Origin: a virus | Length of the DNA: 34,517 nt | Virus record (IMG/VR): IMGVR_UViG_3300034759_000283 | Location: 1 to 34,517 of that record | Reading direction: 5' to 3' (one strand) | Shown here: positions 1-34,517 of the stretch, one piece after another | How positions within the stretch are numbered: the stretch's first letter is position 1 | How the letters are laid out: every line of letters begins with the position of its first letter | Program-made: the position numbers and the translations under genes | The notes under the pieces: generated by a model | What the model was told of the DNA's origin: nothing | Seen by the model: the letters and a program-made list of their open reading frames with translations, nothing else | The model's database searches: none

Positions 1-127
1 GATGCGGAACTTTTTCGCCTCGTCCTTCCAGCCCGAGGCCCACCGCCGCTGCCGCCACTCCATCTCCGGCACCGTGGCCGCCGTGCAAACACCGTCCTTT
101 TCCAGGGCCTTGATAGCGTCCGACAGA
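1..127. repeat. 127-bp end repeat (circular contig overlap), left copy
   Basis: Bases 1-127 are identical to 34391-34517. The repeat lies inside a protein gene, and that gene reads through correctly when the two ends are joined. An exact 127-base overlap is typical of an assembler k-mer overlap on a circular or circularly permuted molecule, so it should not be read as a biological terminal repeat. The true unit length is 34390 bp. Confidence 0.95.
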
Positions 128-453
128 TAACTCCCGCCGTCCACGCCCCCGTTGATCCGCCCGTAGAGATTGCCCGGGCTGAGGCGGACAAAAGGGAGCC
201 CCGCCTCGCTCCTCAGGACATGAAGCGTCTGCACCGCGGCAAAGGCGTTGCAGGCATTCGTCCCGTCCTGATCGAGGACCGCCGGGACCAGGTGGCTGAA
301 ATCGATCTCCGCCCACTCCTCCCGCGGGATCAGCCGGATCTCGGACCGCCCCAACTCCGAACCCAGCACGGGATAGACCGCACCCGGATGAAGCAGCCGG
401 GGATGACACCCCAGGTGGTACTCTCGGCCATCAATCGTGACAGTCATCATCAT
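1..453 (-). CDS. Papain-like (C1-type) cysteine peptidase, N-terminal part; gene crosses the contig ends
   Basis: Joined with 34052-34390 this gives one 263-residue protein. The start at 453 overlaps the stop of the upstream secreted-protein gene as ATGA; two further ATGs follow at once, so the exact first Met is uncertain. The catalytic-Cys region is visible as DQDGTNACNAFAA with Cys68, the position of the DQGxCGSCWAF block of papain. His201 lies in GGHAMCGVG and Asn223 in VNSWGTAWG, which completes the Cys-His-Asn triad. No signal peptide or propeptide is seen, and the protein is shorter than typical cellular papains. It sits between a secreted protein and a membrane protein, just before the terminase genes. 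A role in lysis, entry or virion maturation is inference. Confidence 0.9.
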   Translation of the reverse strand, partial: MMMTVTIDGREYHLGCHPRLLHPGAVYPVLGSELGRSEIRLIPREEWAEIDFSHLVPAVLDQDGTNACNAFAAVQTLHVLRSEAGLPFVRLSPGNLYGRINGGVDGGSYLSDAIKALEKDGVCTAATVPEMEWRQRRWASGWKDEAKKFRI

Positions 454-1166
454 CTGATCAACCTCCACCGGCGGATCGTCGGGTTCGCTGGGACGGGACA
501 CCGCCCAGTCGGACAGGCCTCCTCAGGCCCCGTCGGCGAAGATACGGGCGGCGGTGGGTCCACGGTCCGTGCGGAACCCACCACCAGCCCGAACCGGCTG
601 AGGAGGGCACTCAGCGACGAGGCGTCCGGAGGGGCAACGCCGGCATAAAGCTCGGTTCCGTCCTGCAGGATAAACAGCCGCGGGAGACCAGCCTTCTTCG
701 CTGCGTCAATGTAGGGCGCCAGATCAGCAGGCGTCTTGCCTGTCTCGTCCACGACGTCCTGGTCCACAATCCGCAGGTGCCAGCCCGCCCGCTCGATTGC
801 CGCTCTGATCTCCCGCTGAATGATCGCCGCGGCCTGCGAGGGAGACCGGTCCCCCGACTCCTCGATCCAAATCACGGTCTTCGGGCCCGATGGTATGGGC
901 TGCGGTTCCGGTTCCGGCTGTGGCTCCGGCTGGGGTTCAGGCCCAGGTGTGACCTTCCACGGAAAATCTTCCAGGACGATGTCGTCGCCGACAACTGCGG
1001 CTACGAGGATGCGTCCGTCGGGATCAACGCGCCAGACTTGCTTTGTGGCACCTTTGACTGTGACGACGAGGCTTGGCCCCCCTTTCGCTTCGAATCGCAA
1101 CTCGCCGGCAGGAGCGACCATGGCCAGCCCGATGGCCAGCCAGCATGGCAGAAACACCCTCAGCAT
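450..1166 (-). CDS. Secreted protein with Pro/Glu/Gln linker and thioredoxin-like C-terminal half
   Basis: The protein has 238 residues. The N-terminus looks like a signal peptide: Met-Leu-Arg, then a hydrophobic stretch to about residue 18 and a small-residue cleavage region (APAGE). Residues 20-70 form a small beta-rich segment. They are followed by a PEPQPEPQ-type linker around residues 75-92, and then by a 100-residue alpha/beta half (KTVIWIEESGD... LPRLFILQDG) that resembles thioredoxin-like folds. No CxxC pair is seen, so redox activity is not supported. It starts 2 bases after the previous stop and overlaps the peptidase start by ATGA. It may be a periplasmic partner of that peptidase or a lysis accessory; the function is unknown. 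Confidence 0.8.
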   Translation of the reverse strand: MLRVFLPCWLAIGLAMVAPAGELRFEAKGGPSLVVTVKGATKQVWRVDPDGRILVAAVVGDDIVLEDFPWKVTPGPEPQPEPQPEPEPQPIPSGPKTVIWIEESGDRSPSQAAAIIQREIRAAIERAGWHLRIVDQDVVDETGKTPADLAPYIDAAKKAGLPRLFILQDGTELYAGVAPPDASSLSALLSRFGLVVGSARTVDPPPPVSSPTGPEEACPTGRCPVPANPTIRRWRLIR

Positions 1167-1168
1167 GG

Positions 1169-1351
1169 TCAGGCCCCCTGCTCTTTTTTCAGCTTCGCAT
1201 CCGCCACCCCGAAGATCAGAACGGCCACTATCTGCAGGACATCGGAGGCCTCCTTGGCAATCCGAATCGCCTCCATCGGCTTGATCCGCCCATCCTCGAG
1301 GGCGTCCTGAATCGCCTTCTTCAGTTCCGTGAGTTCTTTCACCAGGTCCAT
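1169..1351 (-). CDS. Possible internal in-frame start: 60-residue membrane-associated protein
   Basis: Within the 153-residue gene, an SD-like GGAGGG lies 8 bases before an in-frame ATG at 1351. Translation from there would give a 60-residue protein with an amphipathic charged N-terminal helix and one hydrophobic stretch near residues 31-45. That layout fits a small holin-like or spanin-like membrane protein and would separate it from the HTH/Cys-knuckle half. It is equally possible that only the full-length protein is made. Position just before the secreted and peptidase genes fits a lysis cassette. Confidence 0.4.
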   Translation of the reverse strand: MDLVKELTELKKAIQDALEDGRIKPMEAIRIAKEASDVLQIVAVLIFGVADAKLKKEQGA

Positions 1352-1630
1352 TGTCATTCCCTCCAATCTGCGAAAACTCGCCTTCCAGACCCGTTTCTTC
1401 TTCTGCGGCGCCTGTTCCAGAAAACACGCCAGACAGGGGAGCCGCACCAGCCGACCACACCGCGGACAACGCCCGATCGGTCCCGACGCGGGAATCGGAT
1501 CCGGCCCCTCGGCCAGGACCCGACACACGGCACTCCGCGACAGACCGGTGATCTCGGCGATCTTGCGGACCGTGGCCCCGGTCTGGCGGAGCTTCCAGAT
1601 CCAATCGCGATGGGCCTGCGTCACCGCCAT
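1169..1630 (-). CDS. HTH plus Cys-knuckle small protein with possible internal second product
   Basis: The protein has 153 residues. Residues 1-40 read as a resolvase-like helix-turn-helix (HRDWIWKLRQTGATVRKIAEITGLS). Residues about 54-70 hold a CPRCG...PCLAC zinc-ribbon-like pair, a combination familiar from small planctomycete proteins. The C-terminal 60 residues form a separate-looking unit with a charged helix and a hydrophobic segment (DVLQIVAVLIFGVA). This is the first gene of the lysis/packaging module. The upstream GGAGG is too far away to be a good SD, but TAGAAT ends exactly 6 bases before ATG, which points to a leaderless start. It may regulate the late module; that is inference. 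Confidence 0.75.
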   Translation of the reverse strand: MAVTQAHRDWIWKLRQTGATVRKIAEITGLSRSAVCRVLAEGPDPIPASGPIGRCPRCGRLVRLPCLACFLEQAPQKKKRVWKASFRRLEGMTMDLVKELTELKKAIQDALEDGRIKPMEAIRIAKEASDVLQIVAVLIFGVADAKLKKEQGA

Positions 1631-1636
1631 AGGTCG

Positions 1637-1668
1637 ATTCTACCCCCTCCTCCCTGAAAAACCGGGAC
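1637..1668 (-). promoter_or_regulatory. Late promoter P1 (GTCCC-N21-TAGAAT), leaderless gene start
   Basis: On the minus strand GTCCC (1668-1664) is followed after 21 bases by TAGAAT (1642-1637), and then by 6 bases and the ATG at 1630. The same spacing is found before 30535 and 22947. Transcription would start at or next to the ATG. The -10 overlaps the TAG stop of the previous gene, so the promoter is packed into the gene junction. Confidence 0.55.
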
Positions 1669-1996
1669 ACTCCCGGCCGTGGAGGACCTCCAGGGCCCGC
1701 AGATACCAGGTCGCCACTGCCCCCAGATCGCGGATCTGACAGAGGACCAGGGCCGGCGGCCCGGGGACAACCACCAGCGGGATGCGGGCCCCGCACCGCT
1801 CGTCGGCAAACTGCAGCGTCGCCTCCGCCGAACTCAAATCCCCCGCCTCACAGAGACAGAGATCGGAAAGGACCACCGCCGGGTCTCGCCCCGAGGCCTC
1901 GGGGAGATTGAGGATTAGCCGTAGGGCCCGGCGGATCGTGGCATGCAATTCCGGAAAATCCTTCACTTGGCAGGGGCATCGCGCCTCTTGGTCCAT
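1640..1996 (-). CDS. Small hypothetical protein, 118 residues
   Basis: This is an open frame of 118 residues with ATG at 1996 and a GGAGGAAGTGAGCG leader (SD 9 bases upstream). It follows the resolvase gene by about 40 bases and ends 10 bases before the next gene. The N-terminus is Cys-rich (ARCPCQVK) and the middle is Leu/Ala-rich and probably helical. No family is recognised. It ends the early/replication module, because the candidate late promoter P1 overlaps its stop codon. Confidence 0.65.
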   Translation of the reverse strand: MDQEARCPCQVKDFPELHATIRRALRLILNLPEASGRDPAVVLSDLCLCEAGDLSSAEATLQFADERCGARIPLVVVPGPPALVLCQIRDLGAVATWYLRALEVLHGRECPGFSGRRG

Positions 1997-2035
1997 CGCT
2001 CACTTCCTCCGGAAAAACTCGCTCCTGGTCACGTT

Positions 2036-2413
2036 TCACCACCGCGGCAGCCGCCGCAAGACCACGATCACGCCGGGCTCGAAGCCCCTGTCGAAGCTCA
2101 CCATCAGCTTCCGGATTTGGCTATCGTCCTCGATGACCCCGGCGTGCTGGAGGGCATCGAAGAGGGCCTTGAGGATATTATCCAGGTCCCGCTTGCGGTT
2201 GTCCGGCGGGCAGACCGTGACCCGGCATGCCACGGGACTTGTCCCAAACCCCGCATGCCGGTGGATATGCCGGTAGGAAAACCACCGCTCGGCCACCCGC
2301 TGACGAAACTCCCGTGCGGCCCCGGTGAGAACCACCTTGCCCCGCCATCGCCGCCAGAACGTGTTGACACTCGGCGGGTAAGGGAGCTCCAAGCTTACGG
2401 ACGTACTTGACAT
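2036..2413 (-). CDS. rusA: RusA-like Holliday junction resolvase
   Basis: The protein has 125 residues, the usual RusA size. The start at 2413 is chosen because GGAGGAG lies just upstream; an ATG-less extension further up lacks support. The family signature is present: the N-terminal PYPPSVNTFWR, then PPDNRKRDLDNILKALFDAL and AGVIEDDSQI, which carry the conserved metal-binding Asp residues and the Lys of RusA enzymes. RusA-type enzymes cut four-way DNA junctions made during phage recombination or replication. That fits its place downstream of RecT and the replication genes, where it could clear junctions before packaging. Confidence 0.9.
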   Translation of the reverse strand: MSSTSVSLELPYPPSVNTFWRRWRGKVVLTGAAREFRQRVAERWFSYRHIHRHAGFGTSPVACRVTVCPPDNRKRDLDNILKALFDALQHAGVIEDDSQIRKLMVSFDRGFEPGVIVVLRRLPRW

Positions 2414-2446
2414 TTGTGAGTCTCCTCCGTGACGCATGCTGGCTGG

Positions 2447-2845
2447 TCATGTCGGTTTCGTGCCATCCCCGTGGCGGCTGGGGATATCAATCAGCTCCGG
2501 CTGCCGTTCTTCAAAATGCATGACCGCCAGGAGGTTCCAGACGGCATGGGCGAGATGATCCTCACTCGAATCGCCAGCCAGATAGAGATAGACATGCCGG
2601 AGAGCATGGTTGATCAGATCACTGGCGGGCATCCCCTTTTCCCATCCCCGCTCGCCGTATCTGGCTGCCCCCTCGGCGTACGTGGCCGCCACCCGGCGGA
2701 GCCCAATCGGGGTGATCAGGTCCCACCGCTCGCCATCGGCGTCCGTGCTGCGGATCGCCCCCGTCGAAAAGCTCTTGATCTCATTCCCTTGCTTTGTCAC
2801 GAACCCAATCGGCATCATCTCCAACCCTTCCGTTTCAAAAGTCAT
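2447..2845 (-). CDS. DUF5664 / dATP-dGTP diphosphohydrolase N-terminal-like protein
   Basis: The protein has 132 residues. Its core matches a phage family usually annotated DUF5664: a Gly-Ala-Arg-Tyr-Gly motif (EGAARYGERGWEKGMPASDLINHALRH), then YLAGDSSEDHLAHAVWNLLAVMHFEE. The conserved His and Glu/Asp residues (NHALRH, EDHLAHA) suggest a metal site as in MazG-like/all-alpha nucleotide hydrolases. Activity on nucleotides is inferred from the family name only. The start at 2845 overlaps the upstream gene by 11 bases with AAAGGA 9 bases before it; a later Met-Met pair preceded by GGAAGG is an alternative start. Confidence 0.8.
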   Translation of the reverse strand: MTFETEGLEMMPIGFVTKQGNEIKSFSTGAIRSTDADGERWDLITPIGLRRVAATYAEGAARYGERGWEKGMPASDLINHALRHVYLYLAGDSSEDHLAHAVWNLLAVMHFEERQPELIDIPSRHGDGTKPT

Positions 2846-3491
2846 CAAGCCGTGTCCTTTCAGCCAGGTCAGCCACAATGGCCCGCGGCGATCGACGCTC
2901 CCTAATCCCCGTATCCCGCTTCTGCTCCCCTTGCCCGAGGAGCTGACGGTACTGATCCATCGGCAGGACCCCCAGCTGCCGCAAGATGTGACGCTGGGGA
3001 TCGTAAAAGACAATCTCGATGCGGTGCTGCCGCTTCGCCCGTAGCCACATCTCCCGCCGGGCCTGGCCGGTCTGGCAGGGGCAGAGGGCAACGGCCGTGT
3101 AAGGGAAGGCCGGCAGCTGGCGGCTCGCCAGACACTCCGCCACGGTTTGCGGGTGGAGGATATCCACCAGGCCCGTGTCCTGGCAGTCCCGACAGCGGAC
3201 CGTCTCTTGCCCGTCGGCCACCGCCCGCCAGCGGACGGCCTCACTCCTGGCTACGATTGTGCGAGCCCATTCGGCAACAACGAAGGGGAGACGACTGTTG
3301 CGAATGGGGTCCCCCTGCAGAAGCTGCTTGCAGGCCTTCTCCAGGACCGCCGGCGGGAGTTTTTCCAGGGCCTCCTGGGCAACCTCCATGTAGCGTCCCC
3401 GGTTCTGGGTCCGGCGGAGCCAGTCATCGAAATCAGGAAAAAACTGGCCGACAATGGCCACAGCCCAAAAACGCTTATTGTCAGTCGTCAT
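2835..3491 (-). CDS. Replication-associated protein, putative helicase-loader-like (P-like position)
   Basis: The protein has 218 residues and its start overlaps the stop of the initiator-like gene as ATGA, so the two are likely made together. The N-terminal 60 residues are helical and aromatic (KRFWAVAIVGQFFPDFDDWLRR), reminiscent of small helicase-loader/inhibitor N-domains. The middle carries a Cys pair CRDC and later CPC, a possible zinc site around residues 99-138. The C-terminus is charged. No ATPase P-loop is seen, so it is not a DnaC-type AAA+ loader. The call rests on its place directly after the initiator-like gene, the order seen in lambda O-P; the sequence itself is not diagnostic. 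Confidence 0.6.
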   Translation of the reverse strand: MTTDNKRFWAVAIVGQFFPDFDDWLRRTQNRGRYMEVAQEALEKLPPAVLEKACKQLLQGDPIRNSRLPFVVAEWARTIVARSEAVRWRAVADGQETVRCRDCQDTGLVDILHPQTVAECLASRQLPAFPYTAVALCPCQTGQARREMWLRAKRQHRIEIVFYDPQRHILRQLGVLPMDQYRQLLGQGEQKRDTGIRERRSPRAIVADLAERTRLDDF

Positions 3492-4387
3492 GCATAAATG
3501 TCCTCCTCGTAATGGGGATCGTGTTTCGTGTGACGAACGCCACAGTCCACGGCACGATTCAGCCAGTTGACGAGAAACCGGGTCATTCCCCTGGACGTCT
3601 TTCGCTTGCCAGGATTGGCCATCAACCAGGCATATGCCTTACGAAGCTCATGATCCACGTCGAGGGTTTGATAACTCCTCTTGAGCATCCCGTAAAACTC
3701 GGGCGGCACCCGCCACTGGCCCTTCGAGCCCTCGCAGGGAAAAACAAGCTCCGCAATGTCGCCTGGCAGAGACGGCGGCGAGTTGACTGTGTCAACCTCG
3801 CCGCAAGATTTTTCTGTCTCCGTGCTGATAGAACATTCTCCAATACAGATTAGGTTTAAATCACTTTCTGATTGTAACGAAGGAATAGATCCTCTCTCTG
3901 TATCTGTACTGTAATGTAATGTAGTCCCGTTTTTGTCCCGATCCTCGCGGGACAAATTCGGGACAAATTCGGGACAAACACGGGACAGATGAGGGACAGT
4001 ACATTGATCAGACACTTCTCTGGACGGGAGACCTTTGTTGTGTGCCCTCTGCATGCGTTTTTTCTGCCGTTCCAGAAAACGCGACTTGGCGCCTCGTCCC
4101 AGCCATCGGTCAAAATTGGGGATGCTGATCCCGCATTCGGTGCTGGTGAGCCAGCCAACCAGTTCCAAGGCGTCCAGAAACTTTTCCGAGATATGACAGG
4201 CGGCTGCAGCCATCGCCTTGGTCATCCCCGGAAACGTACCGTCGCTGGAATGCTGCTGGGCCCAGCTCCAGAATCGTATCAGAACGCCAACGACCTCATC
4301 TGGAGATCGCTTCGTCAAGGTAGCGATCTGGACGACTTCCGGCTTGGAGGGCAAAGCAACAGAAATCGGAATCCAGTCCTCGGCCAT
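3488..4387 (-). CDS. Replication-initiator-like protein carrying an iteron array
   Basis: The protein has 299 residues. AAGGAGAG lies 8 bases before the ATG at 4387. The N-terminal 115 residues look like a winged-helix replication domain (IPISVALPSKPEVVQIATLTKRSPDEVVGVLIRFW... ISEKFLDALELVGWL), as in phage O-type and DnaD-like initiators. A basic linker with ERQKKRMQRAHNK follows. The DNA for residues about 130-147 is a five-copy 11-bp repeat. The C-terminal part (residues 215-290) is a second helical domain. Middle and 3' parts have more AT than neighbouring genes. This layout is like lambda gene O, where the origin lies inside the initiator gene. The function is inferred from layout and fold-like pattern. 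Confidence 0.75.
   Translation of the reverse strand: MAEDWIPISVALPSKPEVVQIATLTKRSPDEVVGVLIRFWSWAQQHSSDGTFPGMTKAMAAAACHISEKFLDALELVGWLTSTECGISIPNFDRWLGRGAKSRFLERQKKRMQRAHNKGLPSREVSDQCTVPHLSRVCPEFVPNLSREDRDKNGTTLHYSTDTERGSIPSLQSESDLNLICIGECSISTETEKSCGEVDTVNSPPSLPGDIAELVFPCEGSKGQWRVPPEFYGMLKRSYQTLDVDHELRKAYAWLMANPGKRKTSRGMTRFLVNWLNRAVDCGVRHTKHDPHYEEDIYA
3924..4000. repeat. Iteron array (5 direct and 2 inverted copies, 11-bp period): candidate replication origin
   Basis: On the plus strand, CGGGACAAATT-type units begin at 3948, 3959, 3970, 3981 and 3992, exactly 11 bp apart; the last two are degenerate. Two inverted GTCCCG cores lie at 3924 and 3935, also 11 bp apart. Because 11 is not a multiple of three, the copies are read in different frames, so protein repetition cannot explain them. 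An AT-rich stretch (about 3800-3935) lies directly beside the array, as expected for an unwinding element. Confidence 0.7.
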
Positions 4388-4433
4388 TCCGGCTTCTCTC
4401 CTTTCCGTGCCTGCCTGGCACCACACCAGGCAT

Positions 4434-4492
4434 CCGCCCGGCCGGGACTCGAACCCGGCGTCCCTCCCTGCGGCGGCCAACCCGCCCGGGCG
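4434..4492 (-). ncRNA. tRNA-like element without an anticodon arm, in the leader of the initiator-like gene
   Basis: Minus-strand 4492-4486 (CGCCCGG) pairs fully with 4441-4435 (CCGGGCG), forming a 7-bp acceptor-like stem. A canonical T-arm follows: CCGGG-TTCGAGT-CCCGG at 4458-4442. A D-arm-like hairpin GCGG-GTTGG-CCGC comes right after the 5' strand. Only 14 bases lie between that hairpin and the T-arm, so no anticodon arm can form. It starts 8 bases after the stop of the small gene ending at 4500 and ends about 47 bases before the initiator ATG. A second hairpin (TGCCTGG/CCAGGCA) follows before the SD. Confidence 0.55.
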
Positions 4493-4499
4493 TACCAGT

Positions 4500-4703
4500 T
4501 CACGTATGCACGACCGCGTCGGCGGCCCCGTGAACATCCCAGTTCCGGAAGTATTCCCGTAGCTTGACGTTAATTCCTGCTGCGACGACTTCGTTTCCGG
4601 GGTGAGAAAACAGATCAGATAAGAGGATCGCTGGGCACGCTATTTCGCCAATCTTGCCCGTAAGGTACCTGAGAAACGTTTTTACAGGTCGTGATCGTCT
4701 CAT
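4500..4703 (-). CDS. Small basic hypothetical protein, 67 residues
   Basis: The start at 4703 is chosen because GGAGG lies 8 bases upstream; an ATG 6 bases earlier would sit too close to it. The N-terminus is basic (MRRSRPVKTFLRY), followed by a mixed hydrophobic region and a C-terminus ending in AVVHT. No family is recognised. It lies between a conserved small phage gene and the tRNA-like leader element of the initiator gene, so it is probably early. Its codon use is less GC-biased than the neighbours. Confidence 0.6.
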   Translation of the reverse strand: MRRSRPVKTFLRYLTGKIGEIACPAILLSDLFSHPGNEVVAAGINVKLREYFRNWDVHGAADAVVHT

Positions 4704-4747
4704 GTTCATGCCCTCCGACGACCTATCGTTTTGCTCCTGGTTAACAG

Positions 4748-4939
4748 TCAGTCTCTTCTCCTCTTAGTCGCCCACCGTGTGGCAACGACTTTCACTCCGT
4801 CCTCGAACTCCACGAGGACGTTATTCGGACCAAGCCGACGGTTGTCTGCTGGCACAAGTATCCGGCATCGCTGCCCAAACCGCTCCGGCAACCACTTCCT
4901 GATTCGCCAGACATGAGGATAGTCATGATTGGCTTCCAT
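4748..4939 (-). CDS. Small conserved-type phage protein, 63 residues
   Basis: GGAGGAAAAATT precedes the ATG at 4939. The protein reads HVWRIRKWLPERFGQRCR then VLVEFEDGVKVVATRW, a compact beta-rich pattern seen in many small phage proteins of unknown function, and ends in KRRRD. It overlaps the end of the upstream 98-residue gene by 17 bases. The highly basic tail suggests nucleic-acid contact, but no function can be assigned. Confidence 0.7.
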   Translation of the reverse strand: MEANHDYPHVWRIRKWLPERFGQRCRILVPADNRRLGPNNVLVEFEDGVKVVATRWATKRRRD

Positions 4940-5219
4940 AATTTTTCCTCCTCCCTTTTTCGCCCAGCCTCCGCAGCCACCGGATCGGCGCCGGCAGATA
5001 GGCCTCCGCTCGGGCCTCCAGGGTGTCTACCAGGGATTCCGCCAGATACAAAGGGATGGCCCCCTCCTCGACCAGCCCATAGGCCCAATTGGCCCAAATC
5101 TCAATGGCCTCCCGCTGCGAGGCCATCCCAATCGGCAACCCCAGGGCAAATCGCTCCCGCGGTCCACAGACCTGAACGATCGTGAACCTTCCATCCGCTG
5201 TGATCGTGAATCCTGCCAC
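4923..5219 (-). CDS. Hypothetical early protein, 98 residues
   Basis: The start is GTG at 5219, with a nearly ideal AGGAGGTGA just upstream. The N-terminus is a beta-hairpin-like stretch (GFTITADGRFTIVQVCG) and the rest is helical with many Ala, Glu and Trp. The C-terminus is basic (RRLGEKGRRKNYG). It is the third gene after csrA in a tight cluster of small genes. No family is recognised. Confidence 0.7.
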   Translation of the reverse strand: MAGFTITADGRFTIVQVCGPRERFALGLPIGMASQREAIEIWANWAYGLVEEGAIPLYLAESLVDTLEARAEAYLPAPIRWLRRLGEKGRRKNYGSQS

Positions 5220-5248
5220 GGCTCACCTCCTGCTTCTCCTCGATCCGT

Positions 5249-5497
5249 TCAAAACAATCGCGGTTGATCAACCCCATGCTCTTCCAGCTTTTTCAGCAAT
5301 GCATCGACATGCCGCTCCGCCGCCTGGGCCTCCCGTAAGGCCGAGATCGCCCGCGTCGTGAAATAGCTCCGCTGTGACTGCCGCATCCGCCAGACGGCAT
5401 CTCGCAGGCTATGGAATGCCCTCTCGACACTCTGTAAACGGCAACGGAAACACAGCCCGCAATCCCCGGTTTCGCAAATCTCCACCATGCGACTCAT
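5249..5497 (-). CDS. Small Cys-containing coiled-coil protein, 82 residues
   Basis: The ATG at 5497 overlaps the csrA stop as ATGA, so the two are translationally coupled. The N-terminal 22 residues hold Cys-x5-Cys-x2-Cys-x2-Cys (CETGDCGLCFRC), a possible zinc knuckle. The remaining 60 residues are a charged, Arg/Glu/Ala-rich helix likely to form a coiled coil. An AGGGAGGACG sequence sits upstream inside csrA. The coupling hints at a partner or regulator of CsrA, which is inference only. Confidence 0.7.
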   Translation of the reverse strand: MSRMVEICETGDCGLCFRCRLQSVERAFHSLRDAVWRMRQSQRSYFTTRAISALREAQAAERHVDALLKKLEEHGVDQPRLF

Positions 5498-5706
5498 GAT
5501 CGTCCTCCCTGTTCATGGGACCGAAAACACTGCGACTTTTTCCGGGTTTTCTGGTCCTTCTCGATCAGCTCCGATCGGGTAATCACGATCTGCGGCGGGG
5601 CCTCGATCCCCAGCTTGACCTGTCCCCTGCGAATCTCGCCTACCACAATCCGCACACCGTTCGACAAAACAATCGCCTCATTGATCCGTCGCGTCAGCAC
5701 GAGCAT
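5494..5706 (-). CDS. csrA: CsrA-family RNA-binding translational regulator
   Basis: The protein has 70 residues. The N-terminal 50 residues match CsrA closely: MLVLTRRINEAIVLSNGVRIVV, then GQVKLGIEAPPQIVITRSEL. The RNA-contact residues Leu4 and Arg6 and the Arg of the HREEI-like segment (here TRSEL) are kept. A basic C-terminal tail of about 20 residues extends past the usual core. CsrA dimers bind GGA motifs in hairpins near ribosome-binding sites and alter translation or stability. A phage copy could re-tune host mRNAs or time its own early-to-late shift. AGGAAAGG lies upstream of the ATG, and the gene sits directly after recT. Confidence 0.93.
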   Translation of the reverse strand: MLVLTRRINEAIVLSNGVRIVVGEIRRGQVKLGIEAPPQIVITRSELIEKDQKTRKKSQCFRSHEQGGRS

Positions 5707-5734
5707 CCCTGAATCCTTTCCTGAACAAAGCCTC

Positions 5735-6607
5735 CTAACGACTCACCGTCTTCAACGAATGTTTCTTATCCACGGCCCGATTGAAGAGCTCGGTCTTCTC
5801 CTCATGGTCCAGTCTGTCATCTTCCCGAATCGTGCGGATGATCAGGTCGATCGTCTCCGCCGTGGCCTCGGCAATCGCCTTTGCATAGTCCAGTCGCGGA
5901 GGATTCTCCACGACCGCGTCCCGCTCCTCTGGCCCCTGATGACAGCACACCCTCTCCCTTTTCGATCCGGGATTCGCCCCGTTGGTGAAGGGCATATACT
6001 TGAGCAACCGCTTGATCACCGTCTTGCGGGCCATCTCGCCCCAGTCCGTCTCCCAGGGGCTATTGTCGTTCCCAAACGAGCCGCCCCGCTCGGCATTGGC
6101 CTCGATCTCCGCCCGGGACATCCACTCCACGAGGGGCCGGACCCCGTCGCGGAACCAGACCACCGCGTAGGCCCCGATCGGTTCTGCGTCCGACGCCTGG
6201 AGGTTCGGCCGATGGGAGACAATCCGTCCCTCCGGATCCCCGAAATCGAGGTTGAATTCGTCCTTGGCCCGGACCACCCGGGCCTCCACGTGCGAGACCC
6301 GCGGGTTGGCCATCGCCAGGCGAATGAGGGCCCGGTAGTCCGGGACAAAGACCGCACGGAACCCCCCGGATCGGGTCTTGTGCGGAATCAGCGTCCCCTC
6401 ATTCGTCAACCCGCTCGGGTCCAGCCCCATCGCCACCGCGTCTGTGACCGCCTCGATCAGGGAACGGTTACTACATCGACTGAGGAACTCATCCTCGGAA
6501 ACCACCCAGACGACGTTTTCGATCACCGCCTGGACGTTCAATCCGCTTGGGGCGATCGCCTCCAGACGAGGTCGAATCCGCTCCAGTTCACTGTCCAGTG
6601 TGCTCAT
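5735..6607 (-). CDS. recT: RecT-family single-strand annealing protein
   Basis: The protein has 290 residues, a normal RecT length. Family features seen: SLIEAVTDAVAMGLDPSG near residue 48, then the core RAVFVPDYRALIRLA, a middle segment with the PIGAYAVVWFRDG beta strand, and KTVIKRLLKYMP. RecT anneals complementary single strands in phage recombination and normally works with a 5'-3' exonuclease. No exonuclease gene is recognisable in this window. GAGGGGGA lies upstream of the ATG. A strong terminator separates this gene from the integrase above, so it needs its own promoter, which is not obvious. Confidence 0.9.
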   Translation of the reverse strand: MSTLDSELERIRPRLEAIAPSGLNVQAVIENVVWVVSEDEFLSRCSNRSLIEAVTDAVAMGLDPSGLTNEGTLIPHKTRSGGFRAVFVPDYRALIRLAMANPRVSHVEARVVRAKDEFNLDFGDPEGRIVSHRPNLQASDAEPIGAYAVVWFRDGVRPLVEWMSRAEIEANAERGGSFGNDNSPWETDWGEMARKTVIKRLLKYMPFTNGANPGSKRERVCCHQGPEERDAVVENPPRLDYAKAIAEATAETIDLIIRTIREDDRLDHEEKTELFNRAVDKKHSLKTVSR

Positions 6608-6647
6608 CTTCAGTCCCCCTCAGATCTCAATTCCTGGCGAAAAACAA

Positions 6648-6698
6648 AAACCCCGGCCGCTGCACAGGTGACACAGGGGGCAAGAGCGACCGGGGTTT
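6648..6698 (-). terminator. Rho-independent terminator after the integrase gene
   Basis: The 14-base arms 6648-6661 and 6685-6698 are complementary except for one G-U-compatible position, with a 23-base loop. On the minus strand the stem is followed by a T-rich run (TTTTTGTTTTTCG), the normal terminator signature. On the plus strand there is no T run. It lies 22 bases after the integrase stop and insulates recT from the lysogeny genes. Confidence 0.8.
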
Positions 6699-6719
6699 GT
6701 GTGTCACAATGACCAACAG

Positions 6720-7616
6720 TCAACGAACGAGCCGAAGAGCTTTCTGCGAATTGTCGAGTTTCGGCAACACGTCGCAAGGACGCGATTTTCCGGTGTCCAC
6801 AATCCGTGGATCGACGTAATGCTCGATCGTCGTTCGTAGCGAGACATGCCCAGCTTGCAAGCGTGCCAGTTCCGGATCCACGGAATAGACGTATGAAATA
6901 TGGGTCCGGCGAAGCCGATGCGTCAGACTCTTCCCTGGCCCCTTCCCCCCGGAAATGCCCGATTTTTCCACTAAGCGACGGAGTTTCTTGCAGACTTGCT
7001 GGCGTCGCATCTTTCCCGGAAATAGTTCCGTTCCCTGAGATCCGAGAAGGATTTCGAGAAAAGGAACAAGGTTGTCGGGAATCGCAAGAAGCTGCTCCCG
7101 TTTGTTCTTGGTATGACGCAATCGTATCAATCGGCGTTGCAGATCGACATCGGATTTCTCCAGGGCGAGAATACTGCCCAGTCTTGCCCCCGTGTAATAG
7201 ATTAGAAGAATCAACGTCTTCCACCAGATCCAGCCCGCTACGCCCCCGATTGGTGAGCTTGGCAACGCTTCCACCGTCGCTATGAGTTTCTCCAATTCCT
7301 GACTCGTCCAGGCCACCGGAACAGGCTTCGTGAGTTTCGCCCTTGGCACAAATTTGGGCGGACGTGACACATAGCCCATCCGATAGGCTTCCCGCCAGAG
7401 AGACCCGATGATGGCGGTTTTGTTGTTCTTCGTCCGTTCTGACCCAGAATAGCGTTGCCAGAAATCTGATAAGTGGGTCTCCGTCAGCTCCGTGATCTCG
7501 ATATCCCCAATAAAAGCCACGAAACGTGCCGTCACTCTCTTGACCTCGGCGGCCCACTCCGCAGAGACCCCAACGCGTACGGACAGATAGACCTGGAGAA
7601 ACTCGGCAATCGTCAT
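6720..7616 (-). CDS. int: Tyrosine recombinase / phage integrase
   Basis: The protein has 298 residues. Residues 1-95 form the SAM-like core-binding domain. The catalytic domain shows Arg145 (YYTGARLGSIL), a beta-hairpin Lys near 172 (RHTKNKRE), the box-II HRLR with His233 and Arg236, His257 (LQAGHVSL) and nucleophile Tyr267 (IEHYVD). All active-site residues are present, so the enzyme should be functional. Integrases of this size insert phage DNA at a host attB, often a tRNA gene; a tRNA-3'-end-like segment lies 1.3 kb away. No clear SD precedes the ATG, which suggests weak translation. Confidence 0.93.
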   Translation of the reverse strand: MTIAEFLQVYLSVRVGVSAEWAAEVKRVTARFVAFIGDIEITELTETHLSDFWQRYSGSERTKNNKTAIIGSLWREAYRMGYVSRPPKFVPRAKLTKPVPVAWTSQELEKLIATVEALPSSPIGGVAGWIWWKTLILLIYYTGARLGSILALEKSDVDLQRRLIRLRHTKNKREQLLAIPDNLVPFLEILLGSQGTELFPGKMRRQQVCKKLRRLVEKSGISGGKGPGKSLTHRLRRTHISYVYSVDPELARLQAGHVSLRTTIEHYVDPRIVDTGKSRPCDVLPKLDNSQKALRLVR

Positions 7617-7818
7617 ACACGCCCCACGTTCTTGAAAGAGCCCTTATCATCGAAAGTAATTGGCTCCGCCGTGGAGTCAAATTGCGGCCGTGTGGGTCGA
7701 TCCGTGCTGACATATCCGATTTGCTTCCATAATAGTGGCCGGCGCCGGCCATTCCCGGACCGCCCGGGGTAAGGCTCCAATGTGCCGGCGCCGCGGCCAC
7801 CGCCGTTCCTATCTCCCT

Positions 7819-7992
7819 TCAGGGGCGTGCTCCGCCGCGGATCGCAGCTAGATCACGGCGAATCCGCATTTCCGTCATGATGCGACGGATGAGGTCCGGC
7901 TTCGTTCTGGCCCCGCGGGGCGACGCGCCCATGCTTTCAAGCAGCCGTCGGAGCTGGGCGACTGACATGGAGCTAAGCGATTGTGAATCCAT
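7819..7992 (-). CDS. Small SAP-like DNA-binding protein, 57 residues
   Basis: The start at 7992 is chosen because GAGGAGG sits just upstream; an in-frame extension to 8151 would cover the structured leader and is unlikely. Residues 9-40 (MSVAQLRRLLESMGASPRGARTKPDLIRRI) match the SAP helix-extended-helix pattern (LRxxLxxxGxxxxGxKxxLIxRI), which binds DNA. The C-terminus is basic (RIRRDLAAIRGGARP). It lies between an excisionase-type gene and the integrase. A role as recombination directionality or architectural factor is a reasonable inference. Confidence 0.75.
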   Translation of the reverse strand: MDSQSLSSMSVAQLRRLLESMGASPRGARTKPDLIRRIMTEMRIRRDLAAIRGGARP

Positions 7993-8014
7993 CGCCAATC
8001 CTCCTCGAAATATG

Positions 8015-8097
8015 ACCGGCAGCCGGGAGACCGCATGACCGCCATGCGGATTTATTCGGAATCTGGGAGGCACGACGTTCCGCTCCCGGCCACCGGT
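8015..8097 (-). promoter_or_regulatory. Structured three-way-junction leader RNA before the SAP-like gene
   Basis: On the minus strand ACCGG-TG-GCCGGGAG (8097-8083) pairs with CTCCCGGC-TG-CCGGT (8029-8015). This is a 13-bp stem, or 15 bp if the tandem U-G pairs form. Inside are two hairpins: CGGAA/TTCCG at 8082-8057 and CCGCATG/CATGCGG at 8049-8031. The element ends 8 bases before the GAGGAGG of the downstream gene and about 100 bases after the predicted transcription start. No known riboswitch class is recognised. It could control access to the SD or bind a protein such as the phage CsrA. Confidence 0.6.
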
Positions 8098-8202
8098 TTT
8101 CCTCTGGAGTTTCCGCGGGCTAGACGCCCGGTTTTGATGGGCACCCGCCAAGCCGCCTCAGAGGAGGCTTAGAAGGTGCCGACGTTTTAGTGAACTGTTC
8201 TG

Positions 8203-8231
8203 ATAATACACCGCGGTAGAAAATCTGTCAA
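8203..8231 (-). promoter_or_regulatory. Sigma-70-type promoter for the SAP-like and integrase genes
   Basis: TTGACA (8231-8226, perfect -35) is separated by 17 bases from TATTAT (8208-8203, 5 of 6 matches to the -10 consensus). Transcription would start near 8196, giving a leader of about 200 bases that contains the three-way-junction element before the ATG at 7992. The promoter lies just after the excisionase-type gene, so integrase and excisionase can be expressed separately. Confidence 0.75.
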
Positions 8232-8259
8232 TAGGCTTCAGCCCAAGATTATCTTGCGA

Positions 8260-8490
8260 TTATTTCTGCACTTGCGCTGACCCAGAGCGAGGACGACCAA
8301 CTTTAGTTGGCCGAACAGTGAATTTCGCGACTTCGTCTTCAGGAATAAGCCACAACGTTCCTGCACGCTGTGCCCGCATTTGGCCCGACTTGATCCACTG
8401 CCAAACACGATAGCGTGTCACCCCAATTGACCGCGCAGCTTCCTCGGTCGTCAGATATCGCTTGTCACTTGTTTGAAACACGATGCTCAT
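8260..8490 (-). CDS. Excisionase-family helix-turn-helix protein
   Basis: The protein has 76 residues. KRYLTTEEAARSIGVTRYRVWQWIKSGQMRAQRAGTLWLIPEDEVAKF is the winged-helix arrangement of the MerR-like excisionase/DNA-binding family (HTH_17 type). A basic tail (RPRSGSAQVQK) follows. GGAGG is only one base from the ATG, too close to act as an SD, while TAGAAT ends 6 bases before the ATG, so a leaderless start is likely. By position it is a candidate excisionase or lysogeny regulator. No separate CI-like repressor is recognisable, so it might carry that role instead. Confidence 0.82.
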   Translation of the reverse strand: MSIVFQTSDKRYLTTEEAARSIGVTRYRVWQWIKSGQMRAQRAGTLWLIPEDEVAKFTVRPTKVGRPRSGSAQVQK

Positions 8491-8496
8491 GCCTCC

Positions 8497-8525
8497 ATTC
8501 TACACACAGGTGGAATATAGGACAA
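8497..8525 (-). promoter_or_regulatory. Putative promoter for the excisionase-type gene
   Basis: TTGTCC on the minus strand is followed after 17 bases by TAGAAT, which ends 6 bases before ATG 8490. This would give a leaderless or nearly leaderless transcript. The -35 match is weak (4 of 6). It lies just beside one arm of the 10-bp inverted repeat at 8531-8601. Confidence 0.45.
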
Positions 8526-8530
8526 GAAAC

Positions 8531-8601
8531 ATGGCAGGTGTCACTAGGCACGTCGGCACCGCCGAAGCCCCCCAGTCCTCGCGGAGCTGGGCACCTGCCA
8601 T
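8531..8601. promoter_or_regulatory. 10-bp perfect inverted repeat with inner hairpins between divergent promoters
   Basis: ATGGCAGGTG (8531-8540) is the exact reverse complement of 8592-8601. The 51 bases between can form two further hairpins, one with CCCAG/CTGGG arms and one with TCGGC/GCCGA arms. The element lies between a minus-strand promoter and a plus-strand promoter. It may be a two-arm operator of a lysogeny switch, or a structured RNA with a three-way junction. Confidence 0.5.
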
Positions 8602-8605
8602 ATAC

Positions 8606-8633
8606 TTGGTGTTTTTCCGGAATATGCTAGAAT
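8606..8633 (+). promoter_or_regulatory. Putative plus-strand promoter with extended -10
   Basis: TTGGTG (8606-8611) is separated by 16 bases from TAGAAT (8628-8633), which has an extended TG two bases upstream (TGCTAGAAT). Transcription would start near 8640. A small open frame with an AGGAG ribosome site follows at 8680. This is one of only two places with plus-strand gene signals. Confidence 0.55.
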
Positions 8634-8679
8634 CTTTCCTGAGGACCTAACATGACATCTCGATTCAGGAGTCGAACCA

Positions 8680-8862
8680 ATGGTGAAAGCCTTCCTGAAA
8701 TCTCGCCTCTGCGACCCACCAGTGGATTGCACGCCGGCAAATATCAATTCCGATTTGTTAAAGCAGCCCATTCCTGGCGACAAAGTCTATCATGCCGCAC
8801 TCGAGGCTTATAAAAGCCAAAATGTATCTTTTGTGTACGCATGTCCCCTGGATTCTAGATAA
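8680..8862 (+). CDS. Possible small plus-strand protein, 60 residues
   Basis: AGGAG lies 8 bases before ATG 8680 and a promoter-like pair lies 50-70 bases upstream. The protein reads MVKAFLKSRLCDPP... with Pro, Cys and Lys spread through it and no recognisable domain. GC and codon bias are lower than in the phage core genes. It is divergent from the excisionase-type gene, the usual place of a repressor or antirepressor, but no helix-turn-helix is seen. It may be a small lysogeny regulator, a cargo gene or a chance frame. Confidence 0.4.
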   Translation: MVKAFLKSRLCDPPVDCTPANINSDLLKQPIPGDKVYHAALEAYKSQNVSFVYACPLDSR

Positions 8863-9237
8863 AACGAGAGAATGCTTAACATCTGTTGCTTAAACTGGGG
8901 TACTAGGATTCGAACCTAGCGCCACACGAAATCTCCATGAGTAGTTCGTGTGCACAAAAGGAGCATTAACGAATCAGTGCACCTGAGTTGGAGTCAGGTG
9001 CGCGCTTCTACCGCGGAAGAGGGGCCAGTGAAGACAGGAAGCGACGGAAGGGGAGGACGACCGGTATCGTGGCGGGAATTACCGATGACCCTGGAAGGGG
9101 ATAAGCATACCCCTCGTACAAAACTGCGAACTAAAGGCCTGCCGACGACCGTCTCCACATTATGGCCCCTGCCTATCTATATGGGAATGCCACTTTAGGG
9201 GCGGATAGAGGGCAGAAAAGACAAGAAGACGCCCCAG
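8863..9237. other. 375-base stretch without a convincing gene
   Basis: It holds the tRNA-3'-like attP candidate and its hairpins (8895-9019). An 8-bp complement of the 3' end (AACTGGGG) occurs again inverted at 9232-9239, at the stop of the last glycosyltransferase gene. The possible frame at 8950-9198 has no clear ribosome site and no protein-like pattern, so it is not called. No strong terminator is visible after the glycosyltransferase operon. Confidence 0.5.
8895..9019 (-). other. attP candidate: tRNA-3'-end-like segment with tRNA-like hairpins
   Basis: Minus-strand 8919-8903 is a textbook T-arm (CTAGG-TTCGAAT-CCTAG). It is followed by TACCCCA (8902-8896) and a G, the layout of the 3' end of bacterial tRNA-Gln genes. 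The complementary TGGGGTA 5' strand is not next to it, so no ordinary tRNA folds. Upstream lie a D-arm-like hairpin (9019-9005), an 8-bp hairpin with 7-base loop CTCCAAC reading CCA at the anticodon place (9001-8979) and another 8-bp hairpin (8952-8923). With an integrase nearby, the best reading is an attP core copied from a host tRNA 3' end; a degenerate tRNA is the alternative. Confidence 0.55.
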
Positions 9238-9825
9238 TTATCTGAGGGCATTGTAATAGGTCGCCTCGAGGTCGAGCGCGATCGGTGCTACATCCTGGCT
9301 CAATCGCTCGTAAAGCAGCCCATCCGCAGCGGGCCGGTGCTCGAAGCTCCAGGCCGGGACGGGCTCTCCCGTGTTTTTCATCAGGTCCCGCCGTAGGACA
9401 CACTGCCCGATGTCCACGGCGTTCACGCGGGGCGGCACTTGGGGCCGCAAATAGATAGTCCCATCAGGCCGAACCTGGCGAAAGATGAACCATTGGGCCG
9501 CGGGAAATGAGCGGCGGGCCAGGAGGAAGACGATTTCCAAATGGGGGTGGATCAGGTTGTCGTCGTCCAGGAAGTAAATCCAGCCTGAGTTTATTTTTTC
9601 TAGGCATTCGTTGCGGAGGCTATAGCCCCCGACAGAATCGGATTCTTGGCCATAATCCCAGTGAGCCAGGGGCAAATCAGGCGGCCGGGCGGGCAGACTG
9701 GAAACGGCTCGGTCGAAGATTGCCCACCAGCGCCAGGGAATACTCAAGAGACCCCGCAGCGATAAGACCAGGGCGGGGAGATTTTGCGGCCGAGATACTG
9801 GGGTGATGATGTGCAGGATATCCAT
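9238..9825 (-). CDS. GT-A-type glycosyltransferase, short
   Basis: The protein has 195 residues. The start at 9825 is chosen because AGAGGGG sits upstream and the protein begins with the family strand MDILHIITPVSRPQNL. YFLDDDNLIHPH contains the metal-binding Asp triad at residues 87-89, and QCVLRRDLMKN fits the acceptor side. It is shorter than usual GT2 enzymes but keeps the nucleotide-sugar half and part of the acceptor half. It is the last gene of the glycosyltransferase group behind the Thr-rich fibre, so a sugar transfer to the virion or host surface is likely. Donor and acceptor cannot be read from sequence. Confidence 0.8.
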   Translation of the reverse strand: MDILHIITPVSRPQNLPALVLSLRGLLSIPWRWWAIFDRAVSSLPARPPDLPLAHWDYGQESDSVGGYSLRNECLEKINSGWIYFLDDDNLIHPHLEIVFLLARRSFPAAQWFIFRQVRPDGTIYLRPQVPPRVNAVDIGQCVLRRDLMKNTGEPVPAWSFEHRPAADGLLYERLSQDVAPIALDLEATYYNALR

Positions 9826-9928
9826 CGCTAAGACCCCTCTTTTCCTCATATAACAAGCGGCCTTCATACGTCAGCCGGTTATAGATCAGCGAGCGGACGA
9901 TTGCATCCTTGAGTTCTTCAGCCGTCAT
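9677..9928 (-). CDS. Uncertain small ORF overlapping the glycosyltransferase
   Basis: ATG at 9928 has GAGAGGCGAG in front and overlaps the previous stop by 11 bases. The first 33 residues (MTAEELKDAIVRSLIYNRLTYEGRLLYEEKRG) look like real helical protein. The remaining 50 overlap the next glycosyltransferase in another frame and look like a shadow. Either a short helical protein is made, or these residues are the original N-terminus of the glycosyltransferase, now separated by a frame change. Confidence 0.4.
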   Translation of the reverse strand: MTAEELKDAIVRSLIYNRLTYEGRLLYEEKRGLSDGYPAHHHPSISAAKSPRPGLIAAGSLEYSLALVGNLRPSRFQSARPAA

Positions 9929-10664
9929 ACTCGCCTCTCACGACTCCGAGAATTGCCGCAGTCTCGTCGTCGAACGCGATGCGCAGTTCCGCCGACGGGA
10001 GTTCTGGCACGTGCTCCGCGACAGTCTCGTACCAGGTTATATCGGCCGTCCCCCGCATGAAGTGCTGGGCGTGGTAGGAGCGGGTTGAGCCGTAGCGGAA
10101 GATGTAGCCTGGGCGGGGCTCGATGAGGAGGGGATCGGCCGGCGGGCCGCATTCTTCCTGCAGATGTCGCATGAACTCCTGGTCGAAGTCAGCCCGCCCG
10201 TGGGTGGGCCAGGGGACCTGTTCCCAGGCCCGGCGGGTGAGGACGAGGGAGCCGTGGAACCGCCCGGCGGCCGGTTCTTCCTCCAGCCGCCCGGTGTAGA
10301 GGCTCCAGACCCGGGAGGGCTTAGCCCATAGGGCCCCGCTCTGAATCATGGCCACAATGGAGGTCTCCAGGTGCCAGGTGAGATAAATGTCGTCGTCCTC
10401 CCAGATCGCCAGATAATCCGGGTCCCAGAGTTCGATGGCTCGCTCGGCCAGAGCATTGTATTTGGAGCCCAGATCGGGAAATCGCCGCGAAGTGACGATT
10501 TGGATACTGCCGATGGTCGCCGCCTCAAGGGCCCCGCCATCCTCCCAAATCAGCATCCGCCGCGGGAGCTCGCAGCGTTGGGCGAGGAAACAGGCCGCGG
10601 CGTTGCCAGTCAACCCGGGCCGTCGAAAAGTCGGGCACAGGGCCGCAATCATGCCATTGCTCAT
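9918..10664 (-). CDS. GT-A-type glycosyltransferase, 248 residues
   Basis: The protein starts IAALCPTFRRPGLTGNAAACFLAQ, the opening strand and helix of GT-A sugar transferases. RRMLIWEDGG and LAIWEDDDIYLTWHLE follow, with the metal-binding DDD at residues 90-92. The second half holds RFHGSLVLTRRAWEQVPWP and the GRADFDQEFMRHLQE acceptor-side stretch with candidate catalytic Asp. Its start overlaps the upstream gene as ATGA. No signal peptide or membrane segment is seen, so it acts in the cytoplasm. The probable target is the adjacent Thr/Ser-rich fibre or a surface glycan; this is inference from gene order. Confidence 0.82.
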   Translation of the reverse strand: MSNGMIAALCPTFRRPGLTGNAAACFLAQRCELPRRMLIWEDGGALEAATIGSIQIVTSRRFPDLGSKYNALAERAIELWDPDYLAIWEDDDIYLTWHLETSIVAMIQSGALWAKPSRVWSLYTGRLEEEPAAGRFHGSLVLTRRAWEQVPWPTHGRADFDQEFMRHLQEECGPPADPLLIEPRPGYIFRYGSTRSYHAQHFMRGTADITWYETVAEHVPELPSAELRIAFDDETAAILGVVRGEYDG

Positions 10665-12433
10665 GATTCATTATCCGTAGCAGTAGGTTCGGGGGCCGGT
10701 TCCACGGGGAGCCACTTCCCTAGCGGACAGGCTTGGTCTGCCCATTCGGCCTTTCCGCCTTGCCCCGTCGGGGCATCGATCAGGTAGCAGCCGCAGATCG
10801 AGCAGCGGTTCTCGCTGCGGTGTTCGCAGAGGGCGCAGAGATCGAGCCGGTGTTGCAGGGTGGCCTCATCGACCCATCGTGCCCCATCGCGGTAATGGTG
10901 GATGGCGGCCCGGGCGAAATTGAAGATCTGCCGGGCGGTGGAGGGGAGTTTCGGTCGGTCCTCCGGCAGATTGGAAATGATCGTCAGTCCGTTCCAGTCC
11001 TCGAAATGCTTATACACGATCCATTCAGGATGTTCTTTGAGGAAGCGGCGGAGGGCGGGGAGGAGTCCCGGGCCGCCATCTTCGCCCCGTTCGCCGAAGG
11101 TTGTGGTGTCGTGGAGAACGATCCGACCCTGGACCAGCGGGGCGTAGCGGGTCAGTTCGGCGTAGCACTGGGGGGCGGTGTGGAGGGTGTCGATGAACAG
11201 GAGATCGATCGGCCCCGTGGGGAGTTCGACCTGGAGGGAGTCGCCCAGGATCAGTTCCCAGTCGATCTCCACCAGGTTGCGGACAGACTCCAGCCAGGGT
11301 GGACTGGTCCTCTCGATGGAGATGAGTCTTTGCGGTCTGGCGGCCAGGAAGGCGGCGGTGCTGCCCCCGCGGGCCACTCCGAGTTCGACGACGAGTTTCT
11401 TCCCGGTCGCGAGTTCTCGCAGCCGCGGGATGTGTCCAGCGAGATCGGGGTGGTTTTGGGTCTGCCAGTCGTACCAGCTTTCAATCGATTCGATCCGTGT
11501 TGGCCCGCAGCCCCCGCAGCCGGCCTTTTGGCGGGCCGGTGGGTTCAGGTGTTTTTCGGGGTCGGCCACGAGGTAGTCCCAGTCCTCCTGGCTCATCCGC
11601 GTGAGGGCCCCCTGGGGAGGTGACCCATCCCCCGGGTCCTCACCCAGGCCCTCCACGAAGTGGCGGTGGAGCCGGTCGAGGGGCAGTCCCAGTTCGCGGA
11701 GTTCCAGGACATAGTTGCGGACCTTGTTCCACTGGGTCAGGGGATAGGGGACGCCATTGGGGCGGGCGAAGCGGTGGACCCAGCGGACGGCAGGGAGGCA
11801 GAGGCACTGGCGGCCAGCCTGGCGGTATTTCTCGTGGATGTAGCATTCTTCTCCGCCGAAGCCGCGGGCCAGGGGGTGGAAGCCGAGCCAGCTCTCGCGG
11901 CGGGCGGCGAAGAGCCCCAGTCCCTGGGCGAAGATCGGGAAGGGCTCCCCGTGGGGGTCTCGGCCGCGGGGGTCACTGCCCCAAATTCCCCACATCTCGG
12001 CCCGCCAGACATCCTGGAAGTGTGTCCAGACGTGGCTCCCGTCATCCGAGATGAGGACCCCCTGGAGGAGGTCATCGCAGGGGTGATGGGCCTCCAGGTA
12101 TTCCCGCAGCCTCTTGATGCTGCCGAGGGCTAGCAGAACGTGGCAATCCAACACTAAGACATATTCCCCGCTGGCATGATGGAAAATGGCGTCCCGGGCC
12201 GGGCTGGTCCCGACGGCCTGGCCGAAGGGGACGTAATGGACGGGGCGTTCCGGAAGCGAGACGGAGCGGCAATAGCCCTGGAGTGTCTGGGCCACGGGCA
12301 GGTGCGGGGCATTATCGACAATCAGGATCTCGCAGTCCTGGAGGGCCTCCTGGTGATGGACCAGAAGGGACTGGACGGTGAAGTAGACGCCGTCGAAGTC
12401 CGCATAGGTCGCCATGCCGATCGTGAGCTTCAT
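10661..12433 (-). CDS. Three-part fusion: GT2 glycosyltransferase, class-I methyltransferase and Cys-rich tail
   Basis: The protein has 590 residues. Residues 1-260 are a GT2-like domain: TIGMATYADFDGVYFTVQSLL, CEILIVDNAP, GTSPARDAIFHHASGEYVLVLDCH (DxH in place of DxD), and an acceptor half with GFGGEECYIHEKYRQAG. Residues about 335-500 are a class-I methyltransferase of the cephalosporin-hydroxylase-like kind: VVELGVARGGSTAAF (SAM loop), LLFIDTLHTAPQCYAEL and GRIVLHDTTTFG. The last 90 residues hold LCALCEHRSENRCSICGCYL, a likely zinc module. GAGGAGG precedes the ATG. It follows the fibre gene directly. The fusion suggests that a sugar is added and then methylated on the same target. Confidence 0.85.
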   Translation of the reverse strand: MKLTIGMATYADFDGVYFTVQSLLVHHQEALQDCEILIVDNAPHLPVAQTLQGYCRSVSLPERPVHYVPFGQAVGTSPARDAIFHHASGEYVLVLDCHVLLALGSIKRLREYLEAHHPCDDLLQGVLISDDGSHVWTHFQDVWRAEMWGIWGSDPRGRDPHGEPFPIFAQGLGLFAARRESWLGFHPLARGFGGEECYIHEKYRQAGRQCLCLPAVRWVHRFARPNGVPYPLTQWNKVRNYVLELRELGLPLDRLHRHFVEGLGEDPGDGSPPQGALTRMSQEDWDYLVADPEKHLNPPARQKAGCGGCGPTRIESIESWYDWQTQNHPDLAGHIPRLRELATGKKLVVELGVARGGSTAAFLAARPQRLISIERTSPPWLESVRNLVEIDWELILGDSLQVELPTGPIDLLFIDTLHTAPQCYAELTRYAPLVQGRIVLHDTTTFGERGEDGGPGLLPALRRFLKEHPEWIVYKHFEDWNGLTIISNLPEDRPKLPSTARQIFNFARAAIHHYRDGARWVDEATLQHRLDLCALCEHRSENRCSICGCYLIDAPTGQGGKAEWADQACPLGKWLPVEPAPEPTATDNES

Positions 12434-12453
12434 ATGACCTCCTCAATCAATCT

Positions 12454-15400
12454 CTAACGACACTGGACATAGTAAATTTCTCCCTGATACGAGCCGGATC
12501 GTGGGGGGCTATCGCAGACGCAGGACGAGCTGCATCCCTCGTAGGTGCAGTCATAATAGGGCATCCAGCCGTATTCATCGTCCCACTGCCAGACACACTG
12601 GCAGCTACTGCAATGAAGTGTCGTGGTCGTGCTGCTGCTCGTACTTGTGGGCGTGGAGGTGGTGGTCGTTGACGTTGTGCTCGTCGTGGTGGTCGTCGCA
12701 GGCAGGCATGCCAAAGCAGCATAAGCTCCGTGGAATGCGCCGATCCCTTCGGGCGGCGGTGGGCACTCGCAACCCTCTGAGCATCCTGCATCTATGAGGA
12801 TCCATGTCTGCTCTTGATCGCTCCACCACCAAGTGCAATCTCCATCACAGGATGGCTGCCCCGTTGTAGTCGTCGGTATGCCGGTTGTGGTCGTGCTCGT
12901 CGTCGTGGTCGTCGGGGCTTGGGTGGTTGTTGTGCTGGTGCTGGTAGTCGGCGCCGCGGTGGTGGTCGTGCTCGTCGTCGTGGTCGTCGGGGCTTGGGTG
13001 GTTGTTGTGCTGGTGCTGGTAGTCGGCGCCGCGGTGGTGGTCGTGCTTGTCGTAGTTGTGGTCGTCGGCGGCGGTGGCGGCGGTGGCGGTGGTTGGTCGA
13101 TACACCGGGACACCACCATATCAGTCCAGATTTGCTGTTCCTCATCCCAAATAGGGCCCGGCCCATTTGGCGGAACGCACAGGCAGCCTTGAGCGCAACT
13201 TTTTGTGAGGCGCCAGACACGATCCCAGGCATCCCACTGCCACGTACATTCGCCACTGCACGGCATTCGGGCCATTAGGTCTAACTGGGATAATGTCCTC
13301 ACGCAATCCGTGTATGCGATTTGCCCACTGGCGCTAGGCGGGTAGTCGGGCGCCCGGCAATTCGGACAGTTCTCGCTGCAGTCTGAAAATGCCAAATTCC
13401 AAATGCCAGTTGGTTCTCCTCCAGACAAGTTAACAAATTGTCCACGCCATTCACAGTGTCCGGTGCATGGGCATATCCGTGAGAATTTCGATTGATCGCT
13501 CGTGCAGCCAACGACATAGAAGCCTGGCGCGGGAAAATCCTCGGGACATACGACAGGACAGCCACAAGCCGGGCCCGACGCTCCTGTGGCACAGGTGTTG
13601 CCCTTTGAGCTAATCGATATCCGGCCTGCGTAATCGCTTGTAACCTCATAATAACACATCCCTATACAGGCGCAAGACGTGGTGGTTTGGGTTTGCGGAA
13701 TACAACCGATCGTGAATGTGTCATTCTGGGGCATGATGCCCAAGGATTCGCAAGGGATCGGCGCGCACTTGCAGCCGCTGCTGCATTGTTGCCGCAATAT
13801 CCGCCCGTCCGGATAAACTTCGCACTGGCCTGTGCAGGGGCCGCAGGTGGTGGTCGTGGCGGCCTCGGACGGACTTAGGCAGGGGACGGCAACAGTATGG
13901 CCGGGCTGCATCGGATAGCAGGGAGGGGGAGAACAGGCGCAGTCCGCCGGGCAAGTATTCGAGATGATCTGGACCGCCGAATCAATCACGGCGTAAAGGC
14001 AATACCCGGCGCATGGTCTAGTCGTCGTGGTGGAGCTCGTGGAGCTCGTGCTGGAGCTCGTGGTGCTGGAGGTGGTCGTGGGGGTGATAGTGGTTGTCGT
14101 GCTCGTGGGCGGCGCCCCGCGGCATAGGGATTGCCGGCACTCTCCGGCTTGCGTCCCGGGAAAAGGCGGGGCCGCGCAAGGGCATTCGGGAGGGCAATTT
14201 CCGCCGTTCCAGGAAGACCCATCCCAGGTCATGATACAGGGGCTCCCGCAGCCCAGACTCGTCGTTGTCGGGGGCGGCGGTTGAGATGGCGGCGGGCAGG
14301 GATAGGGCCAGGTCGTCGTTGTCTCGCAAATGCAATGGCAGGAGGTGTAGGCAATGCGCGAGCAATCCGGATTGCTCGGGGGCTGAGAAGGTGGATCACA
14401 GACGCAGCTGAGGCATTCGGCCTCCTGGTCCCCAGTTTTGCAGGGGCAGAGGCGTCCCACCCGCCAGCGTTCGGTGCAGGTGTCCTTGGTCTTAATCCAG
14501 CGGTTCCAGTCGAGCGACCAGATCCACTCGCAGCCACCGGTGCAGGGTGGACACGTCGTGGGGGTTGGCGCTGGGCGTTGGCCGCAGTTGGTATGGTAGA
14601 GGTCGCACTGGTCGCGGGGCTCCCGGTCCGGGTAGGGGCAGGGGCATTCGGGGCAGCAGTCGCGGGCGACCAGGCCCCAGCCGAGGGTCCCGCCCCAGCC
14701 CAGGACCGCCTTCCACTGGCAACCTTTGCAGCCTGTCCCGCAGCAGCAGTCGCGGGTGGTCGTGGTCGAGGTCCACGTCTCGGGGCAGCAGGGGTGCCCG
14801 GGGGGATAGGGGCAGGGGGTCGTTGATCCCGGGGCCGTGGTCGTCGTGCTCGATGTCCCGCGGCAATCGGGTGTCGGGAGTCCATAGTCTGAGCGGACGC
14901 AATCGGTGGAGGCGGAGAGGCAGTCGCCCCCACCGCAGAACTGCGGGGGGATGCACTGACAGCCTTCTGCGCAATCCTCTGTGCTTAGGGTCCAGGCCCG
15001 GTTCTCCTCGTCCCACGCCCACTGGCAGCTCCCGCTGCAGGGTGGGGTTGTGGTCGTGACGCAGGGGACGCTGATCTCCCAGGAGTCGCCGGGGCTGCAC
15101 CGCTGAGGCTGCGGGGCGCACTGGCATCCGTCGGGGCAGGTCGCATAGACGATTTCCGCCGTCCCGTCTTCACAGCGCCAGGTGCAGGTGCAGGGTTCGC
15201 AGTTGCCAGTTCCCCACGCGTATGGTGAGGGGGTGGTGGTTGTGGCGCTCCCCTCGCCCCGGCAAGTCAGAGCATAAGTCGCGGGTTCGACGGCCGTATG
15301 ATGGGCGGAGAGATAAATGATGGGCTGCGGGCCGAAGTGATACTCCACCGCATCGATATCGGAGTAGGCTTTTCGTTGCAGGATATTGAATGATCCGGGG

Positions 15401-16680
15401 GCGATGGCGGCATGCGCTAATCGTGCCGGGGCCACGACTTCGCTCAAGGCGCGGATCCGCTGGATGATAGCCTGCCCGCAGAGCTCGGAGATGTTGCAGG
15501 CAGTATTCTGGTACCAGCGTTGCCCGCGGCCCACGCCCGTATCCTGCTCGAAAAGCCTGACGCTGGTGTACTTCTTCTTGGTACACTGCGGCGTTGCCAA
15601 GATCACCCGGCGGGCCCGCGGAATGGTATCGCGCACCAAGTCGGAGTCGCCGGAAACGACATCGATTTCAAAGCCCTGCTCCAGGGCATAAGGCCGATTG
15701 GAGAAGATCACGATAAAACGCTCGTGATCGTCCATCAGCCGGATGAAGGGGCTGACGACCATCCCGAGGCTAGCCGCTAGGGCATCCAGGATCACTGTCG
15801 CGGGTTGGCCGGGTGTCTTCCAGGCCTCGGGGTCAGGCAGGATCGGCGGCAGAGTGGTCGTCGTGGAAGTCGTGCTGGTGCTGGTGGAGGTGGAGGTCGT
15901 CGAGCTCGTGGAGGTGGTGGAGCTCGATGTCGTGCACACCCGCATCGTGGTCGTGGTGGTCGCCTCGATCCCCTGCTGGATATCGGGCAGAGTTTTCAGG
16001 ACCTCCTGCGGGAGTTCGCTCCAGCGAGTCGGCTCCTCCAGGGCCGGAGTATCGAACCAGATCTCGCAATTCAAATCCCGCTCCAGGGCCTCGATGACTT
16101 GGACCCAGCTGCGGGGCTCCATCGGAAGATAGACGAATTGGGCGAAGAATCGCGGATCGGTCAGGACTAGCAGATAAAGCTCTTCCCGCGGTGGTGTCGT
16201 GGTCGTCGAGCGCAACCCCTCGGTGGCCGCAATCGGGATCATGTCCAAGGGCCGGACGGCCAGGCTGCGAATGCCCGCCTGATCGTTTCGCGGATCACTG
16301 GTCCAAGTCGTAAGTTCAAACCAGGTCTGAGTTTCCAGAGCTTGATAAATGGCCCGGGCCCGGCGGGAGTCGATGAGGAAGAGCCCGATCATGAAGCGGG
16401 TCCCGCCACTGGGGCACCACATCCAATTTAGATGATATTCCCGTGGCAGGGTATCGGCCCAGCGAAAACTGGACCAGCCCCCTAGTGGCACAGCCTTGGT
16501 ATCACCCAGCCAGAGTGTGGAAGGCGCAAAAGGCGCATTGGGCGGGGCCGTGTAGGGCCACCTCCCGGGTGGCCAGTAGCGGCGGAACCAGCGGCGAGTC
16601 GCCCGATCGGCCGCTAGGATGGCGAAGGGCTCGCCATCCAACTGAAGCATCAACTCGGGGGCAGATAGGGGTTCGCTCAC
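12454..16680 (-). CDS. Giant modular tail fibre/stalk: 12 Cys-rich modules with Thr/Ser linkers
   Basis: The protein has 1408 residues. The start is GTG at 16680 (GTGA overlap with the previous stop, GGAG 6 bases upstream); an upstream TTG is less likely. Residues 1-480 form a tail-hub-like region broken by a Thr/Ser stretch near 241-279. From about 494 on, 12 modules of 45-60 residues repeat the pattern C-x2-C-x-W-x-W ... C-x3-C-x-C-x-P-P ... C. Low-complexity linkers rich in Thr and Ser join them, and a Pro9 run lies near 1197. A 75-bp DNA repeat encodes the largest linker. The rest is probably an extended receptor-binding fibre. Disulfide or zinc use of the Cys is open. Confidence 0.8.
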   Translation of the reverse strand: MSEPLSAPELMLQLDGEPFAILAADRATRRWFRRYWPPGRWPYTAPPNAPFAPSTLWLGDTKAVPLGGWSSFRWADTLPREYHLNWMWCPSGGTRFMIGLFLIDSRRARAIYQALETQTWFELTTWTSDPRNDQAGIRSLAVRPLDMIPIAATEGLRSTTTTPPREELYLLVLTDPRFFAQFVYLPMEPRSWVQVIEALERDLNCEIWFDTPALEEPTRWSELPQEVLKTLPDIQQGIEATTTTTMRVCTTSSSTTSTSSTTSTSTSTSTTSTTTTLPPILPDPEAWKTPGQPATVILDALAASLGMVVSPFIRLMDDHERFIVIFSNRPYALEQGFEIDVVSGDSDLVRDTIPRARRVILATPQCTKKKYTSVRLFEQDTGVGRGQRWYQNTACNISELCGQAIIQRIRALSEVVAPARLAHAAIAPGSFNILQRKAYSDIDAVEYHFGPQPIIYLSAHHTAVEPATYALTCRGEGSATTTTPSPYAWGTGNCEPCTCTWRCEDGTAEIVYATCPDGCQCAPQPQRCSPGDSWEISVPCVTTTTPPCSGSCQWAWDEENRAWTLSTEDCAEGCQCIPPQFCGGGDCLSASTDCVRSDYGLPTPDCRGTSSTTTTAPGSTTPCPYPPGHPCCPETWTSTTTTRDCCCGTGCKGCQWKAVLGWGGTLGWGLVARDCCPECPCPYPDREPRDQCDLYHTNCGQRPAPTPTTCPPCTGGCEWIWSLDWNRWIKTKDTCTERWRVGRLCPCKTGDQEAECLSCVCDPPSQPPSNPDCSRIAYTSCHCICETTTTWPYPCPPPSQPPPPTTTSLGCGSPCIMTWDGSSWNGGNCPPECPCAAPPFPGTQAGECRQSLCRGAPPTSTTTTITPTTTSSTTSSSTSSTSSTTTTRPCAGYCLYAVIDSAVQIISNTCPADCACSPPPCYPMQPGHTVAVPCLSPSEAATTTTCGPCTGQCEVYPDGRILRQQCSSGCKCAPIPCESLGIMPQNDTFTIGCIPQTQTTTSCACIGMCYYEVTSDYAGRISISSKGNTCATGASGPACGCPVVCPEDFPAPGFYVVGCTSDQSKFSRICPCTGHCEWRGQFVNLSGGEPTGIWNLAFSDCSENCPNCRAPDYPPSASGQIAYTDCVRTLSQLDLMARMPCSGECTWQWDAWDRVWRLTKSCAQGCLCVPPNGPGPIWDEEQQIWTDMVVSRCIDQPPPPPPPPPTTTTTTSTTTTAAPTTSTSTTTTQAPTTTTTSTTTTAAPTTSTSTTTTQAPTTTTTSTTTTGIPTTTTGQPSCDGDCTWWWSDQEQTWILIDAGCSEGCECPPPPEGIGAFHGAYAALACLPATTTTTSTTSTTTTSTPTSTSSSTTTTLHCSSCQCVWQWDDEYGWMPYYDCTYEGCSSSCVCDSPPRSGSYQGEIYYVQCR
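12888..13037. repeat. 75-bp tandem repeat in the fibre gene (two full copies)
   Basis: Copies at 12888-12962 and 12963-13037 are nearly identical, and a shorter related third part follows to about 13065. Each encodes a 25-residue Thr-rich unit with AAP and QAP turns. Because 75 is a multiple of three, gain or loss of copies changes linker length without breaking the frame. That is a simple way to vary the fibre. Confidence 0.85.
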
Positions 16681-17165
16681 GCCAGGCTCCAATCGAATTC
16701 AATCAGGAAGTCTAGGGCAAAACTTGCGTATTCGATCTCCCCGCGGTTGCCCCGGAGCCAGACCAGGGGCGTGGCATTTGTGGCAGCGACCGTGCCGCGG
16801 AGATTCCAGCCCGCATAATCCTTTCCTACCAGGGCGGACAGAATCTTCCTTTTCCAGGCAAAGGCCCCGTCGTCAGGGTCGGTGAGGCGGACATCATCTT
16901 GTCCTGGTCGATCGCGGCTGAGGCGCATGAAGAGCCGCACCCGGAAGCCCCAGCGCTCGCAGAGATTGCCCGGGGTTTGCTCTTCGACGACAAACTGTCC
17001 GGCCAGGGGGCTGACGACGCAAAACGTGGGATGCGGCGGGATGCGGGCCGGGGCCAGGTCATCCGAGGCCAGGAAACAGGCCTCGGCGGGCATCTCCAGC
17101 CCACTGCGGAGGAGCTGCAGGATCCAGCTCAGGATGTCGGAGGGTTTTGTATCGACGCGGCTCAT
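16677..17165 (-). CDS. Tail-associated protein, 162 residues
   Basis: The ATG at 17165 overlaps the previous stop as ATGA. The protein reads SRVDTKPSDILSWILQLLRSGLEMPAEACFLASDD, then beta-rich segments ending SFALDFLIEFDWSLA. It is short and soluble, with no membrane segment. Its place between the large tail protein and the fibre, and the small beta-rich fold, suggest a baseplate or tail-tip component. No family is recognised, so the call rests on position. Confidence 0.6.
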   Translation of the reverse strand: MSRVDTKPSDILSWILQLLRSGLEMPAEACFLASDDLAPARIPPHPTFCVVSPLAGQFVVEEQTPGNLCERWGFRVRLFMRLSRDRPGQDDVRLTDPDDGAFAWKRKILSALVGKDYAGWNLRGTVAATNATPLVWLRGNRGEIEYASFALDFLIEFDWSLA

Positions 17166-19063
17166 GATCTCCTCGGATTCGGTCCCAGGTCCTCGGATAT
17201 CGCCTGGGCGGCCGGGAATCCCGCCCACTGGTCCGCAATGTGCGGGAGTCGCCCGACCGGCCATGGGGCGGCCTCCTGGGTTAGCGGGGGGATCCGGTCC
17301 AGGGCGTAGAGATAGCGGGCCCGGACCCGATAAATAAGTTCGTCTCCCATGGGCGATGTCACCGGCGGGAGGATCTCGACCTTCCAGTCCACCAGGAAGC
17401 CTTTGACACGATTGGCATCTTCGTAGTCCACCGGGGCAGGGATCTTGGGAACAACCCCGTACCGTTCGGCGTCCACGACAATCAGCCGCTGGGCCGAGCC
17501 CAGACCCAGCTGGATGACGACCGCCGTCGCTTGATCCTGACTGACACCCGTCGGGTCGAGGAGTCGCAGGAACTGGGCGCGACCCTTCCTGATCCGGTAG
17601 GTACTCTTCATCCGGGCGTAGGTGTAGTGGGCCTGGCGGTGGTCCTCAGACCACTTGCTCTCCCCTTCCGTGACCGGCTGCGGGACATCCTCGACCCGCT
17701 GGACGAGTGTCTCGGGCTCTTCGGGTCGGGTCACCTCCTCCGGGGCCCCGGCGGGGGCCGGCCACCAGCCGGTGGCGTGCCAGGGGTGATAGGGCCGCTG
17801 CAGGTAGCACTGGAAGAGGGCCACGGCGGCCGGGTCCCGCTCGCCACCCCAGGTGTTATAGCCATAGGGGGCCGGCAGCCAGGAGAGATTGGGATCGTAG
17901 TGATCGAGGGGAGGGGGACCGGCGGCCGGGATCGGCCAGGGCTCCAGGCCCTTCAGATCGAAGCCGATATTGAAGACCTCATCGTAGAAGTTCTGGGCCT
18001 GAACCTGGTCTGTGGGCGGGGTGTACTGATACTCGAGGATGATCTGGACCTCGGCCACATCGCCAATATTCTCCGTGATCTCGCAGTTCACGGGGAGCCA
18101 GTTGAACGTCTGGAGTTCCTGTTTCTTTCGCAAGAAGCCCGTGAGGGCATCGAGGATCTGGACGGCCCGCACGATGAGGGCCCGCCGGGAGACGTGCGGC
18201 GGGCCGAGCAGGCGGATCAGGCACTGCCCCCCGAACTTGGTCCCCTGCTGGGTCCGCTTGGTGTTGCGGACCTCCATCCGCGTGGCGGGCCAGGGGGCCG
18301 CGGTGTGGACCTGGCGGTCCACGACCTCGTAATCAGCCGAGAGGCCATCCTCCTTCACGGCATACCGCAGCCGCTGCCGCTTAAAACCGGCCTCCAGGGC
18401 CGGGACGACGATCCAGCGGTAATCGAGGCCGAGCTGCGAGACCGGTTTCGAGAGTCGCAGGCTGCCGTGGATCGTCCGTGTGAGATAGAAGTCCTGGTCG
18501 AGCTCCTCCTCGACCGACCAGCGGTTGTCGAGGACCACCCCCAGCTGACCCAGACCCTGTTCCAGGTGGTACCGCCGCTCCGGGGTGGCCGGGAGCTCCA
18601 GCTTCTGGCACTGGACCTGCCAGGAGATCTTGAGGGCCCTCGTCCCAATCGGGCCGAGGATCTCCAGATTCAAGGGCTGCGGGCCATGGGCCACGTCGCG
18701 GTCGGGGTCGTCGGGGGCCGTCTGGGCCGGGAAACACTGGAACATGACCTGGGGCTCGACCTCCCCGTTGGGGCCGAAGATGAGCTGCTCGACGCGGAGC
18801 GGATGGCGGGGATCCATGAGGGCCTGGCGGATATCCAGCCAGATCTCCCGCCTCGTCAGGGCGACGTTGCTGGTGCAGTAGACCTGCATCTTCCTGGTGT
18901 GGACGTCGCTGTAACTGGCCAGATCGGTCACCAGCCCCTCGAAGGTCATCGTGAAGCGGGAGTACCAGGGGTCGGTCTGCGACGGGTCGTAGACCAGTTC
19001 CTGGCGGAAGGCCCGGGTGAGGGCGTTTTTGATCGTGATCTGGTTGTAGGTGACGGTGATCAT
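17162..19063 (-). CDS. Tail protein, 633 residues (distal-tail/baseplate candidate)
   Basis: The start at 19063 overlaps the tape-measure stop as ATGA. The N-terminus ITVTYNQITIKNALTRAFRQELVYD looks like a phage tail adaptor strand. The protein is beta-rich, with repeated MEVRNT, WRVQ-like and QVQ segments and no predicted membrane helix. A Pro/Glu-rich stretch lies near residues 440-475. It directly follows the tape measure, where distal tail and baseplate hub genes usually sit in siphophages. Homology is not obvious, so the specific role is inferred. Confidence 0.7.
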   Translation of the reverse strand: MITVTYNQITIKNALTRAFRQELVYDPSQTDPWYSRFTMTFEGLVTDLASYSDVHTRKMQVYCTSNVALTRREIWLDIRQALMDPRHPLRVEQLIFGPNGEVEPQVMFQCFPAQTAPDDPDRDVAHGPQPLNLEILGPIGTRALKISWQVQCQKLELPATPERRYHLEQGLGQLGVVLDNRWSVEEELDQDFYLTRTIHGSLRLSKPVSQLGLDYRWIVVPALEAGFKRQRLRYAVKEDGLSADYEVVDRQVHTAAPWPATRMEVRNTKRTQQGTKFGGQCLIRLLGPPHVSRRALIVRAVQILDALTGFLRKKQELQTFNWLPVNCEITENIGDVAEVQIILEYQYTPPTDQVQAQNFYDEVFNIGFDLKGLEPWPIPAAGPPPLDHYDPNLSWLPAPYGYNTWGGERDPAAVALFQCYLQRPYHPWHATGWWPAPAGAPEEVTRPEEPETLVQRVEDVPQPVTEGESKWSEDHRQAHYTYARMKSTYRIRKGRAQFLRLLDPTGVSQDQATAVVIQLGLGSAQRLIVVDAERYGVVPKIPAPVDYEDANRVKGFLVDWKVEILPPVTSPMGDELIYRVRARYLYALDRIPPLTQEAAPWPVGRLPHIADQWAGFPAAQAISEDLGPNPRRS

Positions 19064-20628
19064 TTCTTCGGACGCTTGTTGAAGAGCTCAGGTGGCTTCT
19101 GCCGCTGTGGAATATCGATCTGCACGTCGCGGAACCGCTGCATGCGGTCGAACCACCAGTCTTGAGGGCCCTTGCCTTTCTCCACCCCCAGTTTGTTCAG
19201 GCCCCATTCCAGCTGCCTGTTGAGCCAGCCCGCCGAACGTTCCAGCAACTTCAACCCGGTGGCGACTTTGATCATCTCGCCGGCGGCCAGCCCGGCGGTT
19301 CGTCCCAGGTTGGCCAGGTTGGTCCCCAGGATTCGGAGATCTTCTCCCCCCCGCCGGTAGCGTTCAGCCATCGCGGCGTAGAGCCGGGTCGTGAGGTAGG
19401 TCCCCTCGGCGACCCGCCGCTGCTCCTGGAGGCGGGCGGCCTCCAGCTGGGCGGCCAGGCCGGCCATCCCGGAATGGACCCGCGTGAAGGACTCGGCCGT
19501 CCGCTGGATGGCAAAGACGGAGTCCTCAAGGCCCCTTGCCCACCGCACAAGGGCCACCGTGGCTGAGGCCAGGGCCGTGACCAGGGCCAGGGCCGCCCCC
19601 ACTGGCCCGGTAAGGACCGCGGCCAGCCGGGCCAGGGCCCCACCGACCTGACCGATCATCCCCACGAAGGCCGCCCCGCGGGCCAGCGTCCCCTGGCTGA
19701 TCCCTGCAGCTTGGGCAGTCTGGATGGCCTGCGGGCCCCGCATCGCCACCGGGGCCCTCCGCAGACTGGCAAAGAGCTGACGTGTGCTTCCCCGCTCGGC
19801 AAACTGCGTCAGAGACCGCCCGACGTACTGCCGGAGCGGCGAACGACTCCGCTCCAGCCGCCACCGCCAGACCCGCCCGCGACGGGTCCAGAGGAGGTCC
19901 TGGAGCCGCCCCGCCAATCCTGAGGCCCGCCGCCTTGGGCCTGTAACCCGCACAGCTCCCCGCCCCCTCACGGTCCGTCGACTAAGCCCCTCCACCCGCC
20001 CTTCCGGCCGTCTCCGCTGCTCGACGAGCTGCCGGGCAATCGTCTCGGCCGAAGGTGTGAGTTTCTCCAGCTGTCCCAGGAGACGTTTCTCCTGCCCGCC
20101 CGAGATCGCCTCGTGTACGGTCCGTCGACTAAGCCCCTCCACCCGCCCTTCCGGCCGTCTCCGCTGCTCGACGAGCTGCCGGACAATCGTCTCGGCCGAA
20201 GGTGTGAGTTTCTCCAGCTGTCCCAGGAGACGTTTCTCCTGCCCGCCCGAGATCGCCTCGTGTGTGGCTGGGGGCCGCGTCCCCTGGAGGGCCCGCGTCA
20301 GGGCCCGGGCATTGACCTCCTGCAGGACATCGAGATTGACCACGGTCGAGGAGGCCAGGGGCTGCTCCCGGCCCTGGGGAAGGATCCGCGGATCGAAGAG
20401 GACCGGACTGACGGCCGGTTGCGTCTGCAGACCGTGGGCGATCTGGCTGAGCCGCTCCCGACCCTGGGGAAGGATCCGCGGATCGGAGAGGAGCGGACTG
20501 ACGGCCGGTTGCGTCTGCAGACCGTGGGCGATCTGGCTGAGCCGCTCCCGACCCTGCGTCAGGGCCTTCTCGAGGGCCTCCGCCCCGCGGACAATCTCCT
20601 CGACGATCTGGGCAAATTCACTCAACAT
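19060..20628 (-). CDS. Tape measure protein, 522 residues, with internal tandem repeats
   Basis: ATG at 20628 lies inside the end of the chaperone fusion; a TTG 6 bases earlier is less likely. The N-terminal half is charged and helical and holds two exact-type tandem repeats, of 30 residues (90 bp) and 49 residues (147 bp). The second half has a hydrophobic stretch (FVGMIGQVGGALARL...VGAALALVTALAS), typical for membrane insertion during DNA entry. At 522 residues it is short, which would predict a tail of about 80 nm by the usual 1.5 angstrom per residue rule. It follows the chaperone frameshift pair, the classical position. Confidence 0.85.
   Translation of the reverse strand: MLSEFAQIVEEIVRGAEALEKALTQGRERLSQIAHGLQTQPAVSPLLSDPRILPQGRERLSQIAHGLQTQPAVSPVLFDPRILPQGREQPLASSTVVNLDVLQEVNARALTRALQGTRPPATHEAISGGQEKRLLGQLEKLTPSAETIVRQLVEQRRRPEGRVEGLSRRTVHEAISGGQEKRLLGQLEKLTPSAETIARQLVEQRRRPEGRVEGLSRRTVRGRGAVRVTGPRRRASGLAGRLQDLLWTRRGRVWRWRLERSRSPLRQYVGRSLTQFAERGSTRQLFASLRRAPVAMRGPQAIQTAQAAGISQGTLARGAAFVGMIGQVGGALARLAAVLTGPVGAALALVTALASATVALVRWARGLEDSVFAIQRTAESFTRVHSGMAGLAAQLEAARLQEQRRVAEGTYLTTRLYAAMAERYRRGGEDLRILGTNLANLGRTAGLAAGEMIKVATGLKLLERSAGWLNRQLEWGLNKLGVEKGKGPQDWWFDRMQRFRDVQIDIPQRQKPPELFNKRPKK
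19970..20263. repeat. 147-bp tandem repeat in the tape measure gene
   Basis: Copies 19970-20116 and 20117-20263 are almost identical and encode 49-residue units (HEAISGGQEKRLL... GLSRRTV). A whole number of codons keeps the frame. In tape measure proteins such duplication lengthens the tail. Confidence 0.9.
20372..20551. repeat. 90-bp tandem repeat in the tape measure gene
   Basis: Copies 20372-20461 and 20462-20551 differ at only a few bases and encode 30-residue units (GRERLSQIAHGLQTQ...). The few differences are non-synonymous (LLSDP versus VLFDP), so the duplication is recent. Confidence 0.9.
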
Positions 20629-20908
20629 CGCCAATCCCGTTTCGGTTCATCCGCTCGAGTCTCCGGTAGGCCTCCAGCCGCTCGGCCTCCAGCTGGGCCT
20701 GCTCCTCATCGGCCAGGAGGGCCAGGAAGGCCGCCTGGGGGATCTGGCCCATGGCCATCCCCACGCCCCGGCAGACCGGCCAGGCCAGCTGCCAGAGGCG
20801 GTGATCCCGCATCAGCTCCAGGGCCAGCGGCCAGCCCGGATCGCTCAGTTGCGGGCCGCCGCAGCGGAGGACCTCCCAGCCCCAGATTCCGATAAGGTCA
20901 ATCCAGGA
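20618..20908 (-). CDS. Tail assembly chaperone, T part made by -1 frameshift
   Basis: This region has no good start of its own. It continues the -1 frame from the slippery site at 20914-20908. Reading starts as SWIDLIGIWGWEVLRC and continues through RDHRLWQLAWPVCRG to a charged C-terminus. A frameshifted product would be 198 residues (102 from the upstream frame plus 96 here). The gene sits directly before the tape measure, and the T part overlaps its start by 11 bases. In lambda and most siphophages the same G/GT arrangement provides a minor long chaperone needed for tail assembly. Confidence 0.8.
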   Translation of the reverse strand, partial: SWIDLIGIWGWEVLRCGGPQLSDPGWPLALELMRDHRLWQLAWPVCRGVGMAMGQIPQAAFLALLADEEQAQLEAERLEAYRRLERMNRNGIGDVE

Positions 20909-21213
20909 AAAAAACGCTCCCGCACCTCCTTCAAAAAGAGGTCGAAATCGGCAAAGACATGGACGACCTCCGTCTCAGTGAGCCCCTTTTCTGTCTCAGG
21001 ATCAAAGCCCTTCAGGTGAAAGATCTCCGCGACGAGCTGGATGAACTCACTGGCCTCGGGGTGCCGCTGCTCATCCCAGGCCGCGGCCAGGACCACCAGG
21101 CGGTCCGCCTCGCTCCGCAACCGTCGGTAGATCGGCAGCGGGTCCGCCGCCACCCAGTTCTCGCCATCGAAATAGCGAAACAGGAGCTTCCGTCTGCGAA
21201 AGGGCCAGATCAT
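20845..21213 (-). CDS. Tail assembly chaperone, G-like frame
   Basis: The protein has 122 residues. GAGGAGG precedes the ATG at 21213, which overlaps the previous small gene's stop as ATGA. The main part is helical and acidic (PIYRRLRSEADRLVVLAAAWDEQ... FIQLVAEIF), as in chaperone G proteins. Its 3' end holds the slippery run CGT TTT TTT CCT; after the slip the last 20 residues here (PGLTLSESGAG...) are replaced by the T frame. The product of the zero frame ends in an Ala-rich tail. Confidence 0.8.
   Translation of the reverse strand: MIWPFRRRKLLFRYFDGENWVAADPLPIYRRLRSEADRLVVLAAAWDEQRHPEASEFIQLVAEIFHLKGFDPETEKGLTETEVVHVFADFDLFLKEVRERFFPGLTLSESGAGRSSAAAARN
20908..20914 (-). promoter_or_regulatory. 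-1 programmed frameshift slippery site (T_TTT_TTT)
   Basis: Seven T in a row on the minus strand, with zero-frame codons cgT TTT TTT. This is a X_XXY_YYZ heptamer that can re-pair exactly in the -1 frame. The -1 frame stays open for 97 codons and ends just inside the tape measure gene. Its position is the one expected for a tail-chaperone G/GT switch. Confidence 0.8.
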
Positions 21214-21353
21214 GCCGCCTCCTCATCCTCAGCAGGTTCCCTCGACGTCGTGGTCTTCTCGGGCATCTCCGGCGGGAGGGGTTCTGGCGTCGTTCCCTCC
21301 GGCGGTAAGGTGCTCGTCGTCGTCACAGGTTCACTCGATCCCCAGAGTGCCAT
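21210..21353 (-). CDS. Small Thr/Pro/Glu-rich protein, 47 residues
   Basis: ATG at 21353 has AAGGAGAG upstream, and its stop overlaps the next start as ATGA, so it is likely translated. It reads MALWGSSEPVTTTSTLPPE, then more TTP and EPLPPE turns, ending EDEEAA. The composition, Thr, Pro and Glu, is close to that of the linkers in the fibre. No domain is seen. It could be a small virion or tail-assembly accessory. Confidence 0.6.
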   Translation of the reverse strand: MALWGSSEPVTTTSTLPPEGTTPEPLPPEMPEKTTTSREPAEDEEAA

Positions 21354-21372
21354 GGCATCTCTCCTTGCTTCA

Positions 21373-22947
21373 CTAACTCAAGAGACTATCCGGAATCAGG
21401 GTGGAGCCAGTCGTGGGCGGGGGCCGGTCCACCAACTCGTACCAGCGGAGAAAACGGGCCAGCGTTGTCTGCCAGACCCCGGCTAGGTCGTTCGTGATCG
21501 AGACCGTCCAGCGATCGTTGAGGAACGATTTCCAGCCGGAGGCCGCGGCCAGCCAGGGACCGCCGTTATAGAGCCGCGTCCCGTCTACCAACACCAGTTC
21601 ATCGATTCCCACCGCCTCACCGCTATTGATGGCCGTCGAGGCCTGGATGACGAAGGTCACGGGGCCGCTGTAGTCAACCGGCAAGCGAAACACGCCGCTG
21701 ACACCCGTATGGGAGCTGGAGGAAACACTCGTCAGGTTCACGCTCACCCGGTTGACCGTCCCGGCCGAATCACTGAGGGCCGATTCACTCACCGAACGGC
21801 GGAGCTCGAAGCGGATTTCGCCGGTGGCCGAGGCCGTTTTCCGCATCCTGGCAAACAGGAAATACGGCCGGTCGGCTTGCAGCTCCACCGATTGGTAAAG
21901 GAGCGTTTGCTCACTGCCGTTGCCCACCAGCTTGAGGCTCCGCCCGCGATAAGAAAGCACGTCCCCAGATTGCGTCGTAATGACGCTCACCTCGGGACTC
22001 GTCCCGCCCGTCAAGCGGTTGATCACGCCCAGTTGGTTGATATCGCCCGGCGTTCCTTCAAAGGTCACCGTCCAGGGATTGGTCCCGCTGACCGTGACGG
22101 CCTCCAGCCCCGGGATCGCACGGAGGGCGGTCTGGATCTCCGCCGCCGTCGGATTGTAACCGATCTGGGCGGTTTGCCAGGTCCGACTGGAGGGATCGGT
22201 CCAGGTGAGGATGAAATAACCGCCGGTGGGATTGCCGGTTAGTGTGATTTGTTGGACTTCCGGGCTGGTCACTCGGATCGTTTGGCCGGGCGTCCCGGTA
22301 TGGATCGTCCAGCCCTGGGGGTGGTCCGTGGCGGCGAGCGTTTCGAAGCCCGCATTCTGCAAACGGGATTGGTCCACCGATTGAGTCAAGACCGTCACGT
22401 AGATCCCCGAGCCTCCCGGCCAATTCCGGTCCGTGCGGGCCTTAACGGGTTGCCCGGTGACCGTCAGGCCCCGCTCCCCGGCCACCACCTGCCAGGTCTC
22501 GGGATAGCACCAGGCCGCCTCACCGCGGGCATTCTTCAGATCCACCGCCAGGAGGAGATCCCCCTGGTTGCCGGAGGCCGGCGTGACTGTCGAGCTCTGG
22601 GTGGAACTGGTGAAATAATAGCCGCCCGTCACCAGGTCCGAACGGATCTGCTGGAGGGCCTCGGCCAGTGTCCGATAGGAAAGGCCCTTTTCCAGGATGT
22701 AGCGGCGGATCAGCTTTTGGGCGACTGTGGTGATCTGGTTTTGCAGGCTCCCGCCCGCCGATTCCCAGCTCGTCTCGGCGGAGAGGACCGGATCGGCCTC
22801 GGGACAAAGGTCAAGAACCGCCTGAAGGGCCGCGAGCTTCGTCTGCACCGTCCCACCGCGGGCCGTGTCGAGACTCCGCGACAGGGCAAACAGCTTGCCC
22901 AAGAGAGAGAAAAGACCGCTGTCATCGCCCGTCGTGTAGAGGTTCAT
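21373..22947 (-). CDS. Large virion/tail protein with planctomycete-type repeat domain
   Basis: The protein has 524 residues. The N-terminal 115 residues are helical (LAALQAVLDLCPEADPVLS... LTEALQQIR-like). The middle and C-terminus are beta-rich. Residues about 230-305 (QQITLTGNPTGGYFILTW... NPTAAEIQTALRAIPGLEAVTVSG) match a repeat often seen in planctomycete surface and phage proteins. A carbohydrate-binding-like beta-sandwich may form residues 310-460. No SD precedes the ATG; a TATAAT box ends 7 bases upstream, so the gene heads the tail operon with a leaderless message. The role in the virion is inferred from position. Confidence 0.7.
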   Translation of the reverse strand: MNLYTTGDDSGLFSLLGKLFALSRSLDTARGGTVQTKLAALQAVLDLCPEADPVLSAETSWESAGGSLQNQITTVAQKLIRRYILEKGLSYRTLAEALQQIRSDLVTGGYYFTSSTQSSTVTPASGNQGDLLLAVDLKNARGEAAWCYPETWQVVAGERGLTVTGQPVKARTDRNWPGGSGIYVTVLTQSVDQSRLQNAGFETLAATDHPQGWTIHTGTPGQTIRVTSPEVQQITLTGNPTGGYFILTWTDPSSRTWQTAQIGYNPTAAEIQTALRAIPGLEAVTVSGTNPWTVTFEGTPGDINQLGVINRLTGGTSPEVSVITTQSGDVLSYRGRSLKLVGNGSEQTLLYQSVELQADRPYFLFARMRKTASATGEIRFELRRSVSESALSDSAGTVNRVSVNLTSVSSSSHTGVSGVFRLPVDYSGPVTFVIQASTAINSGEAVGIDELVLVDGTRLYNGGPWLAAASGWKSFLNDRWTVSITNDLAGVWQTTLARFLRWYELVDRPPPTTGSTLIPDSLLS

Positions 22948-22954
22948 ACCGCCG

Positions 22955-22986
22955 ATTATAGCGGCCCATGAAACGGGTTCTGGGAC
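22955..22986 (-). promoter_or_regulatory. Late promoter P3 (GTCCC-N21-TATAAT), leaderless tail operon
   Basis: GTCCC (22986-22982) is followed after exactly 21 bases by TATAAT (22960-22955), then 7 bases and ATG 22947. The -10 is perfect, but no good -35 lies at 17 bases. That fits an activator-dependent start, with the GTCCC box and the nearby GGTTATCA sites as candidate contacts. Confidence 0.6.
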
Positions 22987-22992
22987 AAAAAG

Positions 22993-23089
22993 TGATAACC
23001 AATCCTGATAACCAGGCGGATCAACCAGCGGGTGTTATGCGGCCTTTTCCACGGGGTGCCGAGAGCCAAGTGATAACCGGCTGATAACC
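22993..23089. promoter_or_regulatory. Four TGATAACC boxes between divergent promoters
   Basis: TGATAACC occurs at 22993-23000, 23006-23013, 23071-23078 and 23082-23089, in two pairs with 13- and 11-bp spacing. The block lies between the leaderless tail promoter on the minus strand and a leaderless-looking start on the plus strand (TATATT, 6 bases, ATG 23117). The boxes are probably operators of one regulator acting on both. Confidence 0.55.
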
Positions 23090-23116
23090 CGGAAGATTTT
23101 TGCCTATATTAGCCAA

Positions 23117-23479
23117 ATGTCCACAAAAACGCCCCACGGCAATGCAAGAAGAGTGACTAAGTTGGGAATTGAAAATCACTTATGCAACGATGTCCACGCC
23201 AGACTGTCCACAAATTCGTATCTGGACAGTGGACAGTGGACACTGAGACAAGAATTGCTTGACGGGCGCAGAGACGGACTGGAGATCGTTAATCTTCCGA
23301 CCAGCCTTTGCCGCAACGGCGGGGGCGTAGGCCACGGGCTTCAAGAGCATGAACTCGGAATCCGTATTGTCAACGGAGGTTCGCCGGAAGAAGAAAGGGC
23401 CATTATTCTCGGGAAATACCGCCCAAAAAAGATTTCGCCGGAGGTTCGCCGGAGCTGGCCGGAAGGCTTCAAGTCTTGA
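23117..23479 (+). CDS. Possible plus-strand protein, 120 residues
   Basis: TATATT ends 6 bases before ATG 23117, the leaderless layout seen at minus-strand module heads, and a T-tailed terminator lies downstream at 23771-23802. The protein reads STKTPHGNARRVTKLGIENH... EEERAIILGKYRPKK and shows no domain. The third-codon GC is clearly lower than in the structural genes, so it may be newly acquired or not coding. A further frame from 23476 would run into the terminator and is not called. It could be a lysogeny or timing regulator divergent from the tail operon. Confidence 0.35.
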   Translation: MSTKTPHGNARRVTKLGIENHLCNDVHARLSTNSYLDSGQWTLRQELLDGRRDGLEIVNLPTSLCRNGGGVGHGLQEHELGIRIVNGGSPEEERAIILGKYRPKKISPEVRRSWPEGFKS

Positions 23480-23770
23480 ATCAGGGGCCAGACCTTGCCG
23501 AGAGGATAGGCGCGGGGTCCTTTCGCTTTTGCTTAAGCAAAATCGAAGCAAACCGTCAGCAAAAGCGAAGCAAATTGTCCGGACATTCCCTCCGCCAATC
23601 CCCCAGCAAACGGCTGAAAAACGACGCTTGGACCTACCCCCCTTTTGGAAAAAGTTTCCTTGAAAGAGGTTTCGCGGGCGTTTTCGGTGTCGAACCTGGA
23701 CGAAAGTCGCTTACCAGTCCCAAGTATCGGTTTGAAGCACTCTTACGACTAGGTAGCGAGGATCAGCCAG

Positions 23771-23802
23771 AAATCGACACGACTGCATACGTGTCGATTT
23801 TT
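23771..23802 (+). terminator. Plus-strand rho-independent terminator
   Basis: AAATCGACACG at 23771-23781 and its exact reverse complement at 23790-23800 enclose an 8-base loop. On the plus strand the stem runs into five T. On the minus strand only three T follow, so it would be weak in that direction. It suggests that a plus-strand transcript crosses 23110-23770. Confidence 0.65.
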
Positions 23803-23868
23803 GTCGGCCTCATTTCGGGGGGGTAAAGACCAGAAACAACCGGCGGCTGGCCCGATAGCACTACTCTC

Positions 23869-24351
23869 CTACTCCCCTGTTCCTTCAGCGTCGGACCCCT
23901 CTTCATCCTCTTCCGCCTCGTCCGGTCCACCAGCAGGAATCAAAAGCCACGCCCCGGTAATCCCTTCCCAGACATCGTCCGTTAAGAGTTTTCCCTCCTC
24001 GGCCGCCTTCCGGTTGTACTCCTCGACAAACCGTTGAATCTCCTCGATCGGCCGATCGTCCGCCTCCGCCGCCTTGGCGATCTCCCACAGCCGGGTCATC
24101 ATCGGACTGTCCGGGTCGGGATTCCAATGCGGCACCGGAATGTCTTCTCCACGCTCAATCCGGTCCCAAATGTCATTAGCATAACTTAAGACCTGACGGA
24201 TGCGTTCTGGATCACGTTCCCGAAGCCATTCCTTGGTTTCCTCGTCAAGGTCGTCGTACTCCTCGAGATAGTCTGGCGCCACGTCCCGCAGGACCGCAAT
24301 GACCTCCGGAGACAACTCTTTCTCGTATTGGGGCTTGGATCTTTTTCCCAT
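23869..24351 (-). CDS. Acidic helical protein, 160 residues
   Basis: The start at 24351 lies one base after the portal stop and has no SD, so it is probably made by coupled re-initiation. The protein is mostly acidic helix (VAPDYLEEYDDLDEETKEWLRERDPERIRQVL) and ends in a run of Asp and Glu (PDEAEEDEEGSDAEGTGE). No family is recognised. Its place right after the portal and before the control gap suggests a minor head or head-tail component. Confidence 0.7.
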   Translation of the reverse strand: MGKRSKPQYEKELSPEVIAVLRDVAPDYLEEYDDLDEETKEWLRERDPERIRQVLSYANDIWDRIERGEDIPVPHWNPDPDSPMMTRLWEIAKAAEADDRPIEEIQRFVEEYNRKAAEEGKLLTDDVWEGITGAWLLIPAGGPDEAEEDEEGSDAEGTGE

Positions 24352-24353
24352 CT

Positions 24354-26648
24354 TTAGATCAGTCCCAGTCTTCTTCGGGCACGCCTAATTTCGCGATGGA
24401 ATACCCTTGCCGAATCTTTCCGCCACTCCCGATCCGTCATCCCTTCGTGAGGCTCCGCCCCGATAAACCGCAAGCGACCGGGTTCAAGCTTGAAGGACTT
24501 CGGACGCAAAGCTTCATGGAGCTTCTGGACCCGGTTTTCAAACTCTTCTCCCTCTCCCATCACCATGACGAGGATCCCATCCTTGGCCGGCACTAACGTT
24601 TTATCCGTCACCCCGGCCGCCGTCAACCGTTTTTCCAATTCTTCCCAGTCCTTCTCAAACAGCCCCACCCAGCGGTAGGCCCGCCCCCGCACGTCCGGGA
24701 CGAAGTAGCCCACCGCCTTCTGCTCAGCCGCCAATCCTCCTTGACAGACAGCCGACACGAGTTTTGGTTCGCTCTTTTCCTGGACCGCCACAAAAAAGCT
24801 GTTCTCCGCCCCACCCATCCAGGCACCGATGGCATCCCCCAGGTTGGCCCGCTCGATCCCCGCCTCGGCCAAGGCCCGCTTCAAGACCCCCTTCAGCCGC
24901 AAGTGTCGCGGGGAACGGAACCGACGCTCGGCGGCCTCCGCTTGCTGGCTGAGAGTCGTTTTGGGGATATCCTTCAGGCTGGGGGACAAGAGGAGGCTGG
25001 CCGCCCCGCTCACCCGCTGGAGCGCCTTGGCCCCGGCCGGCGGTTCGCTATCCACCCGCACCCAGCGGCCTTCCACCTTCTGATAAATCCCGCCGGTGAG
25101 TTCGGACCGCACGGTGGTCAGCCCCGGCCGGGCCCGAATCTGTTCCCGCACGTCCTGCGGCAGGCTGTAGGTCTCGCTCGGTACCGCCTCGAAGGAAGGA
25201 GGCAGCCCGGTTGGCCCACCCATCTCCTGGCCGGGGAGGGCTGACTGCCGGTAGGCCGGATTCTGGAGGAATTCCTCATCCTCGCCCGGCTGGGAGAGAT
25301 TGAGCAGGTCGCGGATCTCCGCGGCCTTGATCTTCAGCCCCATATCGAAGGCCGCCCGGATCCCCTCCAGCCGTTCCCGGGTGTCATCCTTTTCCAACTC
25401 GATCACGAAGCGGAAGGCCGTCGCATCGAGGTGCGGCCAGTTCCAGATGACCAGGCGGCGGACCAGTTGTTCGGTAAGGGTTTCCTGCAGATTGATCGCA
25501 TCGTAGCGGACGATCTGGAGGAAGGTGTCGAGGTGAATCGAGGCCAGATTCGACCCCAGTCCCGTGGCGTGGGCCTCCGTGGTGAGGGTCTGGCCAAGGA
25601 TATAGCGTTTGATCTGGTGGCCGAAGAAGTCGGTGAGGATCTCCTTGAGGACCTGGGCCCCGGCCATCGAGGGCTCGATCCGCTCCACGCCGAAGGCGGC
25701 CCCCTCCATCCCGGGAGGCCGAGGAATGAGTAGGATGTTCTTTCCTGGCCCTACCCGCTCTGCGGCGGCCTGTTTCATCTCCTCCCGTCCCTGGGGATTG
25801 CCGGCCGGATAGTACCACAACTCGATCCCGAAGGCCGACCGTTCGAGGAACTCCATCAGCCAGGCCAGGGCCTCCTGCCGCTGGTACCAGGTCCAGTAGA
25901 TCCGGTCACGGATCCCCACCCCGAAAATCTTTCCGGCGTTGCGGGGTTCCTCATATTCCCCATCCTCGATGTAGTGGCGGTGGACAATAAGGAGGTCCCT
26001 CATTCCGGGCGGCGGAAAATACGCCCAGCCGTAATCGGTGCTTTCGATCTGCGCCCGGTGTTGATCCCGCCAACGTTTGACTTGTTCACTCAATCCCGCC
26101 CCTCCCCCCACACGAACCCCAATCCCATCGAGGACCGACCCCCCGTCGGCGTCGATCTTCCAGACCAGCTTATCCCCGTGGATCGGGATCCAGGAGGCCA
26201 CCACGACCAGCTTCTGACCATCCAGCCAGTCCCAGCGGTAGCGATTGGCGATGGCATAGCGGCCGAACCAGATGGCATGGAGGAGGTTTTCCCGGTACTG
26301 CATGAAGCGGGGGATCCGCTGGCAGATCGTTTCCAGGAGGTCGCGGGCCCGCAGATATTCCGGGTCGCTCTCCCGCTCGCACTCGATCCGCCAGTCGAGG
26401 AGGGCCACCGCCCGCTGCCGCAATTCGACGCACTCCATGATCGAGGCATCGGCCCGCATCAGGACGGCATGCTGGCGGGCCCGTTTGAGGGCCTGATCGG
26501 AGGGCCAGTAGACGCGGGCGGCCCCACCCCCGAAGAGACTGATGAACCCGGCCCCGTGCGGGAAGAGGGATTGGCCATTTCCCGGCGGCATTCCAGGGAG
26601 CTCGTGGACCCCCGCAGAATCGACCAAGTAAAGGGTATCGCCAGGCAT
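24354..26648 (-). CDS. Mu-like portal protein (DUF935 type) with C-terminal extension
   Basis: The protein has 764 residues. The start at 26648 is chosen because it lies one base after the preceding stop; an upstream start would overlap that gene by 60 bases. Residues about 20-480 fit the DUF935/Mu gp29 portal family: RQRAVALLDWRIECE, EFLERSAFGIELWYYPAG and the conserved IKRYILGQTLTTEAHATGLGS, then DAINLQETLTEQLVRRLV. The last 260 residues are an extra domain (LRLKGVLKRALAEAGIERANLGDAIGAWMGG... ) not seen in Mu. Its place after the capsid genes, rather than next to the terminase, is unusual. Confidence 0.85.
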   Translation of the reverse strand: MPGDTLYLVDSAGVHELPGMPPGNGQSLFPHGAGFISLFGGGAARVYWPSDQALKRARQHAVLMRADASIMECVELRQRAVALLDWRIECERESDPEYLRARDLLETICQRIPRFMQYRENLLHAIWFGRYAIANRYRWDWLDGQKLVVVASWIPIHGDKLVWKIDADGGSVLDGIGVRVGGGAGLSEQVKRWRDQHRAQIESTDYGWAYFPPPGMRDLLIVHRHYIEDGEYEEPRNAGKIFGVGIRDRIYWTWYQRQEALAWLMEFLERSAFGIELWYYPAGNPQGREEMKQAAAERVGPGKNILLIPRPPGMEGAAFGVERIEPSMAGAQVLKEILTDFFGHQIKRYILGQTLTTEAHATGLGSNLASIHLDTFLQIVRYDAINLQETLTEQLVRRLVIWNWPHLDATAFRFVIELEKDDTRERLEGIRAAFDMGLKIKAAEIRDLLNLSQPGEDEEFLQNPAYRQSALPGQEMGGPTGLPPSFEAVPSETYSLPQDVREQIRARPGLTTVRSELTGGIYQKVEGRWVRVDSEPPAGAKALQRVSGAASLLLSPSLKDIPKTTLSQQAEAAERRFRSPRHLRLKGVLKRALAEAGIERANLGDAIGAWMGGAENSFFVAVQEKSEPKLVSAVCQGGLAAEQKAVGYFVPDVRGRAYRWVGLFEKDWEELEKRLTAAGVTDKTLVPAKDGILVMVMGEGEEFENRVQKLHEALRPKSFKLEPGRLRFIGAEPHEGMTDREWRKDSARVFHREIRRARRRLGLI

Positions 26649-26649
26649 C

Positions 26650-27153
26650 TCAAGTTCCAGTATAGGGTTTGTAGATGAAGCCGCTCGCGTCGGGATAGCA
26701 CTCGAAGGCAATCAGGAGGCGGCTGGCCCGCGAGCCTTTGTTCATCTCGAATTGCCCCCGCACAATGGCCACGGGGAGGTCCCAGCTCCCCACGGCCGAC
26801 TTGAGGACGAGGCGGAAGGCCTTATTCCCCCCGATCATGACGATCCCGGCCTCATACTGCTTGCCAGGGGAAGGCGTCGCGATCGCCAGCCGGGCCGCCA
26901 GCTTGTCGGCCACCGTCCCGTCCCATTTAACCAGCTCCAGGGTCACGCGGACCCGCTTCCCGTGATAGACCAGGTCGACCGGCGGGCCACTCTCGCCCCC
27001 CTGTTCATCGCTGTGGATCTCCTCAAAAAAGTCCTCTTCCTGGATGCGGGCCCCATTGGCCGTATATCCCAGGACCTCGAGACCGTCATCGGCCACACCC
27101 TGCGGTCCCACCTTGACCAGAACGGCACCGGAAACCTGGACACTGATCGGCAT
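26650..27153 (-). CDS. Putative tail tube or head-tail connector protein
   Basis: The protein has 167 residues and is beta-rich (PISVQVSGAVLVKVG... VTLELVKWDGTVADKLAARLA... YEAGIVMIGGNKAFRLVLKSA), the look of tail-tube/connector sandwiches. AGGAGATG-type SD precedes the ATG. It lies between the gp36-like gene and the portal. The order is unusual because a tube gene normally follows the head genes. The identification is by fold pattern and context only. Confidence 0.6.
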   Translation of the reverse strand: MPISVQVSGAVLVKVGPQGVADDGLEVLGYTANGARIQEEDFFEEIHSDEQGGESGPPVDLVYHGKRVRVTLELVKWDGTVADKLAARLAIATPSPGKQYEAGIVMIGGNKAFRLVLKSAVGSWDLPVAIVRGQFEMNKGSRASRLLIAFECYPDASGFIYKPYTGT

Positions 27154-27175
27154 GGGTCATCTCCTTTATCGTTGG

Positions 27176-27673
27176 CTAGTGATGGGGCCAGCGTTCCCCC
27201 CGGTGCGGATAATAGCCATCACAGCGGTCCACCAGGAGATTGAGCCGCTGCATTTCCACCAGGAGGGGCCCGTCGGCCTTCGGCAGTCCCGCCTCCTGAG
27301 CCCCGGCTGTGGCGAAGATCCGCTGGCCGCTGGCCAGTTGTTCCAGCTTGTCCCGGACATCGTCGCGGAGGGCCCGCCAGGTCTCCTCCCCGATCGTCGT
27401 CACCCGGGCCGCCGTCAATCTCAAGAGCGCCAGCGCACAAACTAGGTCTTTCAAATAGGCCAGGTCATCGGCTTCTAGCGCCTGCAGTTCTTGCAGCGAA
27501 TAGCGCTTACCCTGCAGGATGGCACTTCGCACCTCTCCGCTAGCCCCCGCTAGGGCCGCCAGAATCCGCGGGTTGTTGGTCAGGTCGCTCTCGGCGGTCC
27601 CGTCGTCCCGGGCCAAGTCCGCCAGCAAACCCCGATCGTATCGGTCGATGAGGTCCTGGACCTCGGCCAGCAT
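27176..27673 (-). CDS. Mu gp36-like (DUF1320) head-completion protein
   Basis: The protein has 165 residues and starts MLAEVQDLIDRYDRGLLADLARDD, the opening of the DUF1320/Mu gp36 family. It continues with a helical core (REVRSAILQGKRYSLQELQALEADDLAYLKDLVCALALLRL) and ends with a Tyr/Trp-rich tail. An AAGGAG SD lies before the ATG. It sits directly after the capsid gene, the usual place for a connector that closes the head. Confidence 0.75.
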   Translation of the reverse strand: MLAEVQDLIDRYDRGLLADLARDDGTAESDLTNNPRILAALAGASGEVRSAILQGKRYSLQELQALEADDLAYLKDLVCALALLRLTAARVTTIGEETWRALRDDVRDKLEQLASGQRIFATAGAQEAGLPKADGPLLVEMQRLNLLVDRCDGYYPHRGERWPHH

Positions 27674-27699
27674 AGCAGGCTCCTTACAAAGAAGATCAC

Positions 27700-28719
27700 T
27701 CAGGTGATGGGCGTAATCAGGGCTGCCGCGGCCGGGGCGGCCAGGCGGACGTCGTAATCCTCCACGACCCGGCCTAACAGCCGCCGGTTGTCAGGATCGT
27801 CTTTCTGCTCGACGGTCATCTCCTCGAACATGAAGAAGCAGCAGGCGGCGAAGTTGATGACGTTGGCGGCCCCTTCCATCCCGCCCGGACGGGCCAGGAG
27901 GACGGCTTGGTTGTTCGGCCAGATCGAGCTCACCGCCCGCGTACCGCCCTTCTTGCTCGTCACTTTGCGGGTCTCATCGACCACCACTTTGAACCCGTAG
28001 AGGCTCTCCGGCACGCCGTAACTTACATTGGTGCGCTCGGTGGCGCCCCTAATGTAGTCGAACCCGGCCTGGTACTTCACGAGCTCGATGATTTCCGGCG
28101 CGGTGGCAATCGTCTTCGCCAACCCCGTGCCCATTACCAGCACGAGGTCGTCTTTTGTCACCATGCCGAGGGTATCGTCGAGGATTTTCTCGGCGGCCGC
28201 GATCAACGTCTTCTGGATGTACATGTTGGTGGTCGTACTAGTTGACCAGGCTCCAGCGGGTGCGATCACATGCCCAGAGGCGTGCTGCGTACTATCGAGC
28301 AGCACGTTGGCGGCTAGCTGTGTCCTAAGGGTCATCGCCTGCTGGGCCTTGGCCGCGGCATGCCGGGCCACAATCTCCCAGGAGGCCTGTTGCACGGCCT
28401 TCCAGCCCAGCGTGAAATCAAACTCGTACCGAGTAGTCCGATAGGGCCGGAATTCGAATTCCTGCGTCCCGCTATGGCGCCGCGGCGCGTCGGCCCCATC
28501 GTACCAGACGAAGTCGCGGGCATCCGTGTTGAGGATTCGCCCGGCCTCGTCGGGGTCCAAGTACAGGTAATACCCAGTGTCCTGTTCGACGGGGATCACC
28601 TGGGTGTACTGCGCGACCTTAAAACGTTTCGGATCGCGGGCGAAATCGATGACCAATTTGTCCTTGGCCAGGGCCACCGGCACATAGGTATTGGATTGGG
28701 CAGGCATCACTTGAGGCAT
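27700..28719 (-). CDS. Major capsid protein
   Basis: The protein has 339 residues. The ATG at 28719 has AAAGGAGAG upstream. It is rich in beta strand with a few helices (WKAVQQASWEIVARHAAAKAQQAM) and ends with EEMTVEQKDDPDNRRLLGRVVEDYDVRLAAPAAAALITPIT, typical of HK97-fold capsids in Mu-like order (decoration then capsid). An intergenic heptamer array and hairpin in front of it may influence expression. Confidence 0.85.
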   Translation of the reverse strand: MPQVMPAQSNTYVPVALAKDKLVIDFARDPKRFKVAQYTQVIPVEQDTGYYLYLDPDEAGRILNTDARDFVWYDGADAPRRHSGTQEFEFRPYRTTRYEFDFTLGWKAVQQASWEIVARHAAAKAQQAMTLRTQLAANVLLDSTQHASGHVIAPAGAWSTSTTTNMYIQKTLIAAAEKILDDTLGMVTKDDLVLVMGTGLAKTIATAPEIIELVKYQAGFDYIRGATERTNVSYGVPESLYGFKVVVDETRKVTSKKGGTRAVSSIWPNNQAVLLARPGGMEGAANVINFAACCFFMFEEMTVEQKDDPDNRRLLGRVVEDYDVRLAAPAAAALITPIT

Positions 28720-28740
28720 GGTATTCTCTCCTTTTCAGGA

Positions 28741-28771
28741 AGTGATGAGTTTTTTCGCTCCACTCATCACT
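28741..28771. promoter_or_regulatory. 10-bp perfect inverted repeat before the capsid gene
   Basis: AGTGATGAGT at 28741-28750 is the exact reverse complement of 28762-28771, with an 11-base loop. No T run follows on the minus strand, so it is not a normal terminator. It ends about 20 bases before the capsid ATG and may be an mRNA end-protecting hairpin or translational control. Confidence 0.5.
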
Positions 28772-28805
28772 CAGTCCTCATCACTTTTCACTTTTCACTC
28801 TTCAC
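28757..28805. repeat. Heptamer tandem repeat array (7 units) between decoration and capsid genes
   Basis: On the minus strand 28805-28757 splits exactly into seven 7-base units: GTGAAGA, GTGAAAA twice, GTGATGA, GGACTGA, GTGATGA and GTGGAGC. Period-7 arrays of this kind are known as STRR elements, mainly in cyanobacterial intergenic regions. It makes up most of the 90-base gap. Confidence 0.75.
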
Positions 28806-28809
28806 CATT

Positions 28810-29223
28810 TCAGGTCAGGGCTGGGCGAACCTTCTGCAATGGCAGGACCAGGCAGAGGATCTTATCCCCGTTGGCTCCGCCCTCCAGGGCAATAGCCCCG
28901 TAGTTCTGGATCGCGGTCCCGGTGCCCAGAATCGGGACGGCCTTGCCATTGGCGTCGGACTTCAGCAGATTGCCCGCGGTGATGGCGGCACCGGCTTCTA
29001 CCAGGCACATCTCGCCGGTGCTATAGACCGCTAGCGATTGGCCGGTTTCCGCGGCATAGACCGTCGAGACCATATCCTGCAGGGGGGCTTTATTGGAGCC
29101 CTCTTGCGAAACTCCAATGATTTCGCCGTTATCCCCCGCAGGGGCCACCGTTTTGTCGCCACTCAGTTTGACAAATCGGCTGGGAGAAATATTAGCCGAT
29201 GCCTTAAAACTTAAGATCGCCAT
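28810..29223 (-). CDS. Head decoration (capsid cement) protein
   Basis: The protein has 137 residues and starts MAILSFKASANISPSRFVKLSGD, then GEIIGVSQEGSN and TAGNLLKSDANGKAVPILGTG, with ALEGGANGD near the end. This is the small beta-rich DUF2190-like decoration pattern. AAGGAG precedes the ATG. It lies between the scaffold and the capsid gene, the normal position for a cement protein that stabilises the capsid shell. Confidence 0.82.
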   Translation of the reverse strand: MAILSFKASANISPSRFVKLSGDKTVAPAGDNGEIIGVSQEGSNKAPLQDMVSTVYAAETGQSLAVYSTGEMCLVEAGAAITAGNLLKSDANGKAVPILGTGTAIQNYGAIALEGGANGDKILCLVLPLQKVRPALT

Positions 29224-29251
29224 AACTAATCTCCTTAGTGAATCCTAATCA

Positions 29252-29959
29252 TCATTGTTTTCCGGCCCGCACGGCCTCCAAAATCTCTTCGAAGCTCACG
29301 TCCTCACCCTGTTCCTTCTTCCGCTTGGCAATCGCGAGGGCCCGCTGCCGAACATCTTCACTGTATTTCTCGCGGGCCTCATCGAGTTCCACAGCGGCCC
29401 CCAGGGGCGGTAAACGCTCGCCGACGGGGATCCGCCGGTAATTCTCCCGGATGATCTGGATGTGATCGCGGAACTGCTCATCATTCATCCGCGAGTAGCG
29501 GCACCGCTCGACCTCCTTCTCCAGGTCAAAGGCATAGAGCTGCCGCAGCTGGACCAGCTGCGAATACCGCTCGGCATTGACGCGGGAGGCCCGTTCGGCC
29601 TCGACGTCCTGTCGGAGTCGCTCGAGCTCCGTCCGCTGCCGCTCGAGGTGCTGCTCGAGGAGGTGATACCGTTCCCGCAGCTCGGGATCGGCATCCCGCT
29701 CCCGCGAAGCCGCCGCCCCAAACATCTTCCGCTGCTCTTCCGTGAGGGGTTTCCCGTGCACTTCTCCATCTTCCAGAATCCGTTTGGCCTTGTCGGGATC
29801 GATCTTATCCGAAGGCTGATCCTGCAACTTCTCCGTCGGCTCCTGGTTGCCCGTGGCGGCGGCCGCTTGCTCCTCCGCCATCTTCCGCTTGGTCCACTGG
29901 ACCCAGTCCAGTTGTTCCAGGGCCTGGATGATCTCCTGCACCAGTTCTGCATTGGCCAT
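29252..29959 (-). CDS. Internal scaffold protein, 235 residues (in-frame nested gene)
   Basis: The ATG at 29959 has AAGGAGGAG 6 bases upstream, a strong ribosome site inside the protease gene. It gives MANAELVQEIIQALEQ... with the entire coiled-coil scaffold half. In Mu (I/Z) and lambda (C/Nu3) the scaffold is likewise made from an internal start in the protease gene, so the same layout is expected here. The protease-scaffold fusion would be the minor product. Confidence 0.8.
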   Translation of the reverse strand: MANAELVQEIIQALEQLDWVQWTKRKMAEEQAAAATGNQEPTEKLQDQPSDKIDPDKAKRILEDGEVHGKPLTEEQRKMFGAAASRERDADPELRERYHLLEQHLERQRTELERLRQDVEAERASRVNAERYSQLVQLRQLYAFDLEKEVERCRYSRMNDEQFRDHIQIIRENYRRIPVGERLPPLGAAVELDEAREKYSEDVRQRALAIAKRKKEQGEDVSFEEILEAVRAGKQ

Positions 29960-30535
29960 GTTGTACTCCTCCTTCTTCGAGGTCGAGGGAATGAAGGTAT
30001 TGCTTGAGGCGGGGAGGACCATGGCGTACCTCTCGACCATGGCCTCTCCATCCCGCTCTTGGTAGAGCAGGGTCAGCCCCATATCGAGCCGCGGGGGCTC
30101 GGCCCCGAGCAGGGCGATGGGGTCAAGGTGCGTCTGGCGGAGGTCCTCTACCAGGCGAAACTCCGGACTCCGCCGGGGATATTTTTTCAGGACGTCTTTG
30201 TGCTCCTGGAAGATATGAAAATCGGCCAGGATTGCCGGCCGCCCACCAAATTCCCCCAGCCGAAACGGCCCGGCAAATCCCACAACCTCCGGCTCGGGCT
30301 TCTCCTGGCCGGGGGCCGGGGTGTGACCCAGCGTGATCACGGCGTAATCGCCCGTCTCCTCAATCCGGCGGTTGCAATTGGCCACAATCGCCGCCAGCTC
30401 CTGCGGGCCGAAGACCACCCGCCGTCCATCGGAGAGGGTCGCCTGGTGGGCCACAAAGACCGGCACGTCCTGGACGTTGAAAAAGGCCTCCTCGGGAAAA
30501 CTCTTCGGCTTGGCAATCTCCAGAAAACTCACCAT
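29252..30535 (-). CDS. Mu-I-like prohead protease fused to scaffold
   Basis: The protein has 427 residues. Residues 1-190 are protease-like (LAAIVANCNRRIEE... VITLGHTPAPG... EPEVVGFAGPFRL... KKYPRRSPEFR), resembling Mu-I type prohead proteases. The catalytic residues cannot be fixed by eye. The C-terminal half is charged coiled-coil scaffold (ERLRQDVEAERASRVNAERYSQL). A strong internal start follows at 29959. No SD is seen before the first ATG; TATATT ends 6 bases upstream and gives a leaderless start for the head module. Confidence 0.8.
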   Translation of the reverse strand: MVSFLEIAKPKSFPEEAFFNVQDVPVFVAHQATLSDGRRVVFGPQELAAIVANCNRRIEETGDYAVITLGHTPAPGQEKPEPEVVGFAGPFRLGEFGGRPAILADFHIFQEHKDVLKKYPRRSPEFRLVEDLRQTHLDPIALLGAEPPRLDMGLTLLYQERDGEAMVERYAMVLPASSNTFIPSTSKKEEYNMANAELVQEIIQALEQLDWVQWTKRKMAEEQAAAATGNQEPTEKLQDQPSDKIDPDKAKRILEDGEVHGKPLTEEQRKMFGAAASRERDADPELRERYHLLEQHLERQRTELERLRQDVEAERASRVNAERYSQLVQLRQLYAFDLEKEVERCRYSRMNDEQFRDHIQIIRENYRRIPVGERLPPLGAAVELDEAREKYSEDVRQRALAIAKRKKEQGEDVSFEEILEAVRAGKQ

Positions 30536-30541
30536 ACCCCG

Positions 30542-30573
30542 AATATACCAGGGTCATCTGCCAAAACCGGGAC
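30542..30573 (-). promoter_or_regulatory. Late promoter P2 (GTCCC-N21-TATATT), leaderless head module
   Basis: GTCCC at 30573-30569 is followed after exactly 21 bases by TATATT (30547-30542), then 6 bases and ATG 30535. It shares the GTCCCGGTTTT upstream block with P1. It is contained in the 45-base gap after the KTSC-domain gene. Confidence 0.6.
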
Positions 30574-30580
30574 AGTCACC

Positions 30581-31717
30581 TCACTCCAGTCCCAGGAGGG
30601 GCCGCAGTCCGGGCCGGGCCGGCTTGACGACCTTGAAGACCTGGACGACCTCAAAGGGCAATTTCGAGGTGATCCACTCCCCCTCGTGAAAGACCGTCCG
30701 CGGACGGAAGACCTCCGCGGGATACATCCGCCCCGTCTTCGGCCCCCGGATCATCGTCAGGGCCGCCTGCCGCGGGACATAGGCTCCCGTGATCCCCGCC
30801 AGAAAGTAGGCCTTCTTGTGCCCCGAGACCGTCCCCCGCTCGCGGAGATGGTCCCAGACCCAGGACCCCTTCGATCCGGCGTCGAGAAAGGCCAGGAACT
30901 CTTCTGGCCAGACGTCCCGATAACCGTAGAGACTCCCTGGGAAACGGACCAGCTCCCCTTTACGCATGGTCTCCGCCCAGAACCGAACGTAGAGGATGTG
31001 CTGATCCAGGTCGTAGCCGATCGAATGGACATTCGAGGAGCGGACCTCGACCATCTCCCCGCTGACCAGGGGGTGATCCACGGGAAACTCCCGCGGCGGG
31101 CCGAACCGCATCGGGACGAGGACCGTCCCGCTCTCCGGGATGGACGTCTCCCGTCGCTGTTCGACCTCTTCTTCGACCGTACGGGCCTTTTCAAGCGGGG
31201 CCAGTCCAAATTCGGGTTGTCGGAGGAGGAGTTCGGCGTTTTCGCGCAGGAAATAGTAGGCCGCCCAAATGGCCCGCTCACGTTCTTCGCGGGGGAGTTT
31301 CATGTCCTTCGGCGGCAAGACTTCGAAGCCGAAGGCCCGCAGAAAATTGATCGCATCGAGCACCGAGAGCCGGAATCCGGGGGCCTCGAAGGGAGATTTT
31401 CCCATCGGGGTGAAAATGGATTCCATCAGCATCCCCACGGGGCCCATGGAGCGGAGGAAATTTTTCACTAGGGACCACTGCGAGCGGCCGGCATAGCGCT
31501 CGATAGCCCCGCGGATTTCTGCGATGGTCGTCCCCTGTAACTCTCGCAGACCTAGACCGCGGCCGAGTTGTTCCATCAGTCGCGCTGGGTCCTGGCCGGG
31601 CTGCCTGCGGGCCAACCGCGTGACCATGCCCACCGGCGTACGCGCGAAGCTTTCCTCGAGCTCCCGCCGCAGGACGACATCGGCCCGACGAAAGAGTTGA
31701 CTTGGATCAAAGGGCAT
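30581..31717 (-). CDS. KTSC-domain virion or packaging protein
   Basis: The protein has 378 residues. Residues about 223-295 (VRSSNVHSIGYDLDQHILYVRFW... FPGSLYGYRDVWPEEFLAFLDAGSKGSWVWDHL) match the KTSC domain: SSN, IGYD, LYVRF, Y-Y-dV, SKG. The N-terminal 200 residues are helical (Arg/Glu/Leu-rich) and may be a head-packaging or connector part. AAGGAGG precedes the ATG. It sits directly after TerL, in the slot usually held by the portal, while the portal is downstream. A fusion of a phage structural N-domain with KTSC is inferred. Confidence 0.78.
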   Translation of the reverse strand: MPFDPSQLFRRADVVLRRELEESFARTPVGMVTRLARRQPGQDPARLMEQLGRGLGLRELQGTTIAEIRGAIERYAGRSQWSLVKNFLRSMGPVGMLMESIFTPMGKSPFEAPGFRLSVLDAINFLRAFGFEVLPPKDMKLPREERERAIWAAYYFLRENAELLLRQPEFGLAPLEKARTVEEEVEQRRETSIPESGTVLVPMRFGPPREFPVDHPLVSGEMVEVRSSNVHSIGYDLDQHILYVRFWAETMRKGELVRFPGSLYGYRDVWPEEFLAFLDAGSKGSWVWDHLRERGTVSGHKKAYFLAGITGAYVPRQAALTMIRGPKTGRMYPAEVFRPRTVFHEGEWITSKLPFEVVQVFKVVKPARPGLRPLLGLE

Positions 31718-31738
31718 AGGAACCTCCTTCCCGCTGTT

Positions 31739-33265
31739 TTACCACAGCTCGGGGAGACTCCCGGGACGCTCATGCTCCCGGACGATGGCCCCCGGCTTGT
31801 GAACGACGCTCTGCAGGACCATCCGCAGGGCCATCTCCAGGGCATCCGGGCCGTCGTCATGCTCGGCTAGGGGAAAATCCTCCAGTTCCTCGACCAGGAC
31901 CCGGCACCCTGGATGGCGGCGGAACCGCAGCTCCCGGTTGGCCAGATAGGGGCCGATCCTCCGGATCCGCATGATCTTCGGCTCCGTGTTGAGGACCGGC
32001 CACACGGGGACCCGGACCCCCAGCCGGGCCAGACTCTCCCGCTCCAGCTGCCGTTCCAGGAACCCGTGATACTGGTTCGACTCCACAGCGATCCAGCGGG
32101 GCCGATACTCTTCGAAGAGCTGGAGGGCCCGCCGGATCGTCTCCTCCGGAGTCCGCGGCTCGATCTCGGCATCGACAAAGAGGAGCCCCCGGTCGGTGGC
32201 CACACCCAGGACGACGATGGCCGTATCGTCCCCCGGGAGGTCCGCGCGACCTCGTGAGGGGTCGATGGCCATCACCCACCAGTCCACACGGGGTGGCCAG
32301 CGGTCTTCCTCCACCCACAGCCAGTCGCCGAAATAGCTGGCCGGCCACTCCGTCCCCGCGGCCTCCGCCGGGTCTTGCTGATAAAGGGCCGCGAAGGCCC
32401 GCAGGTCCTGTCTTCTCGTTTGCTCGAGCGCGTCAGCGTCGAGAAACGCCGGCCAGAGGGCCTCTCCTGGGGCCCGTGGATCCTCCCTGTGCCGTCTCTC
32501 CTCCCGGGCCAAGGCGGGGAGCTCCAGGACTTCCCAACTGTCCCCATCCTCCTGTTTGAGCAACCGCCCCACGAGGTCATCCTTGTGCCAGCGGGTCATG
32601 CAGACCACGATCCGCGCATCGCGTGACCGCCGGGTGAAAAAGTCACTCGTATACCACTCCCAGATCCGCTGCCGATACACGGGGCTTTCTGCCTCCTCTC
32701 GACTCTTAATCGGATCATCGATGATCCCCAGATCGAAGCGGAGTCCAGTGATCGCCCCACCAACCCCCGCGGCCCGGAAATACCCACCCTGGGGCAACTC
32801 CCAATAGTCATCCGTCCGCTTAAAGCGCCCAGAAGGGCGTTTCTCCGCCGACGGTAGAGCTACCCCGGGAAAGACCGCCCGATAGTCCTCCGCCTCCATG
32901 ATCCGCTGGATGTCCCGACTATGGGCCTCGGCCAGGGTCGCCGTATGCGTGCAGGCGATGATCCGCGTCTGCGGCTGCCGCCCCAGGACCCAGGCCGGAA
33001 ACCGTCGACAGACTAGTTCGCTCTTGCCGTGCTGGGGGGGCATGCAGACGATCAGACGACGGAGCTCTCCCATCACGAGTTCCTGGAGTTTCTCAGCCAG
33101 GAGCCGGTGATGCCAGTTCGTTTCGTAGTCCGGCTTCGTAAACTGAGTAAAGGCTAGCAGGGATTGGCGGGCCAATCGACGAGCACGCTCCCGCATCAAG
33201 ATGGCCAGGCGGCGCTTTTCATTTGATGATCCGCTGGTAGCGGGAGATTTCTTCTTCGAGCTCAT
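31739..33265 (-). CDS. terL: Terminase large subunit (TerL)
   Basis: The protein has 508 residues. The ATPase half shows a Walker-A-like CMPPQHGKSE (residues 74-83), Walker B IIDD (181-184) and the coupling stretch CMTRWHKDD. The nuclease half shows VMAIDPSRG, VDAEIEPRT, VESNQYH and the C-terminal HDDGPDALEMAL with conserved acidic residues for metal binding. It cuts the concatemer and drives DNA into the prohead. It overlaps the small terminase end by 47 bases, so expression is coupled. The use of circular permutation fits a headful mechanism. Confidence 0.95.
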   Translation of the reverse strand: MSSKKKSPATSGSSNEKRRLAILMRERARRLARQSLLAFTQFTKPDYETNWHHRLLAEKLQELVMGELRRLIVCMPPQHGKSELVCRRFPAWVLGRQPQTRIIACTHTATLAEAHSRDIQRIMEAEDYRAVFPGVALPSAEKRPSGRFKRTDDYWELPQGGYFRAAGVGGAITGLRFDLGIIDDPIKSREEAESPVYRQRIWEWYTSDFFTRRSRDARIVVCMTRWHKDDLVGRLLKQEDGDSWEVLELPALAREERRHREDPRAPGEALWPAFLDADALEQTRRQDLRAFAALYQQDPAEAAGTEWPASYFGDWLWVEEDRWPPRVDWWVMAIDPSRGRADLPGDDTAIVVLGVATDRGLLFVDAEIEPRTPEETIRRALQLFEEYRPRWIAVESNQYHGFLERQLERESLARLGVRVPVWPVLNTEPKIMRIRRIGPYLANRELRFRRHPGCRVLVEELEDFPLAEHDDGPDALEMALRMVLQSVVHKPGAIVREHERPGSLPELW

Positions 33266-33704
33266 CGTCAGACATTTGCCAGACTGCGACCATGGCGAGA
33301 CCGCCGGGGGCCTGGACCTCCACCTGCTGCCGGTTGAACATCTCGGGTTTCAGCCCTTTAAGGAGGAACTCGAGGAGCCGATCGCTCCCCGCCAGGGCCC
33401 GCCGCACCGCCTCATCGACCAAGAGATCGGCCAGCCGCTGCTGGGACTGGGCGAAGGCCGCAGCATATTCCGCCGACTGCTCCAGCCACTGATAGTGGGT
33501 TGTGCGGTTGATCCCCGCGGCCCGGGCCGCATCACTGACGACCCCGCACTGGGCATAGGCCGCCAGAAAGGCGGTCTGTTTCGCCGTCAAAGCCACCTCC
33601 CCAGCGGCCTTTTTCTGGAGAGGGGATTGATCGTTCGACTCCCGGGTCTTTTTCCCCCTGGGGGAGGGCTGATCCTCACTGGCTGGCTTCGCCTTCTTCG
33701 CCAT
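33219..33704 (-). CDS. terS: Terminase small subunit (TerS)
   Basis: The protein has 161 residues. After a charged, low-complexity N-terminus (about 35 residues), VALTAKQTAFLAAYAQCGVVSDAARAAGINRTTHYQWLEQ is the typical HTH of terminase small subunits. A helical core follows (LADLLVDEAVRRALAGSDRLLEFLLKGLKPE). It ends inside the terL start. It recognises phage DNA and recruits TerL. A weak hairpin (about 33738-33755) lies in the gap before it. Confidence 0.88.
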   Translation of the reverse strand: MAKKAKPASEDQPSPRGKKTRESNDQSPLQKKAAGEVALTAKQTAFLAAYAQCGVVSDAARAAGINRTTHYQWLEQSAEYAAAFAQSQQRLADLLVDEAVRRALAGSDRLLEFLLKGLKPEMFNRQQVEVQAPGGLAMVAVWQMSDDELEEEISRYQRIIK

Positions 33705-33758
33705 ATTCGCCCGCAGGTGTGTTTCAGGAGCTGATACCCCGCTTGCCGCGGGTGATCC

Positions 33759-34052
33759 CTAGTGTATCCAGTCGGAGATGGCCTGAGCCAGGAGCATCAC
33801 CACGAACCCGGCAATCGCGGAACTGAGATAGAGGATGGCGGAAACCTTCGTGCAGAGCCCCGTGGACCCATTGCCAAAAAGGGTCTTTTCGGCCCGGTCG
33901 AGACGGCGGTGATGATCGGCGTAGATCACCCGGATCTCCGCAATCCCCGCCTGGATATCGGCCAGTTGACCTCGAAACTCCTCCCGCTGCTCCAGAAGTT
34001 GCTTCTGGAGGGCCTTCACGTCCTGTTGCATCTGCTCCAAGAGGACCTCCAT
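33759..34052 (-). CDS. Coiled-coil protein with C-terminal membrane segment (holin/XhlA-like)
   Basis: The protein has 97 residues. The start at 34052 (ATG, AAGGAG 7 bases upstream) is preferred over GTG at 34055. Residues 1-60 are a charged coiled coil (VLLEQMQQDVKALQKQLLEQREEFR...), followed by RAEKTLFGNGS and one hydrophobic helix at about residues 70-93 (SAILYLSSAIAGFVVMLLAQAIS). This one-helix, C-anchored layout fits small holin- or XhlA-like lysis proteins. Its position after the peptidase and before TerS supports lysis, but the exact role is inferred. Confidence 0.7.
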   Translation of the reverse strand: MEVLLEQMQQDVKALQKQLLEQREEFRGQLADIQAGIAEIRVIYADHHRRLDRAEKTLFGNGSTGLCTKVSAILYLSSAIAGFVVMLLAQAISDWIH

Positions 34053-34517
34053 CACCAGTCTCCTTGAGGGTCAACAATTCCCCGCACCGCCCAGCCGTCG
34101 GCAAAGGGGTTCGACCGGAAATAACTCTCTGGGACGACCGCGAAGCCCGCCTGGCCCCAGGCAGTGCCCCAGGAGTTGACGACCTTGATCCCCCATGTCT
34201 TGCGTTCACGATGATAGAGCAAGCCGACACCACACATCGCGTGCCCACCCCCGCCCCCGCGATAGTCGGCCAGCCAGCCGTCCGCCTGGACGCGGAAGTT
34301 CCACCCCACGAGGATCCCTAAGTTCACCGGAAAGCCGAGCAGGAGGGCCGAGGCCAAATGCTCGAAAGAGGGACAATCCCAGGCCTCCAAGATGCGGAAC
34401 TTTTTCGCCTCGTCCTTCCAGCCCGAGGCCCACCGCCGCTGCCGCCACTCCATCTCCGGCACCGTGGCCGCCGTGCAAACACCGTCCTTTTCCAGGGCCT
34501 TGATAGCGTCCGACAGA
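34052..34517 (-). CDS. Papain-like cysteine peptidase, C-terminal part (continues at position 1)
   Basis: This carries residues from about 109 of the 263-residue peptidase to its end; bases 34391-34517 duplicate 1-127. It includes the catalytic His201 (GGHAMCGVG) and Asn223 (VNSWGTAWGQAGF). The conserved Trp-Gly pair after Asn is intact, so the enzyme is probably active. The stop TGA at 34054-34052 shares one base with the ATG of the next gene, so translation is likely coupled. Only one copy exists on the circle; the apparent second piece at the left end is the overlap artefact. Confidence 0.9.
   Translation of the reverse strand, partial: LSDAIKALEKDGVCTAATVPEMEWRQRRWASGWKDEAKKFRILEAWDCPSFEHLASALLLGFPVNLGILVGWNFRVQADGWLADYRGGGGGHAMCGVGLLYHRERKTWGIKVVNSWGTAWGQAGFAVVPESYFRSNPFADGWAVRGIVDPQGDW
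34391..34517. repeat. 127-bp end repeat, right copy
   Basis: Exact copy of bases 1-127 at the other end of the window. It should be trimmed when the circle is closed. Both copies encode the same central part of the papain-like peptidase on the minus strand. Confidence 0.95.

Follow-up and report, generated by a model that had tools for sequence, protein, structure and literature searches.

The repeat array at positions 3924-3998 of the window, which is the whole stretch of 34,517 nucleotides analysed here, is very probably the iteron part of a phage replication origin lying inside the gene of its own putative initiator. The array has a regular anatomy, its repeats are selected at the DNA level independently of the codons, and the convergent module which they form is conserved at one place in the genes of the initiator family.

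The gene carrying the array (3488-4387) had been proposed to be initiator-like, and its product indeed belongs to the phage replication initiators: residues 1-127 matched phrog_2509 (“replication initiation protein”) in a profile search with an E-value of 3e-31, and a further match was obtained for phrog_9474 (7e-24). The start of the gene at 4387 is backed by the alignment of relatives. No Pfam family was reported for the protein and no match to the lambda O family was listed. A Pfam match to a Rep_3/RepA-type plasmid initiator domain was not detected either, although a distant relation to this type may exist.

Based on the AlphaFold2 model (80 sequences, mean pLDDT 86.6), the N-terminal domain is predicted to be winged-helix-like with a basic C-terminal helix (residues 98-118). 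The best matches of the model in BFVD, which covers viral structures, include phage replisome organizers. The best fold matches in the PDB are mostly general winged-helix proteins which, with E-values above 0.03 and Z-scores of up to 7.0, are too weak to provide a family name, and no solved structures related to the domain by sequence were found. The features of the gene and the putative origin are the following (coordinates, strand, feature and supporting evidence):

3488..4387, minus strand: replication initiator gene, 299 aa (phrog_2509 match; approximately 30-45% identity to the N-termini of relatives)
4013..4387, minus strand: predicted N-terminal winged-helix-like DNA-binding domain, residues 1-125 (AlphaFold2, BFVD and PDB fold matches)
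4070..4072, minus strand: codon of E106, the residue best tracking the iteron core across the family (mutual information)
3993..3998, minus strand: direct iteron 1, TGTCCC without the final G (sequence, synonymous shuffles)
3981..3987, minus strand: direct iteron 2, TGTCCCG (sequence, synonymous shuffles)
3970..3976, minus strand: direct iteron 3, TGTCCCG (sequence, synonymous shuffles)
3959..3965, minus strand: direct iteron 4, TGTCCCG (sequence, synonymous shuffles)
3948..3954, minus strand: direct iteron 5, TGTCCCG, adjoining the spacer (sequence, synonymous shuffles)
3941..3947, no strand: 7-bp spacer, the axis of convergence (length kept in the family, see below)
3934..3940, plus strand: inverted iteron 1, TGTCCCG (sequence)
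3924..3929, plus strand: inverted iteron 2, GTCCCG (sequence)
3894..3923, minus strand: tract TACATTACATTACAGTACAGATACAGAGAG with a 5-bp period, corresponding in position to the (GAGAA)n tract of the family (TRF, period 5)
3838..3937, no strand: AT-rich stretch, candidate DNA-unwinding element (25-bp bins with 56-68% AT)

The array and the adjacent DNA

On the plus strand GGGACA starts at positions 3949, 3960, 3971, 3982 and 3993, i.e. in exact steps of 11 bp, and copies of the opposite orientation are located at 3924 (GTCCCG) and 3934 (TGTCCCG), their GTCCCG cores also being 11 bp apart. TRF assigned a period of 11 to the array. The gene is encoded on the minus strand, with respect to which the first five copies are direct and the other two inverted. 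This coding strand reads TGTCCC five times at 11 bp, followed by the 7-bp spacer, the inverted pair with its 11-bp distance, TACATTACATTACAGTACAGATACAG and AT-rich DNA. The copy number, orientation and period given in the original prediction are confirmed. The core TTTGTCCCG which it named is present in the array, but only four of the seven copies contain it in full.

The array begins approximately 390 nt and ends approximately 465 nt into the coding sequence, directly behind the N-terminal domain. Its copies span all three reading frames and encode unlike peptides (TVPHLSRVCPEFVPNLSREDRDKNG), and the linker encoded by the array is a non-repetitive peptide. None of 2000 synonymous codon shuffles of the gene 3488-4387 yielded five identical 6-mers chained at 11 bp, the largest chain comprising four. 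The proposed selection of the repeats at the DNA level is therefore borne out by the failure of synonymous shuffles, of this gene as well as of its relatives, to produce the module.

Behind the last inverted copy the window carries a TACAT/TACAG tract, unlike the usual purine GAGAA, with a lag-5 identity of 0.56 (p 0.018, synonymous shuffles). In the family the 30 nt that follow the last of the inverted copies reach a lag-5 identity of 0.68, while synonymous shuffles give 0.41 (z 25.8), and the tract consists of 85% purines, mostly as GAGAA/GAAGA. Within nt 330-520, a 25-nt stretch with a lag-5 identity of 0.8 or higher was detected in 65% of the genes versus 1.3% of the shuffles. The 5-bp period is, like the 11-bp period, off the codon frame, and the period-5 purine-rich tract of the family is unexplained by codon choice. 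The tract may have a role in strand opening or loading. The AT-rich DNA predicted next to the repeats was confirmed, with 56-68% AT in 3838-3937 (several 25-bp bins at 64-68%) versus 38% in the genome.

In the proposed mechanism the N-terminal winged-helix domain of the initiator would bind each TGTCCCG half-site, and the spacing of about one helical turn would align the bound initiators along a single face of the DNA, the direct and the inverted set facing each other across the 7-bp spacer. The bound complex may then strain and open the adjacent pentamer and AT-rich DNA (3838-3923), after which recruitment of a helicase loader and of the replicative helicase of the host would follow.

RusA and RecT are found in the neighbourhood of the initiator, and the window also carries tailed-phage structural genes. 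The gene directly behind the initiator (2835-3491, 218 aa) occupies the place where a helicase loader is expected. It had no match in Pfam or PHROGs, only sub-cutoff matches in NCBIfam and no match in a phage tblastn search, none of which revealed a recognisable similarity to helicase loaders. Its similarity is confined to one identical contig and one weak partial match, and its single-sequence model is poor (pLDDT 43.8).

Relatives of the initiator and the residue tracking the iteron core

In phage records, relatives of the initiator bear the annotation of a replication initiation protein, a primosomal protein I or a protein O. Directly downstream of several of their genes lies one encoding a DnaC- or P-type helicase loader. 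Among the relatives collected first, the arrays have other cores (GTAACG, GTCCGC) and were detected at nt 333-404, behind the same domain. Two direct copies and one inverted copy of an exact 6-mer were present in 64 of 102 genes versus 2.5% of synonymous shuffles, and in most genes of this set that lack an exact call the module was visible with mismatches on inspection.

A larger set comprised 349 genes, of which 203 were non-redundant. Among the latter the commonest start-to-start distance of convergent copies was 13 bp, and this convergent 13-bp module was found in 142 of the 203 genes, mostly at nt 337-386, whereas synonymous codon shuffles gave an expectation of 10.9. Both checks proposed for the repeats, their presence in close homologues and their conservation against synonymous expectation (142/203 vs 10.9), were therefore positive, the module being present in most of the approximately 350 relatives. 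The window shares the 13-bp convergent distance and combines it with the core GTCCCG and 11-bp flanks. Four main cores occur in the family (GTAAC, GTCCG, GTCAC and GTCCC). About one quarter of the non-redundant relatives contain fewer than three exact copies of these cores; several of those inspected show degenerate copies or other cores.

A scan by DNA only, using the pattern TGTCCCGN4TGTCCCGN7CGGGACA derived from the window array, returned 13 viral contigs, while the reversed control pattern gave no matches. In ten of the 13 the array is inside an initiator gene belonging to the phrog_2509-type family (L007, which is the window's own twin, L030, L031, L032, L033, L034, L036, L037, L038 and L040); the remaining three (L035, L039, L041) look unlike family members. 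The array is located behind the N-terminal domain in nine of the ten, the matched copy of L037 being inside the domain. Additional iterons within the codons of the N-terminal domain (approximately nt 54-225) were observed in L012, L013, L025, L037, L040, L095 and L121, either besides or in place of the array behind the domain. In L030, L033, L034, L036 and L038 the initiators are short (approximately 152 aa) and end soon after the array, so that the protein comprises little beyond the DNA-binding domain.

The oriJ of the Rac prophage of E. coli K-12 was considered as a member and rejected since YdaU of K-12 is a DUF1376 protein of another family; of the Rac records only MN652886 contains a phrog_2509-type gene. 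The DUF1376-type ydaU gene of the K-12 Rac prophage (L362:6120-6977) carries in-gene repeats of its own (GTTCAAAC/GTTTGAAC), followed by a AAAGATACAGATAAAGATC-like tract, and these repeats are a candidate for oriJ.

Residue 106 of the initiator, which in the window sits in the basic C-terminal helix, ranked first among the N-terminal columns by mutual information with the core, at 1.34 bits above shuffles compared to 1.01 for the next column. Its codon is clear of the called direct copies by a gap of at least 9 nt. Among the non-redundant relatives the GTAAC core is accompanied by T (58) or G (4), GTCCG by D (30) or E (14), GTCAC by A in 24 of 33 and GTCCC by E (4), N (2) or A (1). With E106 and GTCCC the window matches L031, L040 and L056, and Vibrio-type proteins with D and a GTCAC core are an exception to the pairing. 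Close relatives differing in the core also differ at residue 106 (L341/L342/L350): L341 and L342, which are 75% identical, have E with GTCCG and T with GTAAC, respectively. The same holds for L229 (D with GTCCG) and L230 (A with GTCAC), 84% identical to each other, but this pair is imperfect as the L229 array is mixed and includes one inverted copy TGTGAC. L056/L071 was dropped as a core switch because both have GTCCC cores. A tree test for residue 106 provided two supported independent contrasts, for which no significance is claimed, and since core switches on well-supported branches are limited to these two, the co-variation of residue 106 with the iteron core across the family is suggestive.

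It is conceivable, though rather doubtful, that the members of this large family carry in their coding sequence a portable replicon of approximately 150 bp, composed of a DNA-binding helix, the convergent array of its cognate half-sites and a tract of period 5 for opening, in which specificity would be retuned mainly via residue 106 and the tract would be a so far unnamed element of strand opening or helicase loading.

Comparison with known phage origins

Origins inside initiator genes are already known from lambda, Stx phages, SPP1 and lactococcal phages, and by analogy the window case would work alike. In lambda and the Stx phages P27 and 933W the origin is located in the middle of the initiator gene, its repeated binding sites preceding an AT-rich region, and additional iterons lead to a longer protein (PMC7466680). 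The window resembles lambda O in having repeats inside the initiator gene and an adjacent AT-rich region. In lambda, however, O dimers bind 19-bp iterons that are almost perfect inverted repeats (PMC5043065), whereas the unit in the window is a 7-bp non-palindromic core repeated at 11 bp in two sets converging on a 7-bp spacer, palindromic iterons of 18-19 bp as in lambda-type origins being absent. The period-5 tract further sets the window and its family apart from lambda.

The origin oriL of SPP1 lies in the initiator gene 38 (product gp38), where direct repeats are combined with an AT-rich unwinding element (PMC6316719). A second origin, oriR, exists in SPP1, while no second TGTCCC cluster was detected in the 34,517-nt window. 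The replisome organizers Orf13 of TP901-1 and Rep of Tuc2009 likewise bind repeats in their own genes (PMC8965321), but these lactococcal proteins were not recovered by sequence comparison with the window initiator. The phrog_2509 proteins of epsilon15, TL-2011b, CP2 and phiPSA1 share the N-terminal domain and the in-gene module at nt 333-404. Their cores are GTCCGC or GTAACG, combined with a GAGAA tract, as opposed to GTCCCG and TACAT/TACAG in the window, which moreover has five direct copies whereas most phrog_2509 relatives have one to three. Repeats in the O-like gene 56 of Pseudomonas phage MD8 were noted by its authors without further analysis (PMC8508860).

A published description of the convergent module was not found in the open literature, the key reviews lying outside the search, and its novelty at the family level is provisional. 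From an unannotated gene of an uncultivated phage the analysis leads to a located putative origin, and the DNA signature points to such origins in hundreds of phages and prophages, some of them from Proteobacteria, Verrucomicrobia and Planctomycetes. Since the initiators form a natural series in which the core and one residue change together, origin specificity becomes directly testable, and the conserved tract with its 5-bp period could explain how such origins open, which makes it a concrete candidate for testing.

Other possible roles of the array and further sites in the window

Many initiators of iteron systems autoregulate, and the array is located downstream of the gene start in the direction of transcription, where it might act as an operator or roadblock limiting the transcription of the initiator. 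Such a function seems unlikely given that the array lies far from the gene start and is linked to AT-rich DNA and a conserved period-5 tract, for which an operator would have no use; the in-gene repeats of the lambda, SPP1 and lactococcal initiators are moreover origins (PMC7466680, PMC6316719, PMC8965321). That the repeats are a mere by-product of a repetitive protein linker is hardly credible: they do fall between the N-terminal domain and the variable C-terminal part, but their 11-bp period crosses all three frames, the encoded peptides are non-repetitive and synonymous shuffles fail to give the module. Arrays of short iterons in plasmids also serve control functions, which would speak for a partition, incompatibility or packaging site situated in the initiator gene by chance. 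We consider this very improbable since the array is tied to, and co-varies with, the DNA-binding domain of the initiator across the family, and the window genes scanned included none recognisable as a partition gene.

The original prediction had furthermore proposed that the promoters P1-P3 share the TGTCCCG core and that one protein couples the origin to late transcription. All sites in the window were scanned for exact matches, matches with one mismatch and combinations of the box with TATAAT, each against shuffled controls. Outside the array TGTCCCG occurs 14 times, a mild excess over the 6-7 expected, and exact TTTGTCCCG occurs twice versus 0.3-0.5 expected by chance, at 6341 (recT) and 22800 (tail-sheath-like gene). 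Both of the latter sites are, however, located within coding sequence, and no TGTCCCG site outside the array in the window is paired with another exact copy at a distance of up to 40 bp. Allowing one mismatch, TTTGTCCCG gave 16 matches in total versus 9.4 +/- 3.0 expected, five of them being the array itself. The window has a single TATAAT (22955-22960, minus strand), and 21 bp upstream of it the near-match TTTGTCCCA is found (22981-22989); by chance 0.3 promoter-like combinations of this kind are expected, so that it provides no evidence. The common promoter core consequently fails as an exact match, the scans do not favour the coupling by one protein, and a double role of the array in replication and late transcription has very little probability. 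As regards the putative origin itself, the GC skew suggested as a check is without a sign change at 4 kb; sign changes occur near 9 kb and 19 kb, though most recognised genes are located on the minus strand.

Four copies of GGTTATCA[CG] on the minus strand, arranged in two close pairs, were observed at 22990-23095, where they adjoin the single TATAAT of the window and lie upstream of a tail-sheath-like gene; this region looks like an operator. A cluster of TGTCCA and inverted TGGACAG at 23118-23243 is largely intergenic and differs from the origin core beyond TGTCC. The window also contains tandem duplications of 147 bp (99%; 19970-20263) and 90 bp (97%; 20364-20556) in a tape-measure-like gene, as well as a 75-bp tandem repeat (95%; 12882-13064) in a gene encoding 1412 aa.

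Follow-up and report, generated by a model that had tools for sequence, protein, structure and literature searches.

A candidate phage-encoded mucin-type O-glycosylation cassette beside a Thr-rich tail protein of a probable planctomycete virus

In this study, we asked what three glycosyltransferases encoded directly behind a long Thr- and Ser-rich tail gene might act upon. The window (the whole stretch analysed, 34,517 nucleotides of the IMG/VR record IMGVR_UViG_3300034759_000283) belongs to a virus whose hosts are probably planctomycete bacteria. Our findings favour a model in which the cassette encodes a mucin-type O-glycosylation system for the phage's own tail protein, a reading that we consider likely.

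The tail protein and its gene neighbourhood

All features described here lie on the minus strand. The tail "fibre" ORF (12454..16692; 1412 codons from a TTG start, 1408 from the GTG at 16680) is followed after 20 bp by GT1 (10661..12433; 590 aa, a glycosyltransferase, a methyltransferase and a Cys tail), then by GT2 (9918..10664; 248 aa, a GT-A glycosyltransferase whose gene overlaps the end of GT1 by four bases) and GT3 (9238..9867; 209 aa, a probable GT-A glycosyltransferase). This bears out the sequence-only reading, which had described a long ORF with Thr/Ser linkers and, at once after it, three glycosyltransferase genes, the first with a methyltransferase domain and a Cys-rich tail. Strand and spacing suggest that the four genes share an operon, and gene position, where the tail genes end, suggests the role of a fibre. 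Directly before the fibre lies a conserved tail-region protein (16677..17264), represented in relatives by ORFs of 160-172 aa at the same place, and before it a 633-aa tail-region protein (17162..19063), the query for finding relatives; rescanning the viral records with an alignment of the latter brought no further relatives. The phage also encodes an integrase, and the glycosyltransferase genes lie between the tail genes and this integrase. Proximity to an integrase is usual for host-modifying genes, and we counted it against our reading.

The fibre ORF contains 333 Ser/Thr and 110 Cys. Its base ("hub") domain, about residues 1-490 (15223..16692), is matched by profile A5 in 32 of 50 related records and occurs in only one of 392 planctomycete genomes; searches with the N-terminal base domain against PHROGs (E up to 0.1) and, by profile, against the PDB (E up to 1) gave nothing, and its AlphaFold model was poor (pLDDT 38) and not used. 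The fibre gave no tblastn match among 50,697 phage records. Beyond the base domain, Cys-rich modules, 11 of which were aligned, are joined by Thr/Ser linkers, so that Pro/Thr/Ser-rich stretches alternate with Cys-rich domains in a mucin-like layout. Six linkers sum to 195 residues: residues 254-280 (15853..15933), a short Thr linker at 481-490 (15223..15252), 612-626 (14815..14859), 859-891 (14020..14118), the longest, Pro/Thr/Ser-rich one at 1200-1281 (12850..13095; part of it a 75-bp tandem repeat, 12882-13064) and 1331-1358 (12619..12702). Since a 30-residue stretch with at least 50% Ser/Thr occurs in 14 of 728 ORFs from 43 related viral loci, those of the fibre are not background.

The same gene order, a search for which had been proposed from sequence, was found on a contig of Thermogutta sp. 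MAG-77, with a 1286-aa fibre followed by GT1, GT2 and GT3. This copy, for which the linker at 1331-1358 is not listed, keeps 102 of the 110 fibre Cys, and 86% of 150 aligned linker positions are Ser/Thr in it too; identity between the two fibres is 61% in linkers vs 51% outside them. As nine codons are used in the fibre linkers, their conserved Ser/Thr content argues for selection on these residues, not only for a DNA repeat. In planctomycete genomes, GT1 homologues have a Ser/Thr-rich ORF adjacent in five of eight cases and within two genes in six of eight, the Thermogutta copy included.

Predicted fold and families of the enzymes

In GT1, both the Glycos_transf_2 (E 6.7e-12) and the Methyltransf_24 (2.6e-7; residues 349-442, 11108..11389) Pfam matches are above cut-off, while the Cys-rich tail (10781..10876) matches DUF6171 weakly (0.006, below cut-off) and a PHROG of unknown function (13558, 2e-7). 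The glycosyltransferase domain (residues 1-300, 11534..12433) is predicted to adopt a fold like that of polypeptide GalNAc-transferases. With the GT1 model (pLDDT 94.1, pTM 0.92), Foldseek finds 602 chains at E up to 0.001, and each of the best 50 is a polypeptide GalNAc-transferase, the top one having E 1.7e-13; with VIA-align such enzymes occupy rows 1-29 (Z 24.1-20.6), the next family standing at 19.2. Identity in these structural alignments is 13-19%. Among the chains compared, the predicted GT1 fold is thus closest to polypeptide GalNAc-transferases, a resemblance rather than functional proof. By profile, the catalytic half (five close sequences) retrieves GalNAc-T7 first from the PDB (E 0.0052), with FGGEE aligned on WGGEN and the late His on the GalNAc-T7 His; with the whole-domain profile, bacterial GT-A enzymes come out ahead, and GalNAc-transferases follow at just E 0.38 and 0.6. 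F192, G193, G194, E196 and H220, which correspond to the WGGEN ... H signature known as the Gal/GalNAc-T motif, are invariant in all 43 sequences aligned. Equally invariant (43/43) are D96 and H98 of a DxH metal motif, a name applied to GALNT1 in PMC4202792.

GT2 has no Pfam match, and its four-row profile retrieves GT-A glycosyltransferases from the PDB (best 1.5e-5). GT3 is probably a GT-A glycosyltransferase as judged from sequence, the weakest assignment of the three: Glycos_transf_2 stays below cut-off in the window copy (E 0.076) and the Thermogutta copy (7.8e-4), its best PDB profile match is a weak one to the prophage glycosyltransferase SunS (E 0.011), and a weak resemblance to glucuronyltransferase 1v82 (E 0.07) is a lead only.

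Polypeptide GalNAc-transferases initiate mucin-type O-glycosylation. With these animal enzymes (GT27) GT1 shares the predicted GT-A fold, DxH and the Gal/GalNAc-T-like motif and, as in animal mucin-type O-glycosylation, a Pro/Thr/Ser-rich protein with Cys-rich domains is close by; the likeness to mucin proposed from sequence is thereby brought closer. Unlike them, GT1 is viral, and no C-terminal ricin-like lectin domain was found in it, Pfam up to E 1 giving methyltransferase and DUF6171/DUF5869 regions.

Enzymes, Ser/Thr-rich partners and alternative acceptors

A search made independently of the fibre placed GT1 homologues at 51 IMG/VR loci, and at 35 of these a Ser/Thr-rich ORF (threshold 0.5 in 30 residues, chosen after seeing the data) is adjacent, against 7.6 expected and a maximum of 17 in 2000 draws; the pairing of a Thr-rich fibre with its own glycosyltransferases, first noticed in the window, recurs in other uncultivated phages. 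Among the 51 are the sister phage (L090) and one copy each of L008 (L092) and L068 (L111); by cluster, counted as paired if any member was, the figures are 25/35 at 90% and 15/22 at 70% identity. Within three genes the count is 39/51 vs 22.6 expected (maximum 34), so that the excess shrinks with distance. Generic family-2 glycosyltransferases (PF00535) from six genomes have an adjacent Ser/Thr-rich ORF in 0 of 23 cases, these being the first 21 listed plus two more matches in the same stretches, several near a contig end and with a neighbour on one side only.

Relatives sharing the hub domain point the same way. Glycan enzymes lie downstream of the hub protein in nine of nine loci with a Ser/Thr-rich linker vs two of 13 without (7 and 9 lineages, grouped by eye). 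Of the 59 downstream proteins listed, the control Pfam scan covered 54, the other five being long or truncated, and counting stopped at the first opposite-strand gene, leaving one protein each for L073 and L087 and two for L086. Unscored were L047, L065 and L071, where the contig ends after the hub (the first two Ser-rich), and L066, with no same-strand gene; L081/L084, a split record, was left out. The sequence-only reading had named conserved glycosyltransferase neighbours in phages without Thr-rich fibres as what would speak against it. These are mostly absent; the exceptions, L067 (glycan enzymes, no Ser/Thr-rich linker) and L068 (short linkers, 0.47), where the enzymes adjoin Cys-rich proteins, weaken the claim without refuting it. 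In distant relatives, Ser-rich proteins are followed by GT25, Methyltransf_24, Sulfotransfer_3, cytidylyltransferase, Mannosyl_trans3, FkbM and IRX15/GXM. In L069 a cytidylyltransferase (PF02348, 9.1e-39) comes after the Ser-rich hub protein, and the next protein matches, below cut-off (E 0.074), the MptE-like family, which contains Maf enzymes.

At twelve of the 51 GT1 loci no Ser/Thr-rich ORF occurs up to three genes away. Three of these loci begin close to the edge of a contig, eight (L109, L111, L121, L123, L128, L134-L136) have Cys-rich neighbours whose Ser/Thr runs are few or short (0.37-0.47, below threshold), and L094 has neither kind of neighbour. The last nine, too, weaken the claim without refuting it, and there may be acceptors other than the linkers. 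The enzymes could instead glycosylate the Cys-rich modules (O-, C- or S-linked), with linkers as plain spacers: at the unpaired loci L121, L123, L128 and L134-L136 the neighbouring proteins are large and contain 33-95 Cys, no feature of the fibre is better conserved than its Cys positions, and SunS, the weak best match of GT3, acts on Cys. Yet most GT1 partners are Thr- or Ser-rich, the predicted GT1 fold is that of Thr/Ser-acting enzymes, and Ser-rich proteins also precede distant cassettes in which no GT1 homologue was detected, so that we hold Cys-module acceptors to be unlikely.

Less probable again is lysogenic conversion, where the glycosyltransferases would alter the host surface against adsorption of other phages and their fibre-side place would be the usual late moron position. 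The integrase and the location of the genes between it and the tail genes fit this explanation. Serotype-conversion (gtr) systems comprise a membrane glycosyltransferase and flippase genes; a scan of 19 window proteins gave no gtr-type Pfam match. In GT1, GT2 and GT3, unlike in those membrane enzymes, no membrane helix stands out (hydropathy over 19 residues at most 1.4), which speaks against conversion. Against it also stand the link of GT1 to Ser/Thr-rich ORFs in 25 of 35 clusters and the placement of the pair within the structural gene block in L116 and L130, flanked by head or spike genes on one side and by a protein matching tail-fibre PHROGs on the other; the L116 Thr-rich protein itself matches tail-spike and virion-structural PHROGs, and L105, L128, L132 and L135 resemble this arrangement by eye. 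Phage glycosyltransferases that change host serotype are nonetheless known, as PMC12619734 states. Modification of phage DNA, as in glucosylated-DNA phages, is very improbable: diverse phage glycosyltransferases do hypermodify DNA (cited in PMC12619734), but a scan of 19 window proteins showed no base-hypermodification gene, the glycosyltransferase genes are grouped with those of the tail, and the enzymes of most similar fold have polypeptides as substrates.

Exchange of putative decorating parts and a proposed model of phage mucin

The window phage and its sister are 99.2% identical over 20.3 kb, and their differences are almost confined to the surroundings of the GT1 methyltransferase domain and to the GT3 gene. 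GT1 codons 311-421 (11171..11503), spanning the stretch before the methyltransferase domain and most of that domain, hold 119 of 162 differences; GT3 holds 42, from 9296 to 9802. An assembly chimera is possible, although both versions keep an open reading frame and seem to be under constraint (dN/dS 0.10 and 0.20). A diversity-generating retroelement was considered and rejected, the differences being of many kinds, not adenine-directed and often synonymous; no reverse transcriptase occurs among the 19 window proteins scanned. That near-identical phages differ by swapped sugar-decorating parts suggests an arms race in which the glycan is contested.

Overall, we suggest that the cassette is a mucin-type O-glycosylation system, the acceptor, the sugar and the fibre role being our inferences. 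The base domain would dock to the tail; GT1, which is predicted to fold like polypeptide GalNAc-transferases and carries their metal-binding motif, would add the first sugar to linker Thr/Ser; GT2 and GT3, judging by family, would lengthen the chain, which GT1 may then cap by O-methylation through its methyltransferase half. The outcome would be a stiff, hydrated, protease-resistant stalk, and the glycan identity, as allele swapping suggests, would be exchanged between phages, most likely tuning host-surface binding or escape from recognition. We lean, with less assurance, to a broader proposal that many uncultivated phage lineages possess a self-contained system of this kind, its GT1 family acting on tail proteins that are Thr-rich and built of Cys modules, and its decorating enzymes, of methyl-, sulfo- or CMP-sugar type, being exchangeable.

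Virion glycosylation by phage enzymes is already known in mycobacteriophages, where glycans have been reported for capsid and tail-tube subunits (Freeman et al. 2023, cited in PMC11256854 and PMC12619734) and phage glycosyltransferases are likewise held responsible. The cassette is of a different design: unlike in mycobacteriophages, the enzymes adjoin their candidate acceptor, a tail protein rich in Thr/Ser and Cys; tblastn of GT1 and four homologues against 50,697 phage records gave no match; and relatives carry methyl-, sulfo- or sugar-activating enzymes. Maf flagellin glycosyltransferases use CMP-sugars and O-glycosylate surface-exposed Ser/Thr with nonulosonic acids or Kdo, according to PMC11339370; L069, with its cytidylyltransferase, recalls these systems, whereas flagellin is not involved and its MptE-like match is below cut-off. 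In the open-licence literature we found no phage system with exactly this design, in line with the original impression.

If correct, phages build their own mucin-like coat on a host-facing part of the tail, with an enzyme fold whose solved examples, among the matches listed, come from animals and Toxoplasma, and why phages self-glycosylate becomes testable. For engineering, the cassette could supply a compact route to mucin-type glycosylation in bacteria, and its enzymes would offer candidates in the early evolution of polypeptide GalNAc-transferases. Should the proposal for many lineages hold, animal mucin enzymes and phage enzymes would either share ancestry or have strikingly converged.

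The putative fibre ORF and the neighbouring enzymes in the window and its near relatives

The window, an IMG/VR virus record of 34.5 kb, encodes a terminase, a Mu-type portal, RecT, RusA and an integrase. The cassette and the tail genes discussed here all lie on the minus strand, where a tape-measure-like gene (PHROG match 1.9e-4) and two more tail-region genes precede the 1412-codon putative fibre ORF (12454-16692). GT1, a glycosyltransferase joined to a methyltransferase and a Cys tail (10661-12433), begins 20 bases past the fibre ORF and overlaps the glycosyltransferase gene GT2 (9918-10664) by four bases; a third, probable glycosyltransferase gene, GT3, occupies 9238-9867. The fibre, with 333 Ser/Thr and 110 Cys, consists of a base domain of ~490 residues followed by Cys modules with Pro/Thr/Ser linkers between them. 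The tape-measure-like gene carries two recent in-frame-unit duplications, at 19970-20263 (147-bp units, 99%) and 20364-20556 (90-bp units, 97%). Next to the integrase, 8885-8960 looks by eye like a tRNA 3' half, with the T-arm and the acceptor end on the minus strand, and is perhaps the phage attachment site; ARAGORN found no tRNA anywhere in the window.

Capsid-based scans returned 46 viral and six genome loci, the nearest genome locus being that of Thermogutta sp. MAG-77 (capsid 85%), and a Thermogutta-like planctomycete is therefore the likely host. This genome holds the set in the same order: a 1286-aa fibre, a 593-aa GT1-methyltransferase-Cys protein, a 251-aa GT2 and a 192-aa GT3. Across six genes compared with the window, protein identity is 47-72% and dN/dS 0.19-0.30. 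The Thermogutta fibre has one module fewer, with five listed linkers against six, and retains 102 of the 110 Cys; at 150 aligned linker positions 86% of its residues are Ser/Thr, with nine Ser/Thr codons in use. A decayed relative (L008, 14400-16520) has a gap from the major tail gene to the last Cys module of the fibre, and its GT1 start is fused out of frame to the GT2 end.

A sister phage contig (IMGVR_UViG_3300034521_000317; L002/L003) shares 20.3 kb with the window at 99.2% identity. The 162 differing alignment columns fall into two tracts, 119 in 11171-11503 and 42 within GT3, plus a single column in the fibre; the first tract corresponds to GT1 codons 311-421 and extends across most of the methyltransferase domain. 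Two tracts of such lengths, randomly placed, would both fall inside glycosyltransferase genes with a chance of about 0.009. Both versions of each swapped tract are open (dN/dS 0.10 and 0.20). We infer that the tracts were exchanged by recombination with other phages, possibly through the window phage's own RecT-family protein.

Predicted fold and motifs of GT1

Residues 1-300 of GT1 were modelled with confidence from a 43-sequence alignment (pLDDT 94.1, pTM 0.92). The best 50 Foldseek matches listed were without exception polypeptide GalNAc-transferases, with E values down to 1.7e-13 and query TM scores of 0.57-0.69, and in a VIA-align comparison of Foldseek's top 1000 these enzymes took ranks 1-29 (Z 24.1-20.6, rmsd 2.5-3.4), followed by chondroitin polymerase (Z 19.2) and then others. 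All 43 aligned sequences keep D96, H98, F192-G193-G194, E196, H200 and H220. A whole-domain sequence profile placed bacterial GT-A enzymes first and polypeptide GalNAc-transferases only at E 0.38 and 0.6; with a catalytic-half profile of five close GT1 sequences, GalNAc-T7 was the top match (E 0.0052), FGGEE of GT1 lying over WGGEN and the late His over a GalNAc-T7 His. Polypeptide GalNAc-transferases are described as GT-A enzymes that have a DxH motif and also a lectin domain (PMC4202792); no such domain turned up in GT1. By its motifs and predicted fold GT1 thus resembles these enzymes, a likeness that plausibly extends to function; we do not count it as a family member.

Linkage to Ser/Thr-rich proteins

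With GT1 as query, a viral scan gave 51 loci, in 35 of which a Ser/Thr-rich ORF (at least 50% Ser/Thr in a 30-residue stretch) directly adjoins GT1, against a mean of 7.6 and a maximum of 17 when ORFs were drawn at random from those loci 2000 times. The count rises to 39 if neighbours up to two genes away are included (16.2 expected, maximum 26) and stays at 39 for up to three (22.6 expected, maximum 34). Counting a cluster as positive if the next gene of any member is Ser/Thr-rich, adjacency holds in 25/35 clusters at 90% identity, 15/22 at 70% and 5/7 at 50%; among generic PF00535 glycosyltransferases of the six genomes behind L009-L014, it was seen in 0/23. GT1 homologues occur in 7 of 392 planctomycete genomes, at eight places, with a Ser/Thr-rich ORF adjacent in 5/8 and within two genes in 6/8 (4/7 and 5/7 minus the Thermogutta copy).

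Twelve of the 51 loci have no Ser/Thr-rich ORF within three genes of GT1: three begin near a contig edge (L093, L102, L104), eight adjoin Cys-rich proteins with Ser/Thr fractions of 0.37-0.47 (L109, L111, L121, L123, L128, L134-L136), and L094 adjoins neither kind. Upstream of a Thr/Cys-rich protein and GT1, L095 and L140 have a gene with a tape-measure PHROG match; in L097 a GT2-type gene comes next (PF00535, 8.5e-6), and in L116 and L130 the pair lies among genes whose PHROG matches are to head, spike and tail-fibre proteins. The window's Cys module was detected in the Ser/Thr-rich protein close to GT1 in L097, L140, L105, L129 and L146 and, in L103 and L106, in one lying 4.6-4.7 kb upstream; near kin of the window aside, a search at E 0.001 did not detect it in the rest.

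Several further arrangements were observed. A few genes past GT1 in L128 (15523-16972) lie a methyltransferase (PF13578, 3.4e-14) and two proteins sulfotransferase-like by eye, one of which was scanned and had no Pfam match. In a planctomycete genome (L150, 8862-12696), in surroundings that look cellular rather than prophage, a GT1 homologue accompanies a 193-aa Thr/Ser-rich ORF and, by eye, a GT2-like gene. A Cys-rich DUF6171-like tail is repeated on different protein families near cassettes, by weak Pfam matches or by eye (window 10781-10876; L047 18736-19479; L067 5548-7668; GT1 ends of L091 and L097); among 19 long GT1 proteins, a pattern search detected it in three.

A base-domain profile matched 32 of 50 related records. 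Loci were scored Ser/Thr-rich if the base protein or either of the next two genes reached 50% Ser/Thr in 30 residues, the contig continuing. Glycan enzymes lie downstream in 9/9 Ser/Thr-rich loci versus 2/13 others (Fisher p 2.2e-4), or about 7/7 versus 2/9 with close kin merged by eye (p 0.003). The design is the same in these distant relatives and the enzyme parts are different: GT25 and Methyltransf_24 (L064); a group-1 glycosyltransferase, Sulfotransfer_3 and two GT2-type enzymes (L006); a cytidylyltransferase (L069), with a weak Methyltransf_24 match (E 0.016) in L020 of the same phage; Mannosyl_trans3 and a GT2-type enzyme, then FkbM (L082), with a GT2-type enzyme at G030 in its kin L083; GT25 and a GXM-type sugar methyltransferase (L072); and, in L070/L042, a GT2-type enzyme by read-through search, the cut-off ORF alone matching no Pfam family. 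Among 54 proteins scanned downstream of 11 Ser/Thr-poor, cassette-less loci, three of which contributed only one or two proteins, none matched a glycosyltransferase, methyltransferase or sulfotransferase family at E 0.001. In L069 (9248-11076, minus strand) the cytidylyltransferase and a very weakly matched MptE-like protein both come after the Ser-rich hub protein; CMP-sugar O-glycosylation of a phage protein is possible there.

A candidate route for tail glycosylation

Glycosylated virions are already known among mycobacteriophages (work cited in both PMC11256854 and PMC12619734), and the principle as such therefore has a precedent. The type of acceptor, the family of enzymes and the modular decoration appear different here and, as far as our searches reach, appear new to the literature, as does the spread of the system. 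The sequences themselves show the gene set, its conservation and linkage, the predicted GT1 fold and the swapping of alleles. Overall, we suggest that the acceptor is likely the Thr/Ser-rich tail protein, on which GT1 would probably make the first sugar-peptide bond; chances are about even that GT2 and GT3 then lengthen the glycan and the methyltransferase caps it. Such decoration may serve to protect the stalk or to tune host recognition.
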